From contig MWBJ01000004.1 in NCBI GenBank assembly GCA_002069525.1, positions 1 through 32,666 of the forward strand: a stretch of DNA of 32,666 nucleotides, in the 5' to 3' direction. Position 1 is the first letter of the stretch. Each line of letters starts with the position of its first letter. The translations under genes were made by a program, and so were the position numbers. The stretch is from Parcubacteria group bacterium ADurb.Bin305. Its GTDB lineage: Bacteria > Patescibacteriota > Minisyncoccia > UBA6257. The notes beneath the pieces were generated by a model. That model worked only from the letters and a program-made list of their open reading frames with translations, ran no database searches and was not told where the DNA came from. Below are positions 1-32,666 of the stretch, piece by piece.

Positions 1-575
1 AACAAATGGCTGATTTGAATCCGAAATTAAAACAATTATCTTTGCAGTACAAGGATAATCCCCAAGAGATGAATAAACAAACCATGGCTTTATTTAAAGA
101 AGCTAAAGTTAACCCTTTTCACTCTTTATTATTACTAGCCGTCCAATTGATAATTATTTTTGTGCTGTTTTTCTTTTTCGGGCAAGTAATCAAAATTGAT
201 TGGTCAGTATATCTTTATCCTTTTATCTCTGCCCCCCAGCATTTATCTTATAACTGGCTGGGTTTCGACTTAAGGCAACCCAGTTTAATTTTAACTATAA
301 TAGTTGGAGTAATGAATGCTCTGACAGTTTTAATTCAACCCAATGTGGGGCAGAATAAAATTACTTTATTTTTATTTTCTTTTCTGATATTATTTATGTA
401 TAAACTTTTCCCCGGGGCGGTAATATTGTTATGGATAGGTTTTAGTTTAGTCGGGTTAATTCAAGAATTGTATTTAAAATCAATAAAATCAAGTAGATCA
501 GAAACCCCGGTGCTGAGCAATAAAAACCAAGAGCATAATAACACGACAGATTCCGGGGTAAATAATTTAAATTAG
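1..575 (+). CDS. yidC: Membrane protein insertase YidC/Oxa1 family, C-terminal part (5' end cut by window edge)
   Basis: This is the C-terminal part of a YidC/Oxa1 insertase, which places proteins into the cytoplasmic membrane alone or with SecYEG. The frame is open to the window edge, so the ATG at 6 is an internal Met and not the start. The first visible residues (MADLNPKLKQLSLQYKDNP) match the conserved cytoplasmic stretch of the family (M.eLqPklkelqekYk..p), followed by an NKQTMALFKEAKVNPF segment. Four or five hydrophobic segments follow, then a polar tail rich in N, S and T. The Jag/KhpB gene comes 49 nt later, the usual yidC-jag order. I see no frame damage. Family assignment is firm; the missing N-terminal length is unknown. 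Confidence 0.93.
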   Translation, partial: QMADLNPKLKQLSLQYKDNPQEMNKQTMALFKEAKVNPFHSLLLLAVQLIIIFVLFFFFGQVIKIDWSVYLYPFISAPQHLSYNWLGFDLRQPSLILTIIVGVMNALTVLIQPNVGQNKITLFLFSFLILFMYKLFPGAVILLWIGFSLVGLIQELYLKSIKSSRSETPVLSNKNQEHNNTTDSGVNNLN

Positions 576-624
576 TCAGAATAATAACAGGAATAAAAAA
601 GAAATTAAAATTGATTAAGCATTT

Positions 625-1107
625 ATGGTGAGCGACTTGTTGCAAAAATTTTTATCAGAGTTTTTACAAAAAGCAGTTTTTTCCGGCTGTAGTTTTACTG
701 TTACCGAAAATAAAGTTGAAAAAACAATCAGAATTAATATTACTACTACCGATAGCGTGGAAAGCGGACTGTTAATAGGGCCAGAAGGCGAACATTTGGC
801 AGTTTTAGAAAAATTACTGAATTTAATTTTGAAAAAGAAAACTCCAGACCAAGATTGGCGAGTGGTGTTAGATGTTAATAATTATCGCGCTCTTTATGAA
901 GAAAAATTGCGCGATCTGGCTCGTAAAGCTGCGCATGAGGTAGCTTTAACTAAAAAACCTTGGGAATTACCGCCTATGTCAGCTAAAGATAGAAGGGTGG
1001 TGCATTTAGAAATCGCTCTAAGGACCGATGTGGTAACTGAGAGTTTAGGTGAAGAGCCTGAAAGAAGGATTATAATAAAACCAGTAGAAGGGCAGGAAGA
1101 AAATTAA
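625..1107 (+). CDS. jag: Jag/KhpB-like RNA-binding protein (KH + R3H)
   Basis: This 160-aa protein has the Jag/KhpB (SpoIIIJ-associated) layout. A KH-type domain has the loop LLIGPEGEHLAVLEKLLNLI at residues 49-68, corresponding to the GxxG loop. A C-terminal R3H domain at about 95-155 has KPWELPPMSAKDRRVVH and then VVTESLGEEPERRI. The family binds RNA and is linked to cell-envelope control, and its gene commonly sits next to yidC, as here. The usual N-terminal Jag_N domain is short or absent. ATG at 625 is the only start that keeps the whole KH domain, and no Shine-Dalgarno site is evident before it. The stop lies 5 nt from the stop of the convergent peptidase gene at 1113, with no obvious terminator between. 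Confidence 0.9.
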   Translation: MVSDLLQKFLSEFLQKAVFSGCSFTVTENKVEKTIRINITTTDSVESGLLIGPEGEHLAVLEKLLNLILKKKTPDQDWRVVLDVNNYRALYEEKLRDLARKAAHEVALTKKPWELPPMSAKDRRVVHLEIALRTDVVTESLGEEPERRIIIKPVEGQEEN

Positions 1108-1112
1108 AGAAG

Positions 1113-2234
1113 TTAGCGAAGTTCGATATGGATATGTTGATTTCCTCCTTTTTCGTCACATTCATATAGAACATAAACCCTTTTACCCCCAATAGTCATT
1201 TCTCTTCCAGTATTACATTTTTCAAGGCAAAACAAGTTAGCTAATAATCGTCGACATTTTGAGTTAGCATTGGGAAATGAATCAGCATCTGCATCTGCCT
1301 CTAAGTCAAAGGCCTCACCAGTAGCATGCTTCGAATTAGGGTTCGGGCAATAATTATGATCAGAAACAAAAGGTCCAATTACAAAGTTGCAACCACCACC
1401 TTCTGTACTTAGATAGTTTCGTGTAGTTCTTTTCTTACCATCACAAGTATTGCTATAATTAGGGTCCAAAATAGCAGCTAAAACCTCTAAAATGTCATCT
1501 TTAATAGATACTTGACCCGACGGACAGCCATCAGATGTTTTAGTCGCCCAATCTACTTTATTAATGCAATTATCTTCAGGGTTGGTAGAGTTTTCCTTAG
1601 GGTCAATACATCTATTTTTAGCCTTATCTAGCAGATCTTTTCTAGTAGCTCCGTTGTTAGCTCCTTCTGCTGATGCCCCTTCCCATATATAATCATCCAT
1701 AGAACCCGTTACTGCTTCTTGGCTTATTAGGCTACCCAATCTATCTGCTAAATTTTGTTGGGCAAATTCATTAGTGTCCAGACCTAAATATTTCCCCATA
1801 ACTAAACCAATATCAGGCAATTTTAAAATATTGGGGTTTATAGTATTTAAAATAATCCAAAAAGCGAATAAGAGTAATAGCCCGGCTAAAGCATCAATAA
1901 TTCTTTGTTGGGCCGCTTTTTGGTGTTCTACGCTACCACCAGCTACCATATATTCAACTCCAGCCCAAAGTATCATAATAAAACCTAAAATACCTGAGAC
2001 AGGAAAAATAACTCTATAGATTAACATACTTACATATTGGGGCAGAGAGCCGGCTTGTAATTTAGTTCCGGCTTTAACAATCATAGGAATACCTACTTCA
2101 AATTGATAATCTACCCAGCTTTCTTGCACTTGGATTTCTGGGTTTAAGTCACTAGCTTGAGCGCTACCCACGACTAATATCATAGCTAAGCTAATAATCA
2201 ATATCGGAATAAATTTTTTAAGCAATGTAGTCAT
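1113..2234 (-). CDS. VirB2/TrbC-like membrane domain joined to an M15-type peptidase domain
   Basis: This 373-aa protein is the last gene of the secretion-like locus. Residues 1-27 form a signal peptide (hydrophobic core, then SAQAS). Two hydrophobic helices follow at about 75-98 and 114-135, spaced and composed like VirB2/TrbC pilin-type subunits (ILGFIMILWAGVEYMVAGGS). After a polar linker, the C-terminal ~120 residues carry SKHATGEAFDLEAD and a terminal NQHIHIELR. These fit the zinc ligands of M15 (VanY/Peptidase_M15_3) peptidases: HxxGxAxD and HxH near the end. Several Cys residues suggest an exported domain. Such enzymes cut peptidoglycan stem peptides, a plausible role in passing an envelope apparatus through the wall. 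The joining of the two domains is seen directly; the peptidase call rests on the motifs. Confidence 0.72.
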   Translation of the reverse strand: MTTLLKKFIPILIISLAMILVVGSAQASDLNPEIQVQESWVDYQFEVGIPMIVKAGTKLQAGSLPQYVSMLIYRVIFPVSGILGFIMILWAGVEYMVAGGSVEHQKAAQQRIIDALAGLLLLFAFWIILNTINPNILKLPDIGLVMGKYLGLDTNEFAQQNLADRLGSLISQEAVTGSMDDYIWEGASAEGANNGATRKDLLDKAKNRCIDPKENSTNPEDNCINKVDWATKTSDGCPSGQVSIKDDILEVLAAILDPNYSNTCDGKKRTTRNYLSTEGGGCNFVIGPFVSDHNYCPNPNSKHATGEAFDLEADADADSFPNANSKCRRLLANLFCLEKCNTGREMTIGGKRVYVLYECDEKGGNQHIHIELR

Positions 2235-2290
2235 AATTTTAATAAAATTTTTATTGTATTTTTATTTTTTATTATGTTATTTTAAGGAGC

Positions 2291-2968
2291 TTAGGCCGCA
2301 GCTTGATTAATTTGTTGAGATTTATTAGGGGTTTTAGAATCATTTTGAGCTGACGCCTGTTGAGAAGTTGATGCTGAAGATTTAGATTGGGGGGCAATGG
2401 TTTGTTTGGCTTTTGTTTTAACTTTTTCTTTTAATTGTTCGGCTTTTGTTGAGCTCATTAAAACTATTACATTAAGGGTGGTAACTGGCAAAAAGTTAAT
2501 CATCGGCACATTGTCAGCGATAATACAACTTATATTGGCTACTAAGCGGCCGGTATTTTTCCATAGAGACAGAATCCCTTTTTGGAATAATATAATATAA
2601 ATTATCATAGTGCAAGGCAAGGTTAAGATAAACGCTAAAAACCCCCCTACATACGGAATCAAATTCAAGACAATTTCTAAAACATCTTTGGCTAATGCCA
2701 AACCAATAAGCATTGTCCATAAAAACCCATCTATAATTGCTGCTTGGACTTTCTGGGACACTTCCTGAGCTTGCTGGGCAGAAACTTTCGAAGCCGGTGA
2801 TTTTTCAGGGGCAGTTTGGGATTTATCAGCAGCTGTTGGGGGGTTTTTCTCTGGAGTTTTAGCCGGAGTGGGTGTTTGAGGTTTGGCAGCAGGAGGAACG
2901 ATACCTTCTTGAGCCGGTGGTTTATTAGGTGTTGGAAGATTTTTAGTTTGGGGAAGATTAACTGCCAT
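2291..2968 (-). CDS. Pro/Ala/Lys-rich membrane protein of the secretion-like locus (unknown function)
   Basis: I do not recognise a family for this 225-aa protein. Residues 1-70 are a low-complexity Pro/Ala/Lys/Thr region. It is followed by two or three hydrophobic segments (about 80-100, 103-128 and 150-172) and a charged Lys- then Ser/Gln-rich tail. This arrangement suits a membrane protein with disordered ends on both sides. It lies between the VirB4 ATPase gene and the VirB2-like/M15 gene on the same strand, 55 nt after the ATPase start-proximal neighbour, so it is probably a co-transcribed component of the same apparatus. Codon use and AT content match its neighbours. No catalytic motif is visible. 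Confidence 0.75.
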   Translation of the reverse strand: MAVNLPQTKNLPTPNKPPAQEGIVPPAAKPQTPTPAKTPEKNPPTAADKSQTAPEKSPASKVSAQQAQEVSQKVQAAIIDGFLWTMLIGLALAKDVLEIVLNLIPYVGGFLAFILTLPCTMIIYIILFQKGILSLWKNTGRLVANISCIIADNVPMINFLPVTTLNVIVLMSSTKAEQLKEKVKTKAKQTIAPQSKSSASTSQQASAQNDSKTPNKSQQINQAAA

Positions 2969-3023
2969 AAAAATTTTTGGAAATAGATTAAGGTGTAATT
3001 TTATAAAATTTCATTTAAGACTT

Positions 3024-4823
3024 TTAGGGTTCTTCAGCCATCTCTTTTTTAATTTTTTGAATTTCTAGCACTTGAGCTGGGTTGGTAGTGATAATTTGGT
3101 CTTCGGCGTAAGAGGCTAAAACTTGAATAGCGGCATGTTTATCAATAGCTAGAAATAATCCAGTGCCAGTACTGGCTTGCAGGAGAAAGGTTTTTTCTCC
3201 TTCCGATAGCTCTAAAGCTTTAGCTAAACTCTCAGTATTAGCCGGAGATTGTTTTAATAAAAAAGCTAAACTCGAATTAGTCATAATCGGTCTGCCATAT
3301 GGAGAAGTAAGTAGATCTTCTACATCTTGCGAGATAAAAGAAACACCTAAATAATATTTACGCGCCTTTTTAACAATACCAAATAAGAAAGAGGCGCTGG
3401 CTTCATTTTTCAAGAGCCACCAACCTTCGTCAATAGCTAAAATTCTTTTCTTTAACGTTTTTTTAATTTGGGTTTGAATAAAACTCAAAGCTACATACAT
3501 AGCTATTGGTCGGAGCTCGTCTTCTAAATCTCTAAGACCAAAAATGATTAATCTATTATTTAAATTAACATTAGATGGTTGGTTTAAAAATTGGGCAAAA
3601 GTTCCTCGGGTGTATTTATACAACTTAGCTGCCAAGGTTTCTCCCCCTTCAATATTGTTTAGGGTGCTCTCTAGGTCTTCTAATAAGGGTGGAGTTTGGT
3701 CTGGTTCAAAGGTTTCTGGGAAAATATCCCGAGAGGCATAAGTTTGAGTTATAGCGTTATCTAATAATATTTCTTCTTGAGGGGTAACTTCTCCTACTAA
3801 CAATTTAACTAAACCAATTAATTGTAAAACGTGGCTTCTAAACACTTCATCTTTGGTTTCATCTTCGCCGAGGGTAGGTAGATCAAAGGGATTAATTCTA
3901 TCAGGGGAACCAACTGCTAATTTAAAAAAACTGCCTCCTACCACTTCACTTAAATAGGCATATTCATTTTCAGGGTCAATAATAATAACATCAGTCCCTA
4001 TTAAAAGCGAGCGAATTAATTCTAATTTAACACTATAGCTTTTACCGCTGCCGCTTTGTCCTAAAATTATCATATTAGCATTCGGCATAGAAAATCTGTC
4101 AAAGAGAACTAGGCTGTTATTATGGAGATTCAACCCATAAAGGATTCCTTGGTTATCTGCTAAATCCAAAGATGAAAATCCAAATAACGTAGCAGCCGGT
4201 TGCGAGTTTAAAGGTGCGACTAAAAATAGCCTGTCAATCCCTAAGGGTAAAGTTGATTCAAATCCTTCGTATTGTCTAAAAATAGCCGGTTTGGCATAAA
4301 TCATTTGTTGCTCTAAAATATTTTTAATTCTGGCTTCTATTTGTTTAAAACTTTCCAAATTAGAGGCAAAAAAAGTAAGATAAACCCCTGTGTTAAATAA
4401 TTTTTCAGCACCTTGCTGAATTAAATCTCGCAGCTCTTCAATATTAGCCAAGGAAGCCTCTAAGAGCGGATCGCGCACTAGGCCCCTTTCAGCCGCTAGG
4501 GAAATCTGCGCTTGAATTTCAGCAGATTTTTTTCTTAATTGCTGCAAGGTTTTAGTTGGATCAACCGGGTGAAAGAAGATTGATAGATTAAAAGTTTCAT
4601 CTAAGTTAACTAAAGCAGAAAACCAATTAGCTGATAAAAAATTAGGGTAAGACAAGATAAACATAGTGGAACAATATCTAGTACCTAATTTGATGAAATT
4701 AGGATTAATTTCTAAAGCGCTTGGGGCAACCATATCTTGCAAAGTAGAAATTACTTGCTGCGTGGGATCTGGCTGCTTAGATTTGGTTTTTTTTTGTTTA
4801 TTTAAAAAAGGTAAAGAAACCAT
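3024..4823 (-). CDS. virB4: VirB4/TraC-like secretion ATPase (main ATPase protein)
   Basis: This 599-aa cytoplasmic ATPase is expected to power a type IV secretion or conjugation-like apparatus. Residues 45-180 match the middle of VirB4-family proteins (KLGTRYCSTMFILSYPNF, then NLSIFFHPVDPTKTL). The P-loop GQSGSGKS is at 255-262, a DPENEY stretch typical of the family at 283-288, and a Walker B strand ILAIDE at 461-466. The arginine/sensor part near 495-530 includes SFISQDVEDLL. The protein lacks the first ~200 residues of full-length VirB4; these appear to be supplied by the gene just upstream, whose stop lies 9 nt before this ATG. The two reading frames are clean, so a deliberate two-gene arrangement is likelier than damage. 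Confidence 0.9.
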   Translation of the reverse strand: MVSLPFLNKQKKTKSKQPDPTQQVISTLQDMVAPSALEINPNFIKLGTRYCSTMFILSYPNFLSANWFSALVNLDETFNLSIFFHPVDPTKTLQQLRKKSAEIQAQISLAAERGLVRDPLLEASLANIEELRDLIQQGAEKLFNTGVYLTFFASNLESFKQIEARIKNILEQQMIYAKPAIFRQYEGFESTLPLGIDRLFLVAPLNSQPAATLFGFSSLDLADNQGILYGLNLHNNSLVLFDRFSMPNANMIILGQSGSGKSYSVKLELIRSLLIGTDVIIIDPENEYAYLSEVVGGSFFKLAVGSPDRINPFDLPTLGEDETKDEVFRSHVLQLIGLVKLLVGEVTPQEEILLDNAITQTYASRDIFPETFEPDQTPPLLEDLESTLNNIEGGETLAAKLYKYTRGTFAQFLNQPSNVNLNNRLIIFGLRDLEDELRPIAMYVALSFIQTQIKKTLKKRILAIDEGWWLLKNEASASFLFGIVKKARKYYLGVSFISQDVEDLLTSPYGRPIMTNSSLAFLLKQSPANTESLAKALELSEGEKTFLLQASTGTGLFLAIDKHAAIQVLASYAEDQIITTNPAQVLEIQKIKKEMAEEP

Positions 4824-4832
4824 ATTATTTAA

Positions 4833-5498
4833 TTATTCAAAAACTAAAGCTTCATTTTCTAATAATTCCGGATTATAAAGGTTATATAATAATTCTATAA
4901 TTTCTTTGGTATCTAAAACTCGACAACTAAGTCCCATTTTATTTAAATTACCAGCTAAATTTGTTTGTCTAATAATTAATTGTTGATAAGCTCTTTCAAA
5001 CTCCTGATCTGAAATAGGAGAAACTTGAGAGAAGGCTTCCCGGCTAAAATTGAACATATTTTTAAAACTCGCGCTTAGTTGGCCAGCCGCTTTAGTGGGG
5101 GTAAAAGTGAGGGGGGTAAACGGCACGGCCAGAAAAAATCGTTTTTTCATTATACTATTTTGAGTAACTAAGGACGTAAGAAAGTTATAATAATCTTCGC
5201 CTTGAATTTTTAACAATTCATTGCTTTCTCTATCAATTTGATTTTTTAGGAAAGTTAGATAGGGATTAATATTAAGGCGATAGGATAAAATGACTACTTG
5301 CAAAGAAAATTCTAAAGTATTTAAGATCGCTCGCCAAGAGTTGAATAAAATATTTTGCTCTTCAGGTGATTTTAAATCTATATTCACTCCAGCTACTTCA
5401 ACAATTGAGCGCAAAGAGCCATCTTTTAAAATGATCACGCCCTTTTTTATTTGATAGATTGGAATTAATGATTGACTATTGTATTTAGTTTGGGCCAT
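4833..5498 (-). CDS. VirB4 N-terminal-domain-like protein
   Basis: This 221-aa soluble protein probably corresponds to the N-terminal domain of VirB4/TraC-family ATPases. The first 60 residues (IYQIKKGVIILKDGSLRSIVEV, then a VNIDLKSPEEQNILFNSW helix) resemble the beta-strand entry and helix of that domain, and a VPFTPLTFTPTK region follows at about 125-136. It has no P-loop. It starts 2 nt after the PrgI stop and ends 9 nt before the ATPase start, so the three genes are almost certainly translated from one transcript. Together with the next gene it would give ~820 aa, close to the usual length of a single-chain VirB4. The assignment rests on context as much as on sequence. Confidence 0.68.
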   Translation of the reverse strand: MAQTKYNSQSLIPIYQIKKGVIILKDGSLRSIVEVAGVNIDLKSPEEQNILFNSWRAILNTLEFSLQVVILSYRLNINPYLTFLKNQIDRESNELLKIQGEDYYNFLTSLVTQNSIMKKRFFLAVPFTPLTFTPTKAAGQLSASFKNMFNFSREAFSQVSPISDQEFERAYQQLIIRQTNLAGNLNKMGLSCRVLDTKEIIELLYNLYNPELLENEALVFE

Positions 5499-5500
5499 TG

Positions 5501-5899
5501 TTATTGATCTAAATGATCCGCAAGTTGTTTTAAAGTTTGAGGGTCCAGAGGTTTTTTAGGTTGTCCATTTGGTGATTTAAGAGTTGAGGACTTGGTTATT
5601 TTAAGGGTTTGGCTGTCGGGAAGATTTTTTTGCCAAAGATAAGTGGAAGGCAGCCAGAAATGACGCAAGATATGAGGTAGTAATTTATACATGGGAATTC
5701 CTTCTAGGCGGCCAAATAGCAAGAAAGCTGTCGGTAGTCCCAAAACTACCGCTATTATAGCACAGGTGCTAGGGGTTACCAAGTTGCATAGGATGAGTAT
5801 CAAGAAAGTAACTCCAGCTAAAATATTTAATTGAGTAAAGGTTAAAACTCCTAAAATTCGAGTTTCTTCGTTAATAAATTGAGGAACAGGGTAGCTCAT
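5501..5899 (-). CDS. PrgI-family (VirB3-like) membrane protein
   Basis: This 132-aa protein matches PrgI/VirB3-like inner-membrane subunits. A short N-terminal YPVPQFINEETRILGVLTF segment is followed by two adjacent hydrophobic helices (about 22-40 and 46-64), then a basic ERLEGIP-like stretch (FGRLEGIPMYKLLPHILR) and a polar tail. In Gram-positive-type and CPR secretion loci the gene for this subunit lies directly before the VirB4 gene, as here with a 2-nt gap. The upstream gene ends 132 nt away across an AT-rich spacer, so a separate promoter is possible but I see no clear one. Family assignment is good; function as a VirB3 equivalent is by analogy. Confidence 0.82.
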   Translation of the reverse strand: MSYPVPQFINEETRILGVLTFTQLNILAGVTFLILILCNLVTPSTCAIIAVVLGLPTAFLLFGRLEGIPMYKLLPHILRHFWLPSTYLWQKNLPDSQTLKITKSSTLKSPNGQPKKPLDPQTLKQLADHLDQ

Positions 5900-6030
5900 A
5901 GCAAATTAGTTTTGATATTTTATTTATTGAGATATGTGCTTAGGTTGGTTAATATTATTTAAAATTAAATTTATAATTATGACAGCTCGAGAAAATTGCC
6001 ATTAGCCTCTTTAAATTTAATTAAAAATAA

Positions 6031-6993
6031 TCAGGCTTTACCAAAAGGATTTTTAGGGGTGAATTTTCTATAAGGAATAGGTTTTTTAGGGAGTGATTTA
6101 CTTGGCTTAGGTTGAGTTTCTATATCTTGTTTAAGATTAGTGTCAAAAATATAAGGGGTGTCGCTGGTTTTAACATTAGGAGGGTTTTGGTTGAGTTCTT
6201 TTTGGCCGCTAATAATTTTGCCTTGTTCAAAAGTTTGAGCTACAGGTGGTTTTTTCGAAGTAGTAGGAGATGGTTTTTCTTTCGGCTTTGATTCTATTTG
6301 CTCCATTTCAGCTACAATTCTGGAAGAAAATTTTTCTTTATTACCTTGAATGGCAGCTAGTAATTTATTTTGCATTTCTTCTCTTTCTGCTCGACTTACA
6401 TTAGGAATATTGACTGGTTTGATATCTGGCTGGGTTATGCGCGGTGATTCTATAGAGACAGCCATAGGTTCTTGGTCCCCTTCCTTTAAGGGCAGGGAAT
6501 TTTTATTAATAAGAGGGGTTGGTGCTTGGTCGTTAGGAGGCAAGGTAGTGATTTTAGGTTTTTGGGTTCGTTTCGTGGTGTCAGGGGTTGGTGGTGCGTT
6601 TCGGCTAGTAGTTGGTTGTTGAGGTAGGGCTACTGGCTTCAATTGGCTGACTGGGGCGGTTAAAGTTGATAGGGTGGAAAGAGGAGTTGTTAGCGTATGC
6701 TCTAAATATGGTTTCCACGGGTTAAAAATTTTAGAGTTAACTAAATCATTAATCATTGTTACTTGGTTAGGAGAAAATATTGATGCGTTTTCTAGGGTTT
6801 GCTTAAATTGGTTGAAGGGTAATTCTCCTAGTAGGGCTTGGCCTACCCAGAAAGTTAATTGGCCAGTTTGTTGTTGGTCTAATTGAGCTATCGTGCTAAT
6901 GTTTTCCAAAATAGCAACTAATTCATCTGACTCTAAAAAACTACGTAATGGAGCAGGAATTTTAGAGATTTTATCACGATACGAATTTACCAT
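6031..6993 (-). CDS. Protein with helical N-domain and long Pro/Thr-rich region (unknown)
   Basis: This 320-aa protein has no family I can name. Residues 1-105 look like a compact helical domain (KISKIPAPLRSFLESDELVA, then QQTGQLTFWVGQALLGELPF). Residues 110-320 are low complexity, rich in Pro, Thr, Lys and Gln, interrupted by a possible helix at about 200-235 (NVSRAEREEMQNKLLAAIQG). There is no signal peptide or membrane segment, so it is probably cytosolic or a flexible scaffold. It lies between the VirB6-like and PrgI genes on the same strand and is probably part of the apparatus. The stop codon is TGA, an indication that TGA is a normal stop in this genome. Confidence 0.72.
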   Translation of the reverse strand: MVNSYRDKISKIPAPLRSFLESDELVAILENISTIAQLDQQQTGQLTFWVGQALLGELPFNQFKQTLENASIFSPNQVTMINDLVNSKIFNPWKPYLEHTLTTPLSTLSTLTAPVSQLKPVALPQQPTTSRNAPPTPDTTKRTQKPKITTLPPNDQAPTPLINKNSLPLKEGDQEPMAVSIESPRITQPDIKPVNIPNVSRAEREEMQNKLLAAIQGNKEKFSSRIVAEMEQIESKPKEKPSPTTSKKPPVAQTFEQGKIISGQKELNQNPPNVKTSDTPYIFDTNLKQDIETQPKPSKSLPKKPIPYRKFTPKNPFGKA

Positions 6994-7058
6994 TATATAA
7001 TTTATTTATTAAATAACAATTTAAGGCTCTCGTGGCATTTTGAATTAAGTAATAATTT

Positions 7059-9140
7059 TTATGGCGTTGACGAGGTAGAAGATGATGTTGGTGGTGTAGA
7101 TGGTGGTGTAGATGGTGGTGTAGATGGTGGTGTAGATGGTGGTGTAGATGGTGGTGTAGAGGGTGGTGTAGGTTGCGTCGTGAGGGGGGCGACGCCTGTA
7201 ATTTCTTGTAAAGCAGGTGAGACAGCTAAGGCTTTATTAAAGTTTTGTATAGCAGTAGTGCTTTGATTAATTATATTCAAAAATTCAGCCAGAGTATCTT
7301 CATCTAAGGCTCCCATAAATTTAGCTAACTGCGCCGGTCTGAGTTTGGTTAGCTCTTCTACTGCTTTAGGGTTAAGGTTTCCTTGTTCATCTCTGAAATG
7401 ATTTAAGAAATCTTTAATTTGTACTAGAGAGAAATCTTTCACCTCTGATAAATTTTTGACTTCTTCTCCGGGCGTAGTATTGACTAATTTCCCATTTTTT
7501 AGAGTAAATTCATGCGGTACAGCGTTCGCAATAGCTTTGGTATTTAAACCAGTGATATCTTTGTGGGTGTCAATAAAAGCAATAGATTCTTTACCAAGTT
7601 TGCCTCTGCTAGCCAAAGTATTAGTTAAAGCTATTCTATCAGTTTGATTTAAGCGACTTTTTTCTAAGGATTTCAAGGTAGCAGTATCTAGTTTTTCAAA
7701 TTTAGATTGCTCTTCGCTTACTAGTTTTTCTTTTTCTCCTAGCATACTTACGCCCGCATTTCTGACAGCTTTAATAGGTGATTTAGCTAAAGTACTACCA
7801 ACTTTATGATAAGTTTCTGAAGCTTTCACGCCTTTCATTATGTTTCTCCCTCCTACTACTGCAGCTCCTGTTATAGCGCCAGTGACAAAAGATTTGGTTT
7901 TATTATACCCTTCTTTTACTGCTCCTATATTTAAAGCGCCAGCCACTGTCAAGGTAACTTGGGAGATACCAATCATCAGTATAGCCCAACCAAGGACTTG
8001 GGCAAAAGTGGTAGAACCTGCTCCGCTAGCTTGAAGATCAGCAATAGATTTAGTAGCTATGACCAACATAAAGATGGTTAAGTACATACAGAAAGCTATA
8101 ACAGGCAAACTGATTAAGGCTTGGGTAAAATATTGCAGCCAAGTTTCCCAACCTTTTTCCAAACCCGGTAGGGCTAAAGAGGCAAAAGCCACTGGTGAGA
8201 GTAATAAAGTAAACCAAAGTGTTACTACTCGTATTACGGTATGAGAGATAATGCCTACCATTTGAGAGATAAAAATAATACAAATAGCTAAAGCAGTTAC
8301 CCCTGCTACTAAAGAAAATAATGCTTTGGTGGTGGCGCCAGGAACGTCTTGGAAACTGCAAGCAATTTTAGTAATTACTGAATCATATAGAGCACCTATT
8401 TGGATTTTACCATCGCTAGTCATGCCTGTTAAAAAATAAACTGTTAAAAAATTAGAGATATCTACAAACATACCGCAAATCACTAAAGTAAAATTAACCA
8501 GCAAAGCTACCAATAATACCCTCCAAAGGTTGCTGTATAAATTGTATTTTTTGATCCCTAAAATAGTGCAAACAGCAGTAAAAATTAAAGCTAAAATAAT
8601 CATTATGTTAGCGAAAGGTATCATAACCTCCCAGAGCGTTCTGACAATTGGGTGATTAACATAACCTCCAAAATTCTGGGGTGATAACAGCCAGACAAAA
8701 ATACTCACAATTATTTTTAGCACCCATTTAAAAATAGAAATAAACAAAAATAGAAAACCTTTAACAATAGTATCTAGTGGGTCATGAAGCAAACTAAGAA
8801 ACCAATTACCCCCGGTATATAAACATTGATCCTCTCCACTAAATGTTTCTTCATCTTCTACTAATAAAATTTGATTATTTATTTCAGGTTTATCAAAAGC
8901 TAGGTTAGAATTATTAGTAGAAAGAAGAGGAAATTGGGTATTCTCAGAAGTAGTTATCGGCTTAGTGTTACTTGCTTGATTAATAGCTATAGCTCCCATA
9001 GCAGATGAGGCAGATGGGAACAAAGTTAAACCTAAGAAAAAAATAGCTAAACCTAATTTTAATCGTGCTGACGACCGTGATCTTATATTAGTTTTACTAA
9101 CCATTTTATTATCCCTAAGACTAAGACATAGATTAGTCAT
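7059..9140 (-). CDS. VirB6/TrbL-like polytopic membrane protein with Pro-Ser-Thr tail repeats
   Basis: This 693-aa protein fits the VirB6/TrbL role, the polytopic inner-membrane channel part of type IV secretion-like machines. A signal-like hydrophobic segment lies at about 28-48. Paired helices follow at ~130-155 and ~170-195, then ~203-225, ~268-295, ~300-325, ~333-360 and ~380-405 (for example IMIILALIFTAVCTILGIKK and TVIRVVTLWFTLLLSPVAFA). A polar, partly helical cytoplasmic region (430-650) follows. The end is a repeat of the four-residue unit T/S-P-P-S followed by Ser/Thr. The annotated first Met gives a 12-residue leader; the Met at residue 13 (MVSKTNIRSR) is an equally likely start. 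Its position between a secreted protein and PrgI/VirB4 supports the call. Confidence 0.82.
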   Translation of the reverse strand: MTNLCLSLRDNKMVSKTNIRSRSSARLKLGLAIFFLGLTLFPSASSAMGAIAINQASNTKPITTSENTQFPLLSTNNSNLAFDKPEINNQILLVEDEETFSGEDQCLYTGGNWFLSLLHDPLDTIVKGFLFLFISIFKWVLKIIVSIFVWLLSPQNFGGYVNHPIVRTLWEVMIPFANIMIILALIFTAVCTILGIKKYNLYSNLWRVLLVALLVNFTLVICGMFVDISNFLTVYFLTGMTSDGKIQIGALYDSVITKIACSFQDVPGATTKALFSLVAGVTALAICIIFISQMVGIISHTVIRVVTLWFTLLLSPVAFASLALPGLEKGWETWLQYFTQALISLPVIAFCMYLTIFMLVIATKSIADLQASGAGSTTFAQVLGWAILMIGISQVTLTVAGALNIGAVKEGYNKTKSFVTGAITGAAVVGGRNIMKGVKASETYHKVGSTLAKSPIKAVRNAGVSMLGEKEKLVSEEQSKFEKLDTATLKSLEKSRLNQTDRIALTNTLASRGKLGKESIAFIDTHKDITGLNTKAIANAVPHEFTLKNGKLVNTTPGEEVKNLSEVKDFSLVQIKDFLNHFRDEQGNLNPKAVEELTKLRPAQLAKFMGALDEDTLAEFLNIINQSTTAIQNFNKALAVSPALQEITGVAPLTTQPTPPSTPPSTPPSTPPSTPPSTPPSTPPTSSSTSSTP
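7090..7173 (-). repeat. 12-bp in-frame tandem repeat in the VirB6-like gene
   Basis: Seven consecutive 12-bp units are seen, GGTGGTGTAGAT on the + strand; the first five are exact and the last two differ at the final base or bases. Read on the coding strand they give a repeating Ser/Thr-Pro-Pro tetrapeptide at the C-terminus. Perfect identity at the DNA level points to recent expansion or slippage, so copy number probably varies between strains. Confidence 0.9.
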
Positions 9141-9172
9141 AATTATTAATTAATTACTTTAATAAAGTAAAA

Positions 9173-9889
9173 TTAATGACCAGTGGTACCTTGATAAGCG
9201 GGTAATTTAGTATAACCACCATACATTGGGGGCACAAAAGGAACAGTTCTACTGCTAAAGTAAGTACATAAAGCAGTGTTTTTTTGATAAAAAGCAGGAT
9301 TACTGCACTGGCCTTTCATAACCTGATTGGAGAATTGGTTGTATAATGTTTTCATTCTCCCCATAATCATAGACGCTAAATCACCTTGAGGGGTAGCTAG
9401 GGCAGCCGGTTCTGGTACGTATCTGGGAGGTTTGGTATAGTTGCCTCCAAAAATATTTTTAAATGGATTATCATTTAAAAAATAACTTATCGTGCGGTGT
9501 TGAGCAGTAGTGAATTTACCTTTTTGAATTCTGCCGCCGCCGTCACTAATAAAATCACTGGGAATCATTCCAAAATAAACTTGTGTTTCAGGAAAAATAT
9601 AATTAATATTTTTGCTTAAGGTAGTTCCGTCAACGTCGTACCAACCGAAAATAGTTCCATACCATAAAATTGGTTTTACCACGCACCAGTCAAAAGCAAT
9701 ATAATAAGATTCTAAATTTTTGGAATCATAAAAATAACCAACTAAATCTGTAGGTTTATAATATTCTTTAGTGCAGGTGTTCTGGCTGTAGTAATGGGGT
9801 GATGCGCCTAAGGAAATGTTTGGCCAGCAGCTCATAAATACTATTAAAGGTATTATTAAAATAATTGTTTTTAAGAAGAATTGTTTCAT
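9173..9889 (-). CDS. Secreted protein of the secretion-like locus (unknown function)
   Basis: This 238-aa protein begins with a clear signal peptide (KQFFLKTIILIIPLIVFMSC..NISLGAS), with likely cleavage after SLGA; the FMSC could alternatively be a weak lipobox. The mature part is rich in Tyr, Phe, Pro and Gly, with about five Cys residues. It has an aromatic region at about 40-75 and a PPRYVPEPAALATPQGDLAS motif at 154-173, followed by a helix. I do not recognise a family. It lies 32 nt before the VirB6-like gene on the same strand, and a 279-nt AT-rich spacer separates it from the MopE-like genes. It is probably an exported accessory or surface subunit of the apparatus. Confidence 0.72.
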   Translation of the reverse strand: MKQFFLKTIILIIPLIVFMSCWPNISLGASPHYYSQNTCTKEYYKPTDLVGYFYDSKNLESYYIAFDWCVVKPILWYGTIFGWYDVDGTTLSKNINYIFPETQVYFGMIPSDFISDGGGRIQKGKFTTAQHRTISYFLNDNPFKNIFGGNYTKPPRYVPEPAALATPQGDLASMIMGRMKTLYNQFSNQVMKGQCSNPAFYQKNTALCTYFSSRTVPFVPPMYGGYTKLPAYQGTTGH

Positions 9890-10168
9890 AAAGTTTAGGG
9901 ATAGTTTAAAATTTAAAATTTTAATTTATAAATTTATACAATTTTATACATTATTAAACCTCGCTAAATTAGTAAATAAAATTTTGTAATTAATAATTAT
10001 TGTTTAATTAATTTTTAATTAACTTTTAATTAATGTTTAATTATATTTTTGTATATTTTTGTCTTATTCAAAGAGTTTCTTGGGCTGCTTTTATGAAAAA
10101 TGTTTTTCTTGTTTTTAAGTATAAGAATTATTCATTAAAAAGTCAATAACAAATTAACGCCATTGTTA

Positions 10169-11323
10169 TTAGTGATACCTATTATTACTAAAGACTCTTT
10201 GGCATCCTATCATTTCTTGGCAAGAGATAACATTGTAGCCATGGCAAATTCCCCAAGGTCCATAATTAGTGGCTGTGGGGTAATCAAAGGAAGAATTAAT
10301 TGCGCATTGAGAACAAGCTTTGTCAGGTTGCGGTGTTGGTTGGCATTCATAGCAGCAAATTCCGCCAGCGTTGCAAACACAATCAGTGTCTACTTGATAT
10401 AAACAATCTAGTCCGCAACCATAGTATCCGCGATAACTGGTAGCTCTTAGTGCCTTTTTACAATCAAAAATAGATTCAGGTGTATTAGGTCGCCATACGC
10501 CACCACCGCAACCAAAACCATTTCCTTTGGCAAAATAACCCGGAACTTTTTGCACTACACAATTAGTAAATCCACCTTTATAGCCAGTGCAATGACCCCA
10601 GCGTTTTTGGCAATGCAATTCGTCTGTGGGAATTTCACCTATTTCACCTTCGTTAACCACAGTGTTGATTCCTGCTTTTTGCGGTTGCCAAGTGCAATCT
10701 TGGTCATAACCATAAGGCTTGGCAGCGCTATAAGTTGGTAGGCAGTCCACATCGTCGTCTGTTTCACCATCACAATCTTGGTCTCTGCCATCAGGAATTG
10801 TGGTAGTAAAAGGCGAATTTTTATAGCAAGTAGGGCAATTTTCATCGCAATCTTCTCCTTTCCACCAGTAATAACCGTCACCATCGCAGTCCATAAATAT
10901 TGGGCAAGGTGGATCAGCTGGTCTGCTCGGGGCTTGACAAAGATTGGTTCCTTTACCTACCCCCCAAGGTTCGCATTCTATTAACCCAGCAGTTTCCCAC
11001 GGTCTAATATAAAATCTATCAACTGCTTGATTATAACTAGAAGTATCAACTTCGGGTGACAAAGTTGAAGTTTCTGTGCTAGCTGGGGCATTACTTAGAG
11101 CTGCTGTTAACGCTAGAGGTTGATTGGGCCATTGAGGAATCAAAGTCGTAGTAAAAAAATCCTTTAAAAATTCCAAGGGATTATTTCCAATAGTTGGACT
11201 AGCACCTCCTAGAGATGTTATTGCGCTTTCCTCCATAGCTAAAACTACTCTTCCTTGTGTTAAGAAGGGAATAATAATGAAGGCCAATAGGTAAATTAGT
11301 AGATTGTTTCTCAATAATTTCAT
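10169..11323 (-). CDS. Cys-rich secreted protein with MopE-like metal-binding motif (copy A)
   Basis: This 384-aa protein has a signal peptide (residues 1-30, LLRNNLLIYLLAFIIIPFLTQG) and a Ser/Thr-rich linker. At about 140-195 is a calcium/copper-type motif of the MopE kind: MDCDGDGYYWWKGEDCDENC, then PDGRDQDCDGETDDD. The rest is dense in Cys, often paired (CCYEC, CSQC), and ends with a conserved block YPTATNYGPWGICHGYN. Aspartate-rich DxDxDG loops probably bind calcium, and the Cys residues suggest disulfides outside the cell. It is a tandem paralog of the gene at 11413-12561; the last ~83 coding nt are almost identical between the two. Function is unknown; an adhesin or apparatus cap is possible. 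Confidence 0.82.
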   Translation of the reverse strand: MKLLRNNLLIYLLAFIIIPFLTQGRVVLAMEESAITSLGGASPTIGNNPLEFLKDFFTTTLIPQWPNQPLALTAALSNAPASTETSTLSPEVDTSSYNQAVDRFYIRPWETAGLIECEPWGVGKGTNLCQAPSRPADPPCPIFMDCDGDGYYWWKGEDCDENCPTCYKNSPFTTTIPDGRDQDCDGETDDDVDCLPTYSAAKPYGYDQDCTWQPQKAGINTVVNEGEIGEIPTDELHCQKRWGHCTGYKGGFTNCVVQKVPGYFAKGNGFGCGGGVWRPNTPESIFDCKKALRATSYRGYYGCGLDCLYQVDTDCVCNAGGICCYECQPTPQPDKACSQCAINSSFDYPTATNYGPWGICHGYNVISCQEMIGCQRVFSNNRYH

Positions 11324-11412
11324 TAGCTGTGTTGGTAAAACTTTTTATTTTTTTATTTTTTTATTTTCTTGGTCAATGACTTAGTGATTAAAATTCATCA
11401 GTGATAATTATT

Positions 11413-12561
11413 TTAGTGATAAGCGTTAGGAATAATTTTTCTAGAGCAACCTATCATTTCTTGGCAAGAGATAATATTGTAGCCATGGCAAATTCCCCAA
11501 GGTCCATAATTAGTGGCTGTGGGGTAATCAAAAGTAGCATTAATTTTACATTGAGAGCAAGCATCGTCAGATTCTAAAACTGGATGACAGGCCTCGCAAC
11601 CACCACAACCATAATAACCTTTATAGCTGTCTGTTCGTAATGATTTTTTACAATCAAAGATAGCATCTTTTTCTGTTTTATCGCGCCAGATACCGCCACC
11701 ACAATTGTAACCGCTGCTTTTGACAAAATAACCGGGATTTTTGGCGATAGTGCAATTAGTATAACCTCCTCTATAATCAGTGCATTGACCAAAAATTTTC
11801 TGGCAATGCAAATCATCAGTAGGTATTTCTCCCATTTCCCCTTCATTGACTAAAATATTTTTAGGCTGAGATAACCAATTGCAGTCTTTATCATAACCAA
11901 AAGGTACTGGATCTTCAGCATATTGGGGTATACAATTTATTAAATCATCTACTGTGCCATCACAGTCTTGATCTCGGCCATCAGGTAGAGAGGTTGTATG
12001 CGGTGAGTGTTCGTAGCAAGTAGGACAATTTTCGTCGCAATCTTTGCCTTCCCACCAGTAATAACCATCTCCGTCGCAATCCATAAATATTGGACATGGT
12101 GGATCGCCAATCAAATTACCGGGCAGACAGGCGCTATACCCTTGTCCCGGTCCCCAAGGCTCGCACTCTACTAGCCCCGGCTCTTTCCAAATTAAAAGTT
12201 CGCCCAAATTAAATTTTGACATATCCTTTAATGGCAGGGGTAAAAATAATTTAGGCAAAGTGGGCACTCGACTGCTGGCAGCCAATAAAGCCTCGGCTGA
12301 TTTTACTGAAAAATTTTGAGGGCTTGTGGTAATTGGGGTGGGTTGAGACAAAGTTGTGGGGGAAGTTTCTAAGGGAAAATCTGTTAGAGGCGCAATTGTA
12401 TTGTCAGACGATCCATTTTGGCAACTAGAACAGCCAGATGATTGAGGCTGGTTAATGTTTTGGGTGTTTGCTATGATGCCTTGGTCAATCCAAATAAATA
12501 TTATTATCAACACCAAACAGCAGGTAAAAATAAATATGAAAGGAAAATTTTTAGTAGGCAT
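11413..12561 (-). CDS. Cys-rich secreted protein with MopE-like metal-binding motif (copy B)
   Basis: This 382-aa paralog of the gene at 10169-11323 has the same layout. An N-terminal hydrophobic anchor or signal (FPFIFIFTCCLVLIIIFIWI) is followed by a Cys pair region (CSSCQNG), a Pro/Thr-rich linker, the MopE-like block (MDCDGDGYYWWEGKDCDENC, then PDGRDQDCDGTVDD) and a Cys-rich C-terminus. It lacks the ~20-residue insert with clustered Cys (TDCVCNAGGICCYECQ) seen in copy A and has a CGGCEACHP stretch instead. It is the first gene of the minus-strand run, 78 nt after rsmA ends. No Shine-Dalgarno site is seen; the start context is AAAATTATG. Function is unknown. Confidence 0.82.
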   Translation of the reverse strand: MPTKNFPFIFIFTCCLVLIIIFIWIDQGIIANTQNINQPQSSGCSSCQNGSSDNTIAPLTDFPLETSPTTLSQPTPITTSPQNFSVKSAEALLAASSRVPTLPKLFLPLPLKDMSKFNLGELLIWKEPGLVECEPWGPGQGYSACLPGNLIGDPPCPIFMDCDGDGYYWWEGKDCDENCPTCYEHSPHTTSLPDGRDQDCDGTVDDLINCIPQYAEDPVPFGYDKDCNWLSQPKNILVNEGEMGEIPTDDLHCQKIFGQCTDYRGGYTNCTIAKNPGYFVKSSGYNCGGGIWRDKTEKDAIFDCKKSLRTDSYKGYYGCGGCEACHPVLESDDACSQCKINATFDYPTATNYGPWGICHGYNIISCQEMIGCSRKIIPNAYH

Positions 12562-12639
12562 AATTTTTGGCTTTTAATTTTTTAATGATTTTTTAATAGT
12601 TATTTTTATACTTGAGGTAATTTATTGTATTGTATAATT

Positions 12640-13491
12640 TTAATTATGGCTTGTCAAATTATTAAAGGTTAAATTTTTGGTTGTGGCAGATTGTATTTCT
12701 AAAATTTTTTTGGCTAACTCTAACCATTGTTCTAAAAACAATTCTTGAGCCCTCGCGTTGGCTGGTATATTTAATTGTTGAAAAATATTTTCTAATTGAA
12801 TTTTAGATAAATTTAGGTTTTGGCTTAAATTACTGAGTAAATATTTTCTAGGTTGTTTGAAGCCAGCTTTAACTATAGGAAAAAAAACAGTTGGAGTTAG
12901 TTGATATTTGAAGTAATTATAGGGCCTTAATTGAATAATAGCTGAATCTACTTTGGGTTGGGGACGAAAAGCTTTTTTGGGGATTTTAGCAATAATTTTA
13001 GAGTCAGCAAAAAATTGCGTAGTTATAGCTAAGAGATTATTGTGAGGCGCTTTAGCCACCAATCTTTGAGCCACTTCTTTTTGAACCCCTAAAACTATAA
13101 GCTGAGGTCGAATTTCATTTTCTAAGATTACTTTTATTAACTGAGACGTTAAATAAAAAGGAATATTCCCAGTTAATTTGAAAGGTATTTGAGAAAAATT
13201 CTGAATTAATTTGGGATAAATTAATAAAATGTCTGCCTCGATGAGTATCAATTGAGGAGATGAAAGTTGCTGGTCAAGAAAGTCAACTAATCTGCAATCT
13301 TTTTCTATTCCTATAACATAGGTTTCTTGAGCCAAAAGGGCCCGGGTGATTATTCCTTTGCCCGGACCCACTTCTATTATGATTTCTTTAGGTTTTATCT
13401 CTAGGGCTTTTAAGAAAAAATTAAGATATTTTTTATCCTCTAAGAAAACTTGCCCTAAATGCTTAACAGGATAAATCTTGACAGGTTTCAT
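12640..13491 (-). CDS. rsmA: 16S rRNA (A1518/A1519-N6,N6)-dimethyltransferase RsmA/KsgA
   Basis: RsmA dimethylates two adjacent adenines in helix 45 of 16S rRNA using S-adenosylmethionine, late in small-subunit assembly. The 283-aa protein begins with the family's HLGQVFL box (11-17). The SAM-binding motif I is VGPGKGIITRAL (41-52), an acidic loop EAD is at 85-87, and the catalytic motif reads NIPFY (109-113), where most members have NLPYY or NIPYY. The C-terminal region (RPQPKVDSAIIQL, then a small helical domain) is complete. Length is normal for the family. It is divergent from the LysM-M23 gene, with 72 nt between the starts. Confidence 0.94.
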   Translation of the reverse strand: MKPVKIYPVKHLGQVFLEDKKYLNFFLKALEIKPKEIIIEVGPGKGIITRALLAQETYVIGIEKDCRLVDFLDQQLSSPQLILIEADILLIYPKLIQNFSQIPFKLTGNIPFYLTSQLIKVILENEIRPQLIVLGVQKEVAQRLVAKAPHNNLLAITTQFFADSKIIAKIPKKAFRPQPKVDSAIIQLRPYNYFKYQLTPTVFFPIVKAGFKQPRKYLLSNLSQNLNLSKIQLENIFQQLNIPANARAQELFLEQWLELAKKILEIQSATTKNLTFNNLTSHN

Positions 13492-13563
13492 AATTATGCT
13501 ACACTTATAGCTAAGAGTTTAAGAGGCTCTTTTTTTAACCTCTATTAAGTTTATTTTATCATT

Positions 13564-14838
13564 ATGATATCAGAAACACAACTAGACGACTCTCCAACTT
13601 GGCGGATAAAGTGCAAAACTATTATTTTTAATTTTTTTCCAGCACTTCGCAGTTATTGTCATAAATTAGAAACAAAAAAATTACTCCAGCCTTATTTGGG
13701 TGAATTTATTATTGGAGCTGTTTTAAGTTGTTTAATGTTTGGCCGGGTTTGTGTTTTACCTCCTTCCTTTTTGAGTAATACTCAACAGGCCGGCAACTTG
13801 ACAGGCCTGATTAATACTGAGGAGTTGCCGACTGCCCCAAATTTAGTTAACCAGATGGGGATAGTAAAAACTGCTTATGCTTTTTATGAAAACACGACAG
13901 TTGATGGTTCGCCTATTTCCTTAAATGAAGAGGAAGATGCTGAGGAAGGTGACGATTACTATCTTTTAGTCGATAAAACCAACTTATTGGCTGTTTATTC
14001 TCCTTATAATTCTTTAGTGCCTGAAATTCAGCGGCATGGCATTATTATTTATAAAGTAGAGGCAGGAGATACAGTTGGGAAAATAGCAGCTGAATTTAAT
14101 ATTGACCCGCAGACTATAATTTGGGCTAACAATTTACCTAACAAAGCTGTTATTGTGCCCGGCCAAGAATTAGTAGTGTTGCCTGTCTCAGGGGTGAAGC
14201 ACGTGGTAAAAAAAGGAGACACTGTTTCTTCTTTAGCTTTAAAATATAAAGTTTCAGAAGAGAACATTGTGAATTATAATGGTATTGATAAAACTCAAGT
14301 TTTAAAAGTGGGAGACGAGTTAATTATTCCCGGTGGCAAACTAGTCACTTCTTCTGGTTCTACCGCTAAAGTTTCTAGTAATAGTAAGGCATCTACTTCT
14401 AAGACTACAACTTCTTCCTTAGCTAAAAGCAATGGGCTAATGCCGATGACTGACGATATTAGCACTTGGCCTACTTTATCAGGCTACTATATTTATCCGA
14501 CTAGTGGAGGGTGGAATAAAGGTATCTACCATTATTATAACGCTACAGATATTATTAACGCTTGCGGTAGCCCTATTTACGCTGCTGCTAGCGGTTTAGT
14601 AACTCAAGCTGTAGGCGGAGGGGGCTATAATTTAGGTTTTGGTAATTTAATAAAAATTCAACATTACAACGGCACTTTAACTGTTTATGCTCACTTACGA
14701 GATGTTTTAGTGCAAGTAGGCGACCAAGTAGAGCAAGGAGCATTAATAGGGCATATGGGAGATACGGGTAATGCTAATGGTTGTCATCTCCATTTTGAAG
14801 TCAGGGGTGCTCAAAATCCTTTTGTCTTGCGTAAGTAG
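13564..14838 (+). CDS. LysM - M23 peptidoglycan endopeptidase, membrane-anchored
   Basis: This 424-aa envelope protein has an N-terminal basic region and one hydrophobic anchor (about 47-66). It carries two LysM modules at ~155-200 (IYKVEAGDTVGKIAAEFNID) and ~206-250 (HVVKKGDTVSSLALKYKVSE), which bind peptidoglycan. A Ser/Thr linker and a LytM/M23 zinc peptidase domain (~295-424) follow. The zinc ligands are visible: HYYNATD gives the first His and Asp, YAHL the catalytic His, and HLHFEV the last His. The family cleaves peptide cross-links in the wall. A bidirectional-type hairpin terminator lies 50 nt after the stop. It is divergent from rsmA; I see no clear consensus promoter between them. 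Confidence 0.92.
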   Translation: MISETQLDDSPTWRIKCKTIIFNFFPALRSYCHKLETKKLLQPYLGEFIIGAVLSCLMFGRVCVLPPSFLSNTQQAGNLTGLINTEELPTAPNLVNQMGIVKTAYAFYENTTVDGSPISLNEEEDAEEGDDYYLLVDKTNLLAVYSPYNSLVPEIQRHGIIIYKVEAGDTVGKIAAEFNIDPQTIIWANNLPNKAVIVPGQELVVLPVSGVKHVVKKGDTVSSLALKYKVSEENIVNYNGIDKTQVLKVGDELIIPGGKLVTSSGSTAKVSSNSKASTSKTTTSSLAKSNGLMPMTDDISTWPTLSGYYIYPTSGGWNKGIYHYYNATDIINACGSPIYAAASGLVTQAVGGGGYNLGFGNLIKIQHYNGTLTVYAHLRDVLVQVGDQVEQGALIGHMGDTGNANGCHLHFEVRGAQNPFVLRK

Positions 14839-14888
14839 TGGGTTGATTGATTGAATATTTTAGTAAAAATAAAATTTAAAAAACAACA

Positions 14889-14917
14889 AAAAAACAACAG
14901 TGCTTCTGTTGTTTTTT
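14889..14917. terminator. Bidirectional hairpin terminator
   Basis: A perfect 12-bp stem (AAAAAACAACAG / CTGTTGTTTTTT) with a 5-nt loop gives an A-tract on one side and a T-tract on the other. It stands between the + strand peptidase gene and the - strand tRNA-Leu gene, so it can end both transcripts. Confidence 0.85.
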
Positions 14918-14923
14918 AAGATG

Positions 14924-15008
14924 TGCCGGGGGCGGGACTCCAACCCGCACGGAGTATTCCTCCAAAGGATTTTAAGTCCTTCGTGTCTAGCAATTCCACC
15001 ACCCCGGC
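14924..15008 (-). tRNA. tRNA-Leu (UAA)
   Basis: The minus strand folds as a class II tRNA: acceptor stem GCCGGGG/CCCCGGC with discriminator A, a long variable arm and anticodon loop CTTAAAA giving UAA. Length is 85 nt. CCA is not encoded. It lies downstream of tRNA-Cys and infB on the same strand, and a terminator hairpin follows it directly. Confidence 0.95.
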
Positions 15009-15067
15009 TTTAGACTCAATTATCTTTTACGCTCTAAAAATTTTTAATTTCTTTCTTGAGTGAGGAG

Positions 15068-15139
15068 AGGCCACGGCCGGAATTGCACCGGCGCATAACT
15101 GTTTTGCAGACAGTTGCCTTGCTACTTGGCTACGTGGCC
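15068..15139 (-). tRNA. tRNA-Cys (GCA)
   Basis: Acceptor stem GGCCACG/CGTGGCC, anticodon arm CTGTCTGCAAAACAG with anticodon GCA, and the discriminator U expected of tRNA-Cys. Length is 72 nt with no encoded CCA. It sits 39 nt after the infB stop on the same strand. Confidence 0.94.
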
Positions 15140-15178
15140 GTAGTCAAAAGTTTCTGTTCATTAGGAATTTATATTGTA

Positions 15179-16705
15179 TTAAATTTTTTGAAAAATTTCA
15201 AGCACATCGCCTTTTTGAAGGCTGCTAGCGCATTCAACCAGCAGGCCGCATTCTTCTCCTTGTTTGACTAGATCTGTGTCTACTTTCCGTTTTTGCAAGT
15301 TAAGTATTCTTCCTGTGGTTACTGCCTCTTCGTTTCTGATTAATTTAAACTTGCCTTTATTGCGGATTTCTCCAGAAATTACTCTGCCCCCGATTAATTG
15401 ATTGCCTTTTATTGGGTTAAATATAGCTAAAACTTCAAGGCTTCCTAGTATTTCTTCCGTTGGTTTTTCGAGAAAACGTTCTTGTATTATTTCTATAATT
15501 TGTTTTTCCAAGGAATAAATAAGATCACTTTGCAAAATTATTAATTTAGAATTAGCAGACAATAAATTAGTAGTTTCTTTTTTAACTTTTACTCTAAAAG
15601 CAATAATTAGGGTTCCGTTAGGGTTAGCCATTTTTATATCTTCCTCTGAAACATCCCCCACATCATAATTCAAAATTTGAAAACTAACCTGTTGCTTGTT
15701 GCTAACTAACTTTAAAATTTCTATCACAGCTTCTGCTGAGCCTATAACATCAGCTTTAATAATGGTAGGAACCTTGAGCGGATTATTTGGGTCTCCGATT
15801 ATTTTCATTCTATAATTGGATAAATTATTAATTTCCTGAGTATCTATAATGGAAATTTCATCTCGGCCTGAATAAAATTTTTCACCTACTAAAGGTAATT
15901 GTTCGAATCCTATTACTCGTACTGGCGACGAAAAAGATGCCTTTTTAATAGGGTGTCCTTGGAAATCTTCCAAGATTTTGATTTTGCCTAGGACTTGGCC
16001 GGCTACTATTTTATCATTAAGCTGCAGGGTTCCGTTGGTGATTAATAAAGTAGCTGTATAGCCTCGTTTGGAGTCTAGATAAGCGTCAATTACTAATCCT
16101 GAGGCTGGGGCTAGAGGGTCGGCTTTTAATTCATTTAAATCTGCTAAGAGTAGAATGAGTTCTAAGAGTTCGTTTATTCCTTGACCTGTTTTGGCTGAAA
16201 TTTCGCAAAAAGGAACATCTCCCCCCCATCCTTCTAAATAAATGCCAATTTCTGTTAATTCTCTTTTTACCTTATCCGGGTTAGCTGTGGGTTTATCAAT
16301 TTTGTTGATGGCTACAATAAATGGTAATCCTGCTGATTGAATGTGTTGAAACGCTTCTTGGGTTTGGGGTTTTACCCCTTCATCAGCTGCTACTACCAAA
16401 ATAGCAATATCAGCAGCTTTAGCTCCTCTGGATCTAATTTTAGAAAAAGCTTCGTGCCCCGGTGTGTCTAAAAAGGTAATGTTTCGCGGTCTCGTCTCTT
16501 GAGGGTTATTACCGGAGGGGTTCACAGTGATTTCATAGGCGCCAATATGTTGAGTGATGGCCCCTGTTTCTTTATCGGCTACTTTAGTGTGACGGATATA
16601 GTCTAATAAGGTGGTTTTTCCGTGATCAACATGTCCTAAAACGACCACTATTGGTGGTCGCGGAATTAAGTTACTCTCAGCGACTTGTACGTTATTGTTT
16701 TTCAT
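15179..16705 (-). CDS. infB: Translation initiation factor IF-2 (short form)
   Basis: IF-2 is the GTPase that brings initiator tRNA to the small subunit and promotes subunit joining. The 508-aa protein carries the GTPase core almost at its N-terminus: G1 GHVDHGKT (24-31), G3 DTPGHEAF (80-87), G4 NKID (134-137) and G5 SAK (170-172). Domains II-IV of normal length follow. The long N-terminal extension and IF2_N modules of typical bacteria are absent, as in many reduced genomes. It is not with nusA or rbfA but in a same-strand string with tRNA-Ser (upstream) and tRNA-Cys and tRNA-Leu (downstream), possibly one transcript processed by RNases. Confidence 0.96.
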   Translation of the reverse strand: MKNNNVQVAESNLIPRPPIVVVLGHVDHGKTTLLDYIRHTKVADKETGAITQHIGAYEITVNPSGNNPQETRPRNITFLDTPGHEAFSKIRSRGAKAADIAILVVAADEGVKPQTQEAFQHIQSAGLPFIVAINKIDKPTANPDKVKRELTEIGIYLEGWGGDVPFCEISAKTGQGINELLELILLLADLNELKADPLAPASGLVIDAYLDSKRGYTATLLITNGTLQLNDKIVAGQVLGKIKILEDFQGHPIKKASFSSPVRVIGFEQLPLVGEKFYSGRDEISIIDTQEINNLSNYRMKIIGDPNNPLKVPTIIKADVIGSAEAVIEILKLVSNKQQVSFQILNYDVGDVSEEDIKMANPNGTLIIAFRVKVKKETTNLLSANSKLIILQSDLIYSLEKQIIEIIQERFLEKPTEEILGSLEVLAIFNPIKGNQLIGGRVISGEIRNKGKFKLIRNEEAVTTGRILNLQKRKVDTDLVKQGEECGLLVECASSLQKGDVLEIFQKI

Positions 16706-16761
16706 CTTAGCAGTGTTTACTAGTTATGATTTCGAAGGTTAACTATTGATTTAAGTTAACG

Positions 16762-16849
16762 CGGAAGCGGGAGGATTCGAACCTCCGATCGCCATAAAAG
16801 CGATAGCGGTTTTCAAGACCGCCCCTTTCAACCACTCAGGCACGCTTCC
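16762..16849 (-). tRNA. tRNA-Ser (UGA)
   Basis: Class II tRNA of 88 nt on the minus strand: acceptor GGAAGCG/CGCTTCC with discriminator G, long variable arm, anticodon loop containing TGA. No encoded CCA. A short GTTAAC...GTTAAC inverted repeat lies between it and infB. Confidence 0.95.
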
Positions 16850-17195
16850 TGAATTAATTAACTTAATACTTAATTGCGCCAAGAAAATATCATTTACAAA
16901 CAATTTAAAAATTCAAAAACAATTCCTAATAATTCAAAAATAATCTTTTGTATAATACAATAAAATTCTTTAAAAAGCAAATTAACGAATTAAATAAAGT
17001 AAACTGATACCCAAAGGGGATCTGTTTTATAATGATCAGTAATTCTAAAATATCATGAAGCAAAGTGTTAGATTATCTTGCGCCCTCAGTGCTAATTCAG
17101 GGCCCTGCTTAAATTATTTGAGGCAATTATTTATCAGTAAAAACCAAAGATAGACGTAAGAATTCTTTATAAGATTATTTTATAAAATATTAATA

Positions 17196-17231
17196 TTTTA
17201 AAGGTTTGTCTTATTTTAAAGGTTTGTCTTA
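17196..17231 (+). repeat. Tandem 18-bp direct repeat
   Basis: Two adjacent copies of TTTTAAAGGTTTGTCTTA are identical, starting at 17196 and 17214. They lie about 75 nt upstream of the tRNA-Arg promoter. Function is unknown. Confidence 0.85.
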
Positions 17232-17306
17232 TAATTTGTTTTATAATTTTATACAAATAAATTTTGGTTATTTTCTTAATACCAAAATCAAAATAATTTA
17301 ATTAAT

Positions 17307-17335
17307 TTTACAATTTTATGAAAATAAGCTATACT
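17307..17335 (+). promoter_or_regulatory. Sigma70-type promoter of the tRNA-Arg/tRNA-Lys/cca operon
   Basis: TTTACA (17307-17312), a 17-bp spacer and TATACT (17330-17335). Transcription would start near 17342, about 56 nt before the mature tRNA-Arg 5' end. Confidence 0.7.
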
Positions 17336-17397
17336 AAAATAAATAAATAAATATAATTTAATATAATTAATTAGATTTTTTATATTTTAATTTATAA

Positions 17398-17469
17398 GCC
17401 CCTATAGTTCAACGGATAGAATGCTAGCCTTCGAAGCTAGAGATGGCGGTTCGAATCCGTCTAGGGGCG
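17398..17469 (+). tRNA. tRNA-Arg (UCG)
   Basis: Acceptor GCCCCTA/TAGGGGC, discriminator G, anticodon arm GCTAG-loop-CTAGC type with loop CTTCGAA giving UCG. T-loop TTCGAATC is normal. Length is 72 nt; CCA is not encoded. Confidence 0.94.
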
Positions 17470-17487
17470 CGTTAGGACCATTAAACT

Positions 17488-17560
17488 GCCTCGCTAGCTC
17501 AATTGGTAGAGCAGGGGCCTCTTAAGCCCAAGGTTACAGGTTCAAATCCTGTGCGAGGCA
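17488..17560 (+). tRNA. tRNA-Lys (CUU)
   Basis: Acceptor GCCTCGC/GCGAGGC, discriminator A, anticodon loop CTCTTAA giving CUU. The outermost anticodon-stem pair is G-A and so unpaired, the other four pairs are good. T-loop TTCAAAT. Length is 73 nt, no encoded CCA. It lies 18 nt after tRNA-Arg and 19 nt before cca. Confidence 0.9.
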
Positions 17561-17579
17561 CTTAAACTTAGATTCTTTT

Positions 17580-19055
17580 ATGAAAATTCCCCAAGAAATT
17601 TTAGAAGTTATAACTCAGTTAACTGAAAATAATTTTGAGGCTTATTTAGTAGGCGGCTGTGTTCGCGATTTATTATTAGGACGAGCACCTAAAGACTGGG
17701 ATATAGCTACTAAGGCTAAACCTGAAGAAATTCAGGTGATTTTTCCTCAAAGTGTTTATGAAAATCAATTTGGCACAGTTTCGGTAAAAACCGCTTCTGA
17801 GAATCCTTCTTTAAAGATTATAGAGATAACTACTTTTAGGCAAGATGTTAAATATAGCGATAAGCGGCACCCCGATGCTATTAAATTCGCTCAAACCATT
17901 GAAGAAGATTTATCGCGCCGCGATTTTACTATTAATGCTATAGCCTTGCAGGCTGGCAAGTTAGCTCCAAGTGTTAAATTAATTGATCCTTTTGGCGGTC
18001 AGGTGGATTTAAAGAAAAAATTAATTCGGACAGTGGGTGATTCTGAGCAAAGGTTTGAAGAAGATGCCCTAAGATTAATGAGGGCTATTCGGTTGGCTTG
18101 CGAATTAGATTTTCAAATAGAAGATAATACCTTCAAAGCTATACGTCATAAGGCAGCTTTAATTCGCTTTATAGCCAAAGAAAGAATTCGAGATGAATTT
18201 ATAAAAATCATTGATACCCCTCGCGCCCAAAATGGCATTGTTTTATTGCAGGAAACAACTTTGCTTCACGAAATTATTCCAGAATTAGAGCAAGGTATCG
18301 GGGTAACGCAAAATAAGCACCACCGTTACACTGTCTACGAGCATTTATTGCGCTCATTAGATTACGCCGCTTCTAAGGATTATAATAGAAGCGTGAGGTT
18401 AGCTGCTTTGTTTCATGATATTGGTAAACCTAAAGTAAAAGAAGGCGAAGGATTGAATTCCACTTTTTATAACCACGAAATTGTCAGCGCCAAAATGACC
18501 GCAAAAATTTTATCAAGATTAAAATTTTCTAAGGAAGAGTCAGAAAAAATTATAAAACTAGTGCGTTATCATGGATTTGTTTATGACCCAGAAATTACCA
18601 CCGATGCTTCAGTTAGAAGGTTATTAATTAAAGTGGGCAAAGATAATATAAGAGATTTAGCTCAATTACGTGAGGCAGATAGAATTGGTTCTGGTTGTCC
18701 GAAAGCTTTACCCTTCCGTTTGCGTCATTTTCTTTTTAGGGTAGAAAAAATATTGAAAGAATCAAGTGGCGAGCAGCCTTCGCTTAAAATGCTTAAAATT
18801 AACGGTCATGATATAATGGAAACTTTAAAGATTCCCTCAGGGCCTAAAATAGGCGCTTTACTCAGTATTCTTTTAGAAGAAGTCCTAGATGATCCTAAGA
18901 AAAATACTCAAGATTATTTATTAAAAAGAGCTCAGGAATTAAATAAATTGTCAGAATTAGAATTAAAGAAAAAGGAAAAATTAGCTCAGGCGAAATATAA
19001 AAACTTGTTAGCTGAAGAGGAAACTAAAATTAAACAAAAATACAGGGTTGATTAA
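17580..19055 (+). CDS. cca: CCA-adding tRNA nucleotidyltransferase / poly(A) polymerase family, with HD domain
   Basis: This enzyme adds the 3' CCA to tRNAs from CTP and ATP without a nucleic acid template. The 491-aa protein has the class II nucleotidyltransferase head: LVGGCVRDLLLG at 23-34, catalytic DWD at 39-41, RRDFTINA at 113-120 and the EDALRLMRAIR neck motif at 161-171. An HD domain follows (ALFHDIGKP, His279-Asp280), then a Lys-rich helical tail. It starts 19 nt after tRNA-Lys and is probably co-transcribed with the two tRNAs. All six tRNA genes here lack CCA, so the enzyme must be essential. It could be a poly(A) polymerase by name, but the motifs and context favour CCA addition. 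Confidence 0.93.
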   Translation: MKIPQEILEVITQLTENNFEAYLVGGCVRDLLLGRAPKDWDIATKAKPEEIQVIFPQSVYENQFGTVSVKTASENPSLKIIEITTFRQDVKYSDKRHPDAIKFAQTIEEDLSRRDFTINAIALQAGKLAPSVKLIDPFGGQVDLKKKLIRTVGDSEQRFEEDALRLMRAIRLACELDFQIEDNTFKAIRHKAALIRFIAKERIRDEFIKIIDTPRAQNGIVLLQETTLLHEIIPELEQGIGVTQNKHHRYTVYEHLLRSLDYAASKDYNRSVRLAALFHDIGKPKVKEGEGLNSTFYNHEIVSAKMTAKILSRLKFSKEESEKIIKLVRYHGFVYDPEITTDASVRRLLIKVGKDNIRDLAQLREADRIGSGCPKALPFRLRHFLFRVEKILKESSGEQPSLKMLKINGHDIMETLKIPSGPKIGALLSILLEEVLDDPKKNTQDYLLKRAQELNKLSELELKKKEKLAQAKYKNLLAEEETKIKQKYRVD

Positions 19056-19169
19056 AAATTTCAATAGAAACATCAGAAAAACACAATAAAATTAAAAATA
19101 AATGATCAATCAATTAACAATAGAAAAACTTTTGAACGAAATACTTAATTGATTCAGGTTTTTAAGATG

Positions 19170-19240
19170 CGGGGCATAGTATACCGGCAGTACGCACGCT
19201 TCGGGTGCGTGAAGACTGGGTTCAATTCCCAGTGCCCCGA
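19170..19240 (+). tRNA. tRNA-Pro (CGG)
   Basis: Acceptor CGGGGCA/TGCCCCG with discriminator A, strong anticodon stem CGCACGC/GCGTG around loop TTCGGGT giving CGG, T-loop TTCAATTC. Length is 71 nt with no encoded CCA. It stands alone between cca and the CYTH-kinase gene. Confidence 0.93.
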
Positions 19241-19348
19241 CTAGACGAAACTCGAGGTATTTTAAGAGAGGGTGATTTAAAGATGTTAAGAATATTTTTC
19301 TGTTTTTACCTTTTATGTCTAAAATATCTGAATATTTAAATTAAAATT

Positions 19349-20755
19349 ATGCTAGAAAACAAAATAGAACAGACAGGGTTTAAAGAACAGCCAACTAATT
19401 TAGAAATAGAAAGAAAGTTTTTAATCAAAGCCCTGCCAGTGGATTTAGATAAATACCCTAAAGAAGAAATCGCTCAGGGCTATCTTGCTATTTCCGAAGA
19501 CGGCAATGAAATTCGTCTCAGGAAAACCAATGACCAACATTTTTTAACCATAAAATCTCAGGGTGCAGATATTAGAAAAAATATAGAGATAACGCCTGAA
19601 CAATTTAAGGCCTTGTGGCCGCAAATTATTAATAACGGGATTAATAAAACTCGTTACCTTATTCCGTATCAAAGTAAAACGATTTATTTAGATTTTTATA
19701 AAGAGGGACTGGAAGGTTTAATTACGGCTGAGGTGAAATTTTCCAACGAAGAAGAGATGAAAAATTTTGAGTTGCCAGACTGGTTTTCTGAAGAAATCAG
19801 CTATAATCCAAATTATAAAAATAGAAATCTTTCTGCCAAAGGTTTGCCTCAGGAATATCAAGAATATTTGAATAAATTTTCTTCAACCTCTAAAGAACCG
19901 ATGAAAGAAAATTTAGGAATTCCGGAGTACGAATTAGCTCCCGGGATTAATAAATTAGTAAACAGTATCAGGGAAAAATTAATAAACCAAAAACCTGTGA
20001 TAGTGGAAATTGCCGGTGGTTCAGCGTCCGGAAAAACAACTTTAGTGGCTTCTAGGGTTAAAGAAATCTTTAAAGGCCGATCTCTTATTATTTCTATGGA
20101 TGATTATTATCGCGGCCAAAAATTTATGGAAGACGAAGTTAGGCAAGGTCATATTTTAAATTGGGATCAACCAGAAGCTCTAAATCTTGAATTGCTTAAA
20201 ACCCATCTTCAAGCTCTCCAACAAAACAAAAAAATTGAAAAGCCAGTCTATAATTTTAAGACAGCCGAAGCGGAGACGACTGAAATCATAGAACCCAAAT
20301 CTGTGATTATCTTGGAAGGGTTATTCGCCTTAGACGACACCCTCAAAGACCAAGGTGATGTTAAAGTTTTTGTGGATATTGGACCTCATGGTCGTTTTCT
20401 GCGTCGTCTTTTGCGCGACATTGAAAGAACTGGACAAGCGCCAAAGGATATTTTGAAATATTTTGCTCAAATAGTAGAGCCAATGCATGAAAAATATATA
20501 GAAAGCACCAAACAAAATGCGGATTTTATTATTAAAAACGAATATGAACCAACTGTGGAAGCAGAACGTTCCGGGCTTCATGAGATTCAATTAAAATTCA
20601 AAACCGCCATTGACGAACAGGTTTTAAGAAAATTAGGAGCCGAAAAATTAAGCGTCTCTATTCAGGTTGATAATTATTATAATCCATCTGATAGAAATTT
20701 AATAGAAACTGGTGAAATTTTAAGAATTAGGGAGGAGGGAGGCAAAAAATATTAA
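19349..20755 (+). CDS. CYTH - uridine kinase-like protein (5' part of a CYTH-UK-CYTH gene)
   Basis: This 468-aa reading frame holds two and a fraction domains. Residues 17-165 are a CYTH triphosphate-tunnel domain with the signature ExExK (E19, E21, K23), EIRLRKT and KTRYLIPY. Residues 215-415 are a uridine kinase/phosphoribulokinase-type P-loop domain: GGSASGKT at 223-230, MDDYYRG at 250-256 and a RLLRDIERTG lid region. From 423 a second CYTH domain begins (VSIQVDNYYN, then ILRIREEGGKK), but the frame stops at 20755. The rest of that domain continues at once in the -1 frame. Plant TTM1/TTM2 also combine a uridine kinase-like domain with CYTH. CYTH domains act on triphosphates, so nucleotide or polyphosphate metabolism is likely; the substrate is unknown. 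Confidence 0.87.
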   Translation: MLENKIEQTGFKEQPTNLEIERKFLIKALPVDLDKYPKEEIAQGYLAISEDGNEIRLRKTNDQHFLTIKSQGADIRKNIEITPEQFKALWPQIINNGINKTRYLIPYQSKTIYLDFYKEGLEGLITAEVKFSNEEEMKNFELPDWFSEEISYNPNYKNRNLSAKGLPQEYQEYLNKFSSTSKEPMKENLGIPEYELAPGINKLVNSIREKLINQKPVIVEIAGGSASGKTTLVASRVKEIFKGRSLIISMDDYYRGQKFMEDEVRQGHILNWDQPEALNLELLKTHLQALQQNKKIEKPVYNFKTAEAETTEIIEPKSVIILEGLFALDDTLKDQGDVKVFVDIGPHGRFLRRLLRDIERTGQAPKDILKYFAQIVEPMHEKYIESTKQNADFIIKNEYEPTVEAERSGLHEIQLKFKTAIDEQVLRKLGAEKLSVSIQVDNYYNPSDRNLIETGEILRIREEGGKKY

Positions 20756-21087
20756 CCTATAAAGGACCTAAAACAGAGTTTCAATACAGAGAAAGACCAA
20801 AATTTGAATTTGAAATAGATGAAGAAATAGCCGAAAGCCTTCTTTCACTTTATCAAGAAAAAATCAAAACCATTAAAAAAGAAAGGAGTCTTTATCAGTT
20901 AGAGGGCGTGGTGTTTTCTTTGGATAAAGTTTCTAAAATAGAAAACGGTGAAGAAACAAATTTAGGCGAATTTATAGAAATTCGATCTACCAATAAAAAT
21001 CAAAATAAAGATCAATTTCAAAACGTTATAAACAAATTGGGTCTTAAATCGGAAGAGGGTATTAAACAATCATATTTTGAAATGTAA
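20749..21087 (+). pseudogene. 3' part of the CYTH-UK-CYTH gene, in the -1 frame
   Basis: After the A6 run at 20744-20749 the conserved CYTH sequence continues one frame back. It reads ILTYKGPKTEFQYRERPKFE, then ERSLYQLEGVVFSLDKVSK and LGEFIEIRSTN, ending at 21087. Joined to the first frame it would give the expected EEGGKK-ILTYKGP strand of CyaB-like CYTH proteins, about 580 aa in total. There is no start codon or ribosome site of its own. Three explanations fit: a true one-base loss in A7, an assembly error in a homopolymer, or -1 slippage on the A-run. The fragment shows no other damage, which favours recent loss, error or recoding over old decay. Confidence 0.8.
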
Positions 21088-21098
21088 TTTGGAAACCC

Positions 21099-21127
21099 CA
21101 ATTAACGACTTACGATGTCGTTAATTG
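21099..21127 (+). terminator. Hairpin after the CYTH-kinase gene
   Basis: An 11-bp perfect stem (CAATTAACGAC / GTCGTTAATTG) with a 7-nt loop stands 11 nt after the end of the second CYTH frame. The T-tract after it is weak, so it may be a poor terminator or an mRNA-stabilising hairpin. Confidence 0.55.
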
Positions 21128-21154
21128 AAGTTTAAGCACGTTTTGTTTTCTTAA

Positions 21155-21181
21155 TTAAAAGGACCACTTATTCAGTGGTCC
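21155..21181 (-). terminator. Rho-independent terminator overlapping the stalk-gene stop
   Basis: On the minus strand GGACCAC and GTGGTCC form a 7-bp stem around a 7-nt loop that contains the TAA stop, followed by TTTTAATTAA. It ends the transcript of the gene at 21168-21641. Confidence 0.78.
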
Positions 21182-21641
21182 ATATAATTTCTATTTCTTT
21201 TGTTTCGGTGTCCCAATTTACTTGGGCGCCCAAATTTTCAGCGACAAATCTAATAGGCAGCATTGTTCTACCTTGAAGTATAAACGGCATTACTTCAGGG
21301 TCTGTATCTATTGGAGTATCAATCCCATTAACTTTGGCCATTGGTTTATCTATCCAGAGTTCTATTTTTTTATTTTCTATTCCAATAATAACTTTCCTCT
21401 CGTGGCCTTCCCAAGAGAGAAAAGCTCCTATAGGATCCACTACAAATCTAATGGGTAAAAACGCTCTATTCTGACGGATAACAGGATAGGCATCCATTTG
21501 GTACTCTATACCGTTTATGGTATAGGTGCTACTGTCTATACGAAAAACTAGTTTTAGAGTGTGCTCCTGTGCTATGGCTATCATCGGAGCCAAACATGAA
21601 ATAATAAAAAAAATCAAAAACAAAAAAAATATTTTCTTCAT
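21168..21641 (-). CDS. Secreted copper amine oxidase N-terminal-like (stalk domain) protein
   Basis: This 157-aa exported protein has a signal peptide (MKKIFFLFLIFFIISCLAP, ending near IAIAQ). Its mature part is made of the repeated fold of copper amine oxidase N-terminal/stalk domains. The signature comes twice: NRAFLPIRFVVDPIGAFLSW at about 61-80, and GRTMLPIRFVAENLGAQVNW near 124-143. The fold is non-catalytic and common in Firmicutes surface proteins. I chose ATG at 21641 because GGGAGG stands 7 nt before it; a TTG 21 nt further out lies upstream of that site. A perfect consensus promoter and an intrinsic terminator bracket it. Strong signals unlike those of its neighbours suggest acquisition from a donor with Firmicutes-type signals (inference). 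Confidence 0.85.
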   Translation of the reverse strand: MKKIFFLFLIFFIISCLAPMIAIAQEHTLKLVFRIDSSTYTINGIEYQMDAYPVIRQNRAFLPIRFVVDPIGAFLSWEGHERKVIIGIENKKIELWIDKPMAKVNGIDTPIDTDPEVMPFILQGRTMLPIRFVAENLGAQVNWDTETKEIEIIWTTE

Positions 21642-21674
21642 TTTTTTCCTCCCTATTGTCAAATAACTACCTAA

Positions 21675-21703
21675 ATTATACCTTATAAATTATGATTTGT
21701 CAA
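21675..21703 (-). promoter_or_regulatory. Perfect consensus sigma70 promoter for the stalk-domain gene
   Basis: On the minus strand TTGACA, exactly 17 bp, TATAAT. The start point would be near 21668, giving a leader of about 27 nt that includes the GGGAGG ribosome site. Confidence 0.88.
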
Positions 21704-21736
21704 CTCGCAGTTTTATACCGATCCGAGAAAATTTAT

Positions 21737-21765
21737 TTGACATATTAATATATTTATGGCATAGT
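21737..21765 (+). promoter_or_regulatory. Promoter for the 56-aa membrane protein gene
   Basis: TTGACA (21737-21742), 17-bp spacer, extended -10 TGG-CATAGT (760-765). The spacer is closely similar to that of the promoter at 22747-22775 (ending TTTATGGCAT), suggesting a shared promoter type. Confidence 0.7.
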
Positions 21766-21807
21766 ATTAATAGATTTTTGAAAATTATAAAGTAAAAGGA
21801 GGAAAAA

Positions 21808-21978
21808 ATGAAAAAAATAAAATTAGATATTCTGAATGTCATAGTCCTAATAATCAGTGTAGTAGCGGTTATTGTTATTGAAACTGGGACCTATCGATAC
21901 AGGATACCATTGTTAAGCTTAATAGTAGTCTGTAATTTCTTGTGGTACATTTCAAAAAATAAAAATAATAAAAAATAG
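21808..21978 (+). CDS. 56-aa two-helix membrane protein (unknown)
   Basis: This small gene encodes 56 residues starting MKKIKLDILNVIVLIISVVA. It has two hydrophobic helices (about 8-24 and 34-47), an arginine/tyrosine turn between them (TYRYR), and a Lys/Asn-rich tail. It is a probable small inner-membrane protein with a positive C-terminus. Support for translation is strong: AGGAGG stands 7 nt before the ATG, a promoter lies at 21737-21765 and an intrinsic terminator starts 13 nt after the stop. It is divergent from the stalk-domain gene and shares its strong Shine-Dalgarno style, which is absent from most genes here. I do not recognise a family. Confidence 0.8.
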   Translation: MKKIKLDILNVIVLIISVVAVIVIETGTYRYRIPLLSLIVVCNFLWYISKNKNNKK

Positions 21979-21991
21979 TTGATCATCAATC

Positions 21992-22024
21992 AAACACCGC
22001 TCTTTGTTATGGGCGGTGTTTTTA
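21992..22024 (+). terminator. Rho-independent terminator after the small membrane protein
   Basis: AAACACCGC and GCGGTGTTT pair in a 9-bp stem around a 12-nt loop, followed by TTTATTGTTTT. Confidence 0.85.
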
Positions 22025-22041
22025 TTGTTTTAAATTGTGAA

Positions 22042-22059
22042 TTGTTTCACGTGAAACAA
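22042..22059. promoter_or_regulatory. parS centromere site 1 (perfect palindrome)
   Basis: TTGTTTCACGTGAAACAA is an 18-bp perfect palindrome containing the ParB (Spo0J) recognition core TGTTTCACGTGAAACA found across bacteria. It is the first of a cluster; parA and parB are not in the window. Confidence 0.88.
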
Positions 22060-22071
22060 ATTACATCTCGA

Positions 22072-22091
22072 ATTGTTTCACATGAAACAAT
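22072..22091. promoter_or_regulatory. parS-like site 2 (CACATG variant) and adjacent half-sites
   Basis: ATTGTTTCACATGAAACAAT differs from the parS core by one base at the centre. It starts 31 bp after site 1 in core register. Two half-sites, GTGTGAAACA at 22092-22101 and 22112-22121, follow directly. Confidence 0.75.
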
Positions 22092-22197
22092 GTGTGAAAC
22101 AATTGAAAAAAGTGTGAAACATTGATGAATAAAGGGTTTTTACCAGTTAGGCGTAAAAATGGCTTAACCATGCGGAAACTTACTGTTGAGGTCTATT

Positions 22198-22219
22198 TTT
22201 TGGCTTTAATAAGCCAAAA
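22198..22219. other. Hairpin inside the parS cluster
   Basis: TTTTGGCTT and AAGCCAAAA form a 9-bp stem with loop TAAT. It lies between the two parS pairs. It has no T-tract on either side beyond the stem, so I do not call it a terminator. Confidence 0.55.
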
Positions 22220-22243
22220 CTGCTCCAAAATACCTTAATTGAA

Positions 22244-22261
22244 TTGTTTCACATGAAACAA
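22244..22261. promoter_or_regulatory. parS-like site 3 (CACATG variant)
   Basis: TTGTTTCACATGAAACAA, the same one-base variant as site 2. Its flank and the linker to site 4 match those of the site 1-site 2 pair, so the pair is a duplication. Confidence 0.75.
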
Positions 22262-22273
22262 ATTATATCTTGA

Positions 22274-22293
22274 ATTGTTTCACGTGAAACAAT
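22274..22293. promoter_or_regulatory. parS centromere site 4 (perfect palindrome)
   Basis: ATTGTTTCACGTGAAACAAT is a 20-bp perfect palindrome with the full ParB core. It lies 31 bp after site 3, the same spacing as between sites 1 and 2, and 32 bp before the end of yraN. Confidence 0.88.
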
Positions 22294-22325
22294 TTGCTTA
22301 GCTGTCTTGATTTTTCCGGGAAATT

Positions 22326-22709
22326 TTAGGTAAAATTTACATAAATATTGGTGTAATGTCTAATTATTGGCTGAGAGTCAGTAAGCTCAATGGCAATTAA
22401 ATCTAAGCGCCAAGGTTTGTTTTCTAATTTAACTTCTGCTAAATAACTTAAGATAACCTTCTTTAGTTTTTGGATTTTGGCTGGAGTGAGTTGCTCTTCT
22501 GGTAGAATATTAGCTTGAGATTTTTGGTTAACCGTTTTGACTTCTACAAACACTGTTTCTTGGGTAGTTTTATCAAAAGCTACTAAGTCAATTTCTCCCC
22601 ATTGTTTACGAAAATTTTGTTTTTTTATGAGGTATCGCTTTTGGGTTAAAAAATTACGGGCTATTTCTTCTCCTATTCGGCCGCACTGGTTGGTATTTAA
22701 AGTAGTCAT
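22326..22709 (-). CDS. yraN: YraN/UPF0102 family nuclease-fold protein
   Basis: This 127-aa protein matches the UPF0102 (YraN) family, small proteins with a Holliday-junction-resolvase/restriction-endonuclease fold. Visible marks are GRIGEEIARNFLTQK near the N-terminus (residues 10-24), then WGEIDLVAFD with the conserved Asp (about 37-46) and VFVEVKTV (53-60), the E-x-K catalytic-type pair. The biological role of the family is not settled. Length is normal. The minus strand has TATAAT ending 8 nt before the ATG, so the transcript is probably leaderless or almost so. Confidence 0.9.
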   Translation of the reverse strand: MTTLNTNQCGRIGEEIARNFLTQKRYLIKKQNFRKQWGEIDLVAFDKTTQETVFVEVKTVNQKSQANILPEEQLTPAKIQKLKKVILSYLAEVKLENKPWRLDLIAIELTDSQPIIRHYTNIYVNFT

Positions 22710-22717
22710 ATGGTTAT

Positions 22718-22723
22718 ATTATA
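22718..22723 (-). promoter_or_regulatory. -10 element giving a near-leaderless yraN transcript
   Basis: TATAAT on the minus strand ends 8 nt before the yraN ATG, with no good -35 at 17 bp. The start point would fall within 1-2 nt of the start codon. Confidence 0.55.
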
Positions 22724-22746
22724 AGGCCAAGGTTAAGTTAGCTCTC

Positions 22747-22775
22747 TTGACATAAATATATTTTTATGGCATAAT
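22747..22775 (+). promoter_or_regulatory. Promoter P1 upstream of nusA
   Basis: TTGACA, 17-bp spacer, CATAAT with an extended -10 (TGG). It is about 200 nt upstream of nusA and closely resembles the promoter at 21737-21765. Confidence 0.72.
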
Positions 22776-22779
22776 ATAC

Positions 22780-22808
22780 TTGACTTTTTAAATTATTTAG
22801 ATTATACT
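22780..22808 (+). promoter_or_regulatory. Promoter P2 upstream of nusA
   Basis: TTGACT, 17-bp spacer, TATACT, overlapping the start region of P1. Transcription would begin near 22815, leaving a leader of about 160 nt with two hairpins. Confidence 0.72.
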
Positions 22809-22855
22809 ATAACGTGGTAAAGTAAAGAATGACGGATTCTAAAAATCAACTTATC

Positions 22856-22881
22856 GACAGATCGCGTTAACGCGATCTGTC
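22856..22881 (+). other. nusA leader hairpin 1
   Basis: A 26-bp perfect palindrome: GACAGATCGCG and CGCGATCTGTC pair around TTAA. The following sequence TTGTTTACT is T-rich but not a run, so it could pause or end transcription, or bind a protein as DNA. Confidence 0.65.
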
Positions 22882-22904
22882 TTGTTTACTCATTCAGATT
22901 CAGG

Positions 22905-22933
22905 CTTAAATTTTTGAAGAGTAAAAATTTAAG
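22905..22933 (+). other. nusA leader hairpin 2
   Basis: CTTAAATTTTT and AAAAATTTAAG form an 11-bp AU-rich stem around a 7-nt loop, 43 nt before the nusA ATG. Confidence 0.6.
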
Positions 22934-22957
22934 TCAAAGCAAATAATTTTTTAATGT

Positions 22958-22963
22958 TATAAT
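22958..22963 (+). promoter_or_regulatory. Extended -10 element next to the nusA start
   Basis: TGT-TATAAT (extended -10) ends 13 nt before the nusA ATG, with TATACT overlapping behind it. A transcript from here would have almost no 5' leader and would bypass the two hairpins. Confidence 0.5.
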
Positions 22964-22976
22964 TATACTAAAAATT

Positions 22977-24254
22977 ATGATGGATTTCAAAAATATCAAT
23001 TTATTTATAAAACAAATCTCGGAAGAAAAAGGGGTTCCAGAAGATCAAGTATTAGAGGCAACTGAAGCTGCTTTGGCCAGTGCTTATAAAAAAGATTATG
23101 GGAAAAAACCGCAGATTATTAAAGCCCAGATAGATCCTAATACCGGACAAATAAAGTTTTGGCAGATAAAATTGGTGGTGGATCCCAACTCTATTTTATC
23201 TGAGGAAGAGTTAGCTCAAGAGGCAGAGGCAGAAAGTTTGTCAGTTCCTGAAGAAGAAGGTCAAATTAAAAAAATTAGATTCAATCCCGAGAAACATATT
23301 TTGTTAGAAGAGGCTCAAAAAATACAGCCCGATATTCAAATTGGTCAAGAGCTGATTATTCCTTTAGAGCCCCAAGTGGATTTTAGCCGTATTGCTATCC
23401 AAACAGCGAAGCAGGTAATTTTACAAAAATTACATGAATTGCAAAAACAAACTATTATTAATGAATTTCAAAATAAAGAAGGAGAGATTGTAAGTGGGGT
23501 GGTTCAAAGAATTGAGAATAAAAATGTCATCGTGGATTTAGGCAAGACCTATGGTGTTTTGCCTGCTAGTGAAAGTATTCCGGGTGAGCATTTTAAAATT
23601 GGGGAACGAAAGAAATTTTATGTCAATCGATTAGAAACTCGAGGTGAACATCCAACAATTTTATTATCACGTGCAGCCCCGCAATTTGTTGTTAAATTAT
23701 TTGAAAACGAGGTGCCGGAAATAGCTGAAGGTATAGTGGAAATTAAAGCAGTAGCTCGAGAAGCTGGAAGTCGGACTAAAATAGCAGTTATGTCACACGA
23801 TGAAAATATTGATCCGGTTGGTTCTTGCGTTGGTCAAAAGGGCGTTAGGGTGACTACTATTATTGATGAATTAAATGGAGAAAAAGTGGATATTATTCCT
23901 TATTCTGAGGAAATTAACCAATTTGTAGCTGAAGCTTTAGGTCCTGCTAAAATTAAAGAAGTAGAGGTAGTGCCTGAAAATAGAGAAATTAGGGTCTTTG
24001 TAGCCCCTGATCAAGTATCTTTAGCTATTGGCAGACGAGGGCAGAATGTCAGATTAGCTGCTAGACTGACTGGTTGGAAGATTGATGTTCGTTCCTCGTT
24101 AGCCCCTGACGAGGTCTTGGAAGAGAGCGACGCTGGTGTTTTAGAGTCAGACGCTGGGGTGGCAGTTGACGCAGAGGAATCAAGACAACCAAAACCTGAG
24201 GATTACCATAAAGACGAGGAAAAAGACGATCAAGATTATACGAATAACGAATAA
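22977..24254 (+). CDS. nusA: Transcription termination/antitermination factor NusA
   Basis: NusA binds RNA polymerase and nascent RNA and controls pausing, termination and antitermination. The 425-aa protein has the N-terminal polymerase-binding domain (1-170, with a glutamate-rich insert at about 75-100). An S1 domain follows (GEIVSGVVQRIENKNVIVDLG), then two KH domains (DPVGSCVGQKGVRV and VSLAIGRRGQNVRLA) and an acidic tail. The insert and short acidic tail are lineage variations. The gene is not in the usual rimP-nusA-infB operon. Two promoters and two hairpins lie ahead of it, suggesting self-control through the leader (inference). The start is Met1 or Met2 of MMDF; no Shine-Dalgarno site favours either. 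Confidence 0.95.
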   Translation: MMDFKNINLFIKQISEEKGVPEDQVLEATEAALASAYKKDYGKKPQIIKAQIDPNTGQIKFWQIKLVVDPNSILSEEELAQEAEAESLSVPEEEGQIKKIRFNPEKHILLEEAQKIQPDIQIGQELIIPLEPQVDFSRIAIQTAKQVILQKLHELQKQTIINEFQNKEGEIVSGVVQRIENKNVIVDLGKTYGVLPASESIPGEHFKIGERKKFYVNRLETRGEHPTILLSRAAPQFVVKLFENEVPEIAEGIVEIKAVAREAGSRTKIAVMSHDENIDPVGSCVGQKGVRVTTIIDELNGEKVDIIPYSEEINQFVAEALGPAKIKEVEVVPENREIRVFVAPDQVSLAIGRRGQNVRLAARLTGWKIDVRSSLAPDEVLEESDAGVLESDAGVAVDAEESRQPKPEDYHKDEEKDDQDYTNNE

Positions 24255-24320
24255 CAAATTAGGAATAATAACTACCTGACCAATAACTAGCACAAATTAC
24301 TCATGACGCATAAACGAAGT

Positions 24321-24403
24321 TGTCATTTTAAGCAGAGTGAAGAATTTTTCTAGATTTGTTATTCTGAGTAACTCGAAGAATCTCTGAGCCGGTACCAGAC
24401 ACC
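24321..24403 (+). repeat. Dispersed intergenic repeat, copy 1 (partly doubled)
   Basis: The unit at 24357-24403 (TGTTATTCTGAG...CTCGAAGAATCTCTGAGCC) matches the reverse complement of 32594-32640 at about 37 of 47 positions without gaps. A shorter related unit, TGTCATTTTAAGCAGAGTGA at 24321-24340, stands just before it. This kind of GTCATTCTGAG...CGAAGAATCT element is a familiar intergenic repeat in many bacterial genomes. No gene is present between 24255 and 24459. Confidence 0.75.
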
Positions 24404-24459
24404 TCTAGTGATCAATAAAATAAATTAAATTTAAAAATAAAATTATCCTTTTCAATTTT

Positions 24460-25740
24460 ATGAATTATTCTATCAATTATTTAGCTAATTCAGAAGTAGA
24501 ACTAATTATCGAGTTAACAGTGGACGATTTTATCAAAGAGCAGGAAAAAGCTATTCAGGAAATGAGTGCCGATTTAAAAATTAATGGTTATCGGCCCGGC
24601 AAAGTACCGCCAGAAGTGGCTCAAACCTATCTTTCACCGGTAGAAATTACTGAGAGGGCTGCTTTTTTGGCTTTAGAAAAAATTTATCCTGAGATTGTTC
24701 AAAAAGAAAAATTAGCTGTTATTAGTTCGCCAGCAGCTGAGATAATAAAATTAGTACCTGATCAAGGAGTAACTTTTAAGCTAACAGCAGCCATTATACC
24801 GGAAATTAAATTGCCGGATTATAAAAAATTAGCGAAGGAGGTAGCTACGGATAAGAAAGAAATAAAAGTAGAGACTAAAGAGATTGAAGAAACTTTGGAT
24901 TGGCTAAGGCAAAGTCGAGCTCAATTTAAAAAAGTAACTGAAAGATCAGCTCAAAATGAGGATCTGCTTACAATTGATTATAAAATTAAATTGGAAGATA
25001 AAATCATTCAGAACGGAGAAGCGGCTGATTATAAATTAGTCTTGGGTAAGAATTTTTTACTTCCCGGGTTTGATGAGAAACTAAAAGGCTTAAAGATTGG
25101 TGACCAAAAAACTTTTCCTTTAGTTATACCCAATGATTGGGAGAACGAAGAGATTAAAGGCAAAACAGTTATTATAGAAGTAACAGTTAAAGATATCCAA
25201 GAGAAAGAGCTGCCTGTCTTAGATGACACTTTTGCTAAAAATCTTGGACATTTTGCTACTTTGAATGAATTAAAGCAGAACATTCACGATGGCTTATTAG
25301 TTGAGAAACAGGAAAAAGAAAAACAAAGGCGTCGTTTGGCTATGATAGACAAAATTTTAGAACAAATAGATATAGTCCTGCCTAAAATTTTATTAGATTC
25401 AGAAATCGAAAATATGATTCAAGAATTGCAAAGCCGCTTAGATGAAATTCAATTATCTTTTTCAGATTATTTAAATCAACTTAAACAAACAGAAGAAGGG
25501 TTTAAAAAGGAATTGTTGCCTTTGGCTGAGAAGCGGGTCAAGGTGGGTTTATTGTTAACCGCTATAGCCGACCAAGAAAAGATAACAGTTACCGAAGACG
25601 AGCTGACAGCTAAAACTGCTGAAATATTATCTAGAATTCCAGATGAAAATATTATTAAAAATATCAATCAGGAAAGATTAAAAGAATATGCCACCGAGCT
25701 TATTAAAAACGAGAAGGTGTTTGAATTGTTAGAAAATTAG
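24460..25740 (+). CDS. tig: Trigger factor (ribosome-bound chaperone)
   Basis: Trigger factor holds nascent chains at the ribosome exit. The 426-aa protein has the three expected parts. The N-terminal ribosome-binding domain (1-110) carries GYRPGKVPPEVA, matching the GFRxGKxP signature. An FKBP-type domain lies at about 150-240 (EDLLTIDYKIKL, then LPGFDEKLKGLKIGDQKTF and IEVTVKDIQEKELP). The C-terminal chaperone domain follows (ATLNELKQNI, then long helices). Length is normal. It follows nusA after a 205-nt spacer holding a dispersed repeat and may have its own promoter. A terminator lies about 45 nt after the stop, shared with the convergent gene. Confidence 0.95.
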   Translation: MNYSINYLANSEVELIIELTVDDFIKEQEKAIQEMSADLKINGYRPGKVPPEVAQTYLSPVEITERAAFLALEKIYPEIVQKEKLAVISSPAAEIIKLVPDQGVTFKLTAAIIPEIKLPDYKKLAKEVATDKKEIKVETKEIEETLDWLRQSRAQFKKVTERSAQNEDLLTIDYKIKLEDKIIQNGEAADYKLVLGKNFLLPGFDEKLKGLKIGDQKTFPLVIPNDWENEEIKGKTVIIEVTVKDIQEKELPVLDDTFAKNLGHFATLNELKQNIHDGLLVEKQEKEKQRRRLAMIDKILEQIDIVLPKILLDSEIENMIQELQSRLDEIQLSFSDYLNQLKQTEEGFKKELLPLAEKRVKVGLLLTAIADQEKITVTEDELTAKTAEILSRIPDENIIKNINQERLKEYATELIKNEKVFELLEN

Positions 25741-25783
25741 TAAACTAAAGCAATAAAACAATAAAATTAAGATAAAATAAATT

Positions 25784-25816
25784 AAAACTCCGCCTAATTT
25801 ACTCAGGCGGCGTTTT
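25784..25816. terminator. Bidirectional terminator between tig and the membrane glycosyltransferase-like gene
   Basis: AAAACTCCGCCT pairs with AGGCGGCGTTTT (12 nt arms, one T-C mismatch) around a 9-nt loop. The A-tract on one side and T-tract on the other serve both strands. Confidence 0.85.
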
Positions 25817-25839
25817 AATTAGGAGTAATTTTGCCTTAA

Positions 25840-27990
25840 TCAAGCTACTCGTTGAGAGTTGCCCGAAATTGTTTTCTTTCTGCGAATGGGAATAATCACA
25901 CCTAATCCTAATAAGGTTATTACAGAAAGGGCACCTCCAATTCGATCAAAAGAATTGTAGGAATAGGTTAGGGTTACTTGAGTTTCTTGGGGTATGACCA
26001 TCATCAATGAGGGGCTGATTAGGTAAGGACCTAAGGCTCCTTTAGCTTGCCAGCCCGGGAAATAGCTAATTTTAACCAAATGGGGCTTATAGAGGTCTTG
26101 AGTGGTAAATATTAATTTATCCCCAGTATTTTTTATAATTTGAATCTGATTTGAAGCCGGCGTTAATAAATTTTGAGAAGTCAGGGCTTTTTTTAATTCT
26201 TGATGTTCTTTTTCGTTTTGATAATAAACATAGAATTTCGAAAAATCCATTTTTTTATACCAGTCAATTGAATTATTCAGCCAATTACTATCTTTCTTTT
26301 TGAGGGCTATTTGGGGAACTACTTCTATAAGAACACTGTCCTTAATTTTATAGATGCTAAAACCATCTCGGTCAGCTAATTTTTCCAAATCTTGAGGTCG
26401 AGCATTAGCTAAATTTTTAATATCTTGGGTATAGGCTACAAAATACTGAGCGCCGAAAAGTTTTAAATGTCTTAGACCATGGTCAAAATTAAATTGAGGG
26501 TATTCAAAGCCAGCTACAGCTGAGGTTGGAGTGAGGGTGGTTTCTGCTTGATTGATAAAATGGAAATAACTAGAGATGGCTGATTCTATTAATAATCCTT
26601 CGTAAGTTGGCAGGCCGGTATAAATTGGAATGTTTTCTAAAACTCGTGGGGTGCCAAAATCATCGTATTCTCCGCGGTATTCCCACATTACTCCACCATA
26701 GGGCAGAGTGGCTAAATAGTTAAATAATTGATTTAAATCTGACCAACGTTCTTTTTTTTCGAAACCTTCGTAATTCCATTGGAGCCAATAAGGCAGGAAA
26801 CTAATTTGTTGAGGTAATTGGATAAAGATGATGACGCCTATAATTAAACCAATTAAAATAGTTTCGGTAATAAACCTTTTTTCGGTTTTGTGTTGCCCCT
26901 TAATTAAGGAGGTAATTTTTTGAATCATTATCCCTAAACCATAGCTAGCTATTAATAATAAATCAACTATAATAAATGGTAAGAACCTAGTATTCCAAAT
27001 ACTGCTATGATTTAAGGTTAAATAAGGAATTAAGGCGGCCAAGAGTACCAAAAGAAGTGGAATTATTCTTTTATCTTTTTTTCTCCAAGCAAAAAATATC
27101 CCCAAGAAGGCAATTAATTGCCAAATTATTAAGACCGAAGGAAAGAAATTATTTAAGTTAATTTCTTTGGTCCAACTCATTTTGGCAGTATATGACATAA
27201 GACCTAAAAACGGTAAAGACCAAAAAGCTGTTAAGCAAAAGGCGCCGCCAAAAATTTTCGCTAAATAAATAAAATTGCTTTTTCTATTTTTGTTCAATAG
27301 GCTTACTAAGAAAAATCCAGCAGCAGTTAAGACCGCTACGATTACAGAAAAGGGGTGACTTAATACCATTAGGGATAAAATCAAAATTAGCGGAACAACT
27401 CGTTTTTTTTCAGAAAAATCTTTACTGAGCAACCCTATAAAAATAAAAAAGAGAGCTAAGGCAAAAGAATAAGAAAATTCTCCAGCCAAGGTGCTGGGCA
27501 GGTTGCCGCCATAAATGTTAAAAGCTTCTAAAAATAAAAAGAGCAAGCTCAGGGCGCTGCCTAAAGAGGGAATTGGAAATTCAAAATTTAATTGTTTTAA
27601 GCAATAATAAACAGCTATTGGTAGCAGAAGGGTGCCTAGTAAGGTGCAAATTTTTAAAGCAATAGTCCAAGGAATTACTAAATTTAAAATAGCCGTTAAG
27701 TAGTATAATAAAGGCGGATAAAAGTATAGAAAAGGAAAACCAGCATACCAATCTGGGGACCACCATTTTAATTTAGGAAAAATTTGAGTGGCATAATAAG
27801 CCACATAATTATGCGAACCAGTGTCGCCTCCAGCCACGGTGGTTGGAGAAAAAACTTCTGACCAAGGAATTTTGGCTATCAAAAAACCATAGACCATTAA
27901 AAAAATAAAAACAACTATCCAAAATTTAGTTTTGGCCGAAGTTTTGGCTGAAGAATTATTTGGAGTTTCTGTGATTGCTCTAAATTTCAT
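25840..27990 (-). CDS. Polytopic membrane protein, GT-C / PTPS-related family
   Basis: This 716-aa protein looks like a lipid-linked-sugar glycosyltransferase of the GT-C type, of the sort often annotated as 6-pyruvoyl-tetrahydropterin synthase-related membrane protein. After a polar start and one helix (27-46) comes AGGDTGSHNYVAYY at 53-66, whose acidic residue in the first outer loop is the usual GT-C position. DWYAGFPFLYFYPPLLYY follows at 80-97. About ten further helices extend to ~385. A large outside domain (about 400-670) has LPYGGVMWEYRGEYDDFGTP, and a last helix sits near the C-terminus. It overlaps the upstream GT2 gene by 11 nt, so the pair is translationally coupled. Substrate is unknown; the protein may glycosylate surface proteins or lipids. 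Confidence 0.72.
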   Translation of the reverse strand: MKFRAITETPNNSSAKTSAKTKFWIVVFIFLMVYGFLIAKIPWSEVFSPTTVAGGDTGSHNYVAYYATQIFPKLKWWSPDWYAGFPFLYFYPPLLYYLTAILNLVIPWTIALKICTLLGTLLLPIAVYYCLKQLNFEFPIPSLGSALSLLFLFLEAFNIYGGNLPSTLAGEFSYSFALALFFIFIGLLSKDFSEKKRVVPLILILSLMVLSHPFSVIVAVLTAAGFFLVSLLNKNRKSNFIYLAKIFGGAFCLTAFWSLPFLGLMSYTAKMSWTKEINLNNFFPSVLIIWQLIAFLGIFFAWRKKDKRIIPLLLVLLAALIPYLTLNHSSIWNTRFLPFIIVDLLLIASYGLGIMIQKITSLIKGQHKTEKRFITETILIGLIIGVIIFIQLPQQISFLPYWLQWNYEGFEKKERWSDLNQLFNYLATLPYGGVMWEYRGEYDDFGTPRVLENIPIYTGLPTYEGLLIESAISSYFHFINQAETTLTPTSAVAGFEYPQFNFDHGLRHLKLFGAQYFVAYTQDIKNLANARPQDLEKLADRDGFSIYKIKDSVLIEVVPQIALKKKDSNWLNNSIDWYKKMDFSKFYVYYQNEKEHQELKKALTSQNLLTPASNQIQIIKNTGDKLIFTTQDLYKPHLVKISYFPGWQAKGALGPYLISPSLMMVIPQETQVTLTYSYNSFDRIGGALSVITLLGLGVIIPIRRKKTISGNSQRVA

Positions 27991-28705
27991 AATGGTGGAA
28001 TTTAATTTTTATTAAATCAAAAAACATTAGAACTATATTTTTAAAATTAAACGTTGAAGGTGCGAATAATTTTTGTTCTAATTCTACCTCTTTGACAGAA
28101 TATGATAATAATTTAGCTAAATATAAAATTTCTATATCAATGGCAAATTTATTAGTAAAAGTTCTGGGCATAATATCTAAAGCGCTTTGCCGTTTGAATC
28201 CTTTTAAGCCGCACTGGGTGTCAGCATAGGGCAAGTTAAATAATAATTTTAGTAAAACATACAAACCGGGCCGCAGTATTTTTTTGTAGCCGGCATTATT
28301 GTAAAAATTTTTTCTTTTAGTAATCACAATATCAGCCGGGCTGGTTATTAGTTCAGTCAAGATAGCTTCTATCCCTTCGCTGCCAAAAGGTAAATCGTCA
28401 TCTGTAAAAATAAGATAATCACAGCTGGCTTCTTTAACTCCATCTCGCCAGCTAGCTCCTTTCCCCTTATTTTTGGGATGCTCTAGGTACTTTATTTTAT
28501 TGGGGTAGAGATTTCTTATTTTATAAGTTTCATCTTGGCTGCCATCATTAACTATGATAATTTCTGCCTGAGGAAAGCGAGTTAATAAAATTTCAACACT
28601 TTGTTTTAACCAAGCGAATTTTTGATAGGTTGGAATAATTAGGGAAAAAAATTTTTCCTGAGCCGGTGTATTTTCTGAAATTTCGTTAGACCAGTTGTTA
28701 GCCAT
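27980..28705 (-). CDS. GT2 family glycosyltransferase (dolichyl/undecaprenyl-phosphate sugar synthase-like)
   Basis: This 241-aa GT-A fold enzyme resembles ALG5/DPM1-type synthases that move a sugar from an NDP-sugar to a polyprenyl phosphate. Visible marks are SLIIPTYQ (22-29), IIIVNDGSQDET (49-60), the catalytic-region FTDDDLPF with its DDD metal site (about 99-106), and DTQCGLKGFKR (160-170), typical of ALG5-like enzymes. FAIDIEILYLAK (about 188-199) follows. There are no clear membrane helices at the C-terminus. Its stop overlaps the start of the GT-C-like gene by 11 nt, fitting a two-step route: load the lipid carrier, then transfer outside. Activity is by family analogy. Confidence 0.88.
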   Translation of the reverse strand: MANNWSNEISENTPAQEKFFSLIIPTYQKFAWLKQSVEILLTRFPQAEIIIVNDGSQDETYKIRNLYPNKIKYLEHPKNKGKGASWRDGVKEASCDYLIFTDDDLPFGSEGIEAILTELITSPADIVITKRKNFYNNAGYKKILRPGLYVLLKLLFNLPYADTQCGLKGFKRQSALDIMPRTFTNKFAIDIEILYLAKLLSYSVKEVELEQKLFAPSTFNFKNIVLMFFDLIKIKFHHYEI

Positions 28706-29047
28706 ATCAGGTATAAAAATTAATATCTTTGAGCAGTATAATGATTATCTTAATTTTATTAATCATAGTATAAACAATAATTTTTTGTTTAGCAAGATAG
28801 AAGCTCTCAGAAAATTTCTCCAGTTATAAATATCTGATTTTTTATTAAATAATCTTGGTTGTAGGTCAAATATTTCTCAAGTCCTGCAGAGTTCTTAATG
28901 ATTATTGGGAATTGCGGCAATTAATTATAATTAATTATTTTGTTTTGAAACTTCAATTTGCTTTTTGATTTTGAAGTTTATTCTCTGGTATGCTCTCAGT
29001 AAATAAAAATAAATTCAAAATACCAATCTCAAAATGCCCAAGGCATA

Positions 29048-29124
29048 ATTCATAATTCATGATTCATGATTCTTGATTCTTAATTCATAATTCTTGATTC
29101 ATGATTCTTAATTCATCATTCATA
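29048..29124. repeat. Heptamer tandem repeat, ATTCWTR, 11 units
   Basis: Eleven uninterrupted 7-bp units of the form ATTC(A/T)T(A/G) run from 29048 to 29124; only one unit ends in C instead. A looser twelfth unit (ATTTGTC) follows. The array lies 33 bp upstream of the -35 box of the DGR target gene. Confidence 0.88.
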
Positions 29125-29156
29125 ATTTGTCATTTTACACTACCCAATTCGAATAC

Positions 29157-29185
29157 TTGACCTTTTAAGTTAATAACGTTAAAAT
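29157..29185 (+). promoter_or_regulatory. Promoter of the DGR target gene
   Basis: TTGACC, 17-bp spacer, TAAAAT. Transcription would start near 29192, giving a leader of about 23 nt with no Shine-Dalgarno site before the ATG. Confidence 0.7.
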
Positions 29186-29214
29186 AGAATAAACCCTATT
29201 CTCTTAGATAAATT

Positions 29215-30717
29215 ATGTCTTACCAACACTTAGGATTAAGATCTAAAAGTTTTACTTTAATAGAGCTTTTAATCACTATCGGAATAATAGCTATTTTATC
29301 AACTTTGCTTCTAACTGTCTTAAATCCTTGGGAGATGATTGCTCGTTCCAGAGACACCAAAAGAATAACTGAATTAAGAGAATTAGCTCAAAATATTTCT
29401 TTACTCATTGCTCAGGATTTTACAGGCAATATTTCCTTAGGCAACCCTAATACTGTCTATGTTTCTTTGCCTTCAGATCAACCTGACTGTTCAGACCTAC
29501 ATTTGCCTGCCCTGCCTGCCCCTTGGATCTATCATTGCTCTAATTCTAATAATTTCAGAAAAGTTGATTCCTCTGGCTGGCTTCCTATTAATTTTCAAGA
29601 AGGAGGCGCTATTCAATTAAGCGCTTTACCTCTTGATCCTCAAAACACCTATACCCAGAATCTAACCAATAGAGATGACCTATTTTTCACCTATGCTGTG
29701 GGCGCTGATTTAGAGTTTGAATTAAACGCTAAAACAGAATCTATTAAATACGGTTTTAAAGACAGAGATATGTTCCCTATCATTAATCCTGCCACTTATG
29801 ACAATCCTTTATCAGATGGCGGAGACAATGGCTTGTATGAAACAGGTTCTTTATTAACTCTTATTCCTGATTCTGGAGGTCTGTGCCCTTCTGGTATGGT
29901 CTATGTCCCAGCCCCTTTAAGAATCTGCCTTGATAGATATGAAGTTTCTTATTCCAACTCAGGAACTAAACCAGATGGCACCTATTGTAATGCTCGCTGT
30001 CCTTTATCTATTCCTAATGCCAATCCTTGGACTTCTCGTTCTGGCTGGCCCAGTGTACCTCAAGATGATGGCGTGCGGGAAACCGGAGCTTCAGCTGATG
30101 ATGCCCTTGATTATTGCGCTAATATGGGTAAAGTCCTGCCTACTGATTTTGAATGGTACCTAGGAGCCGCTGGGACTCCTGATCCATATAATTCTAAACC
30201 CTCAAGAATTACAGGTTCTAATGTTGAAGGTCCTGAACCTTGTATGATTTGGAATACTGATTCCACTGATAACCTAGTAGAACGACCCCAAGGCTCTACC
30301 CAATGCGATGATGGTTATACTTGGGGTTCTGACATCAATCCTAACATTAAAACAGGCACAGCTTTACAATGTATCTCTCTTGTTGGAGCTTATGATATGA
30401 TTGGCAATGTCTGGGAATGGGTCAATGACACTAAAAACACTAATGATATTTATTCCAGCGGCAACACCAAAGTCCCTAATTCAAATAGAACCATAGCCCA
30501 AATTAACAACTACGGAGTCCCTGTTGATGCAGGAGGTACTTCTTGTTCTGGTTTGTGCAATTCTGATTATTACTGGGTAACTTCTGGTTCTTTAACAGCT
30601 GGCCTCCGTTCTGGCAGTTGGGACTATGGCGCGAATGCGGGGCGATTTTGTTTGCGTTTGAACTACGCGCCGTCGGGCCCGGGCCGCACTGTGGGGTTTC
30701 GGTGCGCCCTCAGGTAG
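29215..30717 (+). CDS. DGR target protein: prepilin-like N-terminus with C-terminal FGE-sulfatase/C-type-lectin-like domain
   Basis: This 500-aa protein is the diversified product. A short basic leader precedes SFTLIELLITIGIIAILSTL (12-31), a class III signal of type IV pilins and pseudopilins with Glu at position 5 of the mature form (E17); Ser replaces the usual Gly before Phe13. Residues 40-195 look like a pseudopilin globular part. Residues ~222-500 are an FGE-sulfatase domain (CPSGMVYVPA, then GAYDMIGNVWEWVND, then GFRCALR), the C-type-lectin fold used by known DGR targets. The last 37 codons are the variable repeat. Nine residues differ from the template: D470, Y471, R481, Y484, G488, P489, G490, R491 and T492. 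The protein would show its variable face on a pilin-like or membrane-anchored stalk. Confidence 0.9.
   Translation: MSYQHLGLRSKSFTLIELLITIGIIAILSTLLLTVLNPWEMIARSRDTKRITELRELAQNISLLIAQDFTGNISLGNPNTVYVSLPSDQPDCSDLHLPALPAPWIYHCSNSNNFRKVDSSGWLPINFQEGGAIQLSALPLDPQNTYTQNLTNRDDLFFTYAVGADLEFELNAKTESIKYGFKDRDMFPIINPATYDNPLSDGGDNGLYETGSLLTLIPDSGGLCPSGMVYVPAPLRICLDRYEVSYSNSGTKPDGTYCNARCPLSIPNANPWTSRSGWPSVPQDDGVRETGASADDALDYCANMGKVLPTDFEWYLGAAGTPDPYNSKPSRITGSNVEGPEPCMIWNTDSTDNLVERPQGSTQCDDGYTWGSDINPNIKTGTALQCISLVGAYDMIGNVWEWVNDTKNTNDIYSSGNTKVPNSNRTIAQINNYGVPVDAGGTSCSGLCNSDYYWVTSGSLTAGLRSGSWDYGANAGRFCLRLNYAPSGPGRTVGFRCALR
30601..30711 (+). repeat. DGR variable repeat (VR)
   Basis: This 111-bp segment at the end of the target gene aligns without gaps to 32194-32304. 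There are 13 mismatches, and each is at an adenine of the template copy (A to G 7 times, A to C 4, A to T 2). The 98 other positions, including 88 non-A template bases, are identical. The first 21 bp and the last 22 bp are unchanged. The final 22 bp (30690-30711) contain no A in either copy and stand where the initiation-of-mutagenic-homing sequence lies in known DGRs. Confidence 0.96.
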
Positions 30718-30764
30718 TCTTTACTTTACTTTACTTTAACCCTTAACTCTTGACTCTTTAACCC

Positions 30765-30807
30765 TTTAGCGACTTGGTAAGTCTTTATGACTTACCAAGT
30801 CGCTAAA
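30765..30807. promoter_or_regulatory. Perfect 19-bp-stem hairpin downstream of the VR
   Basis: TTTAGCGACTTGGTAAGTC and its exact reverse complement flank a 5-nt loop (TTTAT). It lies 53 bp after the VR end and 31 bp before the RT gene. It has no T-tract, so it is a poor terminator. In the Bordetella phage DGR a hairpin/cruciform just after the VR is needed for efficient homing. The TR has no such element after it. It may instead be an operator or mRNA structure. Confidence 0.82.
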
Positions 30808-30838
30808 TTCAAAAATCAAATTTTAATCTTTCTCTACC

Positions 30839-31870
30839 ATGAAAACATATAAGCATCTTTATTCTCAGATTTACGATTTCAGAAATTTATTAAAAAGTTA
30901 TTATCAAGCTAGAAAATGTAAAAGTGAAAAAAATTACATAATAGCTTTTGAGTGGAATTTAGAAAAAAATCTTTTCGAAATTCAGGAGCAATTGAAAAAT
31001 TGTAATTATCAATTTGGGCCTTATCACAGTTTTTATATCATAGATCCTAAAAAACGTTTAATTTTTGCCGCTCCTTTTCAAGATAGAGTTGTTCATCATG
31101 CTCTTTATAATATCATTGAGCCGATTTTTGATAAAAGCTTTATTTTTGATTCTTTTGCCTGCAGAAAAAACAAAGGGACGCATAAAGCTGTGGGGAGATT
31201 AAAAAAATTTATGCGTGCTTTTGGAGATGATCAATTTTATATCTTTAAAGCGGATATTAGGAAATATTTTCCAAGCATTGATAAAGAAATATTATTTTCT
31301 TTAATCCAGAAAAAAATAGCTGACCGGAAGGTTCTGTATTTAATAAAAAAAATCTTAGAATCAACTAAAGAACAGAAAGGCATTCCTATTGGTAATTTAA
31401 CCAGTCAGTTATTTGCCAATATTTACCTAAATGAACTGGATCAATTTGTAAAACATAAATTGCAAGTTGAATATTACTGTCGTTATGTTGATGATTTTAT
31501 CCTACTGCATAGAAATCGCAAACAGTTGCAAGAATGGAAGGAAATGATTAAAGAGTTTTTAAGCCAAAGCTTGCGGTTGGAATTACATACTAAAAAACAA
31601 GAAATTTTTCCGGCAAAAATCGGAGTTGATTTTTTAGGTTATCATATTTTTAGGGATCATATTTTAGTGCGCCAAACCACAGTTAGACGTTTCCTGCGCC
31701 GTTTTAAAAGCGGTAAAATGCCTCAGCAATCAATAAATTCTTATTTAGGTCATTTTAAATATGCCGATAGTTTTGGTTTGATGAAAAAAATTAATAAAAT
31801 TTATGTTGAAAGATATCCCGATTTTTCACAAAACCTACGAGTTGATGCTCTGGCTCTATCCTCAAGTTAA
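30839..31870 (+). CDS. DGR reverse transcriptase
   Basis: This 343-aa protein is a reverse transcriptase of the DGR type. It copies the template RNA with errors at adenines to make the cDNA that replaces the VR. Motifs in order: FAAPFQDRVVHHAL (76-89), FACRKNKGTHKA (106-117), motif A KADIRKYFPSID (137-148) with Asp139, motif GIPIGNLTSQLFANIYLNEL (181-200), whose GNLTSQ fits the altered QG motif of DGR enzymes, catalytic YVDD (216-219), and FLGYHIF (~263). There is no maturase, endonuclease or integrase domain, which argues against a group II intron or retrotransposon. The Avd-like gene begins inside its last 68 nt. No Shine-Dalgarno site is visible. Confidence 0.95.
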   Translation: MKTYKHLYSQIYDFRNLLKSYYQARKCKSEKNYIIAFEWNLEKNLFEIQEQLKNCNYQFGPYHSFYIIDPKKRLIFAAPFQDRVVHHALYNIIEPIFDKSFIFDSFACRKNKGTHKAVGRLKKFMRAFGDDQFYIFKADIRKYFPSIDKEILFSLIQKKIADRKVLYLIKKILESTKEQKGIPIGNLTSQLFANIYLNELDQFVKHKLQVEYYCRYVDDFILLHRNRKQLQEWKEMIKEFLSQSLRLELHTKKQEIFPAKIGVDFLGYHIFRDHILVRQTTVRRFLRRFKSGKMPQQSINSYLGHFKYADSFGLMKKINKIYVERYPDFSQNLRVDALALSSS

Positions 31871-32159
31871 TAAATTTCCCAAAAATCAAAGGTTTGTTTT
31901 GGGTCAAGAGATTGAAAAAACAGGCTTAAATTTTTTAAAATTGATTATCAGGGCTAACTATAATCAAGAAAAAAGTTTGTTTTTGAAAGAAGCCAGTATC
32001 GAAATAAATGTTTTATTGATTTTGATTCGTTTTTCTAAAGATTTGCATTTTTTGTCTAACAGGCAATACGAATTCGCGGCTTTACAAATTAACGACATTT
32101 CTAACATGTTAGGTGGCTGGTTAAAATATGAAGAACATAAACTCCGGGTTTTCAATTAG
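31803..32159 (+). CDS. avd: Avd-like accessory four-helix-bundle protein of the DGR
   Basis: This 118-aa protein matches the Avd / S23-like four-helix-bundle family that assists DGR reverse transcriptases, in known cases as a positively charged pentamer bound to RT and nucleic acid. It opens with IFHKTYELMLWLYPQVNKFP and then RFVLGQEIEKTGLNFLKLII, both typical of the family. Two more helices and a KYEEHKLRVF end follow. The conserved HKTYELMLWLYP block is encoded within the last 68 nt of the RT gene in another frame, so the overlap is real and not a start-site error. It ends 34 nt before the TR, giving the compact order RT-avd-TR. Confidence 0.88.
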   Translation: MLKDIPIFHKTYELMLWLYPQVNKFPKNQRFVLGQEIEKTGLNFLKLIIRANYNQEKSLFLKEASIEINVLLILIRFSKDLHFLSNRQYEFAALQINDISNMLGGWLKYEEHKLRVFN

Positions 32160-32193
32160 AGTCGGAGAATAATGTGGGGATAAAAGATATTAG

Positions 32194-32304
32194 GGCCTCC
32201 GTTCTGGCAGTTGGAACAATGGCGCGAATGCGGGGCGATTTTGTTTGAATTTGAACAACGCGCCGTCGAACACGAACAACAATGTGGGGTTTCGGTGCGC
32301 CCTC
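32194..32304 (+). repeat. DGR template repeat (TR)
   Basis: This 111-bp template lies outside any gene, 35 nt after avd. In VR reading frame it holds ten AAY codons and one ACG, the codons that give the widest range of residues when adenines change and avoid stops. Twenty-three adenines are present; 13 differ in the current VR. The template RNA is expected to extend on both sides of this segment. Confidence 0.96.
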
Positions 32305-32523
32305 TGTAGCTTTTCTTACGAGATAACCTCATAGTTCATCTTCTGGTTTATCTCACTCACGATAATCCTAATTTTATATGGGGTTATAGTGGGATTAATA
32401 GATTCGGCCTGATTTTCTAAGTTCAAGGACTTAGAAACCGCGCCGTCAAAGACTTCTGCTTTTATTCCTGTCCGGTCCTATAAGATAACTTTATATTTTG
32501 CGGGGCTGGATTAAAATAAAAAC
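32305..32523 (+). ncRNA. Probable 3' part of the DGR template RNA (structured, non-coding)
   Basis: No gene is supported here. In studied DGRs the region next to the TR is part of the template RNA and serves cDNA priming and protein binding. Two foldable elements are visible: GAGATAA/TTATCTC at 32320-32354, and TTTCTAAGT/ACTTAGAAA (9 bp, 6-nt loop) at 32414-32437. Directly after the second is CGCGCCGTC at 32439-32447, a nine-base copy of a TR segment (32259-32267) within a wider match of 13/15. Boundaries are inferred. Confidence 0.45.
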
Positions 32524-32591
32524 AGGCAGCAGGTGCTAGTAACTGAAATTAATAATTTTAAAGCGAACGCTCCTGCTGCCTTCTTTCTTAA
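32524..32591 (+). terminator. Long hairpin with T-rich tail, possible end of the DGR transcript
   Basis: AGGCAGCAGG (32524-32533) pairs exactly with CCTGCTGCCT (32572-32581) around a 38-nt AT-rich loop that can fold further, and TCTTTCTTA follows. It suits a terminator of the RT-avd-TR transcript, though the loop is unusually long. Confidence 0.5.
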
Positions 32592-32593
32592 TA

Positions 32594-32640
32594 GGTATCT
32601 GGGACCAGCCCAGAGATTTTTCGCTCTGCTCAGAATGACA
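32594..32640 (-). repeat. Dispersed intergenic repeat, copy 2
   Basis: The reverse complement (TGTCATTCTGAGCAGAGCGA...) aligns without gaps to 24357-24403, about 37 of 47 bases alike. A further TTTGTCATTA lies near the window end at 32651-32660. It marks the right edge of the DGR transcript region. Confidence 0.75.
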
Positions 32641-32666
32641 AGTTCATCCATTTGTCATTAGTAATT

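What the first reader, a model, noticed from the sequence alone, without database searches (positions are those of the whole stretch)
29048..32593. Complete diversity-generating retroelement in a CPR-like chromosome
All parts are present within 3.5 kb: target gene with VR, hairpin, RT with DGR-type motifs (KADIRKYFPSID, GNLTSQ, YVDD), Avd-like protein and TR. All frames are open and the RT catalytic residues are intact, so the system looks active. DGRs are known to be frequent in CPR genomes; this particular target and layout are worth describing.
Basis: partly seen in the sequence, partly recalled or inferred. Interest (0 to 1): 0.92.

Follow-up and report, generated by a model that had tools for sequence, protein, structure and literature searches.

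The report
Retroelement that rewrites a pilin's tip
This is a complete diversity-generating retroelement, a known kind of bacterial gene-scrambling machine, in a tiny Patescibacteria-type genome; it rewrites the C-terminal binding head of a pilus-like surface protein, which may let the cell keep changing what it sticks to.

Summary
Confirmed: a complete diversity-generating retroelement (DGR). TR (32194-32304) and VR (30601-30711) differ at 13 of 111 positions, all 13 opposite TR adenines (P=4e-11); none of 88 non-A positions differ. The RT's best solved match is the BPP-1 DGR RT (1e-56), and DGR RTs separate from group II introns with 100/100 support. Avd passes the curated Avd model.

Added here: (1) TR is followed by a conserved, covarying spacer RNA (32399-32468). 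The model built from it finds 15 further loci in 244 genomes of the order, all beside a DGR RT or Avd. (2) Gene order is target-RT-avd-TR. Spacer-bearing relatives with a resolved order mostly use target-avd-TR-RT; only one relative (JAQVHD010000011) shares the window's order, which Chloroflexi DGRs also use. (3) The target joins an abundant prepilin-type stalk family to a C-type-lectin head; paralogues, one in the same genome, carry a ConA-like lectin head instead. The genome also encodes type IV pilus genes.

Likely role (inferred): hypermutating a pilus-borne adhesin. Activity is not proven; no reads were available. The element type is known; order and target are the points of interest.

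The parts
29215..30717 (+). DGR target gene, 500 aa: prepilin-type N terminus (res 9-32), about 215-aa pilin-like stalk, FGE-subtype C-type-lectin head with VR at the extreme C terminus
   Evidence: Pfam N_methyl 23.2 bits (cut-off 21.2) and FGE-sulfatase 45.8 bits (cut-off 23.3); stalk family in 215 of 244 genomes of the order; head profile matches TaqVP 2e-53 and TvpA 3e-15
30601..30711 (+). Variable repeat (VR), target residues 463-499; 9 amino-acid differences from TR, all caused by TR adenines
30765..30807 (.). Perfect 19-bp inverted repeat, 5-nt loop, 53 nt between VR and its first base, directly upstream of RT; candidate homing hairpin/cruciform
   Evidence: (z -8.5); 15 of 34 DGR loci have a stem of 10 bp or more within 150 nt after VR against 91 of 2786 random stretches
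30839..31870 (+). DGR reverse transcriptase, 343 aa, catalytic YVDD intact
31803..32159 (+). Avd accessory protein, 118 aa, start overlaps the end of RT by 68 nt
   Evidence: NF033474 DivGenRetAVD 104.1 bits (cut-off 80); bAvd PF22296 77.7 bits; overlap also present in L043
32194..32304 (+). Template repeat (TR), 23 adenines; 10 AAY codons; about 9.2e12 possible protein variants and no codon that can become a stop
32399..32468 (+). Conserved spacer-RNA core: outer helix closing on CYGA, inner hairpin, ACTNCTGC..TTATTCC tail
   Evidence: covariance model R1, 59.6 bits; 8 of 9 pairs change on both sides; TR to 32600 folds with z -5.1
32519..32586 (+). Distal imperfect hairpin (18-nt arms), probable 3' end structure of the TR/spacer transcript
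   Evidence: inverted repeat I13; function inferred

Best explanation
A complete DGR. Shown by sequence: TR, VR, DGR-type RT, Avd and a conserved TR-spacer RNA in one 3.1-kb cassette, with substitutions confined to TR adenines. Inferred from the BPP-1 mechanism: the avd-TR-spacer transcript folds, the spacer recruits RT-Avd, cDNA synthesis is primed from the spacer and copies TR with errors at adenines, and the cDNA replaces VR at the 3' end of the target gene. Inferred for this cassette: avd-TR-spacer stays together as the RNA unit while RT sits upstream of it, a circular permutation of the avd-TR-RT order of its relatives. Inferred for function: the target is a prepilin whose stalk is shared with many pilins of these bacteria and whose C-type-lectin head is the part rewritten, so the DGR produces many versions of a pilus-borne adhesin. 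The confidence given is for the DGR identity and anatomy; for the pilus-adhesin role it is about 0.55.
For: 13 of 13 TR/VR mismatches at A. RT: best solved match BPP-1 DGR RT over its full length, DGR clade 100/100. Avd equivalog above cut-off. Spacer RNA: model R1 finds 15 loci outside its training set at E<=1.6e-5, all beside an RT or Avd. Order: window and L043 = target-RT-avd-TR; L044, L045, L046, L049, L051, L053, L064, L163, L212, L295, L296 = target-avd-TR-RT with the same spacer. Target: stalk in 215 of 244 genomes; paralogue heads are ConA-like lectin (L086 in the same genome, L231, L233), DGR heads are FGE-type CLec. Prepilin peptidase, PilC-like, PilT and a pilin cluster in the same genome. 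DGRs diversifying tip pilins are reported for Bacteroides type V pili (PMC12632263).
Against: No read data, so activity is not proven. The hairpin does not match the BPP-1 form (7-10 bp GC-rich stem, 4-nt GRNA loop, 4-34 bp from VR; PMC3240598). The prepilin motif has Ser where the residue before the cleavage site is usually Gly. The full-length target model was poor (pLDDT 40) and the head model moderate (62.8). Assembly into a pilus and adhesion are inference.
Confidence: 0.9

Rival explanations
1. The cassette is a recently silenced DGR: parts intact but no longer firing, with VR fixed.
For: Roux 2021 reports lower than average activity in clades 2 and 3 (PMC8144416); only one VR is present and the genome is a single consensus.
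Against: 0 of 88 non-A differences between TR and VR, all frames open, catalytic residues, Avd and spacer RNA intact.
Confidence: 0.12
2. The RT-avd-TR order was acquired with the cassette from a Chloroflexi-like DGR instead of arising by permutation among CPR DGRs.
For: 14 Chloroflexi loci with a detected TR have the same order VR-RT-avd-TR; the AU test does not reject window + L043 + Chloroflexi as one clade (p=0.31).
Against: Spacer model R1 matches CPR relatives strongly but Chloroflexi at most weakly (L164, 13 bits, E 2.3). The end-to-end target family is found only in CPR. Nearest RTs outside the pair include CPR order-A elements.
Confidence: 0.25
3. The target is diversified to escape phages that use pili as receptors, not to bind new hosts or surfaces.
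For: Roux 2021 names virus-host arms races as an alternative for membrane targets (PMC8144416).
Against: Variation sits in a ligand-binding fold, and paralogue heads are also lectins, which fits binding better than mere avoidance. Not decisive.
Confidence: 0.2
4. The 19-bp hairpin is a transcription or mRNA-processing element between target and RT, not the homing hairpin.
For: It lies directly upstream of RT in the window and in L043, is longer and farther from VR than the BPP-1 type, and lacks the GRNA loop.
Against: Hairpins after VR are enriched in this set (15 of 34 against 3%); no T-run follows, so it is not a classic terminator.
Confidence: 0.45
5. The RT is a retron, group II intron or defence RT that happens to lie near a repeat.
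For: Generic RT profiles of those classes also match.
Against: TR/VR adenine bias, Avd, tree and 8ub7 match; all named NCBIfam RT equivalogs are far below cut-off.
Confidence: 0.01

Closest known systems
Bordetella phage BPP-1 DGR (mtd-avd-TR-brt; L221)
   Same: A-specific TR/VR pair, RT homologous over full length (8ub7), Avd homologue, structured spacer after TR, hairpin after VR, FGE-type CLec target (Mtd is the top fold hit)
   Different: Gene order target-RT-avd-TR; cellular genome; prepilin-stalk target; hairpin longer, farther from VR and without the GRNA loop
Patescibacteria/CPR DGRs (Paul 2017; RT clade 2 of Roux 2021; clade 5F of PMC10907252)
   Same: Host group, chromosomal location, CLec targets; several other CPR DGRs here share spacer RNA and the prepilin-CLec target
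   Different: Permuted order, seen in CPR only in the window and L043 in this sample; RT forms its own two-member lineage; most CPR DGRs here instead have target-TR-antisense avd-RT with short targets lacking a membrane segment
Chloroflexi DGRs (L164-L200)
   Same: Gene order VR-RT-avd-TR
   Different: Targets match only in the CLec part; spacer RNA does not match model R1; RT forms a separate clade (100/98)
DGRs that diversify type V tip pilins in Bacteroides (Macadangdang 2024, cited in PMC12632263)
   Same: Concept: the ligand-binding end of a pilus protein is hypermutated
   Different: Lipoprotein type V pilins, not type IV prepilins; different host phylum

Membership tests
DGR | TR/VR pair with substitutions at TR adenines | tested here: met
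   13 of 13 mismatches at A, P=3.8e-11; in 34 TR/VR pairs, window included, 517 of 1004 A against 18 of 2911 non-A
DGR | RT of the DGR clade, with GxxxSQ motif and intact catalytic site | tested here: met
   IPIGNLTSQ, YVDD; 8ub7 1.2e-56; DGR clade against group II introns 100/100
DGR | Avd accessory protein | tested here: met
   NF033474 104.1 bits, cut-off 80
DGR | VR in a C-terminal C-type-lectin fold | tested here: met
   FGE-sulfatase Pfam above cut-off; profile hits TaqVP and TvpA; fold hits Mtd, FGE, TaqVP on a moderate model
DGR | Structured spacer RNA 3' of TR | tested here: met
   model R1 and covariation
DGR | Hairpin after VR in the BPP-1 form (7-10 bp GC-rich stem, 4-nt GRNA loop, 4-34 bp from VR) | tested here: not met
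   19 bp, 42% GC, loop TTTAT, 53 nt from VR; the form was derived from phage DGRs, so this does not exclude membership of DGRs in general
DGR | IMH / IMH* pair at the 3' ends of VR and TR | tested here: inconclusive
   22 identical bases at the 3' end (30690-30711), then the sequences diverge; initiation site not mapped
DGR | Mutagenic retrohoming in vivo | not testable with these tools
   needs reads or reconstitution
Roux 2021 RT clade 2 (Patescibacteria) | RT inside that clade | tested here: inconclusive
   Window + L043 lie outside the main CPR clade B of this tree (100/99), but the AU test does not reject joining it (p=0.34); that clade B equals clade 2 is inference
Type IV prepilin (target) | N-terminal methylation motif with Glu+5 | tested here: met
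   SFTLIELL, N_methyl 23.2 bits, cut-off 21.2
Type IV prepilin (target) | Gly at -1 of the cleavage site | tested here: not met
   Ser, as in most of the aligned family; the Gly rule is general knowledge, and exceptions are known
Type IV prepilin (target) | Pilus machinery in the same genome | tested here: met
   prepilin peptidase; PilT above cut-off; GspF/PilC-like full length but below equivalog cut-offs; pilin cluster

The most novel reading that the evidence does not exclude
Patescibacteria build a modular family of pilus adhesins on one prepilin stalk with exchangeable lectin heads; in some lineages the head is a C-type lectin under DGR hypermutation, so an episymbiont could tune its host-contact pilus within a population. 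The window shows this with a permuted cassette in which the avd-TR-spacer RNA unit is kept whole and RT is placed upstream.
Probability: 0.5. Interest if true: 0.65.

Novelty: new member of a known kind. Interest (0 to 1): 0.42.

Why it matters
A review notes that most DGR targets of CPR epibionts are uncharacterised although attachment roles are suspected (PMC8867640). Here the target has a readable design: an abundant pilin stalk, swappable lectin heads, and a hypermutated C-type-lectin version. That gives a concrete, testable link between DGRs and the pili through which these episymbionts are thought to contact hosts. The covariance model for the spacer RNA also gives a way to find such elements and to ask which parts of a DGR must stay together.

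Tried and rejected
No Rfam family matches 28700-32666. A search for extra VR, RT or avd copies in the same genome found none. AU tests could not place window + L043 with Chloroflexi, CPR-A or CPR-B (p 0.31, 0.45, 0.34; the DPANN test was not finished), and RT+Avd concatenation did not resolve it. A hand-made pairing test of the outer spacer helix alone was weak (930 of 20000 shuffles reached the observed value); the model-based count was strong, but that alignment was fitted to the structure. The full-length target fold failed (pLDDT 40). Nucleotide search of plasmids found only short RT fragments. Paul 2017 and Wu 2018, the main CPR and classification papers, are not in the library, so whether the prepilin target was already described could not be settled.

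Full report
Observation. The window's last 3.5 kb holds a target gene, RT gene, avd and two repeats. VR 30601-30711 and TR 32194-32304 align without a gap over 111 nt. All 13 differences face TR adenines (23 A in TR; hypergeometric P=3.8e-11), and the 88 other positions are identical. The differences change nine codons of the target. TR has ten AAY codons, allows about 9.2e12 protein variants and cannot produce a stop codon. Among 34 TR/VR pairs (the window and 33 relatives) the same bias holds: 517 of 1004 A sites against 18 of 2911 non-A sites.

Genome and host. The window is contig C4 of a 573-kb, 63-contig genome, with one RT, one avd and one VR detected. The nearest RT (about 65% identical) belongs to a 'Candidatus Paceibacterota' MAG, JAQVHD010000011. 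The host is therefore Patescibacteria/CPR; a named taxon for the window itself was not available.

Proteins. The RT matches the BPP-1 DGR RT structure over its full length (1.2e-56), far above group II intron RTs (4e-21). In a tree of 84 RTs all DGR RTs split from group II introns with 100/100 support. Window + L043 form their own pair (100/100) beside separate clades of CPR-A, CPR-B, DPANN and Chloroflexi RTs whose deep branching is unresolved. Avd passes the curated equivalog model.

Gene order. Relatives fall into three main layouts: A, target-avd-TR-RT; B, target-TR-antisense avd-RT; C, target-RT-avd-TR. In CPR, C is seen only in the window and L043; it is the usual order in Chloroflexi (14 loci). 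The closest RTs found class-wide outside the pair (L295, L296) are layout A. C is a circular permutation of the avd-TR-RT block of A; avd-TR-spacer remains contiguous in both. This fits what is known for BPP-1, where the 3' end of avd, TR and the spacer form one RNA that recruits RT-Avd and primes cDNA synthesis (PMC12875486). Flanking genes of the window have no match around L043, so the element sits at different sites.

Spacer RNA. TR plus 300 nt downstream folds with z -5.1. By eye a common element follows TR in layouts A and C. A covariance model (R1) made from 12 sequences gives, on its fitted alignment, two-sided changes at 8 of 9 pairs and 40 such cells against 12.9 in shuffles. In 244 genomes of the order it has 25 hits at E<=1.6e-5, 15 of them not used to build it; all 25 lie beside an RT or Avd, and the three weaker hits do not. 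Chloroflexi loci match at most weakly. Spacer and target thus tie the window to CPR-A elements, although the gene order resembles Chloroflexi.

Hairpin. The 19-bp perfect inverted repeat 53 nt after VR is the longest in the window. Stems of 10 bp or more within 150 nt after VR occur in 15 of 34 loci against 91 of 2786 random stretches. It does not have the form that BPP-1 needs (PMC3240598), so a homing role is plausible but open.

Target. Residues 9-32 are a prepilin motif and residues 290-497 an FGE-type C-type lectin. The first 215 residues belong to a pilin family present in 215 of 244 genomes of the order, often in several copies. Paralogues, including one in the window's own genome (C9:18270), carry a ConA-like lectin head where the DGR targets carry the C-type lectin. 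The head profile matches the DGR variable proteins TaqVP and TvpA, and the head model's best fold hits are Mtd, human FGE and TaqVP (model pLDDT 62.8, TM about 0.4). The genome has prepilin peptidase, PilC-like, PilT and a pilin cluster. The inference is a pilus-borne adhesin with a hypermutated head.

Known and new. DGRs, their abundance in CPR and their CLec targets are known (PMC8144416, PMC10907252). Diversification of tip pilins by DGRs is reported for Bacteroides type V pili (PMC12632263). Cassette order is known to vary widely (122 patterns, PMC6642488). No open paper searched describes type IV prepilin targets in CPR, but the key CPR paper could not be read. The verdict is a new, well-supported member of a known kind, with a notable target and an order rare in its host group.

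Noticed in passing
window 29044-29148: Array of 7-bp units (CATAATT/CATGATT/CTTGATT) upstream of the target; similar stretches at C2:15407, C5:12454 and C14:56 of the same genome. Possibly a variable-number repeat in the promoter region.
   Followed up: partly
L288:5525-6217 (G000:C14 end): Second pilin of the target's stalk family (55% identical over residues 8-214) running off the contig end, so its head is unknown.
   Followed up: partly
L054-L082 except L064: A large CPR DGR group has avd on the opposite strand between TR and RT, with roughly 200-270-aa targets mostly lacking a prepilin motif.
   Followed up: partly
L047, L048: RT with avd antisense and downstream and the spacer RNA upstream of RT: a further cassette order; no TR/VR pair was found on these contig stretches.
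   Followed up: partly
L044, L053: Target ORFs end in a different frame around VR, suggesting frameshifts or assembly errors at the diversified end.
   Followed up: no
L145: Viral DGR contig with a tandem avd-TR-avd-TR arrangement, the kind of duplication that could lead to a permuted cassette.
   Followed up: no
L233: Paralogue ORF joins an Smr domain to the pilin stalk and a ConA-like lectin head in one frame; likely a too-early start codon.
   Followed up: no
window 10169-12561: Two adjacent, strongly similar secreted Cys-rich proteins (384 and 382 aa), a likely tandem duplication.
   Followed up: no

Follow-up and report, generated by a model that had tools for sequence, protein, structure and literature searches.

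Two closely similar repeats of 111 bp in a genome of the Patescibacteria raise the question of whether they belong to an intact diversity-generating retroelement (DGR) and, if so, which protein this element diversifies and to what effect. The window in which they were studied is a stretch of 32,666 nucleotides, positions 1 to 32,666 of contig MWBJ01000004.1 from Parcubacteria group bacterium ADurb.Bin305. The favored answer, to which we assign a probability of about 0.93, is that the locus holds an intact DGR that diversifies the FGE-type head of a prepilin-like target, most likely changing the specificity of a surface or pilus adhesin.

Repeat pair and adenine specificity

When the pairwise alignment was redone, the variable repeat (VR; 30601-30711, forward strand) and the template repeat (TR; 32194-32304, forward strand) aligned over 111 bp with zero gaps and 13 mismatches. 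These mismatches lie at repeat positions 22, 25, 55, 56, 64, 76, 77, 79, 82, 83, 85, 86 and 89, which reproduces exactly both the alignment and the positions given in the initial annotation. The TR letter is A at all 13 positions, and with 23 A, 27 C, 35 G and 26 T among the 111 bases of the TR, the probability that 13 of 13 random mismatches would fall on A is 3.8e-11; the claim that the copies differ on template adenines alone is confirmed. Sequence similarity of the two regions ends at the 111-bp borders, and the flanks are unrelated.

The alignment places the VR in the last 37 codons of the target gene, ahead of a final Arg and the stop. Alignment and codon analysis show that the 23 adenines of the TR fall in 13 codons, mostly AAC or AAT, in none of which an A-to-N change makes a stop, and the theoretical repertoire computed from the TR codons is approximately 9e12 peptides. 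Compared with the TR, the window target has D, Y, R, Y, G, G, R and T in place of N, and P in place of T. The last 22 bases of the repeat at its 3' side (30690-30711 in the VR, forward strand) are A-free, G+C-rich and identical in VR and TR, as expected of an initiation of mutagenic homing (IMH) site, for which they are a candidate.

Two weak TR-like scraps near the TR, at 32163-32179 and 32439-32453, had E values of 0.03-0.08 in a tiny search and were treated as chance matches. No second TR copy was found elsewhere in the assembly (573,528 bases in 63 contigs, 90% complete), and the genome contains neither further VRs for this TR nor a second target matching the diversified domain. Because the TR is unrepeated and the assembly has a single RT, the system comprises one TR, one VR and one RT.

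Organization of the element

On the forward strand the target gene (29215-30717) is followed by a hairpin (30765-30807), the RT gene (30839-31870), the Avd gene (31803-32159) and the TR. The RT, a DGR reverse transcriptase of 343 aa, matches RVT_1 with 81.6 bits, and its best match among solved structures is 8ub7 (E 1.2e-56, residues 2-316), which we take to be the RT of BPP-1. Its sequence contains IGNLTSQ, the DGR form of RT domain 4 (31388-31408, forward strand), and the catalytic YVDD (31484-31495, forward strand), in agreement with the pattern [IVL]GxxxSQ plus YxDD of DGR-type RTs. The accessory protein Avd (118 aa), whose gene overlaps the 3' end of the RT gene by 68 bp, matches both NF033474 DivGenRetAVD of NCBIfam (104 bits, cut-off 80) and bAvd PF22296 of Pfam (77.7 bits, above the cut-off).

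The hairpin lies 54 bp past the VR and consists of a perfect 19-bp inverted repeat around a 5-nt loop (TTTAT), with a DNA fold of -21.3 kcal/mol (z -12). Stems of at least 9 bp within 120 nt past the VR occur at 34 of 90 loci of the order versus 16 of 450 control windows. The hairpin of BPP-1 serves homing, and the one in the window, a candidate DGR target hairpin or terminator, may likewise aid homing or may terminate transcription. When the window was searched against Rfam, tRNAs alone were matched, with zero matches inside the DGR even at E 1.

An A-directed TR/VR pair, a DGR-type RT, an Avd and a VR at the 3' end of a target with the C-type-lectin fold are all present in the window, and these parts make the locus of this Patescibacteria (CPR) genome a complete DGR, apparently an intact one. 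Adenine-specific mutagenic retrohoming, as initially proposed, is strongly supported by the joint presence of RT, Avd, TR, VR at the target 3' end and post-VR hairpin. In such a system the RT-Avd complex would copy the transcribed TR RNA, misincorporating opposite template adenines, and the cDNA would then take the place of the VR in the 3'-terminal part of the target gene, with the A-free repeat end acting as anchor and the hairpin possibly aiding.

Age of the last transfer

None of the 88 non-adenine sites of the repeat differ between TR and VR, which bounds their divergence to less than about 3.3% (95%). The initial annotation took this identity as evidence that the transfer was recent, a proposal that holds only loosely: its support is partial because DGR copying resets the VR to the TR and because 88 sites make a weak clock with a bound of approximately 3%. 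In a table of 90 TR/VR pairs of the same order with at least 8 mismatches each, the non-A mismatches number zero in 31 pairs as well, with a median of 1; thus the state of the window is a typical one. Selection on the target gene likewise keeps non-A sites equal.

The target protein

The variable protein (500 aa) combines a type-IV-pilin-like N-terminus and stalk with an FGE-type C-type-lectin head and a C-terminal VR. The prepilin signal and N-terminal helix (SKSFTLIELLITIGIIAIL, 29239-29313, forward strand) were recognized from the sequence and from the alignment of homologues. The N_methyl profile PF07963 matches residues 9-32 with 23.2 bits, slightly above its cut-off of 21.2, and although this score is marginal, the pilin assignment is well supported by the homologue alignment, in which F13, L15, E17, L18 and L19 of the prepilin motif SFTLIELL are invariant across 19 homologues. 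The target has the prepilin signal, the Glu5 and the hydrophobic helix of a type IV pilin, and the genome encodes the prepilin peptidase (PF01478) and assembly ATPase that such a protein calls for (T2SSE, four matches) as well as eight N_methyl proteins. An AlphaFold model of residues 11-180 has, with fair confidence, a long helix and then a beta domain, and this stalk model matches a type IVb pilus weakly (Z 5.0).

The head domain (30082-30705, forward strand) matches FGE-sulfatase PF03781 at residues 290-497 with 45.8 bits against a cut-off of 23.3, the VR ending 1 codon before the stop. A profile search of solved structures with the head returned FGE proteins, of which the top match was 5vf4, presumably TaqVP, and a structural comparison (VIA-align) returned C-type lectins and FGE at low Z. 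Because two AlphaFold runs modeled the head poorly (mean pLDDT 40 in one of them), its assignment is drawn from Pfam and from the profile search, with no claim placed on the model. By analogy with the protein family, the VR residues would be exposed at the surface.

Distribution of pilin-stalk targets

The whole target was searched against 244 genomes of the order, with counts taken from the matches listed. Its first approximately 200 residues belong to a multi-copy family with matches, mostly to the stalk part, in at least 240 of the 244 genomes. Fewer matches span the full length with the head, and most of these adjoin an A-specific TR/VR pair, an RT and an Avd. Among the 130 RT genes tabulated, at least 18 loci, the window included, have a pilin-stalk target adjoining a TR/VR pair, so that at least 17 such DGRs exist in the order besides the one described here. 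A regular-expression scan with 0 pilin signals in approximately 65 targets of named relatives had suggested that the pilin target was unique, a suggestion overturned by the order-level search. The pilin-stalk DGR target is unusual, yet it recurs within the order.

Among the matches listed, the closest locus of this architecture is found in a genome of another family within the order (G170, locus L133), with 52% identity to the window in the target and 66% in the RT. Its gene order is target-RT-Avd-TR, its Avd overlaps the RT as in the window, and 11 of the 12 mismatches between its TR and VR are at A. The TR adenines of both loci lie in matching codons (SWNNGANAGRF.LN.NN.P.NTN.N), and the VR residues are D Y ... 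R. N Y ... G P G R T in the window and S N ... Y. S S ... G T G S T in G170. The initial annotation had proposed to compare related assemblies for different letters at the same adenines, and this relative shows them; since the VR letters differ at shared adenine codons, the letters are independent and the adenine design is conserved.

In a FastTree phylogeny of 199 RTs, the window and G170 are sisters with a support of 100. Their half of the tree comprises the forward-Avd, pilin-target DGRs of the order together with RTs of Chloroflexota, Bacillota and DPANN, and the main CPR clade, whose Avd lies on the reverse strand and whose targets are short, is separate from it.

Simple sequence repeats in the RT and Avd genes of relatives

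A simple sequence repeat (G9-14 or (GA)n) is present in the RT gene or at the Avd start for 72 of 130 distinct RT genes among the matches listed in the order-level set. The repeat-bearing genes are often out of frame with their flanking halves open, and many RTs of the order show as two frames whose junctions hold a (GA)n or G tract. The reading of these split RTs as split genes or programmed frameshifts was rejected, since the (GA)n at the junctions differ in length and frame. The density of simple sequence repeats in 153 DGR loci was 0.36 per kb for RT regions counted with their 120 bp upstream and 0.026 per kb for the remainder of these loci, and 60 of the 81 repeats with G or C in the unit lie in RT regions (binomial p 2e-40, a significance overstated by the relatedness of the loci).

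The positions of the tracts follow the groups of DGRs. Within the RT they are found near residue 126 in the pilin-target clade, as (GA)n or G, and near residue 178, just before GIPIGNLTSQ, in a third group, one with short targets. In the short-target clade the tract lies upstream of the RT and falls among the initial codons of Avd, which is encoded on the reverse strand; read on the Avd strand it is poly-C, or else it consists of CT or CAAC repeats. At 50 of 50 such loci an ATG no more than 52 nt ahead of the tract opens a reading frame that runs into it, an upstream ATG being common in A+T-rich DNA; counted from the closest of these ATGs, the Avd body is in frame at 11 of 50 (phases 0, 1 and 2: 11, 26 and 13). 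Apart from the tracts, the reading frames of the Avd bodies and of both RT halves are uninterrupted, and the TR/VR pairs of out-of-frame loci are still A-specific (L145, 13/13; L220, 17/17; L227, 20/20), which argues for reversible switching over decay. Tract lengths, taken from MAG consensus sequences, differ between sister loci (17.5 units in L230, 35.5 in L231), and the tract state changes at least 22 times on the RT tree. The RTs of L190 and L193 look decayed, and some of their TGA codons may be recoding.

These patterns make it probable that DGR hypermutation is commonly gated by phase variation in the order: slippage would toggle the mutator in each cell, giving a two-layer contingency on surface proteins. 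The DGRs of the window and of G170 would then be members without such a gate, and in the window no simple sequence repeat was found in either the RT or the Avd. A search of titles and abstracts, with partial coverage of the literature, found no report of a phase-variable DGR RT or Avd or of a DGR with slipped-strand mispairing. According to Roux et al. (PMC8144416), DGR clades 2 (CPR) and 3 have below-average activity, and it was left open in that work whether stronger control of RT activity explains the differences among cellular DGRs. A mostly-off switch, as the minority of in-frame Avd genes may suggest, would if true be a direct and testable answer to that question, in which case tract length should predict VR diversity. 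The switch-like repeats suggest a new layer of control in relatives of the window.

Role of the element and alternative explanations

Once processed by the prepilin peptidase, the prepilin-like target would be held by its N-terminal helix, either in the membrane or within a type IV pilus, and would expose an FGE-type C-type-lectin head for which up to approximately 9e12 VR peptides are possible. Cultured members of this group of ultra-small bacteria are obligate episymbionts, and a cultured Saccharibacterium, also of the Patescibacteria, relies in part on type IV pili to bind its host (PMC12206443). Because pili help host binding there, a diversified pilus-like adhesin appears to be the most likely role, and its ligands are plausibly host cells or other partners. 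The parts of the DGR, its A-specificity, the protein family of the target, the design of the adenine codons and the independent letters in a relative are observed; that the DGR is active at present, that its target is assembled into a pilus, and what it binds and to what benefit are inferences.

The anchoring of the target is where the most serious alternative arises. The pilin-like N-terminus might be a mere membrane tether, as in a pseudopilin, in which case the DGR would diversify a membrane receptor or a phage-exclusion factor and not a pilus adhesin. With 500 aa the target greatly exceeds the usual size of major pilins, and it lies on a different contig from the pilus genes (contig C1), both of which favor this reading; against it, the model of the stalk (residues of about 15-180) shows a pilin helix and a beta domain and matches a type IVb pilus weakly, and a paralogue in the same genome bears another lectin head, Laminin_G_3, on the same pilin stalk. 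The tether is therefore a possible explanation, but a less probable one than the pilus-like adhesin.

Less likely still is a DGR that was formerly active and is now silent in this lineage, its RT unexpressed or its VR fixed. Most genomes of the same family are without an RT match, and one (G006) retains only an RT remnant with internal stops, both in favor of this reading. In the window, by contrast, RT, Avd and TR are all intact and 0 of 88 non-A sites differ, which makes silencing improbable. An ordinary gene-segment duplication with later divergence, or a fragment of the target left as a pseudogene, would fit a second copy that lies downstream in the same orientation and outside any listed gene. 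It would not place 13 of 13 differences on the adenines of one copy (p 4e-11), nor an RT and an Avd between the copies, and the same pattern recurs across the order; the A bias and the neighboring RT and Avd refute this origin, to which we give almost no weight. The window, read as an intact DGR of a pilus-like adhesin, would be a clean, minimal case of an ultra-small bacterium that directs hypermutation at a pilus-like protein.

Comparison with known systems

The DGR of Bordetella phage BPP-1 (mtd/avd/bRT) shares with the window RT homology over the full length, an Avd, A-specific transfer from TR to VR, a C-terminal VR in a target with the C-type-lectin fold and a hairpin past the VR. The window DGR differs in being cellular and not of a phage, in a target anchored via a pilin N-terminus, in a TR downstream of both RT and Avd, and in a hairpin with a stem of 19 bp and the loop TTTAT. 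Treponema TvpA and Thermus TaqVP are FGE-type DGR targets. Both share the FGE-type C-type-lectin head and the C-terminal VR with the window target, which has a type-IV-pilin stalk in place of a lipoprotein or other anchor.

The DGRs of CPR clade 2, whose targets are usually without recognizable transmembrane or other domains (Roux et al. 2021, PMC8144416), resemble the window in their Patescibacteria hosts and cellular nature. However, the RTs of the window and of G170 lie elsewhere in the tree, with pilin targets and an Avd on the same strand, and the forward Avd and 500-aa pilin target of the window contrast with the reverse-strand Avd and short, anchorless target of the main clade of the order, so that the window falls outside clade 2. 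Finally, a survey of DGR targets cites putative pilin structures linked to DUF1566 (PMC6642488). In those proteins a DGR-diversified domain is joined to a pilin-like part as in the window, whereas the head described here is FGE-sulfatase and its combination with a pilin stalk recurs through the order, together with a multi-copy pilin-stalk family.

Repeat tracts and decay of the retroelement in relatives

In a number of relatives, a tract of (GA)n or G splits the reverse transcriptase (RT) gene, and the reading frame is lost there (loci L138, L143, L145, L220-L227 and L229-L232). In L138, for example, the GA tract occupies 11085-11125 of an RT gene spanning 10463-11738; the GA form of the tract encodes RERERE. 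Because the RT is out of frame at the tract while most TR/VR pairs at these loci still retain adenine specificity, the arrangement looks, from sequence, like phase variation of DGR hypermutation. Repeats are also found at the RT-Avd junction of relatives, where poly-C (9-14) or CT/CAAC repeats directly follow the Avd start codon (L192, L194, L197, L200, L202, L204, L207-L209, L212-L217 and about 35 further loci); the nearest ATG upstream of the tract matches the Avd frame in 11 of 50 loci.

Within one family of the order, the conserved RTs of L190, L193 and L289 (genomes G194, G195 and G197) contain in-frame TGA codons, one of which aligns with a tryptophan of G170, a relative with the same DGR architecture as the window. 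Reading TGA as sense lengthens open frames at these loci, and reassignment of this codon in the three genomes is possible. Loss of the DGR inside the window's own family is indicated by an RT remnant with several stops in G006 (contig C5, 99167-99634; L148).

The target gene, its paralogues and other features of the window

At 29044-29127, a 7-bp unit (CATAATT/CATGATT/CTTGATT) occurs twelve times in imperfect form; this array lies upstream of the target gene, 88 bp from its start, and could alter promoter spacing. CTTTA is present in four exact copies (30719-30738) in the stretch that separates the target's stop codon from the hairpin. Elsewhere in the window, 10169-12561 encodes two similar, apparently secreted Cys-rich proteins in tandem (384 and 382 aa), which share PCPIFMDCDGDGYYWW and have no match in Pfam.

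The window's genome carries two further paralogues with the target's type of pilin stalk, on contigs C9 (18270-18788; L150) and C14 (15563-16117; L149), with stalk identities to the target of 49% and 55%, respectively. One bears a Laminin_G_3 lectin head and the other is truncated by the contig end. Judged by these sequences, the paralogues represent a putative pilin-stalk family with exchangeable lectin heads.
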